64,000 nt of DNA. Source: Phallus indusiatus. Its lineage: Eukaryota > Basidiomycota > Agaricomycetes > Phallales > Phallaceae. Location of the stretch: contig JAQFWX010000020.1 of NCBI GenBank assembly GCA_027605045.1, positions 1 to 64,000 of the forward strand. Direction: 5' to 3'. The position numbers and the translations under genes are program-made. A model generated the notes under the pieces. That model did not search any database and had not been told where the DNA came from. It worked only from the letters and a program-made list of their open reading frames with translations. Positions 1-64,000 of the stretch are shown here, one piece after another (within the stretch, counting starts at the first letter, position 1; each line of letters begins with the position of its first letter).

Positions 1-412
1 GACTGACATCTATAAGATCCTGTCCAAAAATGGGTTTCAATAACCTAGATACTCGGAGGTGGAGCTCGACACTAATCACTTTAGCTAAAGCAGTCTTACC
101 AAAAAGAAGAAGAAAGAGTCTAACGGCGTATCTTATCTTACCGGAAGGCATGACCCTGAAAAATACGCTATCAGAAATATGCTTATTCCTAGATGGCAAC
201 TCTGTGGTTTCTAAATGATGCGAAATATGTATAGCATTCTTGCCGATCGTGAGCGTGATTCTGCTTCCTTATGATGCCTCTGCAAAATAGCCGGAGCACT
301 ATGGAGCCATGCACGGATCAAGCGCGACCCTACCTTATTGTATGTTCCAAAAAGGTTTTTGAGCGTATCGTACATCTTAATTTTTTTTCTACACGTTGCA
401 ACACTTAATACA

Positions 413-420
413 TATAAATA
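413..420 (+). promoter_or_regulatory. TATA box of the pheromone-like gene
   Basis: A TATAAATA octamer lies about 155 bases upstream of the ATG at 575 and is followed by a C/T-rich stretch typical of a fungal 5' leader. It is the only core-promoter-like element seen in the first 574 bases, which otherwise hold no recognisable gene. Confidence 0.5.
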
Positions 421-574
421 TAGGAAGAACAGAAGCATTCCAATCCTCAGCGCAGAAGCCTTCCTCGTCGAACACTCACTTTCCTCGCCAATCATCCTCC
501 AATTCATATTTCTACTTAACTGGTAGTGCACTATACAAACTCCGGACATCTAATATTCTTTCTCCGCTACCATA

Positions 575-808
575 ATGTTCGACAATTTTACCCGCGTCCT
601 CACCAACCTCAGCTTCACCATCCTTCCCTCGCCTTCCGGCAACAGCGAAGGAAACATCGCGAGCGTTTCCGACCTCGCCTCGCACAATCTTCCCGAATCC
701 CAGCCCAGCCCAGCCCCGTTTGTCCCATCCGGGGATATAGATCTTACAGTATGGGAAGTTGACAGTGATGCACCATCGACAACGAACGGCCCCTGTGTCA
801 TTTGCTGA
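575..808 (+). CDS. Putative lipopeptide mating-pheromone precursor (CaaX, CVIC end)
   Basis: Intronless 77-residue ORF that starts MFDNFTRVLTNLSF and ends NGPCVIC. The last four residues form a CaaX box (Cys, two aliphatic residues, Cys), the signal for farnesylation, removal of the last three residues and carboxymethylation. Basidiomycete B-mating-type pheromone precursors are short ORFs of this kind, often starting 'MD.FT' and ending CVIA, CVVA or similar. The acidic-rich segment before the tail (about residues 54-66, with Glu61 and Asp63) could hold the N-terminal processing site, but the usual Glu-Arg pair is not evident. A TATA box precedes it. No STE3-type receptor was found in the window; the 7TM genes here belong to another family. 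It may be a non-mating pheromone-like gene or another prenylated small protein. Confidence 0.6.
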   Translation: MFDNFTRVLTNLSFTILPSPSGNSEGNIASVSDLASHNLPESQPSPAPFVPSGDIDLTVWEVDSDAPSTTNGPCVIC

Positions 809-1505
809 AAAGGGAAGCGTGGGCCGGGTCACATCCTCGTACGCTTGTCGACCTAACGTCGTGTTTTAAGCAAAACTTTGATCAGCAGAATATTATCTCT
901 TCCACGATTCGTCTTCGATTTACAACGTGTTTCCCCCCTTTTTTTATTCCTTGTATTTAGTCTTGTAGTCTTGTACTTGAACTCAAATTTCCTCACAATC
1001 GTCTTTTGATTTTTTTTTGTTCATCGCATCTAGTCTTGTGAAACTCATATTATAATTAATTTATCATGTATAGTCGATACAATTTTTTCGGTGATAAAAA
1101 TTGGATTAAAAAGCAGAATATAAGTTGAAGAAAAGGGAACGACTGAGTAATATGCGCCACACTGTGTCATTGGGACGACGAGAGAAGAGGTAAATATAGG
1201 TCGGCCAAAATAATTGATTCCGAGACATGTTGGAATATTAGGAATCTCTTCCCTTTTCGCATTTAAAATGATCCACCTTTTGTGTTTCTACATCTTAGAG
1301 ATACTTTCTCCTGTCACCATCCCGCCGGGTCTGAGCATCGCTATTATTTCTTGTTCCGTCGACCACCGTATCGCTCTGTCATAACTCTAAAACTGTCGCG
1401 AGAGGAAATCTGTCCACCGCAATTAATAGTTGGGATGTTCCTTGTCCATTTGGAGAATAGGGCCAGTTGTTGTGAACAAATTCCAATCTTCAATTATATA
1501 ATATT
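809..1505. other. Intergenic, no gene seen
   Basis: A/T-rich sequence between the pheromone-like ORF and the 3' end of the first 7TM gene. The poly-T-rich part (about 930-1060) may be the 3' region of the pheromone-like transcript. Open frames here are short and unlike known proteins. Confidence 0.5.
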
Positions 1506-2965
1506 TTACTCTCCAGAGTCTGGTAGTATGGAACCGAAGAGCACTTCGCTTTCTATTCGATTTCCCGAGATAAAATAAGTGTCCGAGTTCCGAGCACACG
1601 AGACGGTCTTGAGGTTTCTTAAATTGAGTATGAGACGACTTCCTGTGAATATTGAGCGGGCACTTGTTAGAGTTCTAATGAAGCGTCATGTGATTGAAAT
1701 CTTACTGCTGTTCCCAGTAATAGAACCGCCGTTCTAAGTGAATCGACATCCCGTTAGTAACTTGGCAAATGTGTCAAATTTTGTACGACATACTGTATAA
1801 GTGCTATACCAGAAGGATTGGTTTGAAAAGCGGAAATGAGGAGACCACTGTAAGTGAGTGATGAATTTGGTTTAAACTCTTGAGGGGGAGTATGATATTC
1901 TTACAGAAAATAATGAGAAAGCACCAAAGCTCATCTCTCACAAGAACGTAGTAGAAGGTACATATACCGCTTGTCGCCCACGAGGCAATTGTCAATCTGA
2001 CGACCCTTTGGGAGACAAATGAATCAGATTTCAGTCTTAAACAGCGAAGAGAAGCGCACTACTTTATCGATACCAAGGTAACAAGACAAATTTGAAAGGC
2101 CAGTTCGAAAATCCTGAGATAAGCAGTCTCAGTACATATGTATGACGCATTGTAATACTCATGTGCCTGAGCACTCAAGTACTCACCAAGCGGCATGAAC
2201 AAGCTGAGGTAAGCCTACAGCAACACATTCCCCAAGTACCCCACGTATAAAAAAAGACATAGAATGGGTGACCGGTAATTTGAGCACGATCAAGAGTGTG
2301 AACACAAGCGATCCGAGGTTTAGTGATACCCAAAGGACAACCAAACCAATTAGCACTCTTCTGTCTCTCTCATAGAATGCAAACGCTGAAAGTAGCAATG
2401 ATAGTTAGAGTTGTTTAAATTGAAGAGATCCATCATAAAATATTACCCCGATAAACCAGTAAAACGTCCGTGGTGCATACTAGTACGACATTGGCTATAG
2501 TAGTATACCAAGTATAGAATCCACAAATTTGGTCTTCTGCCTTGAACCGGCTTTGTGTCACGACAACTGTCGTTCTTGTGTAATAATTGGTTCCAGAATT
2601 AGCCAGACGAGGAAGGACGGGCGTATAACATTGGTTGCTTACAATGATACACTCAAAGCCAGATACCGAACTATGAAAAATAGATAGTTCACCGCATTAC
2701 TTCGTACTCTAAAATATAACGTCAGGTCAATAAACAAGATTCTATATATCGAAAATCCACCGACTTCCAGACAAGCTCGATTTCTTGGTCATAAGTGAGT
2801 ACGATATCCCATATCTGAAGCGCACAAACTGAAGCTAAGAGTGAATCAGCCAACGAAGTCGTTAGTAATGAGATTCAAATAAACACAACCTTGAAACAGA
2901 GAGACGGGCAAAGAACCAGAAGCTTCAAGAAATAGATTGTGCGCGAGAGGCGAGATGACGGTCAT
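1506..2965 (-). CDS. DUF6533-type seven-transmembrane protein, copy 1 (two apparent one-base gaps)
   Basis: Multi-exon minus-strand gene. Exons run about 2965-2890, 2834-2765, 2708-2643, 2574-2447, 2385-2187, 2113-2063, 2005-1905 and then three short C-terminal exons. The protein has the DUF6533 order: an N-terminal 'IWDIVLTYDQEIELVWK' segment, a 'NYLFFIVRYLAL' helix, 'AFAFYERDRRVLIGL', a C-terminal 'RDELW.FL' helix and the closing 'GSRLILNLRNL' tail. These are integral membrane proteins of unknown function, expanded in Agaricomycetes. The reading phase breaks twice: at the end of exon 7 near 1907 (T run on the coding strand) and at the last acceptor near 1642, where the sister copies have one more G. 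It is either a pseudogene or carries two sequencing gaps; the rest of the protein is well conserved. Confidence 0.75.
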
Positions 2966-4861
2966 ATTCGTAGCTGGTGCCATCATCGACAAGCTTGGAC
3001 TAAAGGACTAAACGTACATCGAGGAAAATTTATACGAGCGCGATTTACTGGCTTAGCCATGGGGGACATGATATATATACCACATCATCTGTGCGTTCAG
3101 AGAGAGATGCATTACATATTATATTGCCTCGTAGCCAATGAAAACGGAGAAGGGGTGTTGAATAACCGAACCGGGGATTTAGGTTTAGTTGGGCTACCAA
3201 TGTCGTTTAAGCTCTATTTTGATTGATCTGTATGAAATGCTCTTCCTTTTGGCGCAAAGATTCAGCCTGACAGGCAAATGCGCAGCTTTTACCGATAAAG
3301 ATTAAGCCACTTACGAAATAAAGCAGATAATAAATAACACAGTAATTCTCCGCTGATGAAAAGGAATTCTAGGCCAGAATAATTGAAAATCAAGAAAATT
3401 TGAAGATGATAGAATACATGATTGGCCGACATTTGATCATATGGCGCCGTTGACCGTTGGGGGCGCCCTCAATGGGCTGACAGATGTTAGGGGGATACAA
3501 TATGTGAGTTTTCGGGTAAGGATTGTAAAACTTTTTGAGGACAAACTGGATTGGCCAAGATATGACACCGTACGCGTACAACGGTGACAAATTCGCGGTC
3601 GGCGGTACTTGTCCACAGGGCAAAGCAAATTCAATTTCAAGCTCCGCAGGTCTTTCTCTTGACCAGCGCCGCTTTACTCAGGGACAAAACAAAAGCGGGA
3701 TTGAGAGCTCTGTCGCTCGGAAAATTTCGCTGGAGAGCACGAAACGGGTTGTGTTATTATCTTTGGAGTTTATAGCACGGTAAAATTAAAGAAGCCATGC
3801 TGCTTTCCAAAGTGCGCGCGCCCTATTACCTTTATAGATTCGTTCACCCTTATGACTTTTCGGCTTCGGGATTGTGTAAAAAGGTGTGCGGCGTTAACAA
3901 AATCATCTAATCCGTTCAATCTCACTTTTATTATTGAAAGTTCCCCTTTTTGGTAATAAAATTTCACCAAGATCTTATTATCTATATTCAGAATTTTGAA
4001 GCCCATTATATGAATTCGAGTTTGTCCATTAGAACCGAACCGTCGAAACGCGTCGAAAACGTGTATACGCACAATGTAACAACTAGAAACCATGACGCGT
4101 ACTTACTCAATCACGCAATGTGGCAATATGCATATGCCTTAGAAGATGCGGCGGACGGAGCTCATCCCTGCATTCAATATGTACATATCACACGCATTTT
4201 GTTCGTGTCCATGGCTGGTCAATGATGGTAATACGGCTGGTCAGTGGCAGCACAGCATTTCATCTACGCAAGCGCTTTCCTTATCAAGGCAGACAAAGAT
4301 TTTTTCCCTTCCAAACGTGGTGAATTTTTGATATCAACGATTTCATATGGATTAAGATTAGTTAAGTGTTTGAAGTGCCAATTGATGCTTGCGATGAGCT
4401 TAAAGGGCACTTGAGGCCGATTTGGAAGCACTATCTGTATGGTCTTTTTTTTTCACAAAAGTGGTCTCAGAGAATAAGCCCCATGCGATTTGGGTTCTTA
4501 AGTTTCAAAAGTCGGGATCTCCTTTCCGCTTCTTTAGAACAAAAGCTCCAACTTCCGGGACTTCAGGCAACGTTCTTTATCAATATTGACACGAACCCCT
4601 CATCTTGGACATGAACAACATTGCTTGGTTCCTTCTCCCCTCCTGAGTGTAGATAATCGTGACCACCATGAGGTAAATGAACTCCAGACCTAAACTAGTG
4701 TATTAACCCTGCACTTTTAGTACTCACGCTCAGGCCTCCCCGTGGGCGACGCTCCTCTCCTCTAAAACATATAAAAGACTCCCTCCCCTTTTTCCCCGCT
4801 TTACACTCGCAATTATTCCAAACGCCTCGCACTATTCACATCTTTGCACTCTTACCACATT
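2966..4861. other. Long intergenic stretch, nothing recognised
   Basis: About 1.9 kb between the divergent 7TM copy 1 and the zinc-finger gene. It holds only short overlapping open frames on both strands with no motif or consistent splice pattern. It could contain eroded mobile-element sequence, but no terminal repeats were seen. Confidence 0.4.
4770..4777 (+). promoter_or_regulatory. TATA box of the zinc-finger gene
   Basis: TATAAAAG lies 92 bases upstream of the ATG at 4862, followed by a C/T-rich leader. This spacing suits a fungal core promoter. Confidence 0.55.
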
Positions 4862-6662
4862 ATGAGCTCAAGTTCCGACCTTTACCTCCCGCCACAATTC
4901 ATAGAAGAATTGGGTCTTCCGAGTTCCTTACCGTTCAGCGTAACCCACGTCGATTGGGCGGACAACGGGTAAGATTCACTATCATCTTCAGCACGGAGAA
5001 ATTTTGGCTAATAGAGTACCTTTAGAGATGATGCATATACCAATGCACCTCCGAGAGGGATATCTCCCAACCACGCTCTGAGTCAGGATCTGGGATATGG
5101 CCAGCCGTCAGACTCGGATCCCAGTGGCTTATCGATGGGTCCCTCTGGCGGGTATTTCCACATGCCCGGACATGTGCTCAATAAGCCTTGTGACACGTGG
5201 GCTCTCTTTATTGTCTATGAAAGTGTCGTCTAACAATCTTTTTTACTCTCTATAGTGTTGATTCCGGTTCGTACTCGCATCCGGTGTGTGTCGAACCAAC
5301 TCAGTACATTCATAATCCATACGTCGGACCCTTGGACTCGTAAATTTTTTATTTTTCTTCAATATTACGATAATTGATGAAATATTAGACGCTCCACGCA
5401 AGATCTCAACACGTCTCATGCCGAGTATGTAGATCCATACCGCACAGACTGGGAGTTGGGAATGTGAGACTTCATTTTACTTTTCGTGTCGAAGATACAT
5501 ACTAAACATACCACTTTCCAAAGGCATCTTTTCCAACTCCCGGACACCTTTACACACATATCACATTAACACAGGAACGCTGAGTAGCAACGTATCCCAT
5601 TACGACGTGAGGCAAGGTAACGAGGAGCTGGGTTATGAATTAGACCAACGAGGGTCGCACATACACCCTCTGCGCCACAACACCTTGGTACGAGGTACTG
5701 AAGCGGCTGCGCACAATATCCGGCAGTCTCGGCTCCCTTGTCCGAAAACAACCCATGTCACTGCCGGGACAGACACCATCGTACCCCCTGCACATAGTTT
5801 TCCTTATCCAACCACCTCTGCTTCTTACGATTCCGTGTTATCTTCTCCATACAACTTTTCGTATCGTTCTCAAACAATGCCTCATTCTCAGGACCCTGTA
5901 CCTTCTAGTTCTTCACTTCTCACTTCCGCGTCGGCTATCCCAACCCCCATGCGGGGTCCAGTACAGGCCCCGTCAAATGTCACTTTGCCCACCGCCTTTC
6001 ATTCATCGAACCTATCATCTTCCTTCTCCTCTCCACTATATCCGATTATGCCCATCCACAACGCCGCTTTCGTTACCGCACCGTCAAACCATTCTCTCCC
6101 TCCTGTGCATCAACCCCAGCAAAAATACCGGCCTATCCTTCCTGCCAAAAAGCGAGCTCGGACAGCCAAAAAGGCCCCACTTGTCATCGTGCCTGCAATC
6201 AAAAAATATCGCAGAATGGAACAAAATTTGCCCAGCAAGCATAAAAGAGCTCCGGTTCGGAGTCAGGAATGGCTAGACAGGTATTTCCCCAGCAGGGGTC
6301 CATGCACGTTATGCGGAGCAGAGTCTTCGGTTTGGCGAAACGACCGATCACTAGAGCATTTGGTTTCATCGCACATTATCCAGGATGTCAAGAACGTCGA
6401 GCATTTCGACGACGACGCTTTCAAAAATAGGTCTGCACCTCTCGTGGAAACCGAGGCTCAATTTGCTTTCGTACGTGAGCAGATTAAGCAGATAAAGTGC
6501 TCATTATGTACGGATGTCGAGACCTCTCTAGTGACCAGGAGAATCAACATGGAGCAGCACCTGAGGATGAAGCATAAAGAGCTTACAGGCACGGATGTAT
6601 GGAAAAACGAGCTGAGTCGTTTGAAAGCGCTGATACCAGAAAAAAGATTGGTACAGTTATAA
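4862..6662 (+). CDS. Putative two-finger zinc (C2H2-like) nuclear protein
   Basis: I read five exons: 4862-4969, about 5027-5151, 5256-5336, 5389-5467 and 5588-6662. All junctions are GT-AG and in phase. The N-terminal half is low-complexity, rich in Ser, Pro, Thr and His, as in activation regions. A basic patch follows (KKRARTAKK, about 180 codons before the stop), a likely nuclear localisation signal. The C-terminus has two Cys/His clusters: 'CTLCGAESSVW...H...H' and 'CSLCTDVETSL...H..RMKH', each starting C-x2-C. Their spacing is looser than in classical C2H2 fingers, so DNA binding is likely but unproven. The long last exon and lack of close motif matches suggest a lineage-specific regulator. 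The product is about 490 residues. I do not recognise a named orthologue. Confidence 0.65.
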
Positions 6663-7744
6663 CGATAGATTCCTGTATTATTTCCCTAGAAAATGACACT
6701 TAGTACTGAGTTCATATCGTAGTTGTTGTGTCTGAACCTCGTGAAAATTGTGGGCCTGATTGTGTGTAGAGCTAGCGAACAGCAAACAGGCTCCATCGAT
6801 GAGATGATGTTTTGTGACTTGTGACATGCGTGACACTAACGGGCGCTCCGAATCCATCTTGGCGAACATCCAAAATCTCACAAAATGACTCCTTTGCACA
6901 TTTCCCAATGCAGCTAGATCGGACTTTTTACCCAAACGACGGACAGAACGGAACGGGACAGATGTACCTTGCGACACGACTAAGTTTGTTTGAACAGCCT
7001 ACATACTCCGGAGGCTGGAGTTCCAGAATCTAGTCCGCCAGGTCCGTCACAATATACACAATTAGTTTGTGACTTATCTAACTCCTTGTGGGATTATTTC
7101 TCTTCAGTATTTATGTCAACGTTATGAGACTTTCTGAACAAGCCTTTGTAGCTTCTTAGTTATACACCGGGCGAATCATGATTAGATAGCCTCGTCAACC
7201 TGAAAACTCAAAAAGTGGACTTGACATCAGTACTGCATCACGATTTTGACATCAAGTTTCCGGAAAGCTTGTCGACCAGCACGCGTGTTAGTTGAGGTAC
7301 TTCGTATCTGAAACCTGGTGAACTGAGAACATCAAATGCATTTGGGGGAGCACCTATTCTACGGATAATTGGCCCAAATCCAACAATTATACGTTTGATA
7401 CCCGATATTTTGCGTACGGATAGTCTCCTTTTCCCAACATGAACGATCGTCTCGATTGCCTCGCCAGGCTGTATTCTAAAACATCACTTGCAAAGTCGGC
7501 TCAATCCTGTCATGGTCCACGCGCTCATAAGCGGTTACCAACAAAAGCTAGTCGATGGTGGCAGCATGCTCGCTGGCAAATGACCAGTAGTTGTTATGAA
7601 GGGCACTTTATCCGAGCGTACCTGAATCCCTTCTAGATTGCCGTTGGTTTCGCCTGCACAGTCTAACTGAGCCAAGGGCTTTTTGGTATACCTATATAAA
7701 CGAGCATGTTATCTTCGTATTTGCGGCTCTTCAAAGACCTGTCG
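6663..7744. other. Intergenic, no gene seen
   Basis: About 1.1 kb between two plus-strand genes. Short open frames appear on both strands, but none has a recognisable motif or a coherent exon pattern. The end near 7690-7744 presumably holds the promoter of the plus-strand 7TM gene. Confidence 0.4.
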
Positions 7745-9142
7745 ATGATACGTCTCGATAACTTTACTACAGTGCTACCGTCAGAAAGCTTTTTAGTTCT
7801 AGAAGCCCGAGATTCGTTCACTGTCTCATTGTTCCAAGGTTATTTCAAATTATTTCAAACTATTAACTCGTTGATATTTTCAAAATCAGCTGCTGTTTGT
7901 GCACTTTTTATATGGGACATCATGCTTACTTTCGGTCAAGAAATGGAGGCTATTTGGAAGTCCGTATTCGATTAAATTGTGTCTCAGGTGAAGAAACTCA
8001 AGACTCATACATGCTTGTTTTAGAACTCGAATCAGTATTGTCAACTATTTCTTCTTTATCATCCGATACCTAGCTTTGAGTGTATCGGTGTTAGTAGTAG
8101 TAGTTTCCATATGTCTTATGTATAAGCTGATGAGCCCTCATTCTTAGGATATCCATCGTCATTAGTCAATCTCGCTTCAAGACGGGAGATATCGTTTGCC
8201 GGCTATATACCTGGTATTGTTCGATAGGCGGTTTTATAGTGGTATGTAGCATGGATGCGCTACTTGCGTATCGTGGTATGTTTTCATGGTTATGTTTTGC
8301 AAATTTTATATTATAAATCAATCACTTCAATCAGCCTTTGCTTTTTACGGAAGAGACCGGAGAATTCTAGTTGGTTTAGGAATTCTCTGGATGTTGAAAA
8401 GCACAGCATCTGTGCTTTTCTCAATTTTGTTCACCCTCAAATCGCCAGTTGTTTTTTCCAAGGCTATATTTGTACGAGGAGTTCTTGGAAAATGTATCGC
8501 AGTACATTTCCCTCATTTTGTACATGACGCCTGGTAAGTCCTTGTCCAATACGTACGCCGATCTCTGAGTGAATATAAATTATCAACTAGGATATCCGAG
8601 ATGCTTTTTCAATCTTTCCTTCTATTTCTGATATCAGTGAGGTAATTCACGTTTCATCCATGCGTTTTTTGCTCTTGGCTATAATTCAGCAGGTCTATCG
8701 TGTTAACGATCGCTTCTTGGAAGATAATGGGCATGTCTACACTTTGTTATATTTTTATTAGAGATGGGTTGTGGGCTTTTGCTCTCATTAACGGTGAGAT
8801 TACCATTTACCTCTTGATATTGATTGAAGTCCTGAAGAAAATTCATAACTAATAGTAACCTTTATTGTTTTCGCTCTTCAAACGAAACCCGTTAGTCTAG
8901 CAATAATACAGTGTGTCACTAATCTTGTGATCTTATCTTCGACGGGGTATTGACTAGAATATTTTGTTTAGGACGGCCGTTGTCTTTGTGGGAATTGCGG
9001 TAGGATTTCATTTTCATCTGTTTTATCACGTCTAACGAGGTCGTCGAAATATGAGGGGGGTCGTCTAATACTTAATCTAAGAAGCTTTAAAGAGCCTTCG
9101 CGTCCTATAATAACACTTCAAACCTCCTCAAACGTACAGTAA
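7745..9142 (+). CDS. DUF6533-type seven-transmembrane protein, copy 2
   Basis: The only copy of this subfamily on the plus strand, with the same exon plan as the minus-strand copies and every junction in phase. Exon 1 (7745-7838) encodes a short polar N-terminus. Later exons give 'IWDIMLTFGQEMEAIWK', 'NYFFFIIRYLALSVS', 'AFAFYGRDRRILVGL', 'WISEMLFQSFLLFL', 'IRDGLWAFALIN' and the terminal 'GGRLILNLRSF'. The closing exons are tiny: the 28-base exon 'TAVVFVGIA' is spliced straight to 'GGRLILNL'. Predicted product: a multi-pass membrane protein of about 310 residues, function unknown. ATG 7745 is chosen because exon 1 of the other copies is of similar length; an in-frame ATG at 7706 is possible. 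Opposite orientation to its neighbours implies an inversion or an old independent duplication. Confidence 0.8.
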
Positions 9143-9660
9143 ATTTACGATATAATTTAATGATTATCTTTCGAATTAGAAGAGCCCTTTAATTACAGTG
9201 ACTTTTAAAGATGAATCAGGGAATCGGAGACTGGATATCGGAATCCTTACCGGAATCCCATTCCATGTGAATTTGAGTCTGTTCAAGGCGGTTTCTCCGA
9301 GCTGTCCTGCGGTCTGCGGCTCTGCGCCCCTGATCGGGCGATTTGTTAGCCGAGAGGGAAGGAATTTCCAACAAGATACACAGCTGCCTTAAGGTGACTG
9401 TAGCGAAGGACATTCTTTTGTCTGTTTTCCATCATGAGAAATGTCCAGCCGTGGCACCAAAACCTTGTATGAGCTGTCCCGCCTGTCAAAGTCGTGTGGT
9501 GTCCTGTGGACGCGGCAAACCTGATGACGTCTTTCTGTGACAGAATCAATGATCACCGCGGTTCCCACCCAGTGGCAAGTGGGCCCTGCCCCATGGGTAA
9601 TCGAAAGTCCAATTCTCATAATCCATTCATTGTTATCTTCATCCTCCATCTATTGTAACT
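9143..9660. other. Intergenic with the peroxiredoxin promoter
   Basis: No gene recognised. The last 150 bases before ATG 9661 should hold the promoter and leader of the peroxiredoxin gene; no clear TATA box is seen. Confidence 0.4.
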
Positions 9661-10500
9661 ATGACCTCCATCGTTTCATCCGCCACCGCCACAGCGGCGG
9701 CAGCAGCTCATGCGGCAGCCGCAGCTTTGTCGACTACCCTGCAGATCAAGGTATATAATAAGTCTGTTGCTCTTCTGGCTAAGAATTTGAGCTGAAAAAC
9801 ACACACACGCACGCTACACAACATTTCACACATCCTGTACTTTTGTTTAGCCTGGTTCATCTATTCCTGATGTTGCAGTCAAAGAGAACGATCCTGATCA
9901 GACATTTTCACTGGCCAACCTACCTGGAAAGAACATCATCGTACGTACCACCCGATGATTGTCACCGATCGGGATATCGCAGAATTGACAAAGGAGGATT
10001 TTGCATTGTAGCTTGGTGTTCCGGGTGCTTTCACTACACCCTGTTCTGCTCAGATACCCGAGTATATCAAGCTGTACTCGGAATTTGCCAGCAAAGGCAT
10101 CGCCGGGATCTATGTTATCGCCGTCAACGACGTTTTTGTCACCAAAGCATGGAAGGAGAAATTAGCGCCTAATGGAACTCGTACGTTACCTTGTACAGAA
10201 AGGATAGAATTTGCTTGACATCCATTTGTTATAGCTATTCATTTCATTGCCGATGATCAATGTACATTTTCAACACATGTCGGACTAGTGTTCGACGGGA
10301 CTGCCCTTTGGGAGCACCACGATCTAAGGTGAGAACATTTCCAGAATTCAAGGTTGGCGTTTCCTGACCGACGTGTGGATGACATTGTTCAGCGATATGC
10401 CTTAATCGTCGAAGACAGCAAAGTGAAAGAGGTTTTCATTGAGGCTGCTCCCACCGATATTATTCTCACGAAAGCTGAGACTGTTTTGAGTAAGATTTGA
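9661..10500 (+). CDS. Peroxiredoxin, Ahp1/PMP20/PRX5 type
   Basis: Exons at 9661-9750, 9851-9940, 10012-10180, 10235-10328 and 10393-10500. An alanine-rich start is followed by 'KPGSSIPDVAVKENDPDQTF', then the peroxidatic site 'GVPGAFTTPCSAQIPEYI' (the first Cys is the attacking residue), then 'YVIAVNDVFVTKAWKEKLAPNGT' and 'FIADDQ'. These identify an AhpC/TSA-fold thiol peroxidase that reduces H2O2 and alkyl hydroperoxides, probably in cytosol or peroxisome (no PTS1 ends the protein, which finishes LSKI). The exon 4/5 junction does not keep frame: '...HHDLR' and 'RYALIVED...' are both clearly conserved but one base short at 10327-10328 (GG). An alternative acceptor at about 10418 restores frame but drops eight conserved residues. 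I think a missing G is likelier than a dead gene. Confidence 0.85.
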
Positions 10501-11012
10501 AAATCACAGAATTATTAGGAGGGATTTCTGGAAGAAATGTAAAATGAAAAGAATACATATATTAGCAACAATGATATGATTTGACTGGTATATAGGATGA
10601 TTATGAACCGACTAGAGATTATAACGAAATCATCGGATTGCGTCATGCTGGAAAATCTTTAGAAGAAGTGAGGATCCCAGTTGTTTCAACCAGACTTCGA
10701 GGAAGTATGTATAAAAAAGATTGACAAGAAGGAAAAAGGCGGAAACAAAAATGCAGAAACGTCACACATGTCACAATAAGTTCGAAGTGATGGAAGCCCA
10801 GACCCGTTTGGACGCGGACCGCTTGTGCCAAACTCTTTTTTCGTGTTTTCGCCTTTCCGTCCACATATTTTTACATGTATATTCTCATTAGTGGGAGTAC
10901 TTTGAAAAAGGCCATAATTCTGTATATCAAATTAGATAATTGAGGTTCGCGGGATTCAGAATGGATGGAACTTTTATTGGTATGGTTTTTTATCCTGATC
11001 TTATAGGAAAAT
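10501..11012. other. Intergenic, no gene seen
   Basis: About 500 bases between two plus-strand genes. A 73-codon open frame on the minus strand is not supported by any motif or promoter context. Confidence 0.4.
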
Positions 11013-12044
11013 ATGGGCGATTCATCCTCAGAGTTTTTTTATTTATAGAACATCTAGTTGACGATGTGAATGATCTTCTCAAGCAGCTCTGTTTACCACT
11101 TGTCATTGAGACGCCATACGACCTGACTCCATCATTTCTCCTTGCAATCTTAGAATCCATTCTCCGAGACCGTCTTCCTATTCCGTCAGAAATTCGTACC
11201 TCAACCGCTCAAAAGTCAAAAATAGAGATGATGAAGATACTATTGGGAGTACTGGAAGATGATATTTTGGAAAAGGACATCGGGTTATCAGAGATTGATC
11301 CGAAGAGGCTAGCTGCTGGAGAGTTGGATGAACTTATCTTTGTAGGACAGGTCTTGTGCCAATTGGGTTATGAAAAGCTTACGCTTCCAAGACCTTCCGA
11401 TAACGAAGATAGGAACAAAGCTGAAGAAGAAGCTCGAGCAGCCATTCGACCCTTGTCACGAGCGAACACTAGTTCTAACACGGTTGACTCAAGCTACGAA
11501 GAGTCAGAAACAGCCCCTACTTCTATCTCCAACGGTTCGGTTACGCCAACCGCACATCAACCATCGCCATCGCCACCTTCAACGCCCAAATGCACCCACC
11601 AGCTCGAGTTTCCCGAGTTTTTCTTCAATGGGGGTATACGCGATGACTCAGGTGAGAACAAGAAAGAGGTAACTCAAAGCTTGTTCAGTTATTCCTTAGA
11701 AAGTCACAGTATCCCTGGGGCAACTCAATCTGGTGCTGGCGTTCGACATGAAGGACTATTGAAAAGAGTCTCTGAGTTGGAAGAAATACGGGAATTTGAA
11801 TCCAGACAAAGGCGTTTTTCAAAAGTATGTTTCACATTCTATTCAGCTAGCTTCAATGATGCCGACATTTCGCAATTAGCCTTTTTCACCACCATCACCT
11901 CCTAAACCTCCCAAAATTCACAACTCAAACAAATACCTGTATCCTACCCAATACACTTTAGCCCTACTTCGAGAACGGGCAGAGCTCCTCGAAGAACTGG
12001 CGCGTCTCAAATTAATCAGGGCTTCCAGATCTATTCATTCTTAA
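11013..12044 (+). CDS. CEP95-like (DUF5745) protein, putative
   Basis: Two coding exons, 11013-11824 and 11880-12044, with an in-phase GT-AG intron. The N-terminal 150 residues ('VDDVNDLLKQLCLPLVIETPYDLTPSFLLAILESIL...') resemble the helical, calponin-homology-like DUF5745 domain found at the start of CEP95 proteins. A Ser/Pro-rich linker follows, then a short charged helix (LLRERAELLEELARLKL) that could be a coiled coil. In animals CEP95 is a centrosome/spindle protein; in fungi the role is unknown. Start choice is uncertain. ATG 11013 gives MGDSSSE but is one base out of frame with the domain across a T7 run at about 11034-11040. An upstream in-frame ATG at 10961 gives an unlikely hydrophobic leader. 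A missing T in the run would explain this. Confidence 0.55.
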
Positions 12045-12226
12045 TTTTTTGTTTTTGTTATCTCCCGCTGTCGCTTTGTTATACTGTTGTTCACTTGTTG
12101 TTGTTGTTATTATTATTGTATAATGTAATCTTCTTGTTTTGCCGTGTTTTTCTGTTTCTTAGTCACGTTTTCATCGATGTATGGAAGTACTAGTATTCCA
12201 ATGAAAACATGTAGTTAATAGTACGG

Positions 12227-12254
12227 AATTCAAATTCAAATTCAAATTCAATTT
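12227..12254. repeat. Short AAATTC tandem repeat
   Basis: Four near-perfect AAATTC units overlap the 3' end of the BolA gene. Such a run is a simple-sequence repeat with no evident role. Confidence 0.7.
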
Positions 12255-12718
12255 AATTGGCACTACGAGCTTTTTCCAACTCAGCAGCGTATTGCTTTGG
12301 GGTTAGTGTTTTCTAATGGAAGAAACAATCCATCAAAAGTTGGTTTAGATCATATAATTGTGGTCCGATTTTTTGTTCACCTGCGAAAACGCGTGCATCT
12401 GGGCGATCTGCGTTTTGAGAAGTTCATTGACTAGAATTTTTCACGTTAGCAAGAAAAAAGACCGTTGACGATGGAATCTACATACTCATTCGATGTCGGG
12501 CCAATGTTGTCTTTCCTTCGAAGGCCTGACAGAAGGTAACAGTCAGGATAGCCCTTTTTTTGAAGAGCAAAGTGTTTTGTGAACCGCTGACGTACCTCAC
12601 TAACGATGAGTACAGCATAACTCTCGCCACATCCACTGGATTGATCCGCTATATCCAGATGTGATACGGGAATGGCGTTCTTCAAAGCCTCTTCGAGAAG
12701 TTTTTGAGAAATGGGCAT
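12253..12718 (-). CDS. BolA family protein (BOL2/Fra2-like)
   Basis: Four exons on the minus strand (12718-12596, 12525-12486, 12430-12381, 12312-12253) splice in phase to 90 residues, the usual BolA length. Diagnostic stretches are 'SGCGESYAVLIVSE', 'FEGKTTLARHRMINELLK' and 'QIAQMHAFSQKTLTPKQY'. The invariant His of 'MHAFSQ' and the Cys of 'GCGE' can ligand a [2Fe-2S] cluster with a CGFS glutaredoxin. In yeast the Fra2-Grx3/4 complex senses iron-sulfur status and controls the iron regulon, and the family also serves cluster delivery. The start MPISQKLLEEAL matches the family N-terminus. A perfect iron-type GATA box sits about 80 bases upstream of the ATG. There is no frame break. Confidence 0.9.
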
Positions 12719-13302
12719 TTTCTGAACAGCTAAAGAGAGAGAGAAGAGTGGGGGTTGGTAATAAGAGATGATGATAGAAAGATCGTACGTGTGGTTTATC
12801 TGATAAGAGTATTCATTCAATCTGGATTACATAACCTCAGCTCTACTTTTCACGCTCGTGTCTACTTCGCACTTGCACTTTGATTAAAAACTTGACAGGG
12901 GGATAGTGAAAGAATGTGTGAAAAGAAAAAGAAGAGAAAGGTGCGAGATATCGTGATTATTGTGAAATTGCGTGTTTTTAGTGGGTACCAGTACCGTGTG
13001 AAGCTGGTCGTGATGGGGTATGATTCATTACGAGCCAATAAGACGAGGTAATTACAAAACTACAGCAAATAGGGTGTATGACTTTCTAATCATATAAGAG
13101 AAACACCTTTATCAGATACGCTATTCAGTCCCAGATTAAACGTAAATAAGCGAGTTACGAGTATAAGTTACTCCAATCTGACCTTCCCACACCAGATCGT
13201 GTGCTCAGTCCTTTTGGTTGCTATTGAGGTAGCTGTCACTGGCCGTTGCGATAAAGACCTGCGGTATCGGGCGGACATCGTGAATAATCAATTACCAATC
13301 TC
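12719..13302. other. BolA promoter / UNC-50 3' flank
   Basis: No gene is seen between the BolA start and the UNC-50 stop. The part next to BolA holds a GATA box, listed separately. Confidence 0.4.
12796..12806 (-). promoter_or_regulatory. Iron-type GATA site (TTATCTGATAA) upstream of BolA
   Basis: TTATCTGATAA contains two overlapping exact matches to ATCWGATAA, one on each strand. Fep1, Urbs1 and SreA iron repressors bind this sequence. It lies about 80 bases upstream of the BolA ATG. One such match per window is expected by chance, so the functional reading is tentative. Confidence 0.4.
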
Positions 13303-14464
13303 CTACCCAAAATACTTCTCCAAGAATATTTTAGGAATGTTTATACCTGACAGGGTTAACGCGTAGACACAGATGAGTGGAAGTAGCAGGAAGAGTATTG
13401 CTTCCGTTCGGTACAGGAAAGGAAGACTTGACAGGCCGAAATACACTCCTATTATGTATTGACCAAATCTAGCGAATAAGAGGATAGAGGTGCTTTAGTA
13501 CTCGACTATGATGGTCCTTTTTAAATGTGGCAAGTCAACTTACGCAACGAGGTATATCGTGTTCCCAAGGAACAGGCACACCCAATAGCTTCGTGTGATC
13601 ACTGCAATCAACAAAAGCTGCACAACACCAAGAGTAAGAAAGCATGGGAAGAATGCATTAATAGCTATATCAAATGCGTATGCGTATTCGACGTAGTTTG
13701 ATTCGGAAGAGCCTGGTACCCCTCCTCCGCTGCCGCTGAGCCAGAGCGTCTCGCTCCTAGTGTTTCCGCCCTTGCTGCTGGTATTCGAAAAAGAATGTTC
13801 GCAAAGAAGTATAGCAATGTTGCAACGAAGAAGCTTGATAGTAGAAAATCTCGGCAGACCATTGTTAGGATTAATGTCAGGGCATCGTTAGGGGAAAGGG
13901 TATACACTATTGACCATAGGACGGAAACGACTAGTTAAGACAAAGAAGAGAATTAGCGCGTGGCTATATGATGGGAAGAAAAAGACTTGCAAACTATGCA
14001 TCCAATGATGAGAACGAGAATAGCGGGGTCGTCTCTTGCCCATGTGTTTTTGGTCTCTGAATAACACGGACGTTAAAACGAAAAACGTGAGAGATAACAT
14101 ACTCAGAACACAGAACATACGCTTATGGAAATAAAGAAGCTTATACCTAATATATATTGGCATAAGCTACTACGAATCAATGCGACTGGGATCCCCGCAC
14201 TTACACCTTTCTTGGTGCAACACAAAGATAAGTCAGCTGCCACGCCGCCATTTCGTAGTCCTACAACATCAACAATGAAAACTATCAAAACCTGAGAACA
14301 TCATAGAATAAGCAAAGAAACGAGAAACAAATACGCACCATTTGTTGGAACTTGTGTAGTCTTTTGAATATCGGAGGGAGCTTCCATGTCGACACTGAAG
14401 AGATCAGTCCTGATGTTGATAATCCAGTCTGACCTGAATGGTTATGGTTCGAGTAGGTGGACAT
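13303..14464 (-). CDS. UNC-50 / Gmh1 family Golgi membrane protein (one apparent frame break)
   Basis: Minus-strand gene starting MSTYSNHNHSGQTG at 14464. Exons 14464-14339, 14260-14205, 14146-14121 and from 14056 onward give 'WKLPPIFKRLHKFQQM', 'DYEMAAWQLTYLCVAPRKV', 'YKLLYFHKQ' and 'TKNTWARDDPAILVLIIGCI', the hallmark UNC-50 N-terminus. Later exons give 'SPNDALTLILTMVCRDFLLSS', 'YVEYAYAFDIAINAFFPCF' and the end 'LSGINIPKIFLEKYFG'. The protein is a multi-pass Golgi protein that, in yeast, interacts with Arf exchange factors (Gea1/2). Between 'FFANIL' and 'NTSSKGGNTRSETLW' the frame shifts at an A5 run on the plus strand (about 13788-13792), with no GT-AG pair to remove it. One more base restores a continuous, family-like sequence. 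The upstream 155 codons open in the same frame are not family-like and are left out. Confidence 0.85.
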
Positions 14465-14882
14465 TGATAGTGGGAAAGCGTCGCCAGGTGAAACCATCAC
14501 ATGCGTTGTTATTTTGAGTGTTTGTTGGTTGAAGTCGATGTTAGCGTGCACTGCACGCGGCACGGGTGCTACGGAGCTTGAACTGGCTTGTGGGGCCGGT
14601 TGCCGGACCTGAAACGGCAACCCCCGGATATATCTCAAATTTGGAAAAATGCTGTCATAAACTTCAATGCAGATTGAATTATGAGTGAATACATATAAAA
14701 CCGATAAATCAAATGCTACAACAAAATTGGCTCGTCTCTCGAGCATATACATATGATATGAGTATTTTATGCTTGTCCATTGATGCGCTCTATCGTTTTT
14801 TACCGAAAAAGCCTTTACATTTCCGTCGCGATTGATTGAGAGGAGTTTTTTTTGAAGGAGTTTTTTTGCCGTAGCCTTGCTT
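14465..14882. other. Intergenic, UNC-50 upstream region
   Basis: An open frame runs upstream of and in phase with the UNC-50 start up to 14929 but looks unlike the family. It is treated as leader or intergenic DNA. No other feature is seen. Confidence 0.4.
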
Positions 14883-16298
14883 CTACGGGACGAGCTCGTC
14901 ACTCTGGGATGCAATATTGTCATTGTCAACTGACTCAGTAAGGGTACTGAGCCGTATTTTGTTGCCTAACCAGTGTATATTCCCGCTTGGGTCGCTATTG
15001 GAATTATTTCTCAGACTCCTTAAGTTGAGTATCAAGCGGCTTCCCTATAAGTCGTCAGAGTTACATCATTGACGATGCGAGCAATACTTTTGATCAGGCT
15101 TACTGTGATCCCCATTAAATCTATGAGTGTCCTGAATCAAGTTAGTTCCCAAATATATGAACGAAGGACTTTCAGGCTAACATACTGGAGTGTTGTCACA
15201 CTGGTTTTGTTTACCCGAATGAAGGAAATGACGAAAACCACTGTCGGTAATACCAGTCAGCCTGTTATTCCTGAGGTCTGTATATAGTCTCACCACAAAG
15301 ATGAAGTAACACCCAGAGCCCATCCCTGACGAAAATATAATAAAGAACAGGTATTCCCGTTGTTTTCCAGGCAATAATTGCTAGTCTTATAAATCTATGA
15401 TCATGTCAACCTGAGTTCAACGAGCAGATGAGAGGCATGAATACATTACCTTCCTACGATCAGAAAGAAAAGAATGAAATGAAATATTATTTCAGATATC
15501 CTTGGTGCATGTGGTTTAATCAGAACCGATCATGTATATGTACGTGTGAATGCATGATACTCACAAGGTATCATATGAGTGGGCATAATGGTCGGATTTG
15601 ACGCATTCCCCAAAGATATTTCCACTTACAAAAAACGGGGTAAAGAAAATTGGAGATCCGATGCAAAACAAAATTGAAAAAACTAGAAGTATCACAGCAT
15701 TCGAGAGCCACAGAAAGACTAGACCGGCTAACATTCTTCGACTTCTTTCGTAGAAGGCAAAGACTGAATTTTGGAGTGAGAAAAAGGTATCGACAAGGCA
15801 CAAGTTATGAGACACACTTCGATAGATCAATAATGCATCCATGCTGACCATTAACAGGGTGTTACACGTTACGAGAAACAACATATAGAAGTGACAAGTA
15901 TCTTCCGTAATAACTATGCTCTGGGCTACAATAACTCTCATTCTAGAGAAATATTCATTAATTTATGAACTGAAAAAAAGATGTATTTATTTACTTACAT
16001 CGCTGAGACGAGAGTTAAGTATCGGATGATAAAGAAGAGGTAGTTAACGGTGCCGCGTTGAGCTCTGAAAAATGGTACTCCTAGTAAGGTCAGCATATCA
16101 TGAATCAGATGATAAACTAACTTCCAAACTAGCTGGACTTCCTGATCATAGGTGATCAAAGTATCCCATATCAAAAGAACGGCAGCGGGAGCTAGCAAGT
16201 AAAATCAACAACTGTCAGCTAATCGGCGGTAATCTCAAATGACCTTGGTAATACGAAACATATGGCTCCGAGACTTGGAATGGGACGGTTGAGTTCAT
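14883..16298 (-). CDS. DUF6533-type seven-transmembrane protein, copy 3
   Basis: Complete minus-strand gene whose exons all join in phase. It starts MNSTVPFQVSEPYVSYYQG, continues with 'IWDTLITYDQEVQLVWK', 'NYLFFIIRYLTLVSA', 'FAFYERSRRMLAGLVFLW', 'ISEIIFHFILFFLIV', 'RDGLWVLLHL' and the tail 'GSRLILNLRSLRNN', then ends in a 40-residue acidic, Asn/Ser-rich cytosolic tail. The family is uncharacterised; the fold predicts seven helices and a role at a membrane. It is the first of three tandem, same-strand copies. Copies share exon phase but diverge strongly in the N-terminal 20 residues and the extra-membrane tail, as expected for diversifying paralogues. Confidence 0.8.
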
Positions 16299-17068
16299 TC
16301 TGGCTGCTGCCAGTGGAACAGGCCAGCTGAAAGTATGAAGAATCAATTTATAAAAGAACAAGGTTCGGAAGGATATTGTGAGCGCTCGGAAACCCCGTTG
16401 TCCTGAGATGATTGGTTATGGTTTCAAGGTGCTTTGGTGGTGCAAGTATCCGCATTTTTTAGTAATTATCTTACTCAAACATGGAGATTACTCAACAATC
16501 ACGCAATTATGCCGTAACGCTACATAAGGACAGCCAGTGAAAATATTGACGAGTGACCAAAAATACACTAAATTATGTAGTAAGGAGCCTGGAGGTCATG
16601 TTGACGTTGTTGAAATACGTTTGTTGCGCTGCTCGAATTTATAATATACTAGTCTAAATTTCGCTTTGCGGATGAGTCTTCATATGCTTCAAGTGACTGA
16701 GAGTAACTATGATGGGATACTAAATCAACTAATTTAGGCTTGCGGCAGCTGTACTAAAATAGAACCGCCAGCTGATGCCCGCCAATTATAGGGTATTCCG
16801 AGAGAGTATTAGAAGTGCCGGTGAGGTGAGACCATTACATCGGCCTTGGCAGGCGTCTTCACGGCAGAACAAATGGAGGTCCTATCGAAACATGGAGTGT
16901 TTTTTTTTTTTTACGCGAGAGCTTCAATTTCATTGATTCAGCCAGGTATCGTTAATTTTTTTTCACGGCCTTTTATTCCTTGTAAGCCGACCACTGTCTG
17001 CGTCAGGTCCAATCATCAATGAGCAGTCCTGATTTCGAATCATTATTAGCCAGTACTTGTTTTTCTAT
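16299..17068. other. Intergenic between tandem 7TM copies
   Basis: About 770 bases with no gene recognised. A poly-T run near 16900-16912 is the only notable local feature. Confidence 0.4.
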
Positions 17069-18478
17069 TTACATAACACTATTAGGTTCGCTTATAGTAT
17101 CAAATAATATTTTTCTGCCCATCCAGTGAATATAATTAGGTGAGTCGGTATCCGAGCTATTTCTTAAACTCCTCAAGTTGAGAGTTAGACGACTTCCCTT
17201 TAGTTGTTATGATTATGGTTAGTAAGAGTTGCGTCAATGATGATCGGTGAATATTTTAAATCTTACTGTCATTCCAACAAGTACAACGGCCGGACTGTGG
17301 AGCTTCTCGTTAGTACTTTAGAGGAACAGGGCTACATGCAAGTTACTGGTACACACATCATTATCATTAGACCAGTGGTTTGAAGGAAGGAAGCGACAAA
17401 AACCACTTTAAGGGACGTCAAACTGTGTTCAATTTTCCAACATTGTACTAACCAAAAAGATGGATGAAAACCCAAAATCCGTCTCGAATAAAAATGTAAC
17501 AAATGTACGATATACCCAGTACTCTCCAGGAAGCAATGGTTAACTTGATGAACCTCGGTAGTACTTTCAGTTCCATAACAGATATGTAAGTATATGAAAC
17601 ACGGTACCTTACTATGACCAATGTGAGAAGGATACTGTGGAAAATTAACTCAGATATCCTGAAAGATTAAGAATTGATCAGAATTCGGGCAGAGGTCTGC
17701 AAGTACTACCATATGTCACGTTCGAAGACGGGAACGCCTGCCATACGGCATTCTCCAATAACGCCTTGTACAAAGACAGCGGAGTGAGCGACCGGAAACT
17801 TCATGGAATATATGATTGAGAAACCCAGGAAGGCTGCGCTATTCAAAACCCAGAGAATGACTAGTCCGATTAAAACTTTTCGGTTTCTCTCGTAAAAAGC
17901 GAAGACTCAATTTACTAAGGTAAAGATAGTATGTCAAAAAGATTAGTCTAAACAGTAAACGTACCCCGATAAACGAGTAGGACGTCAACGCAACTTATCA
18001 AAATCACGCTGCCTAACGAAAGAAGGTATGTATAGACACGACAAATATTTTCTCGTTGAAAGTGGCTTTGTGTCATTATAACAGTCGATCTAGACAACCA
18101 CCGGTCAGTGACTCAAATCGCGCAAGAGAAGGATGAACATATATTTACATTGATATGATCAAAGATAAATACCGAATCATAAAGAAGAGATAATTTACAA
18201 CACAGTGTTGAGATCTAAAAACCCAATCATCGAATGGAATATCAACTGTCTAATGGATGTTGTGGATAATAGCAACGCTTACTTCCAGATTAGTTCGACC
18301 TCTTGATCATAAGTTATTATCGTATCCCATATCAAAAGGCTAGCGACCGAAGCTGATAAGACATCAATAACTGATTGATTATGTAGTGATTCTACAGGAG
18401 ACGACCTTGGCCTAGATAATACGAAGGGTAAGACTCCGCAAAGACGGGGGAGACAGCAAGGTCCCGATTCACGTTCAT
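17069..18478 (-). CDS. DUF6533-type seven-transmembrane protein, copy 4
   Basis: Complete minus-strand paralogue, start MNVNRDLAVSPVFAESYPSY. Exons decode in phase to 'SVASLLIWDTIITYDQEVEL', 'VVNYLFFMIRYLSLIIS', 'VFAFYERNRKVLIGLVILW', 'WISELIFHSILLTLVIV', 'IRDGFWVFIHLF', 'IPAVVLVGMT' and 'GSRLTLNLRSLRNSSD'. One intron near the 3' end carries a textbook TACTAAC branch site about 15 bases before its acceptor. Product: a multi-pass membrane protein of unknown function. The codon frame is free of stops through all exons, so this copy looks functional. Confidence 0.8.
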
Positions 18479-19578
18479 GCAGCTAGTCAAATTTGAGAGA
18501 CCGTGATCATAATGAAGCTGCTTAATTTATAGCCAACTAGGATGCAAGATTATGAGCGCTCAGATTCCGGAAACATGATAGGCATTTGAATATTCAATAT
18601 GGTAGGATTGTCTGAATTGAGAGTCGTCCAAGACAACACTGGAATTTCATATCATACTTCCAGCGCGGGTTTTTTAAACCTTCTTTGGCGTGCAATCTGA
18701 AAAGGGCTGTAAGAAGGCCAGCACAAGATAGAAGGCAAGTGTAAAGAGCCCTTAGCTGTTGTGTTAAAGGCTAAGCTTCAGCCAAATACGAACAAGATAG
18801 GTTTCCACGACGAAATTCTGAGCTCCACCTCAATATCACGCATATGCGACGTTTCTTTGTTGTTCAGATTTGGATTTCGCATAATGAAGGGGCCCATCCG
18901 TCTAAAAATACGGATCCAGCCTCCACGGTTAAGCGCTTTGCGCTTGGTATATGAAATCATTACATTACGCGAAGTGGAGTCGTTCAGTTCATTGACATTC
19001 ATCCCTACCTTACATCTTCCGCAAGGTCTGCCCGCTACATACTTCAGCAAAGTTAATCCGAAATGATGTGAATTGAGAATCGGGAATTGTCCGAGAAGTC
19101 CGGTTCATGGACTGCATATGCATGATTGAATCAGATTGATCTTTGACTCTTGCCTTTCTTTCCTGATAAGTTTTTCTTCTAACTTGCTTTCAACTTCTAA
19201 TTTTGCGTAGATTTACTCATGTTTGCCTAACAGTTACTATACCTGTAAAATCGGTTTAGCCTCGTTCCTTGGACACATTAGCAACTTTGTCGCTATATAA
19301 AGAACTGTAATTCAGCTAGTTTTATATTTCATACGAAAGCATAATTATCCGAATTGCTCCTCATGTATCGGAGATTAAGAGGTGCATATACGATTCATTC
19401 TGATAACCGTGACAGACATCAACAAGACTGGATTCGTAGTAAAATGAATTAAGATTATCAGCTAAAGTAACAAAAGAGTCCTACGCTACAAATTGCATCC
19501 GAATATATATTCTAATAAATTATGAATGTTTTTGCAATGTTCGTTGTGAAAGTTCAATGTGTCCATGCCTGCACCACA
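18479..19578. other. Intergenic between tandem 7TM copies
   Basis: About 1.1 kb. At 18761-19066 both strands are open for 90-100 codons in overlapping frames, without a recognisable motif. Nothing else is seen. Confidence 0.4.
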
Positions 19579-20994
19579 TCATTCTGCTTCTAGCAAATTA
19601 AGTCGTGAAAGTCCGAGAGGATAACTCGAGAGCTCGATATCCCATTCTGTATAGGTTGTGGGCTCACTGCCAGTGTGAGTACAGTTTTTTAAATTCCTTA
19701 AGTTAAGGGTTAGGCGGCTTCCCTAGATATTGTCAGTTCTTCAAGTTTTGGAATGATGTTTATAAAAATCTCACTATTAAGCCTACGAAGACGATAGCTG
19801 ATCTGAGAACCCAGCGTGTCTTGTCAGTGTGAGATTAAAGATACCGGTTGGTCAACATACTGGATTATTGCAAGACCAATTAAGTGGGTTTGAACGGCGG
19901 ACATGACAAAGGCCACTGTTTAGTGTTTAGTAATGAATTCAGTCAGATAGCACACGGCTGAGTGTCTTACCGGACAAATGGAGAAACGCCCAAAGCTCAT
20001 CTCGAACAAAAATGTGATAAAGACTGAATATCCCCATTTCTTTCCATGATGCAGCCGTAACCCTAATAAACCTCCGGTGCTTTCAGTTCAAGGCCTAAGA
20101 TGAAAATGTGGAAACTGCTACCTTACGAAAACTACGAAGAAAAGAACAATTTGGAAAATTATCTCCGATATCCTAATATATTGATTTAATGATGATGACA
20201 CGTTTTAACACTGCAAGATTCTCACCAAAAATCATGAGTAAACCTAGGAAGATTTACAGCGATGCATTCTCCGAAGACATTATGGGTAAAAATCGTATCG
20301 GCGTTGACAAGTGGTGATTTCAAACAAAACGCGAGAGAAAGGCCGAAGAGTATTCCGTTATTCAGTAGCCAGAGAGTGATTAAACCAGCTAGAACTTTTC
20401 GGTCCCTTTCGTAAAAAGCGAACGCTGAATTTGCTGAGAGCAAGGATATCTGTAAAACCATGATGCATACCTCGATAGACAAGGAATGCATCCATGCTGC
20501 TTATCAATAAGCAGGTCGCCATTGTAGAAAACCACGTATAGATAATACAAACGTTATCTTTTGTCGTGAAGCTACTTTTGCTTATGATGATTGATGTTCT
20601 ATATGAATGTTCGTCAGTTGCTGAAATTTGTAAAAAAGCATATTCGCTTACATTGATATGCTTATGGCTAGGTATCGAATAATAAAAAAGAAATAATTAA
20701 CCACAGAGCGTGGAGTTCTGAAACAGATTTGAAAAAAGGAATGACAATCGTGGAAACTATGTTGACCTCCAAATCAAATCAATTTCTTGGTCATATGTAA
20801 TTATGACATCCCACATCAAAAGTGCGCCGATAGAAGCTAGATATGAGAATCAAAATTGAGTTGAATCAATAATAGATTTGAAAATGACCTTGGATTAGGG
20901 ATGCAGCGTAAGAAGTTGAAGCTTCCCGGAGTGAGGAATCCGCAAGTGGTAGTACAGTAGTAACACTAACGTTTGCAAGACTAGGTATCGACAT
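19579..20994 (-). CDS. DUF6533-type seven-transmembrane protein, copy 5
   Basis: Complete minus-strand paralogue, start MSIPSLANVSVTTVLPLADS. Key segments are 'LLMWDVIITYDQEIDLIW', 'VVNYFFFIIRYLAISIS', 'AFAFYERDRKVLAGLITLW', 'GDF..FVRDELWAFLHLS'-like helices and the tail 'GSRLTLNLRNLKNCTHTG'. All junctions are GT-AG and in phase. The cytosolic tail after the last helix is about 40 residues and polar. It is the outermost of the three tandem copies and lies next to a long gene-poor stretch. Function unknown; the family label rests on the WD..LT.D.E.E..W segment and the terminal L.LNLR motif. Confidence 0.8.
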
Positions 20995-23118
20995 GGAAAT
21001 CCTGCTGAAAGGTCCAAGTTTATATGGTTTATATAAAAAATGAAATAAGGTTAAAGGATCGGCAGAGTGGAGGGTATATTTAGATCGTGGGCACTTGACA
21101 TCGTCGGAGACCATGATGAACCGGATTAGGTACAATTTGCTATCATAAAAACGTCAGTTGCGGAAATCCGAGATGAACAATTATTGTGATAGATGGCTAT
21201 AAATCTTGCCCCATGCTACATATGCCGCTGAGATAATTTCCGGAACCATTGGAAGAAATCTGCGGACCTAATTACTCCATTTGTCGTTGTGCATTTTTTG
21301 ATGAGATAGATCACTTGAGCAGAACCCACATCACGAGACGTGACGCCGGCCGCGGGCATCAGTGATCAGGGCAAGTGCTCCAGAAGACATACCGCTCCTA
21401 TAGGCCGAGCCTCTGAGGCTTTCTTGGATACCACGAGGTTATTTGGATTCTAGGATACTGCATGTCATCTAGAGCAGATGCGGATCACTCCTCGATGGGT
21501 CGAGAAATATGTACCGCGGGGTGGATTTAGTCCAAGCCTCCAAGGGATGACACCTCCGGAGTCCCAAGATACAAATGTATCATGTTGGATATATTGTTCA
21601 CTTGTTGCAATTTCAAACGAAAAGCTTTAACACCTACGTAAAGCAAAATCTGAAGAGCTTCAACGCTTTGACCTGCGAAACAGGACAGAGATCGGAACGC
21701 AGAAATCGGCGTACAGTTTCGAACCAATCCGAAGGTGACGGTAGCATTTCCAACACGTTTTGTCACGCGGAGTCACTCCGATGCAGTGCAGAACCAAACC
21801 GGCCACATGGCACATCACTGCCTTTGTCCTGGCTAACAAAAACAAGGCGAATAGCATTGGATATTGAGTGCGCACGAGGAGTGTAGCTGCATCACACTCA
21901 CCGACGTTGTTTTTACACGGTGCGGAAGATAGGCCTTCATTGCGTTGAAATCTAATTTTTTGCCTGGTTTGATTGCGAAGATTTACCATCAATTTGACAG
22001 ATGTGTTTCATGGCTGTTAGTTGCTGTGGTTGCAACAATAGGTAAAGAAGGGTGAAGATCGGCGGGGAGAACGTCAATGTTTAGCCGAGACTGACCTGCC
22101 TGTCGCATCTTCGACCTGGACCAAACGCGAAACCGTTGTTGGCACGGATAAAGTTTGAGACTTCGCATGTCTGCACAAGGCCTACCCAAACGTCCCTGGC
22201 TTGTATGACTTCACTCCCAGCTTCCCTCTCTCACTAGAGATATGATGGCGGATAAACACATATTATTGTCCTTAGTTTGATCTTTAATACAGGATGATCC
22301 ATAATGCCGATGAATTGGTTTTTCAACAAGAATCAAAGCCTGGTTCCGGTTGAGTTGTATCTGTCTGAAAAAGTCTTGGTTATTCAATATTCGATTATAA
22401 AGTGTTAAAGTAAACTTTGTTCCGTAGAAGAACGTGGCAGTAAGGTGCACGCGGCGATTCGGTGGTATTCAGAAGCCGCAACATTCAACGGCCTGGCTCA
22501 AATTTGTTCACTTTTTGAAACGCCAGATTAAACTGCGACTTGAGCGTATATTGTCCGTCTACATGTCCTGACGTCAAAGCCTGCGGCGAGCAATGCAAAA
22601 GTGGATTACACAAGTCACGGACATCGGGCCGTTACAGCCCCACAGCCCAGCTGCAGCATTAAGCAACCTACTACTTACTGCAAAGTACAATGTCAAACTG
22701 TGAAGATTCATGCCTCTCCGACAAATTTCTGAAAAGGAAATTTTAAACAAGAGACCAAAAAAAAACTGCTTCATACCGTTCAACCCGAACCCTTTTTGCC
22801 AAACGTAATTGGGCGGTCTATGGTATGCATAACCGTATGACCATGTTCTGGATTAGTTTGGTTCTTTTTGTTTAGTTGTTTTCATACTCTGTTTCCAATA
22901 CGCCAACACGATTTACAACGGAGAGTTCGGAAGGTGACGACATGGCCTCAAACTGCACAAGCGCTCACCGGCATTAGTCGGCATATAATATCCGAATTCG
23001 AGTTCCGACAGGTCCAACAACTAGAATATTGGCCGCTCTCTGAAACCGACAGGGAGACAATGCCCGATACGTACGATAAAAAGCCATCGATCTCGACCTC
23101 AATTACCGCAACAGCAAG
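20995..23118. other. Gene-poor stretch, nothing recognised
   Basis: About 2.1 kb upstream of the proline iminopeptidase. Several 60-110-codon frames on both strands overlap one another (for example minus 21660-21992) but show no motif or consistent splicing. It may hold eroded gene or transposon remains. Confidence 0.4.
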
Positions 23119-24089
23119 ATGGTACAAATGATCACTAAAGAAGACGCATTTGGCACGTACATAGAAGGGCACATTCCTTTCACCTACCAGGGTGAAAAGT
23201 TCCAGACGTATTACAAGCTGTACGGTACTCTGGAAGGCCGTACTCAGGATCCTCTCATAATTGTTCATGGCGGACCTGGTCTTATTTGCAATTACCTCTT
23301 TCCGCACGCAGACGCTGTCAAGGTTGCTTCGATTCCCGTCATATTTTACGATCAACTAGGGAATGGACGATCGACTCATCTGAGAGAGAAACCCTCCGAG
23401 TTCTGGGTTATAGAGCTATTTGTGGACGAGTTGGATAATCTCATCCGCTATTTCGGCATTGAAGATTCATTCAATGTTTACGGTCATTCGTGGGGAGGCT
23501 GCGTCAGTGTCGAATACGCTATTCAAAAGCAGAACCCCGGTCTCAAACGTTTGGTTCTTGCGAATACCCTGCCGTCAACCGCTTTGTGGGGGAAATCCAC
23601 GATGCAACTTCTGGAAAAATTTCCCGCAGATGTTGTAGAAGGTATAAAAATTGGGATGAAGGATCCAGCGAGGTACTACGAAGCGCTGAAGGTGTTCCAT
23701 GCCAAGCATGGATGCACTGTAAAGCCGTTGCCAGCAGAATACACCGAAACCTTCGAGGCTATTTTTGGTCCAGATGGCGATACTTCCGTCACAAGCTCAT
23801 CGTATGTACTCGGTTATATTTCTTAAGTATTTAATGTGCTTATGATTGGCATCAAAAGGCTTCTCGACGATTGGACCAGCATCGGCAGACTCCATAACGT
23901 CAAAGCGATAACGCTTGTTGTAAACGGACGTGATGATATCGCGCAAGATTACGTTTGCGCTCCGTTTTTTACAACATAAACAAGTGCAAGTGGGTTCGTT
24001 TCGAAGGGTCTAGTCATATGCCTTTCTGGGAAGAGCGCGAGAGGTATATTGAAGTTTTGAGTGGGTTTTTGACGGAGACGTTGGAATGA
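23119..24089 (+). CDS. Proline iminopeptidase-like alpha/beta hydrolase (S33 family)
   Basis: Two exons (23119-23801, 23859-24089). Alpha/beta-hydrolase landmarks are in order: oxyanion motif 'IIVHGGPG', 'YDQLGNGRST', nucleophile elbow 'GHSWGG', acid site 'VNGRDDIAQ' and the catalytic His in 'EGSSHMPFWEE'. Family members release N-terminal proline or hydrolyse amino-acid amides; in fungi many are annotated proline iminopeptidase or L-amino acid amidase. There is no signal peptide, so a cytosolic enzyme is expected. Near the end, 'DYVCAPFF' and 'YNINKCKWVRFEG' are both family-like but lie in different frames, separated by a T6 run at 23965-23970. One added T makes the protein continuous. As written, the frame stops at 23978-23980 and loses the catalytic His. 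Confidence 0.85.
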
Positions 24090-24900
24090 ATAGAATCTTG
24101 AAATGTATTCAAATGGATCTAGCGGATAAATGGGATAACTGTATATTGGATATTACCAAAGAATAAGGCGGGCTCGTGGAAGTATTCAAAGGTCCGTCAC
24201 AATGCACGCCAAATACACAATTGGTGATCAGCACTAATCAGAGTGGATATTTGCATTTGAGTCTCAGCGCGCGATGGAATACGGTTCGTCTCACAAAGGC
24301 AGAGCGACGTTCACTAATTGGCCCAGGTCAAGAACCGGGGGCATAGCGAAGAGCCTCTTGGTCAAAGGTTTTCGTCTAAATCAAATGTGATACGGGCGTC
24401 TGCAAAGAAGGAATCAATGACATACGGCAGCTCAATAAGATGTCTCTTCAGACTTGAATGTCGAATTTTCATTCGCTCAACAGTTTCCCTTCCACCAATG
24501 TTACCGAAGTCAATATCTAACGAGTAGCGTCGTCGCTATCGAACTCACTTTCAATACTCGTCTCAGTATAGGGGACGATTTCATGCTCACTATTGAATGC
24601 ACTGGCATTGTCAGTCGGAGACGAAATGATAATTCTTCCTTCAGCTTTTATCCTGATGGAAGGCGCGAACTTGTAAATCCGCAATTGGACCGGAGGTTTT
24701 TACGTTCACAGGCTAGGTCCACAATGTATGGACGCTAGGGACCCCAAGTGTACTTGTTTTTGGTCCATGATCTCTGAATATATTTAATAACGCACCTTTA
24801 TAGACCTCCTCCTCCTTCGTCTCCCAACGCAAAACCAAAGCCTCTTGTTTTCGATTTCAGTGCCCATTGCTCTTCCATAATCAGAAACCTGCGCATCGTC

Positions 24901-25149
24901 ATGTCCGCATTTGATTCCAAATCAAACGAATTAACAAAACAATCCACCGAACGTTCGGTCCTTGAACAAACGTCGAGGAAAGTGAAAAAGCGATCCAAAA
25001 GTTACCGTGGAGCAGGAAGGAAATCACTGTCAGGACTAACCATAAGCGGTTTATTCATAGACGCGGTTGGATGGACTCCCGTCTGGGTTTTCGATTTGCT
25101 TTTGATATCACTTGGGAATGTAGACGGTGAATTCATCAAAAATTTATGA
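24901..25149 (+). CDS. Doubtful small ORF, Lys/Ser-rich
   Basis: An 82-codon frame beginning MSAFDSKSNELTKQS, with a basic stretch (KVKKRSKSYRGAGRKS) and a hydrophobic end (VFDLLLISLG). An A/T-rich, TATA-like stretch lies 110-130 bases upstream. There is no homology I can recognise, and the complementary strand is also open for 60 codons. It may be chance. Confidence 0.2.
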   Translation: MSAFDSKSNELTKQSTERSVLEQTSRKVKKRSKSYRGAGRKSLSGLTISGLFIDAVGWTPVWVFDLLLISLGNVDGEFIKNL

Positions 25150-25570
25150 GGACCCGCGAGCGACATTTTGGGAAGAGAATTCATTTCAATTGGTAGCCTT
25201 TTTTTAGTTATATGTAAATGTTTCTGCGCTGACTTTCGCCATATAGAAGAACACTTTCACCTGAAAGTTGAGAGTAGACTTGCCACATGTCTTAAAAATG
25301 CATGTATCACAAATATTACACAATTTATTTATGTTAATAATAATTTGGTTCTATATCCTTTGTGTGCGAATAAAATTTAAATCGGGATACTATAAGTTGA
25401 GCGCTAAGACACAAAAACAGACTCCTAGGGAATCGTATCAATGCCTCAGTGACCAATTTATAAAACTTGAAGTTTGTAAATCGTGGCCTTATTAGACTGT
25501 TTTAGATACATGTTGATATTCACTGTTGTCTTATTTTATTATTCCTGAAGGATGGTCATGTTAGAAATGG

Positions 25571-25588
25571 GGGCGTAACGTCACGCCC
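25571..25588. repeat. GC-rich inverted repeat (GGGCGT...ACGCCC)
   Basis: Six-base arms GGGCGT and ACGCCC flank a six-base centre AACGTC. It lies about 170 bases beyond the FunK1 stop, just before a second, longer hairpin. Confidence 0.5.
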
Positions 25589-25615
25589 ATTATCGGGTAC
25601 TACAAAGCGAGTCAC

Positions 25616-25652
25616 CTCTCTCTTAGTCGTCTGTTCAACTACTAAGAGAGAG
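25616..25652. repeat. 11-bp perfect hairpin (CTCTCTCTTAG / CTAAGAGAGAG)
   Basis: Perfect 11-base arms with a 15-base loop. Located about 105 bases past the FunK1 stop codon on the opposite side from its promoter, so a role in 3'-end RNA structure is possible. It could also be a degenerate mobile-element end. Confidence 0.55.
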
Positions 25653-25757
25653 ATTAAACTTCCTACAGGTCAAGCATCAAAGTAATACATGCATACATAT
25701 ATGTATACTACAATGTGATTTACAATGTGCGTTGGCAAAACTCAAATGAAGCTGAAA

Positions 25758-28377
25758 TTATAAAGCAAACCAGGCTGTATCATCCTCTTCAATATTCTGG
25801 AGGCAAACAGAAACAAAATCATCTTTACAAATCTCAGTGGGAACATGGGCTACGGATCCGTGGTCTGAGCGTTGTTTTTTAGCTAGACCTCCTGAATTGG
25901 CGGATACGGAATTTGACCGAGCCCGTTTCGTTGTTTTCCGAGATTGTCTGGATTGAGCAGATTCGCCTACTTGTGATCGAGATCCACTTGGGGTTAATGG
26001 GTTTTCATGCCGTGTGGTCATTGTCCCTCTACCTAACTTGCCAGTCGACATACTAGAGGATCCGGAAGAGGTTTTGGAAAATGGAGGTTTAGGTCCTTGA
26101 ATTGGAATCGGCGTTCCGTCTTCTGACATTCGTACTATTTCCTTGAGTAAAAGCCGTTTGAACACCTCGTGGGAATGCCAAAAGGGCATGTCTGGAAACC
26201 GCGACCAACACATACAAATATAGCTTCCCATGTCAGACAACATTTTTGCTAGAGATTGAAAAGCGGGATGCAATGATACTTTCCATTCGGCCTCCGGACA
26301 TGGAACGAGCTTTATTACCGAACGAGCCATGTGATTTGGCATCATGCGAGAGTAAACAGTCCGTAATATGTCTTTTTGGTAGTCCGTGTCACCATCTTCG
26401 GAGTCTGGATATGGTTCAGTTCCCGTAGGCCATGCTTTCGCAAGGAACCATAACATTATCCAATACATAGATTCCACATCATGGTGTGGCTGATGGGCAG
26501 GAACGGGATTACCGGCAGCAAATGGATCGACTTCTGGCATATGCCCAGCAACAACCGATGTCAATAGTGCGTTATACTCTTCATATCGTTCTCTTTTGTA
26601 AGTATTGATATATTTATTGAGGACTTCTCCTTCCAGATGAAATTGAGAAGGGGCGATGGGTGGGCTCGAATGACTTGCAATGCGCAAAATTCTGAAACCA
26701 ATTTTTTTGTATGCGAGCTCACATGCCATGAACATCGGTGTTCCCTGCGAAATATATTTGGTTAAGTTGTTGAAGAGCTAAAAAAAAATAATGTACGCAC
26801 TGTTCTTTTGGTCCCCTCGCCAGGACCTTTATCGTCTTGTAGAAGGGCCGCGTTATCGAAGTCGGTCAATAAACAAAGAGGCTGGGGGTCCGGTTCAGCT
26901 CTGTATATAGAGAATTAGAACAACGAGTAAACAATCGAGAATCTCGAACACATACAAGATAGTTCCTATGTTTGGATGGTCCACGACGTTTTTGTGTCCG
27001 ATATAATGCTGAGGTCTGCACAGCACATTGTACCAGCTGACATCTCGGTGCAGAACACCGCGTTCAACCGCTCTTTCGTGAGCTAAAAAAATATGAAGCA
27101 ACAGCGAAAGGAATAATCCAGGAAAACGTGCATACCTTCTATTGCATCATACATTATTTTCAAAAATTCAAGAACGCTTTTACAAGCACTCAACCTAAGA
27201 CCGGTGCTTCCCATTATCAATCGGTGCTTAGTCCGATTTTTAGTGCTCAAATTGAACGATCCTTCAGCGATTGGCCGAACTATACCAGGAACGAATCCTT
27301 TCTCGTGAATGCGCTGAAGAAGACTCCTTCTTCGTATCTCCTTGAATTATCTCTCCACATATCCTTCACAACCCGGATACTAGTCGTCTTTGATCTGACA
27401 TCTTCTACGGCCTTGTCTGAATTGTTGACTGATCCCACAGCTATCCAGGTTCTTCTTCCGAGTCCCTTTCGTTCGAATATAGACCGTATTTTGTATTCTT
27501 CTCCTTTGAAAGAGATCCCCCATATCGCGGAACTGTAACTGTTTTTCCAAGTAATATCATGCAGCTGAATAGACGTGTCCCGCTGAATGTTGTCGGTAAA
27601 TATTTTATGCAAAGAATAAACATAGTGAACGAGCGGCGTCAAGCCATCCTTCCATGGAAACACGATTGATGTTTTCTGCGTGCAGGCATCTACATAATAA
27701 AAACGGTACCCGAACTGGTTACAAGACAGACCGAGCGCACTTGTCTTGTCAGGCCGATGTTGCAAGAGTATCTCTAGGTAATCCATGGTCTGTTTATGAT
27801 CCCATTTCTTCTTCGGTTTGCCCTCAATTATGGATTCCAGCACCGCCCAGGGGCAACGCAAAGAAAAGCTTGAAGGATCATCATTCTTTGACTCCGCCTT
27901 TTGCAAAAACTTTTGGGAGACCGTTAGAGGTGGGAAAACAAGAATATCAGGTGCGATATGATGAGTTTGTTGTTTATTCTTTGATGAAGGTCCTTGGGTA
28001 TAAGAACACAAGAAGTGAAGCGGCAGTGTGGTCGGCGACGACGAGGAATAGCCAATGGTGCAGACGAGTCGAGCAATCTTATCGAGTATTTGAACAAGTT
28101 CGTTATAGATATTTTTCTCTCCATGAGCGGAAGAAATAATCGTGATTAGCTGAGCAATAGAATCATCTTCCACGGTTGGAATTGTATCCAGGGCGACGAA
28201 GAAGTGTTCAGCGAATTGGGGATCAACTGCCGGGTTATCTAAAAGCTGTCGTTCCTTCGTTGCCGAGAGCCTTGGACCTGAGCGTGAATTGGATTTAAAA
28301 GGCGTAGAATTAGAGTATTGGGTGTTTGAAGACATGCCTTCAGAAGATGAACCTCGATAGCTTTCGCTACCACTCAT
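25758..28377 (-). CDS. FunK1 fungal-type protein kinase
   Basis: Four exons on the minus strand. The long first exon (28377 to about 27130) starts MSGSESYRGSSSEGMSS and holds the N-terminal lobe ('IYNELVQILDKIARLV'). The next give the catalytic loop 'GVLHRDVSWYNVLC' (HRDxS, the FunK1 form of HRDxKxxxN), then 'LLTDFDNAAL' (DFD where classical kinases have DFG), then 'GTPMFMACEL'. The long last exon ends with a Ser-rich tail and a bipartite basic signal (KTTKRAR...KKQR), suggesting nuclear targeting. The family is expanded in basidiomycetes; substrates are unknown. At 27288-27289 the frame breaks: 'FTRKDSF' and 'GIVRPIAEGSF' are contiguous family sequence but one C is missing on the coding strand. 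Length is about 780 residues. Confidence 0.85.
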
Positions 28378-28819
28378 ATTTGTAGGGTCAAAGGTTTGGA
28401 CAACCGGATTGAGGTCAAGTTATTTGCTCAGCCTGGACGAGAGTCAAGGTGGTGATTGTGGACTGTGCTTGGACTGTGCGCATGTTTTGTGACATGACGC
28501 GACGCGGCACACGCGGTGTCCAAAGCCCGAGAGCCGACACGCGTTTGGCCGAGATCATGTGACGTAAGCCTACTTCCGCGCAATGATTGAGCGCTTCGGC
28601 GAAATAAGCGCTAGCCAGACCGCGTCGCGTGTACAGCGGCCAGCACCCTGTCTTTTTCCATGGGCTACTGCGACCGCGAGGCATTAATCGATACAAAATC
28701 TTGAACCTCATCTTCCGATTCTGTGGCATATCATTGTATTTCTAAAAAGAAAAAAATAACTTCCATCCACGACTCTCTTTAATCTTTCTCTATCCGTGGG
28801 CTCCTCGTTACCATTAGGT
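28378..28819. other. Shared promoter between FunK1 and F-box copy 1
   Basis: Divergent intergenic region of about 440 bases. The part from about 28585 to 28819 is repeated upstream of F-box copy 2 (shared 'GCGCTTCGGCGAA', 'AATCTTGAAC' and 'GTGGCATATCAT' blocks), so it belongs to the duplicated unit. Confidence 0.6.
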
Positions 28820-30038
28820 ATGCCACGCCAATTCTGGACAATGTCAGTTGCAAGACAAAACATCACAATTAGCTTTATCACATTGACTAATAATATAAGC
28901 AGTTTCAACTTGGACAAACATGAAAAATATACGATATATGACTCGCGGTCTGAACTAGACGACTTCTTTTTGAGAGGTCAGCGGGGTCTACCCTGAAGAT
29001 GTTAATCAGGTGGCCCGCAAGCAGCGCCCACATGCTTCGCTGGGTAGAGAAAAAGGTTTTATTTACTAGGCTCCAATCCGCTGAGATCGATCGGTAATGA
29101 GAATCTTTCAAATCTCCCGATAATGAAACAGTGATTTTAAAATTGATAGAGCAACATCTCAGTCGCTCACCCTTGAGAAACTTCCTATCGAAATTATTCA
29201 TGATATTCTCGACTTCAATGAAAATCTAGAAGATGTCGTATGTTTTTCCTTGACATGTCGCCATTTTTGGCATATTGGCAAACACCACGTTATACGCATT
29301 CGGGACGGTCTCATCGCTAAGAAAACCTGGGCCGGGTCTCGGATTATTTGCGTAGGTGATGCTCAAGAGGACGGTGACTGGCCACCTAGCATTCCCGAGG
29401 AAGAGTACAAGTCGTATGATCAGATGCACGATTGGCCCGACCGCAACGATGATTGCTGGCCCCTTCCGCGCAATTATTACGGACGCTCGTGGTTGGTAAA
29501 CCCCGTGGAAAAAATCGTCATGGATTACTGTTGTCGATATTATCGCTTAGGGAACACATATGTCCTTCGAAATTTATCGAAAAAACTGTACGTTGCACAG
29601 GATCAGTTGAAAAAGATTTTTGAAGGATGTGATATAACACCCCAATCCTTAATGAAAATTACGCTTGGCCACGTTGCTCTTGCATATATTTGCTGGTCCT
29701 CCCATCCGTCTATGATGGACTACACTGGCCCGATTCACCGTGGAACATGGGCCGGAGATAGACTGGAGATGGTTCCGATAGCCGAGCACATTCGAGAACT
29801 TAAAAAAGAAGAAGAAGAAGAAGCGGTTGCTAAAATCGAAGATTTGGCAAAGGGGAATGACACCCTTAAACAGGGCTCTTTCCCGGAAAATTCGACGGGG
29901 AACATGGGCAGGTGGACAAATGTGTTTGACGAATTCCAAGAATTGATACAGGATATTTGGGAGGCGAAATACGGCGCAAACTGGAGAGAATATGCCATAG
30001 AGTTAAAAAAAGTCAGATGGCGATACTGGGTGAGATAA
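28820..30038 (+). CDS. F-box protein with N-terminal basidiomycete module, tandem copy 1
   Basis: Exons 28820-28842, 28903-29093 and 29150-30038. The first exon is tiny (MPRQFWTI). It splices into 'FNLDKHEKYTIYDSRSELDDF', the N-terminal module that many agaricomycete proteins begin as 'MGQxW.I.NLDK'. An F-box follows in exon 3: 'LTLEKLPIEIIHDILDFNENLEDVVCFSLTCRHFW'. The rest has no named domain but a Glu-rich low-complexity run ('KKEEEEEAVAK'). F-box proteins recruit substrates to SCF ubiquitin ligases through Skp1. Copy 1 lacks one base in exon 2 compared with copy 2 (T5 run at 28967-28971); without it 'DDFF' does not read on into the conserved '(A)GS..K.LIRWPASS' segment. Closest relative: the gene at 31182-32434. 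Confidence 0.75.
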
Positions 30039-31181
30039 TAAATATAATTGTGAATATTACCAGGCTTGCTACTACTAGAGAACTATGCTTACTACTGTAC
30101 TAACTACACTTCGGTGTTTTTGTTTGAGTATCGTAAAATGACCCCAAATTACAATGGAGATGTCTATCATCTATGACTCTGACTTTTCTTTGTCTTCTCG
30201 GCGTAGACTTCATGCCGTCATGACAATGGGAGCGTGATTCTTTGACAAGCTCGCCTTCTTGCGGGGCTGCAAACCCGGATAGTGACTCTTAAAGCAAAGA
30301 CAATGACTTACTACGACGCGTGCAATTTGCTTCTGCGAATCGTATGTAGATGTCATGCTCGCCTCATGAGCAACGGAAAAGAGATTCTTTATGGACGCAC
30401 AATACGACATTGCTGAGATGACTGTGGACTGTGAAACTTTCAAAGGAGCCGGTCCATCCGCAGTGCTTCTTTTCATCGTCGTGTACATGAATTTTTGTCA
30501 CCAATGCTAACATCACAATGTTCGCCCTGCACGCTTGTTGCGACGAGCCTTAGATATGAGGATGTACTAGTAATAGTGGTGACACGGTGTCTGTGTATGT
30601 CGTGGTGATTGGGCGCTTCGGCGAACGAGGCAATTACTAATCGTAGTGTTGCCCATGGCTTAGCTCAGCAGCGGCTAAGCTGGTAGCCGAGCCGGGTTTT
30701 AGCCGAGATAAGCCGTAATAAAGAAGCCGGAGCCCAATGGCTGGCTCGGCTTACTTAAGCCGATGATCAATTCAAAGCTTGAGCCGCTGGTGTGACGCAT
30801 GTGACTTTTACCTGACACCCAATCCAACGCTCAGAGTTGGCTTAAAACAGTGCCAAATACCTTAGAATTGAAGTATGACCTATCTTAGACTAAAATATGA
30901 CTGTTATATTCACAAGTTAAACCAAAATAACTCCGCCAAATTTAGAGACGAAATTTCATCAGCTAGCCGGCTCGGAGTCGGGCTTCAAACCGAGCCGAGC
31001 TAAATACATCGGCTAAACCCAGACGGCTTGGCTAGCCAGCCATAGCCAGCCGTGGGCAACACTAACTAATCGATCCAAAATCTTGAACTTCGTCCTTCAG
31101 CTTCAATATTGTGGCATATCATCGTGTTTTTTTTTTGCTTCCAGCTACAGCTCTCTTTCTTTATTCGTGATAAATCGAATT
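30039..31181. other. Intergenic between the F-box copies
   Basis: Holds an unassigned minus-strand frame (30210-30488, 92 codons, followed by a good GTAAGT donor on that strand) and the MITE at 30644-31064. The last 110 bases are the duplicated promoter of the second F-box gene. Confidence 0.5.
30636..31072. mobile_element. hAT-type MITE with 8-bp target duplication
   Basis: A 421-base non-coding element (30644-31064) flanked on both sides by the 8-base direct repeat ACTAATCG. Its ends are inverted: both begin TAGTGTTGCCCA, differ at one base, then share GGCT. Eight-base target duplications and TAGNGTTG-like ends are the signature of the hAT superfamily. The subterminal regions are full of repeated AGCCGAG/GGCTAAG-type motifs in both orientations, as in hAT transposase-binding subterminal repeats, and the centre is A/T-rich. 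There is no transposase, so movement would need an autonomous partner elsewhere. It landed in the duplicated promoter of F-box copy 2; copy 1 has ATTAATCG at the matching spot and no insert. Confidence 0.85.
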
Positions 31182-32434
31182 ATGGGTCAAAACTGGACAA
31201 TGTCAGTTGCAAAACAGAACGCCACAATCAGTTTTCATTCTCGTGACTAACTTGAATAATGAACCAGTTTTAGCTTGGACAAACATGAAAATTTTGTTAT
31301 ATATAATTCGTGGTCCGAGATAGATGACTTCTTATTCACAATGTTCGCGGGGTCTGCTTTGAAAACGTTGATTAGGTGGCCTGCGAGTAGCACCTTCATG
31401 ATTGAATGGGTAGAGAATGAGATTCTATTCAAGCTCAGGCTTGAATCCTCTGAGGCTGATCGGTAACAAGGATCTTTCATTTCGCTCAATGATCAAACAT
31501 TGATTTAAAAACTGATAGAAATACATCTCAGTCGCTTGATTTGAACCAGTCGCTCACGCTTAACAAACTTCCCGTCGAAATCATTCACATTATTCTTGAC
31601 TACAACGACGATCTAGAAGATACCATATCTTTCTCTTTAACATGTCGCCATTTTTGGCATGTCGGTAAACACCACGTTATACGCATTCGGGACGGTCTCA
31701 TTGCTAAGAGCACCTGGGCCGGGTCTCGGATTATTTGTGTGGGTGATGCTCAAGAGGACAATGACTGGCCGTCGAGCATTCCTGAGGAAGAGTACAAGTC
31801 GTACGGTGACAAGTATAAGTGGCCTGACCGCAACGGTGATAACTTGCCTCTTCCGGATAATTATTACGGACGCTCGTACAAGGTGAACCCAATGGAAAAG
31901 ATTGTTATCGGTTATCTCTGTAAAGTTTATCTGAAAGGGACAACATTTGTCCTTCGAAATTTATCAAAGAAGCTGTACGTTTTACAGGATCAGTTCGAGA
32001 AGATTTTTGAAGGATATGATATTACACCCCAATCCAAAATCAGAATTACGCTTGGCCACGTTGCCCTGGCATATATTTGCTGGTCCCCCCATCCTACCAC
32101 ACTGAACTACCGCGGTCCGATTAATCGTGGAACATGGGCTGGAGATAGATTGGAGATCGTCCCGATAATCCAACATACTCAAGAACTTGAAGAAGAAGAA
32201 GAAGAAACAGCGGTTGGCAAAATTGAAAGTTTAGCGAAGGAGAATGGCACCCTTGAACAGGAGTCTTCTCCAGACAATCCGACGCGGAACAAGGGTATAT
32301 GGAAAGATGTGACTGAGGAATCACAAAAATTGATAGCGGATATTTGGGGGGCAGAATACGGTGTAAACTGGAGAGAATATGTCGTAAAGTTAAATGACAA
32401 TGCTAAGTTAGATTATAAATATAACTGTGAATAA
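31182..32434 (+). CDS. F-box protein with N-terminal basidiomycete module, tandem copy 2
   Basis: Exons 31182-31201, 31268-31462 and 31519-32434 total 1131 bases, giving 376 residues without a frame break. It starts MGQNWTIFSLDKHENF, a good match to the agaricomycete 'MGQxW' module. Then come 'GSALKTLIRWPASS', the F-box 'LTLNKLPVEIIHIILDYNDDLED' and the conserved body 'GKHHVIRIRDGLIAKSTWAG...', with a Glu-rich stretch near residue 285. Introns are in the same places and phases as in copy 1. Predicted SCF adaptor with unknown substrate. The promoter carries a MITE absent from copy 1, so regulation of the two copies may differ. Confidence 0.8.
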
Positions 32435-32471
32435 TATCAAATTGACAACATGTACATACATACATATATAT

Positions 32472-33822
32472 TTAACACCAATTGATCTTCATAATCTTTC
32501 GAGCAACCCCCTTCGTGGTCTCAAAGACGGTATCAGAATGACCACCTTCATTTTCAATTGCTTCGACAAAGCTCTCAATCCCTCCGCCCACACCAAAATA
32601 AATGACCTTCGCGGCTATCAGACATAACGACGTCGTATGTGAAGTTGAAGTTTTGCTGATATCGGCTTCTGACTTTTGGGAGACGGCGTTTCGTAAAAGG
32701 GCGATAAGACTCGGCAAGCTAGATATCCGATAGATAGTCTCTGATGAGAGGACGAGAGAATATGTGGTTCCCGTTTCTGATATCCATTTATTTGTGTCCT
32801 GCCACGACCCCGCTAAGAATTTGATATCGATACGATACTCATCAAGCGAGGTCTGGAAAGCCGAGATTAATTTCGAAGTTAGTGGGAGTTCTCCAGGCTC
32901 GGTAGTGAGTTGAGCTGCGTCCGTGTGGAATTCTTCGTCTTTATCCAGAGTCTCACGATATTTTTCCGATGCAGCGGATGCGTCTACCAGCCGATCAGTC
33001 ATGAGTGGAAGAACGATTACGACCAGAACGTACACCACGCTAAAATTACGTTATAGAAGGTTACCTGAAGTAAGGTCAGAAAATGAGTATATCCGACGAT
33101 AATGATACTGACTAGCTTTAAAACAACGAAATTGTAATCTTGGAGATGGATTATTGTCCGACCACTCGAAAGAGGAGGCTTGCTGAATAAACGCTTCAAA
33201 CAGTATAATGACGGAATAGCAGTACCACAACCAATCTACCGAAATATTAGCATGCTAATACTCCTATTTTCAGAACAATTTACCTCTAGAATAGCAAAAT
33301 CGCTGTTGGAGGTGTCTAAGCCGAGTTCCAGGGTAGCAAGATACCCTGCTAGATCAAGACTACATTCCCAGGTTTTTAACCCGCCTTCATATACTCCAGC
33401 AATGAGATCGGAGGGCGCGTCTACAAACGTTATCGTGTCATTAGGACCGCCAGCCTCGGAATGGTTTTGTCCAGACGATGTCAAAGAATCTTCAGAACTA
33501 AGTTGAAACCGTGCGTCAAAAAGATCTCGTCGAAGTAATGTTATGGATTGGTCATTCTTATGAGAATCGCGAGAGGTTACTGATATTCTAAGAGGCGAAT
33601 AAGATATTGCAGGAGGAATAGTGGAAACCTGAATAATTCAATGATTAGTACGCGAAGACCAAAGAAAGCATTTTTGTGACGTGCTAGGTCTGAAATTGAA
33701 GATACGTTGAAGGACACAGAGGATTCTTGTTTTGTATCAGAAGATTCCGCATCCTTTACCGATTGGTTTATTATGTTCAAAACAGCCGGATCATCATCTA
33801 GCTCCAGTTCGAATTTGAACAT
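32472..33822 (-). CDS. Protein-histidine N-methyltransferase (METTL18/Hpm1 family)
   Basis: Five exons (33822-33706, 33628-33284, 33235-33113, 33064-33034, 32983-32472) join in phase to 375 residues. Markers: 'IPPAISYSPLRI', the family motif 'GVYEGGLKTWECSLDLAGYL', S-adenosylmethionine motif I 'AILEIGCGTAIPSLY', then 'IIHLQDYNFVVLKLVTFYNVILAWY' and a C-terminal Rossmann part 'VIYFGVGGGIESFVEAIENEGG'. The yeast and human enzymes methylate a histidine of ribosomal protein uL3 (Rpl3) and affect translation. The fourth exon is only 31 bases. It is divergent from the SHMT gene, with a 283-base shared promoter. No signal peptide; expected in cytosol or nucleus. No frame problem, which makes it a good internal control for the assembly. 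Confidence 0.9.
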
Positions 33823-34105
33823 ACCGCGGAGGATATAGCGCCCGCTTCAGGCGCCTAAACGTTCACACCTATTGTGATCTACCAGAATACTTATGCAGAA
33901 GAAAAATATGTTTCAAGTTTCAGATTATACCCGTAATTATTTATTCAATGTGGCGCAACTAATTTTTTCAAACCCAAATACATGATTCGTGGACGACACT
34001 GAAGGAATAAAGATCTCCGTCTCCGCTAAATGAGCGCCTTTTTATGTCACCGAGTCATCACCGAGTCACAATCAATACTCAATTTTTTAGCCCAAACTAG
34101 CGCCA
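33823..34105. promoter_or_regulatory. Bidirectional promoter, Hpm1-like / SHMT
   Basis: The 283 bases between the two divergent start codons must hold both promoters. A directly repeated 'CACCGAGTCA' lies at about 34049-34070; no TATA box is evident. Confidence 0.5.
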
Positions 34106-36107
34106 ATGCAACGACTTTTGTCTCCCCACTTTGTTCGTTCTCTTTCCTCGGTATCATTTAGAAGGACAATGGCCACTGCTTCGACCCAGAATTTCGTAAG
34201 TAGTCATCCTGGCTGAGAAACGGGGACCTGACGGTGTCTCAGAACAAGATTCTGTACACGCCCTTGGCGGAAGCAGATCCCGAAATACAGAACATCATTG
34301 ATAAAGAGACATGGCGACAGTTTACTGGTCTAGAACTGATTGCATCGGAGGTATATGTTCAACGACTCGTCTTTATCTCATTCTGACTAAGAAGCCGTGA
34401 AAAGAACTTGACAAGCGTTGCAACTATGCAAGCCAATGGTTCGATTCTGACCAACAAGTACTCCGAGGGTCTCCTGGAGCTCGTTATTATGGAGGAAACG
34501 AATATATTGACGAGCTTGAAGTTCTTTGTCGTAAGCGTGCTCTTGAAGCTTTTGGCCTTGACGCAGCAAAGTGGGGTGTCAACGTTCAACCGTACTCTGG
34601 GAGTGTGAGTTTTGTTATCTGCTTCACTGTTTTGCCACGTGTAGAATACAGATTGTTCTCTCTTTAGACTGCCAAGTAGGTCCACGATTTGTTCGGATGT
34701 GCCTTGTGTTTAGTTCTTTCCCGCTAGTTTTGCCGCTCTCACGGCTTTGATTCAGCCGCAGGATCGTCTGATGGGTCTTGGTCTTCCTGATGGGGGACAT
34801 TTAACCCACGGATACTATGTAAGTTTCTTTAGTATCAAATTGGTTATTTGTTCTGAATTATTGTCTTTTCGTGTGTAGACGGCCAAGAAGAAGATGACGG
34901 CGTCATCGATATACTTCCAATCGCTGCCTTATGGGTTGGATTCTAAGACCCAGCTTGTGGATTACGCTCACTTGGCATCTCAAGCCCGTCTTTTTAAACC
35001 TAGACTCTTGATTTGTGGTGCCTCTGCTTATCCCAGAGACTGGGACTACCAAGCTCTAAGGAATATAGCCGATGAACAAGGCGCATACTTAATGGCAGAT
35101 ATTGCCCATACCAGCGGTCTGATCGCCGCTGGCGAACTTAACAACGCATTCGACTTCTGTGATGTTGTGACAACTACAACGTTGGTTTAATATTTCCGCA
35201 TTGTAATGTATTGGCTGACCGTTTTCATAGGCACAAGACTCTTCGTGGACCTCGTGCCGGTTTGATTTTCTTCAGGAAAGAGGGTTCCCAGGCTGATGAT
35301 TTGGAGAAGCGAGTTAATGATGCCGTCTTCCCTGCTTGCCAGGGAGGACCTCATAATAACGTTAGTTTCACCTTCGATAGTTCCTTATCACCCTGATCCC
35401 CATTTACTCCCAGACAATCGCAGCTGTAGCTACAGCACTCAAGCAAGTAGCCGATCCCAGTTTCAAAGCCTATGCGAAGCAAGTTATTGCAAATGCCAAA
35501 GCCCTTGCCGAAGAATTGGTTAAATATGGATACAAACTTCAGACCAGTGGGACTGATAACCATTTGATATTATGGGATCTCCGCCCAATGCGCTTAACTG
35601 GTAGCAAGGTTGAGAAGATTTGCGATCTCCTTCATATCACAATCAACAGTAAGTGACTGTATTTCCAATGTTAACATGTTGTGGGAGTTTGGCTAACGTA
35701 ACAATTAGAAAACGCCGTGTCTGGTGATGGTAAGCCATTCATGGTTTGATCAACATAAGCGCGCGACAATGACATTTTGTTCTTTTCTTAAATTAGCTTC
35801 TGCGCAAGTTCCGGGTGGAATCCGTATTGGAACATCGGCATTAACTTCACGAAATCTCACAGAAGAAGATATGAAAGTTGTCGCCGGTTTCTTACATCGT
35901 GCCGTCCAGGTTTCTCTCACTCTTCAGAAAGAAGCCGGAAGCAAGCTCCTGAAAGACTTCTTGAAAGCAGCCACCAGCGACGATGGTGCAGGTGCCAAAG
36001 CTGTGAAGGAGCTCAGACAAGAAGTCCGCGAGTTTGCCATGAAATGGCCACTGCCTGGCGCGGACATTGCGACCATCAAAAAGCCTTCTGGCATCGTCCA
36101 CGATTAA
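34106..36107 (+). CDS. Serine hydroxymethyltransferase, likely dual-localised
   Basis: PLP enzyme that interconverts serine and glycine with tetrahydrofolate. Multi-exon, read as 'MATASTQNF...[20 protein letters not shown]', '[21 protein letters not shown]', '[20 protein letters not shown]', '[16 protein letters not shown]', '[22 protein letters not shown]', the Schiff-base site '[13 protein letters not shown]' (Lys binds PLP), 'QGGPHNNTIAAVA' and '[16 protein letters not shown]'. An upstream in-frame ATG (34106) adds 21 residues rich in Arg, Ser and Leu without acids ([19 protein letters not shown]), a typical mitochondrial presequence. The second ATG (34169) would give the cytosolic form. 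At 34473-34474 the conserved '[20 protein letters not shown]' is broken by one missing C (GGTCTCC-TGG). Everything else is in phase. Confidence 0.92.
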
Positions 36108-36843
36108 AGGGTGGTATCTTGAATCCATAATCTCTTATCTTCTTTTTATCTCATACTTGCATCTGTCGACATTCAACATCGTCGGTCATTACAATCCTGT
36201 ATCCATATATATCGGGCCTCAACTCCTACAAGTTACACGTAGCTGCTTATATTATACACTGCTTCATGTCAAACTTTACGCCCTGTGTTATCTACTCAGG
36301 TCTGTGAGAAGTTGGAGCATGAATAGCTGATATTGAGAAACCGATATAATTGGAATACTCGAAGCAAGCTTCTTCCCTGCAGGTGACGATGGTTCGAGGT
36401 GGCGGTCCGCGGAAGCTGTGCCATCGTGTTGATGCGCTTGAAATTTCACGTCTATGAGCATGTGAACAAGCACGAATTTTCACTCAACGTAATTAAAATG
36501 AAAGAAATGTAATATGGAATGATTTGCAAACTTTTTATTTTTATTTTTGTGGGTCTTTATACCTGGCTGGCTTAATCGTAATTATCATTAAACACGCGTA
36601 CGTCGTGTGCGTATATATACATAAAAGGAGGGGTGAGGGTGTTTCGTACGTAAGAAAGGGGGTGTATAGATATCAATTTTGATAAGGTTATAATATATTT
36701 TTTCTCATTGTTTTGTTCAAAAAAAGGAAGTCGGGTGAGACAAGGAGGACTCCGGTCTACACAAGAATTGCCATGGTGTCGGAGCTTGAAAGTGCAACTA
36801 ATCCTACCTGTCACCCTCTTGAACTCCTTTCCTTTCGACTGCG
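36108..36843. other. Intergenic, SHMT 3' and WW-gene 5' flank
   Basis: No gene recognised. A C/T-poor, A/T-rich block around 36530-36720 precedes the WW-domain gene. Confidence 0.4.
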
Positions 36844-39800
36844 ATGGACAGCGAGGATGTACTTGATTGGGGTGCGAATGAAGACGATGAAGGTACATGT
36901 TCGTAAATATAATTAGGCACGACGCTGACGATGGTTTTAGTGATAACGTTCGTACCGCGGAAGGATGCAGCCACACTGTCTGGTGCCGAGTCTTTACTCG
37001 CTCTGGCGTCCGGTCCGGGTCAAACACTCAATGGAAACGACAAGTCCGAGATGGCTGGCGAAGACAAAGACACGGATGTTGTTTCTCTCGGAGGCGATGA
37101 CGACGACATGGGTGAACTTCAAGCGTATCAGACCAGGACTAACTTGGGTGGCGTGTCGACAGGCGAAGCAAAATCAGCTCGACCTACTAAACAACAAGCT
37201 CGCCAAAGAGTCGTCTCGGATAAAGCTTTGCTTAATGAACGTTCACCATCTCCTCCACGTTCTGCATTGTCAACTTCTGCTTCTCCCCGTCAAACAGCCA
37301 CCACCGACATAAAAAATAACGGAAATATTTCGAACGGAACAAATTCAGATGGACATTTCGTAAACGGTAAAAATCGAGAAGAATCTTCTTTTCGTGATAG
37401 ACGTCGCTCTACATCATTTAGTGAATCAGCTCGTCCAGCTTCTCAGGCAAGCATCTTACCACCCCCAGGAACACACGGATTGCCTCCAAAACCTGTTTCA
37501 GCTTCCTTACATGTGCCGTATGTTCGACCTTCTCATCCTTCTATAACATCTGCTAGCACGATGGCTCCTTTGCGCGACCGTGACCGCGACCGCGATAGTC
37601 GCCGTCATGCGAGTCCAAGACGGGCAGGTAGCCGTCACTATTCCCCTGACAGAGATTCACAACTAGCGCCTGATTGGGAAATGTGTATTGCTCGAGATGG
37701 ATCAAATGATCCGTATTATTATAACTCTAAGACAGGCGAACGCACTTGGGATCGCAGAGAAGCGACTGGACACGCGCCACCACCACCATCACCACCCCGT
37801 TCCTCTTATTACCCAGCTGGGAGACGTTCTCCAGGATATGATGATGTCAGAAGAGGTCGTTCATCTCGAATTGAGCCATCATCTGGAAGAGCTCTGTCGC
37901 CCAACCTCAGCTATAACGATCGTCACTATTCTCCACCCAAAGACGACTATTTCGTGTCACGTCCTGAACGTGGCGGCGATCCCCAACGTTACCAGAGAAC
38001 ACGATCTCCTGCATTTCCTCCATCTCATTCTAGCTTGCGTCGTGACGACGACAGAGGCAGAGATAGAGACAGAGATATTCCCGGATACGCACAACACGCA
38101 AGATCCTACGATGACAGATCGCTTAGTCGTGAACCACCGTCGATCAGACGAGGTGCTGAGATTGAGCGTCCCAGATCGCCTTCCCCAGGAAGAAACAGAT
38201 ATGAAGGTAGTCACAGAGCTCGAGGAAAAGACTCTGACAGAGACAGAGTATCATCTTCGAAAGAGACAAGACCCAAAGAACTTAGGCCCGATTCGGTATC
38301 TGGTCCGTATGAAAATAGAGACGGTAATGACCGAATGGGATCATCTCCACACTATCGTACGGCAGTACTACCACCCACAGGCTCTCACAACTCTTCATCA
38401 GCGCCTCAGTATAAAAGAGCACCGTCTCCTCAGCGCGATGATCGGTATATATTACCGAACTCCGAGACAAACCGTACGTTATCCCCTCCCACCCTGACAT
38501 ATCACACGACCACTTTCTGTTCCTGTTTCGATATGATGAAGAAGGCCATGGCAGTGTTTGACAGACATTGTCGAGGAACCTGCTACTGGACTGTCTTCTC
38601 TACATTCTCTGCATCGTAATGCCGCATGTATTCGGACGATAATGGATTGTTCATTCTCTCCCATCTTTCATCCCTTCCTCGTTTCTTCATATATCGTCGG
38701 TCTTGTTATATTCATGCATCCTTCTTTCTTTTAGGAGCACGTAATCTTTCTCCTCCTCATAGGCCACCTAAACGTTTGAGATCTTCCAAGTCGCCGCCTC
38801 GGACTCTTGATCATCATGGACAGCCACCTTCTCAGTCTCATCCTACCGAATGGGCTGCGCCGAACAAAGCAGGCAAGACGAGACAATACGCTGCACCACC
38901 GAGAGATAGGCCACCACACATGGAACCGATTTTGATCCCATCCGCGAAATATATGGAACGAGAGGAAAATCAAAGGCGCGAATTAGAAAGAAGCTATGAC
39001 ACAAAGCGTCAAAAGACAACGGATGATCCAGATTCAGCCTCTGCTCGTCGAGCTTTACCTGACCAGTTAGATTCCCGCGATGCTCGTGACAACGGTATGC
39101 CTGTTCAGCTGGATCGTGATCATTCTTTTGATCTTTTGTTGGAAGATCACATTGCTAGGCGCTCCCAGCCTCAGATTGATGGACCTCGGTCAGCACCAGT
39201 AGGACCACGGCGCCGAGATAATATGCATCCCAGAAGAGAGATGGATAGTTACAGACCTGACCCTTCTTCTGATATGCGTTTAAAGGATGACTTTTATCCT
39301 GAACGACCCCCCAGAGGACCTGATAGAGATAGGATGGGCGGTCGACTCGACCTACCAACAGGACCTCGTGCCATGGAGTCTGATTCTCATCGTCGTGATG
39401 CGCATTACTATAGACAATCAATTGATGGACCATCTACTAATGACAGCATATCTGACTCGCGCGGAGGCGCTCCACCTCTTCCCATCGCCGATAATAAATC
39501 CCGCCAACCTATTCGCGGTCGTCGTGACGAAGGTCCTCGCGATAACGGAGAGGTGCTTCCGGTCTTGCTACATACCATTTTCACCATCCTCACTATTCTT
39601 CCTCTTCTTGACAGGACCGTTATGCGCCATCAGTTAATAACGCGCGGTATGACACTTTTCATTCTAACCGGCCTGCTGCACCACCTCCCGGTCTTTCTGG
39701 ACCCAATACCATACCTCTGAAACCGCGCTTTGGGGACTCGTATCGACCTGATGAACAAGGTCGTCGTGATAGGCTGCCACTTCCGCCGCAACAAGATGCT

Positions 39801-40790
39801 AAGAGAGCGAGTAATAATAACAGTGTTGGCGAGGTTTGCTCAGCTTTAGCTTTAGCTTTAGCTTCTGCTTAATTTAATTTCACATAAATCGGGTTTAGTC
39901 ATATCGGCCATTAGTTGGTGAAACCAGTCAGGCTTCTCGTTATTCTCCTGGTCTCTCTCCGCCGCCGCAGCTACCACCTACAGTTGTTGATGTAGGTGCT
40001 TTCCTCCGGCGTTTTTTGAACTTCTTTCCTCATTATCATGCCTTTTGCTTAGCGAACTGCTAGTTTGAAAGAAGAAGGTCAGCGACCACGCCAACGACCG
40101 AACTCTCGATTCAGAGACATTGAGGGACCACCTGTCCCTGTGGCTGTACATGATCCAAAAGGTGACGCGCAGATGGACGGCCGTCCTGATGTTGCTTTCG
40201 CTGGGGTCGCAGACGCGGATGGTATGATGGTTGACAATACCCTAAAGCCTGACATTTCGACTTCGATGTCAATTGGTGTTCTACCATCGGGATCTATAGG
40301 GGTAGAGAGTAACAACGTGACTTTTCCATCAGGATCGGGCAATCCTAATTCTCATACCCGAAGAAGGTCAGGCAAACACGCTCAACGATCAGAACAGTCT
40401 AGTGGAGATTCTGTTGGTGCTGGTGCTGGTGCTGGTTCAAGACCTATTCACGGACTTCCCCCAAAACCGAACGTGCGACCCTCGTCACTTCTTGATCGAC
40501 TATCCAACCCCGGAACCGTAAATAATACTCAATCAAGACGAAGCCCAACTTTACGCGATCGTGTCGGACAAGATATGCCATCTTCGTCGAAGACGTCTGC
40601 AACAGCGCCTCAGGCTACAAACGCTACCACTCATGTTAATGCTCGACCTTCATTGCGTGACAGGCTGGATTCCAATCCCGAAATTATCGAGCGGAGTGCT
40701 GAGGATAATTATCAGAGACAGGGAAACAATGCTCACGGAAATAATAATAATTCGAGGAATAATCGGTCTCGTAAAGGAAGAGGACAGTAG
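36844..40790 (+). CDS. WW-domain, Arg/Ser-rich protein (putative RNA-processing factor)
   Basis: Six exons (36844-36892, 36941-38473, 38735-39552, 39615-39833, 39899-39991, 40053-40790) total exactly 1150 codons, all in phase. The acidic start MDSEDVLDWGANEDDEG resembles several RNA-associated fungal proteins. One WW domain lies near residue 260: 'WEMCIARDGSNDPYYYNSKTGERTW', with the two Trp, the Tyr block and a following Pro run. The rest is low-complexity, full of RD, RS and DR repeats and 'SPSPP' stretches, typical of SR-like splicing proteins. Such proteins usually bind Pro-rich partners through WW and sit in nuclear speckles; function here is inferred. The intron at 38474-38734 is 261 bases, about five times the local norm, and the 39834-39898 intron contains (TTTAGC)n repeats. 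Confidence 0.8.
39844..39865 (+). repeat. Intronic TTTAGC tandem repeat
   Basis: Three to four TTTAGC units within a 65-base intron of the WW-domain gene. Each unit contains a TAG, but the actual acceptor is about 30 bases downstream. Confidence 0.6.
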
Positions 40791-41450
40791 TAGTTATAGT
40801 AGTGATGACGAAAGACATTATTTTGTTCACTTTGCTATTTTTTTTTTCTCTATCGTTTTTATGAAATATTGTATTTCTTTTGATGAATTCGGAATGTTTT
40901 TGCGCATTATAACGCACATCATGTATCATGCATCACATGTGAGAGATACAACGATAATACAAACAGGAGAGACACAAATCATGGAGAACACTCCACTGGA
41001 TTTTCACTCGGCAGTGTAAATTGTCGCTCGCTGGCTGATGCGCCGACCTGATAATAGATCAGTCTGAGGGGAAAAGACGTTTTTGATTTGAATAGAAAAA
41101 AAAACATCAGTTAAATACAAAAGACGAAACTAAGGGTAATATAATGAAGGAAGAAAATTAAAGGAAAATTAAAGGGAGAGGAGACAAACATGTTGAACGT
41201 GCACTGGGATGCAACGGTCAAAAGACGTCAGTCTTTTGCCCGGCGCCCCAGGTTACATGTTACGCGTCGTGACGCGTGTTATCTACTATCTAACTAGTGA
41301 TTATATCGTAATTCCAATAAAACGAGATTTAGAAGACTGAAGTGAAATGACCAAGGAGCGAATTGACAAAGGAGCGGAAGGAGCGAAAGGACAAGAGAGC
41401 GACGAAGAAGATCTGAGGCGCGCGCGTGGCCCCATTTGCAGCAACGGAAC
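40791..41450. other. Intergenic, no gene seen
   Basis: About 660 bases between the convergent WW-domain gene and the protease pseudogene. Contains simple A-rich and GGAG/GAGCG-rich runs only. Confidence 0.4.
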
Positions 41451-42400
41451 TCAGGCCTTGGAACCGGTGTAGATATCAAGGCCGGGGAACTTGGCCTGAA
41501 TACGCTCCAAAAGCCAACCGAAGGGAGTACCATAAGTAATATCGGTTGACTTGAGTAGCCCGGTTCCGCCAGTCAGGAGGGCCGCGACACGTCCCAAGCC
41601 GTCGACGATAACGGCGCCGGAATCACCACATTCGGAAAATGCAGAGAATTTGTTGTATCCGTACACCGCTAGTTCCATCGATGTTTCCTCGGTGCCGTCC
41701 GGATGGGTGTAGCGCACGAACGATTCGAGTCCTGTGCCACGGCCAACAGTCGTATTTGTTGCGCAACCATTTTTCAACAGGAACAGGCATGCCTCGCCCG
41801 TTCACGTCGTGCATTTGGGGGCAAATCAATTGTCCGGCAGGGACGACACCTTGAATTTGGAAAAGGCAGTCGTCGGGGTAACCCTTTGCATCGTTGGGGT
41901 CATCTTTTGAATCATCAGACTGATCCGTGTTATCGCCAGGACGATTCTTTTTATCGCTACGCTTCTCTTGATCTGCTTTGTCTTTCTTCAGATACATCAT
42001 TCTCTCGGCGCAATTTCCGTCCCTAGGCACATATGTCAACGACGAATTTAATGAAAATTACTGGAAACATACCTAAGTCAATCACATTGCCTCTGAAATT
42101 GGCCCAGTTAATCTTACTGCGATCGAGCTGGATTAAAGCCCAATCCTCAGTATATCATTTGGGTCCAACTCCGAAGGTGACAGGAGGCGAGTAGAAAACA
42201 TGCCCAATGACATGCTGCTGTTTTTGACTCCAGAATTTTGTAACGTCGCTATGGAATTTGTCAATCATGGTTATTGATGCCTTTATGATTTTGAGATTGT
42301 GCTCCGTCACCTCCCGTTCAAAGTTGATATGACGACATTGTGTAATTTGTCAAGACACTGAGTCCTTGTCGGACACTGGTATATAAAACCAAACATTAGG
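41451..42400 (-). pseudogene. Trypsin-like serine protease (S1/PA clan) pseudogene
   Basis: The C-terminal end is clear: 'KNGCATNTTVGRGTGLESFVRY', then 'AFSECGDSGAVIVDGLGRVAALLTGG', where GDSG holds the catalytic Ser, then 'DITYGTPFGWLLERI'. Upstream, 'VIGHVFYSPPVTFGVGPK' and 'YTEDWALIQLDRSKINWANF' belong to the same family but are separated by an in-frame TGA where relatives usually have a codon such as Arg. There are two more frame changes: between 'TEIAPRE' and 'MYLKKDKA', and between 'ICPQMHDVNG' and 'GEACLFLLKNGC'. With a nonsense codon and two shifts it is most simply a decaying gene, although some of the shifts could be sequencing gaps. The family is common in basidiomycetes; no catalytic His region is identified here. 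Confidence 0.65.
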
Positions 42401-42599
42401 GTGACATGTTGAGAAACATTTTCAAAAAAATTTACTGACATATAAATTTCACAATAATATTATCTGCATGGTACACAAATGATTGAATGTTGATGCCGCC
42501 ACCAATGGTTATGTTTGCTGTGCAATTATTTTATATCAGCCCAGAGACATGTAAGGCAGTCATGTCAGAGGGAATTGATGGAATAGACATACCAAAGTT

Positions 42600-42720
42600 G
42601 ATTTAATCTGGTTGCAGCTGGACCAAGGATCAGTCCTCAGGAACAACGTCTCCAAATTTGGTTGTGTTGCTGAGGAATTTGCCAAGTGTGTTGATTGCCT
42701 CCACCACTTTCCAGACCCGT
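42600..42720 (-). pseudogene. Second S1-protease fragment
   Basis: On the minus strand, 'TKFGDVVPED*SLVQLQPD' matches the 'FGVGPK*YTEDWALIQLDRS' part of the neighbouring pseudogene, with TGA replacing the expected TGG (Trp). It is a remnant of a second, more degraded copy. The region from 42721 to 43126 holds no gene that I can recognise. Confidence 0.45.
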
Positions 42721-43126
42721 TTGCGGAGTTAAAGCCCAATAACGGTGATAGAGGTACTTCGGAGTTTCTTCAAGGTACTGAGGCTAAAGCAAGGAATCTT
42801 TGTGATATTTTTGCATTGTCCACTGAGTGCTATGGTGTATGTGATGATAGTAAAAAGCCGGAGGACTCGCTGTACACACGATAGTTGAGGATATGGAGGA
42901 AACGCGGCGAGTCACGCTCACTTTCAGCTTTATGAAGGTCAAGATCACCATTCAATTTGGCTAAATCTTCTCACGCCTTGAACTGAGCTTTTTCAGCGAG
43001 TGACCGAGCGCTTTCAATCACCTCACGTCGCCCTTTCATGTCGCCCGGTTCAAAACGAATAACATGGTCTTGTTGCAGTATAACAAAGTCCAATATCATG
43101 CCATCTCTACCTAATTAATATTTCAT

Positions 43127-45653
43127 TCATGTTTCTTCAAGACCTTTATAATGTATCAAGTTAGGAAAGGGCGCATGCAAATGCTATGGAGTGTAATGTC
43201 AGTTGCTCCTTCGCCATACAAGAAACAAAGAGCCTGGCTTACGGTCCGATACATTCCTTGAAACCTCATCCTCATGAAACATTTTCCTGGTAATGTCTCC
43301 GTCTTTGGGTCTAACCAGAGTTTCCGTAACTCATGTCCGATAGGAATCTGCTTTTCCAAGACGCTTTTCACAATCGCCCATCCAATCCCGTTGTAATGGA
43401 GTTTTAAAACACGTATAAGCTGCTGAAGATGGTTGTGTATGAGCGTATGATATAAACGCGTGTATACGTCCTCTAGCGTGTCTGCGATGATCGAGTGGCC
43501 GGGAGCTATTACGCCATCAAGGGACTCGAGAGGTGTTGACTCGATTACGGAACGTTCATGAACTCTCAACCCTCCAAAATCTCGAATTACGAATCCTTTT
43601 AATTCTTTTGTCCCTATATCGAACCGTGCCAGTACGTTCTGTGGATGTGCCTCGAATGCTACCCCGTTGGCAATAACGGAAGGTAAAAACGCCGCGAAGA
43701 ACAATTCAACAAATCTAATTCGTGTTTCGCCATATATATCAAACCAGTTGCGCGTATCACGACTAGAAGCATACCTATGCAGCCACGCAACTCGCTTCTT
43801 TTCGTCATCAAGACCGAAGACGATTTGCACTAGAGGTTCTTCATCGCTACCACTGTATCCTGTTTCAACAAGTGCAGTACAAACAATAGCGCGTTCTTTA
43901 TGCACCGCTTCAGCAGTGTTTTCATAACATTCTCGAATGATACACGCAAGATGTTTGGCTATTTCACCGTCCGGGTTAACTGAGGATACACTCGCCAGCT
44001 CTTTTTGAACAATCATAAGAGACCTGTCATACGTAAGGTGTGGGACGATTTGGCTGGAGAATCGTGGTCCTAGGAATGCGGATGCAGGCGATATTGTTCG
44101 TACAGCAGATGTTAACCGTATGCCGAATGCAAGCTTCAGGTGTGTATCTCGCAGTACTTCAACGATTACCGAACTAATGCAAGAAGTTAGCACGCATAAC
44201 GATATTCACTAATTCAAGACTCTACCGCAAGCTTTGTTGTGCCTGTGCAGTAAGTGAGTATTCCTTGGGAAGAATACGTGCTTCGGGGAACTTCTTCACG
44301 ATGTTCTCAATCTGGAGCTCATGGATGGGGATTAGGATCTCTTTTGGCGGTTTATCCGATGCTTCTCTTCCTGCTTTGCAGATTTCATTGAAGATGGGAG
44401 AGACGCAATTGTCCCACGGGCCTTGGATGTTCAACTTGTCTCGAGGAACTAGAATCATCCGTATATTGGGTTCTTTCCAATTGAAGTCACCCGGTGAAAT
44501 CGGAGTAATTGGAGGAAGAGTACGGCGCATCTTATGCATCTGCTAAACTGTTCGAAATCGAGGGCGGAACATAGCGGGATAAACGGGACTGACAGGATGA
44601 GTGGGATGGCCTTCAATGACGCATTGCTCCCAAACAATGCTCGACGATTCCCATGTTGGCATAACAGGAGGATTCTCATATGAATATTCTATAAAAGTAC
44701 GATGCCAAACATCTGGCGTCAGTTCTCGATGAAGCCATAGGGACTCGTCATTGACGCACGTTGCCATTCCATCGAGTTCAGAAGCTCTTCAGCCACGTCC
44801 ATTTCAAGATCTTTTTCAATTCCTGAATGCTGTGCATACTTCTTCCAAAGGTGTACCGGACCAGGACACGAAACAAGCTCAAAGTTGGAGATGTCAAACT
44901 CAGTGATCGCGGTTCGTATTGCCCCTTCTACGTCGTAGAACGCCTGGAAAGATCGTCAGAAGCTAGGACTCCTTTTTTTAATTAAAACAATATTGTAAAA
45001 GTGATGTCCGACGAAATCCCATGCTTTATCCTTGCAACCATAGGCAACTATTACGAGAAGACGGGGAAGGCCGCTTCTCCTTGACGAGCTCTATCAGCGG
45101 CAGCTATGCCACGTCAAGGACGCAATATCAAGTTCTTGATCTGAGTCATATGCAATACGACCCTAGACTTGCTCAATCAAGTCAAGTCCGTGCTCCATCC
45201 CCAGACATCCCATCTTACAAGCCGTCATCGCGTCATCCTTATCCATCAAATTGGCTTCTTTGCAAATTTGTAGTCTCTCACCTTCGAAAATCCATTAGGC
45301 GTCGTATGGCTGTCGTTTTCTGGCGTCTTTAGTTCGTAAACATATGGCAGCATATCAAGTGGATCGAGAAGGTTGATATGACGCTCCTTCAGGAAAGGTA
45401 TATGGCGTAGTGGGATCACAGCGAATACCTCTTCCGACGTTCGAACAGGGCCCGTTGATGATGATAGACCGACAGCATCGGAATTTAGAACGATCGCGAT
45501 CCCTTTAAAGTTTTCGTTTTTGGAGTGAGATGGTACGAAGAACGCTTTCAAAAGAGATTCTGTGATAAGACATGACAGTAGGCGTGCTGTGGTTGCGAAA
45601 GCTGCGCGCTCGGATGGTTCCAGACATGACGCCGACGAGAGCAACGCGCTCAT
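43127..45653 (-). CDS. NIS siderophore synthetase, IucA/IucC family (copy A)
   Basis: Minus-strand gene. Exon 1 (45653-45282) starts MSALLSSASCLEPSERAAFA. After a 338-base intron come 'AFYDVEGAIRTAITEFDISN', 'MEW|QYSYENPPVMPTW', the signature 'VIEGHPTHP', 'MHKMRRTLPPITP', 'ILIPIHELQIENI', 'KLAFGIRLTSAVRTISP' and the ATP/carboxylate site 'VAFEAHPQNVLARFD...KGFVIRDFGGLRVH'. It ends 'HLHAPFPNLIHYKGLEET'. All junctions are in phase. The family couples citrate or other carboxylates to amines or alcohols in siderophores (aerobactin, rhizoferrin) without an NRPS. Divergent partner at 46716-48958, sharing a promoter with iron-type GATA boxes. Substrate cannot be told from sequence. Confidence 0.88.
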
Positions 45654-45990
45654 CGTGCTCGAGGTCTTGGATGGAAGATGGATTGATGAAGCTTTTACGG
45701 CAGATTACGGCCAAGGTGAGAGCTCTTTATACAATAACGACATTTATCTGACTTGATCACCAATGTAGTCCGCGTTAGTTAGGAGGTACTGCAACCGGCT
45801 ATCAGTCCGCGATGTGCTAACATAACAAAAAAAAAACGCCATAACATACTCTGACCAACTGAATCTCGTGAGAGACGAGTTTCTAATATCGTGAAGATGA
45901 TTCCTATTCTCCACCACATGAAAAAAAGGACCCACTTTTCGGCAACGGCCACCCGTAGAATCTCTGCCGCGTAATCAAAACTCCGACTTT

Positions 45991-45999
45991 ATCAGATAA
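45991..45999 (+). promoter_or_regulatory. Iron-repressor GATA box ATCAGATAA
   Basis: Exact match to ATCWGATAA, the operator of the fungal iron-sensing GATA repressors Fep1, Urbs1 and SreA. It lies 338 bases upstream of the copy A start codon and faces a second, inverted box 30 bases away. Confidence 0.65.
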
Positions 46000-46020
46000 A
46001 AAGACATTGATAGGCGTTCC

Positions 46021-46029
46021 TTATCTGAT
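46021..46029 (-). promoter_or_regulatory. Iron-repressor GATA box, inverted copy
   Basis: TTATCTGAT is the exact reverse complement of the box at 45991-45999. Paired GATA sites suit these repressors, which carry two zinc fingers. Confidence 0.65.
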
Positions 46030-46715
46030 TAAATCGTGATAGGAAATAGATTCCTCGGCAAAAAAAATTTTGGTTCTTGGGATTGCAACATTATTCTTTT
46101 CACACTAGATCCGTCGTCTTTTCTCATTATCTATAATCTGAGTCTTCGAGTTGGGTTCAATTTGGCGGAGTGGGAATTGTGAAGAAAAGCATTAGCGTTT
46201 CATCTATGAAATTATTTGCGAAATTCAGGATACAGGCGAGCTTCTCTGTCTTATTCGCAACAAGCATTTCCCAGCACTAACTGCAATAGATACTAGGTTC
46301 CTTTTGTTCATTACGGGATGGGGTTATGGTCCCTGAGCGCCTTTTTTTTATCTATTAGTCACAATCTTAGTTTCCAAGATATCGTCATCTCGGGATCTGA
46401 TTCTCCTCCAATCTTGCACGGTTTTCCGACAGCGCCTTGAGAATTTTGGGCTGATTAGTATATCGCTAGACACCCAAATTGCCATTAACCACGTCCAAAT
46501 TTCATATAGGTTCATCATCTGACTGCGCAACCATTGTGGGAGTAAACTTAAGACGAGGGTTAAATCGTCTGTATTCTTATTCTTCTCGATCAAAACATTC
46601 ATCGCTTGTATGTTATTTCTCTGTCAGCCGTCTTCCTTTCAGCCATATAAATATGTTGATACAGGACCGACTTGGCCTTACCCACTCCACTCCGCGCAAA
46701 TCGAACTTCCCAGTG

Positions 46716-48958
46716 ATGCATCCATTACGCTCTTTATCGTCCTCAGACCGCGCAGCATTCGCGGTTTCCTCCCGACTTCTTTCATGCTTGGTGACTGAAT
46801 CTCTGCTAAAAGCGATTTTTGTACCTATTGGTCCTAACTCGGACTCAAACCTGATTGAAACATGCGGAACATGTGTCATTTTATCGAACAAGACGAGCAA
46901 ATCGAGTGTCCCTGTAGGACGACCGTGGTATTACCCGTCGGATGTCTTCCTGCTTGTTTCGATGCAATTCCCTCCTATTCTCAAGAAGCCAGCTGGCGAT
47001 GCGGCGGCAGTAGCAGCAGAAGTCGGCCTGGCGGATCCATCAGATATGCTTCCATGGATATTCGAGATTCGGGAAGACCGTAATCCACGTCAAGCCGATG
47101 CTTCAATGGTTAGTTCCGTCTCATTCCAGCCAATCTCTCCTAAAGATTTATTGTTCATTATTAGCCACCTCACCTGATTCAACTCATAACAGACCTTTCA
47201 GAAGAGTTATGTGACAATACGCGATATTCAATATCTCCTTTATCTTTGGATCCCGTATACATATGGAATAAGTTCTGTGCTGACATTCAATTCGACGATG
47301 TCAGTATGATTAGTATCACTAAGGAGCTCAAAAGTTCCATGGAGTGGCAAAGTATCGTTTAAAGTATTGAGGATTGAGGATTATCGCCTATTGACAACAT
47401 TTTCTTAGGGATAGCATACGAGGAACGAATATCACGACCAACTCTCGCATCATCAGAATTGGAATGGGAAAAGGCCCTTGTTGAGGGACATTCAACACAT
47501 CCTGTAAGGAATATATTACATCAACAACCCGAATTTGGATAAATCTCATCATAATCAAATGCAGATGCATCGAGCGCGTCGAACCATCTTTCCATTACCG
47601 GTAATAATACCTGGCCAATATGATTATTACAAGCCCAACGTTCGTTTTGCTTGGATACCGCGTGAACGTCTCCTGATACAAGGAGAATTCGAGGCGCTGC
47701 TACGATCTCTCCGGGATTCCGCCGAGAAGAACGCTGGTCGTCCATTAGCGGATGTTCCGGATCATGTGCTGTTTCCTCTTCATGAATTGCAGATACCAAA
47801 TATTGAGTCGAGGTTTCCCGATGCGGTTATTCTGCCAGAAGAGTACTTTGTGGCAACTGTGGCTCAAGCTAGCATACGGTGCGACCGGAAACCATTTTTA
47901 GACCTAAATGAAATCTTAAACTAATAATATCAATACGACATTCTAGCACACTCACATTACCTTGTTCGGATAATCTGACCCTCAAAACTGCTGTCGGTGT
48001 CAAGATATCTTCTGCTCTTCGCACCATCTCGCACTTTACGGCATACTTCGCACCTAAATTTGGTCGGGATATTCTCCCACGACTATGCATTGATCCAAAT
48101 ATTTTGGTCATCGAAAAAGAAATAGCCAGTGCAGTTTATGATCACGAAGACCCAGAAATCGCTAAACATTGCACAGCTATGCTGAGACGTACTTACAATG
48201 GGAAAGAGAACGGGGAAAGGGTTATTCCTGCGGCTGTTTTGATAGAATCCGCGTACCAGGATGCGGAGGATGGTGTTCCAGTAGTGGTTACTGCTTTGGG
48301 ATTGGATGATGAATTCAAGAAATACGCTTTTTTGGAACGGTATGAAACCGATCAAACTCACACAGTTCTTTTATCCCTTACTAGTTTCCCAAATAGCTAT
48401 GTCAACCTCGTCTTCGACGCTTTCATACCTCCTCTTTTGGTAAACTGCGTTGCGTTTGAGGCACACGGGCAAAACACCTTGGCACGGTTTGACAAACAAA
48501 CAGGTGAACTCAAAGGCTTCGTTTTCCGAGACTTTGGTGGTTTTCGCATTCATCCGCCCACTTTGTACGAATCCACCGGTGTAGTGATCGACACTCTACC
48601 GGGCCACTGCGTCTTGGTTAATGATGTAGAAGACGCGTATCGGAGAAGTTACCACACACTGATACACTGTCACGTTCAACGTTTGATTCGTGTCCTTGGG
48701 TTTCATCATGATGGGAAAGGATGGGCTCTTGTGAGAGATGCACTCTCCGCTCGAATTCCTCGCGGCACACGATTGTGGGAGTCTTGGCTAAATCCTGAGA
48801 AACAAGTGGTTATGGGAAAGTCACTTCTAAGAATGAAGATGGAAGGAGTGTATCGCGATGTAGGTTTTTCTTCTCGTTTAGCTTGTCATGTCAACACCAA
48901 TGTTCTTTTAAAGGCAGTGTACCAACAAATTCCTAATCTTATTCATTTTCGTAGCTAA
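46716..48958 (+). CDS. NIS siderophore synthetase, IucA/IucC family (copy B)
   Basis: Plus-strand paralogue of copy A with matching introns. It starts MHPLRSLSSSDRAAFAVSSR and runs through 'VFLLVSMQFPPIL', 'PPHLIQLITDLSEEL', 'MEWQ|RIAYEERISRPTL', 'LVEGHSTHP' (copy A has GHPTHP), 'MHRARRTIFPLPVI', 'VLFPLHELQIPNI', 'LKTAVGVKISSALRTIS' and the active-site block 'VAFEAHGQNTLARFDKQTGELKGFVFRDFGGFRIH'. It ends 'VYQQIPNLIHFRS'. It has no frame break. The His of EAHGQN and the RDFGG stretch are the conserved nucleotide/metal-site residues of the family. A Pro-to-Ser change in the GHPTHP motif sets it apart from copy A. The two may act in sequence on a dicarboxylate, as in two-enzyme NIS pathways, or have split substrate ranges. 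Confidence 0.88.
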
Positions 48959-49882
48959 GTATTTTGTTTTGGAGAGGTTCCTAACATATGTGTATAAGAC
49001 TGTTGAAAGGATATGAAAACATTGATTTTCTGAGGTTGTGAATATTATGGCTTTTTCTAGGCGGGTTTGACATATGATATGAGTTTTGATAGTAATATTG
49101 GGCCCTGGTTATTCAATTTTAGGGTGTTTGTCTCCCTTTATGCCCGATCTGGTGGCGCAAAGTTAATCAACCATTTTATGGGACAGATGGTCATAGGACC
49201 ACTGGACGAGTTGGGTCGGAGCAGGTTTGGCCGTCTTTTAACCCAGTGCTTCTAAATTTGAAAATGCACCTAGAACTGAATTCTGGGAGAAAGTTGTTCT
49301 AACTCACATTGACAGGGTTGGGTGACTCATATACAGCTAAATGACCAACCTATTATTTGGTAAGCTGAGGAGCTCGATAAACATTATTAATTGCGCTCAT
49401 TGGGCATTTACAATTGATTGATATAAACCTTTCAGAACTGATTTCAATCTCGGAACTAACAAAATCAACGATCATGGCTGCATTCATGAGTGGGTTAAAA
49501 AAAACTACTTAAACCGGACATTACCCATCATGGTCGCTATGGAACTCATATTTCACAAATAATTCCTATCTCTGAATCATGATGATCTCCCACCGGTATT
49601 TCAAATCGTCGAAAATTTGTCTCAGGTGACAGATTTCAAAGTGGGGTCGACAGATGGTACCTGTCTAACCAAAAATCCATCTTCACCGTGCTTCGATCAT
49701 TTTCCGAAGAAGTTTTATTTTCGGTTTATCTTGAGCGCATACGCCGCGTACAAATTTAGTGCGCCGTTGTCCCCAATTACCGAATTTGAATCATTTATAT
49801 TGATTGGGTTACACCATCCTTTTTATCATCTAATCCACAGTGAGGACAATTATCACCATTGACCTCGATACGCGGACCAGCA
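48959..49882. other. Intergenic, no gene seen
   Basis: About 920 bases between the NIS gene and the GMC gene. An 81-codon plus-strand frame (49617-49862) has no motif. Confidence 0.4.
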
Positions 49883-52880
49883 ATGACAACGTGCTCCAAC
49901 ATTGAAGATATTGCAAACAAGCAATTTGATTATATTATTGTTGGTAAGGACTGATTCATGCTATTATAATATTATCAGTGACTAGTGACTGATAACTTGA
50001 GCGGTATACAGGGGGCGGTGTAGGTCGTACCAATATTTGCTTTGAGTTCTCATTTGAAGTTGATAGACTACGGGTTCAACCCTTGCCGCTCGCTTGAGCG
50101 AAAATCCTGAAATCACAGTCCTAGTCCTCGAGGCAGGCAAGTTGCATGTCAGCGACCCCCTTATCGGTACGCTTTTGCATAATAATGAAAAGATCTCAGG
50201 GCACTGATTTCCCACAGACACACCCACCGGATATCTCAGGCAATTAGGAAATGTTGACTATGACTGGATCTTCCGGACGGTAAGCATTTTTTGATACTCA
50301 TTTTTTTGTTCGTAGGGATATCCAAAGTCATCTAGACGCCTCAAACAAGGCTCGGAGGAAAATCATTGTCATGGAACAGGTCTGTAGAAATAGCTAACTA
50401 TGCGATTTCGTGTTTCACGATTACTGCACAGGGGCAAAGGTCTTGGAGGAAGTTCGAACATTAATCTCATGGCATGGACTCGTCCAGGAAAAGATGAGAT
50501 TGATGGTATGAAACACTGCAGCTCAAACCCTAGTTCCTTAACTTTTAACTACTTAGCCTGGGAACGTCTGGGGAATCCGGGATGGACATATGAGAACTTT
50601 ATTCAATACATCAAGAAAGCAGAGAGGTAACTCAGAAATAGGTATTATGTAGTGGTCTTCATTGACTTGGATTTTGCAGCTTTCATTTGCCTTCAAAAGA
50701 CATTATTGAGCGCGAGTCCGATTTGGTTGTTGAAACCTCTTGGTATGGCAAAGAAGGTATTCACTGAATACATGTCAAGAAGTGGGATATTAACCGCGCG
50801 TAATAGGACCTATCTCTATATCGTTTGAAGGCAGACCCTCTGGCCCTGAACGAATTATCAGAGCTGTATGCACCCGCGAGCGTTTTCACTGCCATGTTAT
50901 TAGCAGACGAACTTAACATTCTCGCTAGGCTCTAGACAACGCCGGTGTTCCTATATTAAAAGACGCTGTAACTCTAAGTACATTTCTAGAGAAAACCATC
51001 TCGTTGAATCATGACATAACAGGTTAACGGGGAATACTGCGGAACCTGGTGTTCTGCTTCCTCAGTCAATCCAGCCACATTAACGCGATCAAGTGCATTT
51101 ACGGCATGTTTCTGTCATCCTGTAAATTTCTTGCAGAATCTCATCAATTATTTCTATTATGGCAGGGGTACCTACAACCTAGCATAGGACGATCGAATCT
51201 CAGCATCTTAGTAGAGGCCTACGTTACCAGACTTTTGCTCGACGATGACTCCAATGAACCCGTTTCTGCGAAGGGAGTAGAATTCAAATACAAAAATGAT
51301 ATATATGTGGCTTACAGTAGTAAAGAAGTACTCTTATGCGCGGGGTCAGTTCGCGAGCCTTCCTACCTCCGATTAATTCTTTTGATCCTTTGGTAGTGCT
51401 ATTAAATCTCCCCAGATCCTTGAGCTAAGCGGTATTGGGGATCCGGAGATTCTTACTCCCCTTGGGATTGACGTTAGAGTCAACCTTCCCGGAGTTGGCG
51501 CCAATCTACAAGAGCATTTTGCTAATGCCAGCATTGCATTTGGTGGGTATATGCCAAAATCATCTTCCATATTTCAGCTTTATTGTGGGATTTCAGAGCT
51601 GAAGCCCGACGTGAACATCCAAACCCTTGATATGCTGTCAGATCCTGTGGCGTTTCAGAAATCTCATGAGCTTTAGTCAGTCTGATGCATCAATCATCTT
51701 TATAAGGATCGTCTCGAGAACCTAATCGTACGCAGTCAGCAGAAGCAAGATGGACTCCTTTCCTTCACAGTTTCTGGGATAGCGTTCACCTCCTTACAAA
51801 CAATCTCTCCTCAAGCTGAGACGATCATCTCCAAACTGGAGGAAAGATTAGCCAGCAATGAGTTGGTTTCTCACCCTGGAATTCAAGAACAATACAAGAT
51901 TCAGCTTGAAAGATTGAAAAATCCAGAGATGCCGGATGGTGAAATAATAACCAACCCAATATTTAATGGATTCATTAGTTCGTTCTATCTGATATTTTCT
52001 GATCCCTTAGCTGAATCTTTGTAGATCAAGTCGAGTTAGGGAAGCGCTATGTCTCCTTTGTATGTGTCGTGGCGGCACCTTGGTCTCGTGGGACTGCTGT
52101 AAGCATTGCCAATTTTCCCTTCAGATGAAACGTCTAAATGACCGTGTCAAAGAACATTACCTGTAAGGATCCGTTCGTCGAGGCCGCTTTAGATGGAAAT
52201 TATTTGGCCGAGGAGGTTGACCTCGATATCCTCGTAGAATTTTTCAAGTTCACTCGAGCTTTAGGTTCAATTGAACCACTAAAAAGTATTGTTGCAAAAG
52301 AGGCAAACCCTGGATTATCAGTTAGTACTGATGATGAAGTAAAAGGTATAATTATTCTCAAAGTTTTTCACCTGTCGGATTCGTCTGTTGGCTAAACACT
52401 AATATATAGAACACATCCGCCAAAATATACTTTCAATGTGGCGTATGTGGTTTGCAACATCACTTTATATTGGGAAGTATCTGAATAAACCCCGTCCTCA
52501 GACACATCAAGCACTCTGTCAATGCTTCCGAGAGAAAACGGTGGTGTCGTTGATTCTTCCCTCAAGGTAGATCTTAGACTCGGGAGGTTATAATTAAATG
52601 ATCGACTAACTAACGTGATTTACGAATCAATCAATAGATTTGGGGCACAAAAAATATTCGAGTGTGTGATCTTTCCATCGTTCCTTTGGTAGTCGGAGTG
52701 CATACCCAATGTATGTCTCTTATGTAAGATAATCGCTGATGCCATTGACTGACGGGAATATACTAATAGGTATTGCCTATGGTATAGCGGAGAAAGGTTA
52801 GTCAACTAACCGTGTTTGAATACTTCGGTTAATATGTTAACTGCATTATAGCTGCAGATATAATTTTGGGTCGCGTTTGA
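49883..52880 (+). CDS. GMC oxidoreductase
   Basis: FAD enzyme with many introns. It starts MTTCSNIEDIANKQFDYIIV and joins to the dinucleotide fold 'GGGTTGSTLAARLSENPEI' with 'VLVLEAGK'. The GMC signatures follow: 'GKGLGGSSNINLMAWTRP', 'WERLGNPGWTYENF', 'CGTWCSASSVNPATLTRSSA', the second signature 'GAIKSPQILELSGIGDPEIL', and 'EEVDLDILVEFFKFTRALG'. The C-terminal catalytic region reads 'MWHTSSTLSMLPRENGG' and 'GVHTQCIAYGIAEK', so the usual HPVGT is replaced by HTSST but both catalytic His are kept. Relatives oxidise alcohols or sugars (aryl-alcohol oxidase, dehydrogenases). No signal peptide is visible, so it is probably intracellular. Near 51676 the frame needs either a very short intron (about 31 bases) or one extra T. 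It is convergent with the P450. Confidence 0.82.
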
Positions 52881-53195
52881 CTTGATCCATCCGCTGGTAC
52901 CAACGATAATCAATATATACGTAGTTTTAGTTTTAGTTTTTTGGTCTCAATTGTGATATTTGAAAGCTAGTGCTATGAGAGTACATCACATACCTTGGAA
53001 GACCCCCGGATTGGAATTTAGATATGATAGTGTGGTACAGGTTTTTCGAGTTGAATTGAAGAATGATCAGTTTCGGAAACAGCCGGGAAAGGCGGAACAC
53101 GTAACAATACCGACAAATGAATCATGAATCATTATAATTGGAGTGGCATAGAAGTAGTGTACACATCCGAGTAATAAATATCGAAGATCAAATCA
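52881..53195. other. Convergent 3' ends of GMC and P450
   Basis: 315 bases. Holds a short TTTTAG repeat (about 52924-52942) and no gene. Confidence 0.5.
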
Positions 53196-55175
53196 TCAAG
53201 AACTTGTTCTTGGAGTAATAACGTACTGAAAATCTTCAGGAAGACTAATCACAAATGAGCATATGATCTTCGCCTAAGATTAATTAAATTGAACTTACGC
53301 TACCAAGCCTTCTTTGAAATTAGCAGGAGGAATAACAGGTTTTCCGTCTTTCATGACAGGCCTGATGTCATACGTAGCAACCAACGTTGATAGTGCTAGC
53401 CATTGCATGGCTTGTGCGAGATGGACACCTGGGCAACGTCTGAAAAACATGGGTGCAATGTAAATAGAAGTGCTCATGTGCTTGACTAGTAGTGTGCGTT
53501 CGTTACCTAATACCATAACCGAATGAAAAATCACGCGGATCAGTTGCTTTTCGCTCTGCAGAAAGGTAACGATCTGGGTTGAATTCTTGGGGGTTGGGAT
53601 ACATCTCTTCGTTATTCAAGAAACACCTGTAAGACAAGAGCTGTGATAAATGCTTTTGTGAAAAAATAGAGTTCAAAATATACCATGTGTTTGGGATAAT
53701 AACTGAACCTTTCGGGATGAGATAATTGTTATAGATATCGTCTTCCATGGGGACGTGTTGCAAACCTACAGCGGAATGACAAAACATTTAGCACGAATCA
53801 TGGAGCACTTTGTGTAACATTGAACGCGCACCAATGTGGCCAATTGGATACACGCGGTGTATCTCCGCGCACAGGGCGTCAAAGTAGGGCAACTTGGGAC
53901 GATCAGCTAAAGTTGGTAAACGATCTCTTCCAACAACAGAATCAATTTCGGCTTGAGCTTTTTGTAATTCGGTGGTGTGTCTAACAACTCCTAGCAAAAA
54001 GTTGGACAGAGATGCGCCCGTCTAATATCGTATAGAGATTGTGAGTACTTGTTCAAAATGTAAAAAAAAGTTGTTATACAGTAAGACATCCGCCTAAGAG
54101 ATATTAGAACCGTACGCATAACAGTAAAAGTCAGCGTACCTGCGTGAATTCCAGCCGCAGACCATTGTATAATTCTCTCTTTTTCGGGTGTCAAATCTTT
54201 CTCTTCCTTCAGGATGTCTGTAACGAAGGACGATGTGACCGTCCCCGATTTCTAATAGTTGATTATCAATCACGTCATTTATAAAAGTTTGCAAAAGAAC
54301 TACCGTTTGTTCTTTCGCCCATTCGTATGGACCTTTGAGCATTTTCTCTACCTCTTCACGATACTTCGCCGCCTTTGTCTTCCAGCCAGCGCCGGGGAAC
54401 CATTTCGGAACATGACGAACTATGATAAAATAATTCGGCAGTGAGTGATTTTAGAGCTCAAGTGTCACTTACGTGCAGGGAAAATATCGACGGCGAAAGC
54501 ACCACTTTCTGTCATTTTAGAGAATCCGTCCATAGCATCATTGACGATCATCACAAAAGGGTCCTTCTCATCAACGACCTTATAACCATACACAAGTCTT
54601 AGGAAACAAGCACCAGCGTATCTATTCGAAACTTTCAGTGTCTGATCCGGAACATGGAATGTGTTTTTACTCACGATTGAAAGAGGTCAATATGGTTTTC
54701 GGGCGTTTTTACAAGGCGATTCAAGTGGGTCTTGATCTCCTCTTTTAATATGGGCTCATACTCTTCGACTTTTGCAGCGGTTCCCATAAAACTCGCAAAG
54801 TGTTTGCGGTGAGTCGCCCAGGTGTCGTTGGATTCAATGAGAACGGGGCTTTGGTCCCACCCAACCAATTCACCAGCCATCACGAGAGTTGGCCGATTGC
54901 TGTACAGTTTCCCTTTGCCTTCAAGCATTTCATACGCACATTTAAGGTCATTAACGATGATAAGGTGAAGTCCCATGATATCAAGATGTACAATCGGGCC
55001 TGAAAGGACGAGTCAGTTAAGGTAACTCATAGCTCGGTTTTAAAGAAACAGAACCATATGTCTTTGCCCACTCGGCGAATGTCACATACGCTTTCGTCTT
55101 CGGCATGTCTTTAGCATTCCCGATTAAAGGTAAAGGTTTAGGGCCCGGAGGCAATGGTAGCTGTTTCTTGAACAT
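53196..55175 (-). CDS. Cytochrome P450 monooxygenase
   Basis: Multi-exon minus-strand gene, in phase throughout. It opens with the proline hinge 'LPLPPGPKPLPLIGNAKDM', then 'YGPIVHLDIMG', 'SNDTWATHRKHFASFMG' (C-helix WxxxR-like), the I-helix region 'QWSAAGIHAGGCLTTGASLSNF', 'AEIHRVYP' (ExxR), 'FNPDRYLS' and the haem loop 'FSFGYGIRRCPGVHLAQAM' with the thiolate Cys. It ends 'ALPEDFQYVITPRTSS'. Two oddities: no hydrophobic membrane anchor precedes the hinge from ATG 55175, and the usual acidic residue of the I-helix AGxD/ET motif is not seen. An anchor could come from an unseen upstream exon, since an acceptor-like TAG lies at about 55199-55201. Its job is unknown; proximity to GMC and NIS genes suggests secondary metabolism. 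Confidence 0.85.
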
Positions 55176-56052
55176 AGGAGGGTTCGGTATAGGTATGTCC
55201 TAGACGCAGTGAGAAGGGTTGTGATCGGGGAAGGCAGATTCAGAGCTATTCAGAGCCATTTTAAATGATTTGAGCCTGCTGGGCGTACCGCCGCGGATCA
55301 AAGTTTGACTCAGGTCTCTGACAGTTTCTGTCCTCATGCCAGCCCGAGCCGCCCTGCCCCGCCCGGGGTTTGAAAGCTGCACGGCGATAGCTCCTGCCTG
55401 CCCGAATATTATTTTTATAACAACCTGCGGGTTCGCCTTTTATCCCAAATTCGTTTCCAGTAGAACAGGCTTTGTTAGCTAAGCGCGCGCGAAACAGTTG
55501 AAAAAGCCAAGCTTAAACAAAAGTGACAGGCTGAGCACTCTTAGTTGGTAAATGAAAGGGAAAAACATCTTGCCATGACGTGTGTAAACTCAATTCCACC
55601 ATTGAGATACATAGGACTATCATTCGGCCCAAATGCCCCGAAGGTGGTGCGGAGCGTTGGGCCACGGCGATGTCAAGAATACGGAACCAGTAAACGCTGA
55701 GTAAGGCAAAAGCGCCCAAACCACCTTGCTCCGCAACATCAAAAGTCGGCGTTTCGTAGCACTTCCGTACTACTTATGTACTATAATTAGCTCGTACCCA
55801 CAAGTGTTGCTGGATAACCCTCCTAAAAGAGGTCTGAAGAACACATTTGGTTTTAAACGTCATATTGAACATATATAAGAAATAGTCAACAAGTTTATCC
55901 AAGTCGTTACTCAAGGTTCTTTCTCCCGCCTTTTTTTTTTTTTATGGAGCTATAGTCGTTAAAGTATTTGGACCGAGTCCGGCATTTAAAGACAGCTTCT
56001 CCCGCCTTTTTTATGCTTAGAAAAAACTACTACATTTGAAAACGCGGATACA
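55176..56052. other. Intergenic, P450 upstream region
   Basis: About 880 bases. Contains a short minus frame MALNSSESAFPDHNPSHC ending just before a possible acceptor, a G/C-rich block around 55330-55380 and a poly-T run at 55931-55942. No full gene is seen. Confidence 0.4.
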
Positions 56053-57738
56053 TTATATGAAAGGAAACGCTACATCCTCGAAGACCACAGTAACTCCCTT
56101 TTCGCGCAGGTTAGATGTAGCCTCCAACAGTCGTGGGTCATTTGGGTCGGCCAATAATAACAAAAGTTCAACCCCCCTTTCTAAAACAAGATCTGTCATG
56201 ACCTTTAACTCTTCCTCTTGCCATCTCCCTTGCCATAAATCTAATATAAGTTCTTTCGGTTTAAAATTTGTTGGTAGAGACGCCAACACCGCCCCGGGCC
56301 AATCAACCACTTTTAGGGACCGAAGAGATGGCAATAGACTCCGCATATCATTATGTGGAGTGGAAGATAACCACACATCGCCTCGTAATACAAAATAGTT
56401 TATTTGTGGCATACTGTGCATGAGTTCGAGAATAACAGGTTTGTCGATGAGGATTCCCTGGCACCGAATGATAAACGAACACGAGCAATGACAATTCCAA
56501 TGACTAGAATTGGCACTTTCAGCAGCTGAGTCTGCGCATATTGCTAAATATCCTTCGTTTTCTAGGAAATGTATATCCAAATATACCATATTTGATAAAT
56601 GCGAGGATATTCCTGACGGAATCGCCTCAAAGATTGAGAAAGGTATGGTTCCAGCTATGTTGGCGCTCCGTCCCCGATCGCAGCTTAGCTCAAACTGAAA
56701 CAAAGCTTTTGAAATTCGAATATGCTTCGAGAACTGTTGGAAAAAGTCATAGCTCGAGGGCCCATTCGCTGCTAGTCTGAGAGTAGTAAGGTTAAGGACT
56801 AGTCCATTGGTCATCGGCGCCGGATCTTTTGACGTCGTCATGATTTCTGTCCAGTCGCCATCTCGAAAAGCAAGATCTAGCACAAGAAGGACAGGACAGT
56901 TTGACAAAAAAGTCAACAGCTGTAAAAAGGAGGGGGGATTGGTTGGATAAGCGAGTCTGAAGTGTGTCAAATGGTTGTGTGGAAGCTTGCCCCATACAAA
57001 GTCTAATCCAGCCAGGCTGATTTGGTAGAAATGAGAGGTGTTCACCGAGTTCATTAGTTGTGACTGCTCTTCGAATTGGACATCTGTGAAGTCCTTGATC
57101 TGCCGGGAGATATTCAAATGTCGTAGCTGGAGGAGTGGCAATCCAGAGCTACGGATGATATGATGAAATTGAGCGAGTTTAGCGAACGGTAATTGTACGT
57201 CCAAGGACCATACACGAGATAAAATTGAGTTCGCATGAGAGAAGAAATATTTTGACGGGATTTGCTCAAACTCAGTGCGGGCTCCCCGAACGATTCTCCA
57301 GGACCACGATAGCGCGAGAGGTGCATTTTCTGAGCGCCTTATGAATAAATCGAGAAGCGATGTAGAATCGTTTAGATCTATGAACGCCCATAAAGTGGGA
57401 GATCCCAGCGCGAGTTTCCTCCAATGTTCGCATGCCTGCGATATATTCAACGCGGCCTTTTTAGGAATAGGGGAGTCGTAAACTGCTAATGTAAAAATTT
57501 TGTAGAGAATATCAAGAGGAAGTTTGTTTATGCCCGATTTGGAGTTGCGGATATTGTTCAATCGGAGGATCAGGGAATCAAGATTTTGGTGTATTTCGTG
57601 TATGGTTCCAAGTGTCAGATCGTCCGACTTTAATCTAGTAGTGGTCCTGTTTATTATTACACGTGCAGCAGAAAAAAATGGGACTCACTCTATCTCATCT
57701 TTGAGACCAAAAAAGTAGTGTGCCAGTCTACTCTCCAT
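56053..57738 (-). CDS. F-box-like protein, agaricomycete type
   Basis: Two exons: 57738-57689 (MESRLAHYFFGLKDEIE) and 57646-56053, joined in phase to 547 residues. After a helical start with a possible coiled coil ('GTIHEIHQNLDSLILRLNNIR'), the F-box-like motif reads 'INKLPLDILYKIFTLAVYDSP' and continues 'ALNISQACEHWRKLALGSPTLWAFIDL'. That is the form of the many agaricomycete F-box proteins whose C-terminal part is leucine-rich and variable, as here. The long second exon has no internal intron. Expected role: substrate adaptor of an SCF ubiquitin ligase. Start chosen at 57738 because the upstream exon splices in phase and removes the need for a non-ATG start in exon 2. Confidence 0.78.
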
Positions 57739-58526
57739 CGGTCAAGAAATGGTTGGAAGTGTCGGCCTACAAGCCTATGCCGCATGCGCGCTGCGCTTGC
57801 TATACTGTGACAAATCGGTTACGGGCGCTTCAAAAGGTTGTCACTGGACGTCTAAAATTCGCCACTCATTTATTGTTCTTTGCTTTGCACAATACACTAC
57901 AACATTTTATCAATTTAATTCCGACGATGAATGGGTCATTTTGATTCAATCTCTCATGAACCTGATGTGCCTTAAATTGGATGTGACGATAACCTGGGGT
58001 ATGTCGGTGTGCCGCGTGCCGCGATGGAAAAGGTAACTACTATAGCTAGTAGAAGTTCAAAAGAGAGTGTCCAAGGTATTTGTCCAACTTCGTCGCCAAT
58101 AAATATAACATCATTTCATACCATGCAAGGATTGGACAATTGTAATTTGTTTACAGCTGAGAGAATCTATTTTTCTATTCACGACGACGACAAATATTAC
58201 ACGTAACACGTACGATTCCAAGATCCATCGGATTTTCACCAATACTTATTACTTAAGGTCCATGAAAGGAGCAAATATAAAAACGACTGGCGCATCATTC
58301 AAAAGCTTAAGGATACCTAGCCATTATACTTGTGGTTTACCCGTTTATTACAGATATTAATAAAACATTCCAAGAACATAATTCGCAAGTGAGTAAATGT
58401 ATCGTGTAGTGTTTCGTTCCAGAGAGCAACGCGTATGCCTCTCATGAAGAAATTAACATTTCGCATTAATTAACCATACAAAATTTATTTAGAAGTTTAG
58501 ATAGAATGTGAGTACATTTGCCAATG
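57739..58526. other. Intergenic, no gene seen
   Basis: About 790 bases between the F-box gene start and the 3' end of a 7TM gene. Short plus-strand frames only. Confidence 0.4.
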
Positions 58527-60280
58527 TTACACACGATCTGCTCCAGACTGGTGGTCATCCAGATCTTGAACGGCTTTAGTAGGTTGGCCGGTATCCGCCG
58601 GTAGTTCAGGAGGATTATCAAAATCGCCGTTTCCAACATCCAAATTCATGTTTTCCTCTTGATCACCCATTTCCTCCAAGAGAGACTGGTGAACTTGTTG
58701 TAGAACACTTTGAATCTGAAGTGTTGGCAGGGATATGTTGCTGGCTTTCATCAGCGCAGCATTGCGTTGACGAAGATCCAAAACGAAATCGGAAACCAAG
58801 ATAGCTATAAAGCTATTCGATAGAAAATTAAACAGAAAATCTACAGAGAAAATCATTTTGTTGTACCTGTTTTCGAAGGCAACTAACATATCGGATGCAG
58901 CGTTCTAATCATAGATAAAGACAAGACAATATCCCGACCGAAATCAGACTTACATCCGAGAACTGAGGATGAATTTAATAACATATAGCAAGAGTATGTA
59001 CAGTACTCACTACGACTTGTATAATTGCAAATATGGTGGATAAAGTTGCTCCGAAGCTAGAAGAGCATCAGGACTATCATCTTCACAGAAATTTGGCTTT
59101 ATGTGCTTACAGTATTCCTGAGATAACTAATTGAACTATATGAGATGATCGCGCAGGATAGTTTATTGAAACTTGCTCTGTTTAAGGAATATGGAAACAA
59201 GGTCATCACCGTTTCTAATTCCAGCTCTGATCTTTGATCTCCAAGTTCCCCATATATTCCACCAGCATATTATGAGCTCTATGAAGCCACTAACGATATT
59301 GAGAATGTTTGTTAGAAAGTTAACCAGAACTATCTCGTCTGAAATGTGTCAATTTTCAGAGATCAATCTTGTCAAATTTGATGAACATATATACCAGTGA
59401 CACTAGAACTAAAAAAATGAGAAACAATGTAGAGCGAGCATTCATGTTAAAGAGACTAACCTTGTAAAACACCCTTGTAGTACTATAGATTCTGAGAAAA
59501 GGATGAACATGAATTCTGAGAGAGGTTGTAAGAAAATCTTCTTACGATATATTTGTAAACCCAGTCCCAAAAAGAGAGTCGAGGCTAAAACAACCGTTAT
59601 TATCTTATTTCCTTTACAAAGGGCGTAAGCACGGGCAATCAATAAACCTTGAATCAGTATTAAACAAAGCCGAATGGAAATAACATGAGTTGCGTAATGA
59701 CCTCTGAAGCCAATATACTCCAAAAGACCGAGAAAACTAATCACATTGGCGAGATTATTACAAGTGCTGTGGTTCCTGAATTATGAATTCTATAATCATA
59801 TGTAAGCTCTTACCTTCCCAGCTATTCGAGATTTCGGGACAATAGGAATCAGTTTCAAGAGGGACTGGTGCTCAATATTCCGCTGCTCACCGGTAAAAAC
59901 TCATCCCAGATGATAAGCCCCGCCGTAATCAATGCACCATATCTCGTGAATATGTAAAGTACGGCCGGGAGACTAAATCTTTTGAACCAAATGTATTCAA
60001 TCTCTTGCGGAAATCCAAGGATGACAGCATATAATGATAGTGCTTCAATATCCGAGTTCGTCTTTAAGCTTCCATATATGTACATGTAAATTTGAGGAAC
60101 TCACCTAAACTGGCAAAGAGACCCAGTTGGAGGATATAGCTAGTATACCGTAGTGAATGAGTATTTCGAACGGGTTTCACGACATAAGAAAAGAACTCCA
60201 TACAACTCATATGCCTCTTGTATCAAACCTTCGCTCATGCTCTGCATGGCTTGAGTCATGTTACCGAGCGTATTGTTCAT
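58527..60280 (-). CDS. DUF6533 seven-transmembrane protein, copy 6 (second subfamily)
   Basis: Minus-strand gene, start MNNTLGNMTQAMQSMSEGL. Exons give 'YAVILGFPQEIEYIWFKRF', the DUF6533 core 'LPAVLYIFTRYGALITAG', 'NVISFLGLLEYIGF', 'GLLIARAYALCKGNKIITVV', 'DEIVLVNFLTNILNIVSG', 'WWNIWGTWRSKIRAGI' and the tail 'FIAILVSDFVLDLRQRNA', followed by an acidic cytosolic tail ('ISLPTLQIQSVLQQ...'). It is closer to the textbook DUF6533 pattern than copies 1-5. One phase problem: between 'FLKQSKF' and 'VQLVISGIL' (about 59168) the frame needs one more T or an intron that I could not place cleanly. Function unknown; membrane protein. Confidence 0.72.
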
Positions 60281-62036
60281 TTTCGAAAATCAACGACTGA
60301 GGAAGGAGACAGCACCAGGCTGCTTGCAATAAAAAGAAAGAAGAAAACGATTAAAAGAATGAAGACCGGAAGCTTGAGCTTGAGAGAAAACCTTAGTCAA
60401 TCTATTATAAATACTGAAAGAGAAGAAGCATTCCTGAGTTGAGGCCTTACATCATCTCATTTATAGCAGGATGAAACTCCAGTTTTTGTACTCAGTGCCG
60501 CACGTTTTCACCGCTTTCCTTACTCTGCTGCTTGCTTTGAACTGCACCACGAGTGATTAACACAAACCATTTTGCCTAAACCCTTGACAAATTTACATTC
60601 CGTAAAACAACAAATAAAACAGAGGATGGTCCGTGCTATCCTTATCGAGGCTGAGTGCCACTCAGCTTGAAAGATGATCTCGTTGTCTCGTTGATTAAAA
60701 TCCTTGTCCCCTTCTTCTATCAGCAGCACAACATCAGCAAGTTGCTACAAAGATAGTGGCAAAGAAATTGCACCTTCTTCGTATTACAAGCCGCAACTCA
60801 ACTCCGAACCAATCGTTGGTTAATTGAATTAGGCCTACGGAATGAATATGCTTGTGCCGATTACGAAAAAAACTGTGCCCTGTAGCGACTTCTTCTCTCA
60901 GGTTTCGAGGCTTCGATTGTCTGTTGCTATGAACAGTTGTTATGATATGGAAAGAATGGAAGAAATTAAATTATATACTCCATTCGTCTGCGGAATTTCG
61001 TTATCAGCACATAACGTGAGAGGTTCTACGGTGCCCACAATGACGAACTCCGCTGATTGCCGGGGTTTGTTTGGTATGTTCAATTCTCTGATCCTTCGAG
61101 AACATATGACTTTGGCCCGATGGATTTACTCCATTTTCACGGCCAGTTTCAACCCGTACGTGCGTACAGGAAACGATGAACGTGAAACTTCGAAGGGAGG
61201 CGACCAGTTGACAAAAAAGTAAGAGCCTGCTTCGACAGTTTATGGGCACCTTCGTCCTTGGCCGATTCTTCCATCATAAATGATTGACAATCCGCGACTT
61301 CTTTGAAGTGCGTCAGTCAAGATCGGATCATATCGCGGTACATAGTAGTGAAATCACCCACCAAAGTAGAAGGCGATTAGTAGTCTGTATAACTAGTAGC
61401 CTCAGACCAAATACCCTAGAATAAAGATTTTTAGCGTATTACGGACCATAACAAGCGGCAATTGGATTGGAGTCAAATTGCGATGATGAAAAGTTTGCTT
61501 CTATCTCTGACGCGTCCTTTTTGGTGAATGGCAAACGTGGCTGTTCACTCCACTCTTGAGAAGTGTTTCTAACCGCACAGCAGAGATTGTTCTAATGATG
61601 GAGCTAAGATGCAGTTGAGGACCGAGGTCATCGCTTCGTCATGGCGCAAAACGACACGTGTCACCGTGTCACTGACGAATGTCACACGTGCTTTGTTTGC
61701 GCTGAATCAGATTCATGCTGAGAATGGTCGACATGATATCTTGATTCTGGTGATCAATTTGTGGCAATTCGAAGACAATTGGACGATGTACGAATTTTAG
61801 AATCACTTTCTCCTCCGTAGCCGTACGGAACTCGAAGTTCACTCTACCCAGCCCAACTGAGGCTACATATAGGGGATACACGATATATCAGATTATTCGA
61901 TACAGACCCGGCCGGTCATATAATTACAAAGCCTACAAAAAATAACACCTTATTCTTCTTTAAACCCTAGAAGTAAAACGATGCACAATAATTCACAGAA
62001 CGACTTTATCTGTGCGCGCAAATACCAAGTATCGCA
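60281..62036. other. Intergenic with a doubtful 126-codon ORF
   Basis: About 1.75 kb between two 7TM genes. The plus-strand frame 60842-61222 (126 codons, Cys-containing, no hydrophobic segment) has no motif I recognise. The opposite strand is also open over 81 codons. No supporting promoter element is seen. Confidence 0.35.
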
Positions 62037-63825
62037 TCAAACAGCGGCCATATATGGATCCCTACGAGTGTGAATAGACGTCGAGTCGCTAGCACCATCC
62101 GATGATTCGTCTCCGAAGACTTCAGGATCGAGACCATCATTATCTCCTGCCTCAAGTGTGGCACTAGCACGATTCGAGTTGTTGGCATGATCACCTAGCT
62201 CCACAATGATAGATCGGTCCACGTGTTGCAGGACGGTTTGAATTTGCAGTGTTGGCAACGTTATGTTTTTGGCTTCTATTTCTTCGGAGTTACGTTGACG
62301 AAGGTCCAATGTAAACCCAGTAACCAAAATAGATGATAGACTATGAATCAAAATGAGAATGAGAATGGAGTAAACAACTTCAGAAAAAACCAGATAGTCT
62401 TACCTGTTTTCGTAAATAATTAGAATGTTAAGTACCGGGCTCTATTAGTGGCAAAAAAAAACTGTATCGGATTGAATCCTGAATGCATTGATGTCGGCAC
62501 TTACATTCACCCCCTAGATGGAAAATTAGAGTTGGGATAAACGCCAAGTGTAAACTTACTGCTTGATGAACGATTATGCTGGTAATGGCCACAGTAATCA
62601 CAAAGCTTAGTACGAAGATGAATGAAGATAATGCATTTCAAATAAATACATATGCTCACAATATTCTCGAGAAAACTAAGTTAACTCATTAGAGTAGATC
62701 TCACCAGGAGTATTATTGAGACGCACTCTGTGACAGGAATATGGAAACGAGGTCCCGGTTGCTTTGAATTCCAGCCTCACGCTTTAATCTCCAGGTTCCC
62801 CAAATGTTCCACAAGCAGACTCCGAATACTATGAAATCGGTAACAACGGTGACAATATTTGAAAGAAGTCCGACTAGACTCAGTTCCTCTGAAATGTAAA
62901 CAAATCAATCAAAGAGCCCGATGACGCCGCTCATGATTAGGAACAAATGCATAGAATGTGAATGTACCATTGGCACTATAATTATAACGTTAGTAGGAAA
63001 TGGGATAAAACTGTTTGACTGACTAACACGGGAACACATCCATTGAATACGATTAGTTCTGAGGAACAGTTTATTAGATTCTCTCAGCCAGTCAACTTAG
63101 AAGTCCTTTTACCGAAAAGTAGTATGCCCGCGCCCGCCAGGACACTGAACAATAAAATTCCACCCAGAATCTTATTACCTCGACAGAGAGAATATGCTCG
63201 GGCGACCAATAAACCTTATGTAGATTTGGTTATGAATGCACACCCAGCAAACACTGTTGCACTAACCTTGAACACCAAAATATGCGAGAAGAGTCATAAC
63301 ATTTGAGGCATCAGCGAGATCATTACAAGCCCTTCCTTTTTTTCAGCTTTCTGGTTTCGTCAAGTGAGAACAGAATCGTACCTTCCCTGAAGAGGACCAT
63401 TGAACCTATCAGTACTTACGGTCGTCGAGAATTAAAAATATTTTTACTCACCGGTAAGAATTGAACGGGGATATTGAGCCCTTCACCAATCAAGGTCCCG
63501 TATCTTGCACAGATATAAAGGAACGTTGGTACACTGAATCGCTTGGACCAGATATATTCGACTTCTCGTCCAAAACTTAGTATGGTAGCATATGTTACAA
63601 GCACTATGGGTTTACAGATTCAGGTCATCAATTTCTCCTAATCAAGATTTGGGCAGCTCACCTAGATTGCTGATAAGACACAGTCCAAAAACATTACTAT
63701 ACATAGACTTAATATTTTGTGTCATTGTAGAAAACAGTTTGCTACCTTTCAAATACTTCTTGAATAAAAGCATCCATCATGGCGGCATCCTGAGCTTCAG
63801 TCATATTACTGGTCGTGTTGTTCAT
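62037..63825 (-). CDS. DUF6533 seven-transmembrane protein, copy 7 (possibly broken)
   Basis: Tandem paralogue of copy 6, start MNNTTSNMTEAQDAAMMDAF. Conserved parts are 'YATILSFGREVEYIWSKRF', 'VPTFLYICARYGTLIGEG', 'GLLVARAYSLCRGNKILGGI', 'NIVTVVTDFIVFGVCLWNIWGTWRLKREAGI' and the C-terminal 'LSSILVTGFTLDLRQRNS', followed by 'ITLPTLQIQTVLQHV', which copy 6 shares. Three problems: exon 2 needs one more T in a T5 run (about 63687-63691), an in-frame TGA falls after 'SKLTG' unless a 31-base intron is used, and stops lie near 'LSQSASQ'. This may be a decaying copy, or it may have suffered the same one-base gaps as other genes here. Confidence 0.6.
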
Positions 63826-64000
63826 TTTTGAGAATAATAAATAAAAATCTGAATGGCAGATGCCTGTGTGTTAGATTATGACAGTTTCTAAGATATAAGG
63901 CAATGGCACCACAGCGATGCTACTGGTGAAGGAGGAAATAAGAGTCAAAAAGATCGATAGCGGTTTAGGGGAAAGTGGAGCCTTTTAAATACAGAAGATA
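63826..64000. other. Upstream region of 7TM copy 7
   Basis: The last 175 bases hold the presumed promoter of the minus-strand 7TM gene; no motif stands out. Confidence 0.4.

Follow-up and report, generated by a model that had tools for sequence, protein, structure and literature searches.

The 9-mer ATCWGATAA is the motif of the SreA regulon of A. fumigatus, and it also describes in vivo sites known from U. maydis (sid1) and S. pombe (str1 and fio1-fip1), according to the available parts of PMC2610380. In Mucor lusitanicus, the rhizoferrin synthetase gene rfs carries an SreA element and its transcript is lowered by iron (PMC9226013, as far as available). Among mushrooms, two NIS clusters, type A' according to the authors, were described in Armillaria in the accessible text of PMC10700112. 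Armillaria strains made siderophore both with and without added iron (portions of PMC10700112 and PMC12973365), which counts against the operator reading developed here, and the NIS backbone proteins went undetected in the study of PMC12973365; PMC10700112 also cites, in the part available, two other basidiomycetes in which siderophore output falls with iron. The word GATA is absent from the main text of PMC10700112, and a literature search that mostly stopped short of full texts returned no report that any mushroom NIS gene carries an iron-repressor or GATA site. Siderophore genes with SreA boxes are already known, and so are NIS genes in mushrooms; the latter have been catalogued before, and how they are switched, and their role in iron uptake, is the question addressed here.

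The locus analyzed here lies in a 64-kb window (the whole stretch of DNA examined, 64,000 nucleotides) and resembles SreA/Urbs1/Fep1 operators in its ATCWGATAA boxes, in a genome carrying a gene for a two-finger repressor with a Cys-rich linker, and in the presence of the same box at FTR1-FET3. It differs from them in that NIS synthetases take the place of a hydroxamate/NRPS pathway, and in being a predicted site with presumed binding. Like rfs of M. lusitanicus it pairs a fungal NIS gene with an SreA-type promoter element, but the available text on Mucor describes one gene, whereas here a divergent paralogue pair flanks an inverted pair of boxes. With Armillaria NIS clusters 1 and 2 it shares agaricomycete IucA/IucC and FhuF genes; those form two separate clusters in the accessible part of that report, while here two genes of different clades stand side by side. 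We regard it as probable that the boxes constitute an iron-repressor operator for the NIS pair, which would be bound, would repress both genes and would govern a siderophore product. The features of the NIS locus are as follows:

43127..45653, minus strand: gene A, NIS synthetase with IucA/IucC and FhuF-like domains, A clade, open over conserved exons; exons placed by hand at 45653-45282, 44943-44760, 44712-44594, 44539-44226 and from 44173 down
45726..45731, minus strand: TATAAA, possible core promoter of gene A, 73 bp before its ATG
45989..45999, both strands: GATA box 1, TTATCAGATAA, a full palindrome that reads ATCWGATAA on either strand
46021..46029, minus strand: GATA box 2, one-sided, ATCAGATAA on minus and TTATCTGAT on plus
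46646..46651, plus strand: TATAAA, possible core promoter of gene B, 70 bp before its ATG
46716..48958, plus strand: gene B, NIS synthetase with IucA/IucC and FhuF-like domains, B side of the tree; exons placed by hand at 46716-47108, 47165-47351, 47409-47503, 47565-47878, 47947-48339, 48397-48859 and 48914-48958

Both boxes fall within the 1,062 bp that separate the ATGs of the divergent genes A and B, 336 bp from the former ATG and 687 bp from the latter, and a motif scan of the whole gap found no further exact ATCWGATAA place. The ATCAGATAA at 45991-45999 is part of the 11-bp palindrome TTATCAGATAA. An earlier note had placed a 9-mer at 45991 and its reverse complement at 46021, in a promoter shared by two divergent IucA/IucC genes, and had taken ATCWGATAA to be the Fep1/Urbs1/SreA motif; the sequence letters agree, both genes are open over conserved exons, and the motif assignment accords with the available parts of PMC2610380. 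The 67.2-Mb assembly (206 contigs) contains four IucA_IucC matches, which are genes A and B in two copies of the locus that are 97.3% alike, and it appears to hold both haplotypes. Both boxes are unchanged and the pair is kept in the second copy (L029; box 1 at G000:C128:489552-489562), which is weak evidence given that the gap is well conserved overall and contains longer identical runs.

A search of the whole 67-Mb assembly for ATCAGATAA-N5-35-TTATCWGAT, a pattern that leaves out the combination ATCTGATAA...TTATCAGAT, returned four places: the NIS promoter in both its copies and the FTR1-FET3 promoter in both of its own (6 strand matches, vs. ~0.3 expected). The reversed control of the pattern had no place in the same assembly. 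FTR1 was located by family search, its exon being the PF03239 match, and is divergent from a multicopper oxidase gene (PF07732) taken as FET3; the gap of ~473 bp between them holds four ATCWGATAA places (P ~6e-10), as does the second copy. Start-to-start spacing of the boxes is 30 bp at the NIS pair and 34 bp at FTR1-FET3, so the helical phase of the pair is not fixed. A head-to-head layout, TTATCWGAT-N2-40-ATCWGATAA, was also tried as a shared arrangement and rejected (three places, one in the reversed control); no iron gene was recognized beside such a pair at L093, the one of three flanks examined. The site in the NIS gap is very likely a working iron operator, and the sharing of its layout with FTR1-FET3 ties the NIS genes to iron starvation and names a candidate regulator.

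We rate it as likely that this operator controls both genes and that the outcome is a siderophore. Control of gene B is less sure, since its ATG lies 687 bp away vs. 336 bp for gene A, and the same asymmetry, together with a TATAAA of its own ~70 bp before each ATG, would suit boxes that are real repressor sites mainly for gene A, with gene B regulated separately. We think this unlikely, as the same geometry recurs between FTR1 and FET3, which are likewise divergent, and the NIS gap offers no additional exact place that could serve gene B alone.

IucA_IucC and FhuF-like domains are present in genes A and B and in the Sphaerobolus orthologues, and the stretches GHxTHP, SxR, ExHxQN and RDxGG of the fungal NIS family, which have catalytic roles, are invariant in 16 fungal relatives and present in both gene models. 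The hand-spliced product of gene B has 629 residues; in the gene A model the last introns are not exactly placed, and the 338-nt segment separating exon 1 from exon 2 is treated, with some uncertainty, as an intron. Among the rows of our tree, gene A is closest to Sphaerobolus stellatus M422DRAFT_37526 (63% over 603 columns), a member of the Phallomycetidae, and the closest named relative of gene B is from Clathrus columnatus, order Phallales (68% by BLASTP, 74% over 618 columns). An operator that is real but controls synthetases with a product other than a siderophore seems quite improbable to us: the profile of the 16 relatives hits AsbB, IucA and AcsD, which are structures of siderophore synthetases (gene B as a single sequence had no match in the PDB), and the operator is common to iron uptake genes. 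In favor of such a product, to our knowledge no basidiomycete NIS product is known, and neither a transporter nor an acetyltransferase was found beside the pair among the 75 of 86 flank ORFs scanned (at least 72 aa, 33-43.1 and 49-64 kb), which yielded only SHMT, P450, GMC oxidoreductase and DUF6533. The SHMT lies at ~34.9-36.1 kb, the GMC oxidoreductase at ~50.4-51.4 kb and the P450 at ~54.7-55.0 kb. The idea that NIS is the only siderophore route of this genome was dropped as unsupported, clustered NRPS condensation domains being present (G000:C184:1695029-1707266, C147, and C160) that possibly belong to a ferrichrome-type synthetase; NIS may therefore not be the only route. The SidA family (PF13434) gave 22 matches, all partial and of at most 41 bits, with exons scored apart.

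One GATA gene is present in three copies, on C7 (L030), C37 (L032) and C184, each with two GATA fingers; Cys-X5-Cys-X8-Cys-X2-Cys was read between the fingers in L030 and L032. The Fep1/SreA type is defined by two GATA fingers and a C-X5-C-X8-C-X2-C linker in the available text of PMC4992955, and by its predicted protein this gene is a Fep1/SreA-type repressor. All three copies carry an ATCWGATAA place ~1 kb ahead of the likely start codon and one more further downstream, which in L030 follows finger 2. GATA finger matches number 35 genome-wide, many of them allelic copies, and the GATA core is common to GATA-class factors; these further GATA genes could in principle mean that the NIS sites serve another factor (nitrogen, light) and not the iron repressor. 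We consider this very improbable, because the 5' ATC of the 9-mer marks it as the SreA form (PMC2610380, parts available) and the same pair marks FTR1-FET3.

The frequency of the motif sets the background for all of these sites. The 64-kb window has six strand matches at four distinct places (12796, 13109, 45989, and 46021), the places at 12796 and 45989 being palindromes; dinucleotide shuffles of the window averaged 2.16 strand matches, and 3 of 100 shuffles reached six. Across the 67.2-Mb assembly there are 1,690 strand matches vs. 912 for the reversed control, or ~1.6 per 64 kb, and 112 palindromes vs. 28. Density is ~0.0235 places/kb (~1,578 places, with palindromes counted once). Among 100 matches listed genome-wide, 93 were on contig C1, representing 88 distinct places, and by eye no two non-overlapping places listed on that contig were within 100 bp of each other. 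In Markov-1 simulations of the NIS gap (n = 20,000), at least two places occurred in 12. The 9-mer is frequent genome-wide and some of its palindromes lie in repeated sequence, both of which count against the operator reading. Even so, a functionless chance pair, which that frequency would favor, is scarcely credible against a Poisson P of 3.1e-4 for at least two places in the gap (taken as 1,063 bp), a pair within 40 bp in 0 of the 20,000 simulated gaps, and confinement of the searched geometry to this gene pair and FTR1-FET3.

Under the iron-operator reading, the two boxes would serve a Fep1/Urbs1/SreA-type repressor. Loaded with Fe or an Fe-S cluster when iron is plentiful, this protein would bind the inverted pair and silence both NIS genes; under iron starvation it would be released, perhaps with Grx4/Fra2-type partners as described for S. 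pombe (PMC4045890 and PMC10704371, parts available), and both genes would be transcribed. The two enzymes would then make a carboxylate-type siderophore, perhaps acting in succession. Sites of this kind also stand at FTR1-FET3, at a ferric reductase gene and at a BolA2/Fra2-like gene, which would place the NIS pair in one iron regulon; the BolA2-like member would close a feedback loop. The earlier note had also proposed iron control of the NIS pair and ~one 9-mer per window by chance: the in silico parts of the former hold, with a repressor gene, FTR1-FET3 boxes and a shared rare geometry all present, and the latter was a fair estimate beside the genomic rate of ~1.6.

The BolA-like gene lies in the same window, with two motif places upstream of it:

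12253..12718, minus strand: BolA-like gene, spliced by hand, PF01722 2.7e-17
12796..12806, both strands: palindrome TTATCTGATAA, 78 bp ahead of the ATG of the BolA-like gene, also in copy L085
13109..13117, minus strand: ATCTGATAA, the more distant of the two upstream places, at the same spacing in L085

By its loop cysteine we take this gene to be BOL2/Fra2-like; against the NCBIfam BolA model it gave 1.1e-8 and 35 bits (cut-off 137). Two places within 400 bp upstream have P ~4e-5. That this BolA2-like gene has a palindrome of its own points to possible feedback on the iron sensor. In the available parts of the sources, S. pombe fra2 is reported not to be iron-regulated (PMC4045890), whereas grxD of A. 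fumigatus carries a conserved ATCWGATAA and is under SreA repression (PMC6762210).

The history of the gene pair was examined in a tree of 41 rows, comprising the two window proteins and 38 of 99 BLASTP relatives (37 whole, the A. phalloides one split into halves); its root serves drawing only. An A clade (13 rows, support 100/99) separates from a B side (26 rows, 99/93), with the Calocera and Coemansia proteins outside both. Pairs split one per clade in 12 of 12 cases (10 species, the A. phalloides fused model and the window pair); the 10 species pairs were picked because their two proteins lie on contigs of equal length, so this ratio gives no measure of linkage frequency. Sharing a contig does not amount to adjacency, which elsewhere is suggested only for Sphaerobolus stellatus SS14, by consecutive locus tags (M422DRAFT_37525/37526), and A. 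phalloides, by the fused model. A broader proposal, which we put forward tentatively and with more doubt than belief, joins three elements: an inverted pair about three helical turns apart would be a bidirectional operator type that this genome reserves for iron genes in divergent pairs; a linked NIS pathway of two enzymes, old in mushroom-forming fungi (its A and B clades apparently predating the split of Phallomycetidae, Russulales and Agaricales), would stand under the same iron repressor; and that repressor would control its own Fra2-like partner via the palindrome 78 bp upstream.

The motif also offers a way to find other iron genes in stinkhorns and their relatives. ATCWGATAA occurs on iron genes of this genome that were found by family (FTR1-FET3 and the repressor gene) and on ferric reductase and BolA-like genes, both found through the motif. 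In 37 control loci (118,651 bases) drawn from GATA, flavin monooxygenase and ferric reductase searches, with overlaps and alleles included and the six repressor-gene loci (9 places) left out of the count, there were 0 places vs. 2.8 expected (P(0) 0.06). The 12 ferric-reductase loci L066-L077 had no box, which counts against the operator reading; these stretches are centered on the C-terminal domain and may miss the promoters.

Flanks were examined for 43 of the 112 palindromes. Eleven lie by iron or heme genes, with alleles counted apart: NIS 2, FTR1-FET3 2, BolA-like 2, ferric reductase 3 (one at the weakly supported gene), UPF0014 1 and cytochrome c heme lyase 1. Not every palindrome is an iron site: at the remaining 32 no such gene was recognized, a point against the operator reading. 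Of these 32, 8 are in two sequences that recur on several contigs, as judged by shared ORFs (L038/L049/L086/L088/L089 and L051/L079/L092), and 24 are others, with Pfam run on some. Among 100 palindromes listed, 11 stand 4.6-4.7 kb into their contig, pointing to a subtelomeric repeat.

On C38, two palindromes precede a ferric reductase gene (L054) with PF01794, PF08022 and PF08030 exons, and the L053 gene has a PF01794 match below cut-off. An assignment of L053 and L054 as ferric reductases by eye had no Pfam support in the N-terminal ORFs; for L054 the downstream exons did support it, and for L053 it depends on the match below cut-off. The three PF01794 matches on G000:C38 (L053, L054, and L083), one of them below cut-off, suggest a ferric-reductase-type cluster. 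Three palindromes in total stand upstream of two of its three PF01794 genes. Two more genes were found through the motif. At L046 (G000:C13:635300-637300), a UPF0014 gene has a palindrome 163 bp before its likely start (FetB, an iron exporter of bacteria, belongs to this family), and at L052 (G000:C36:47400-49400) another precedes a cytochrome c heme lyase gene (PF01265, 3.6e-36).
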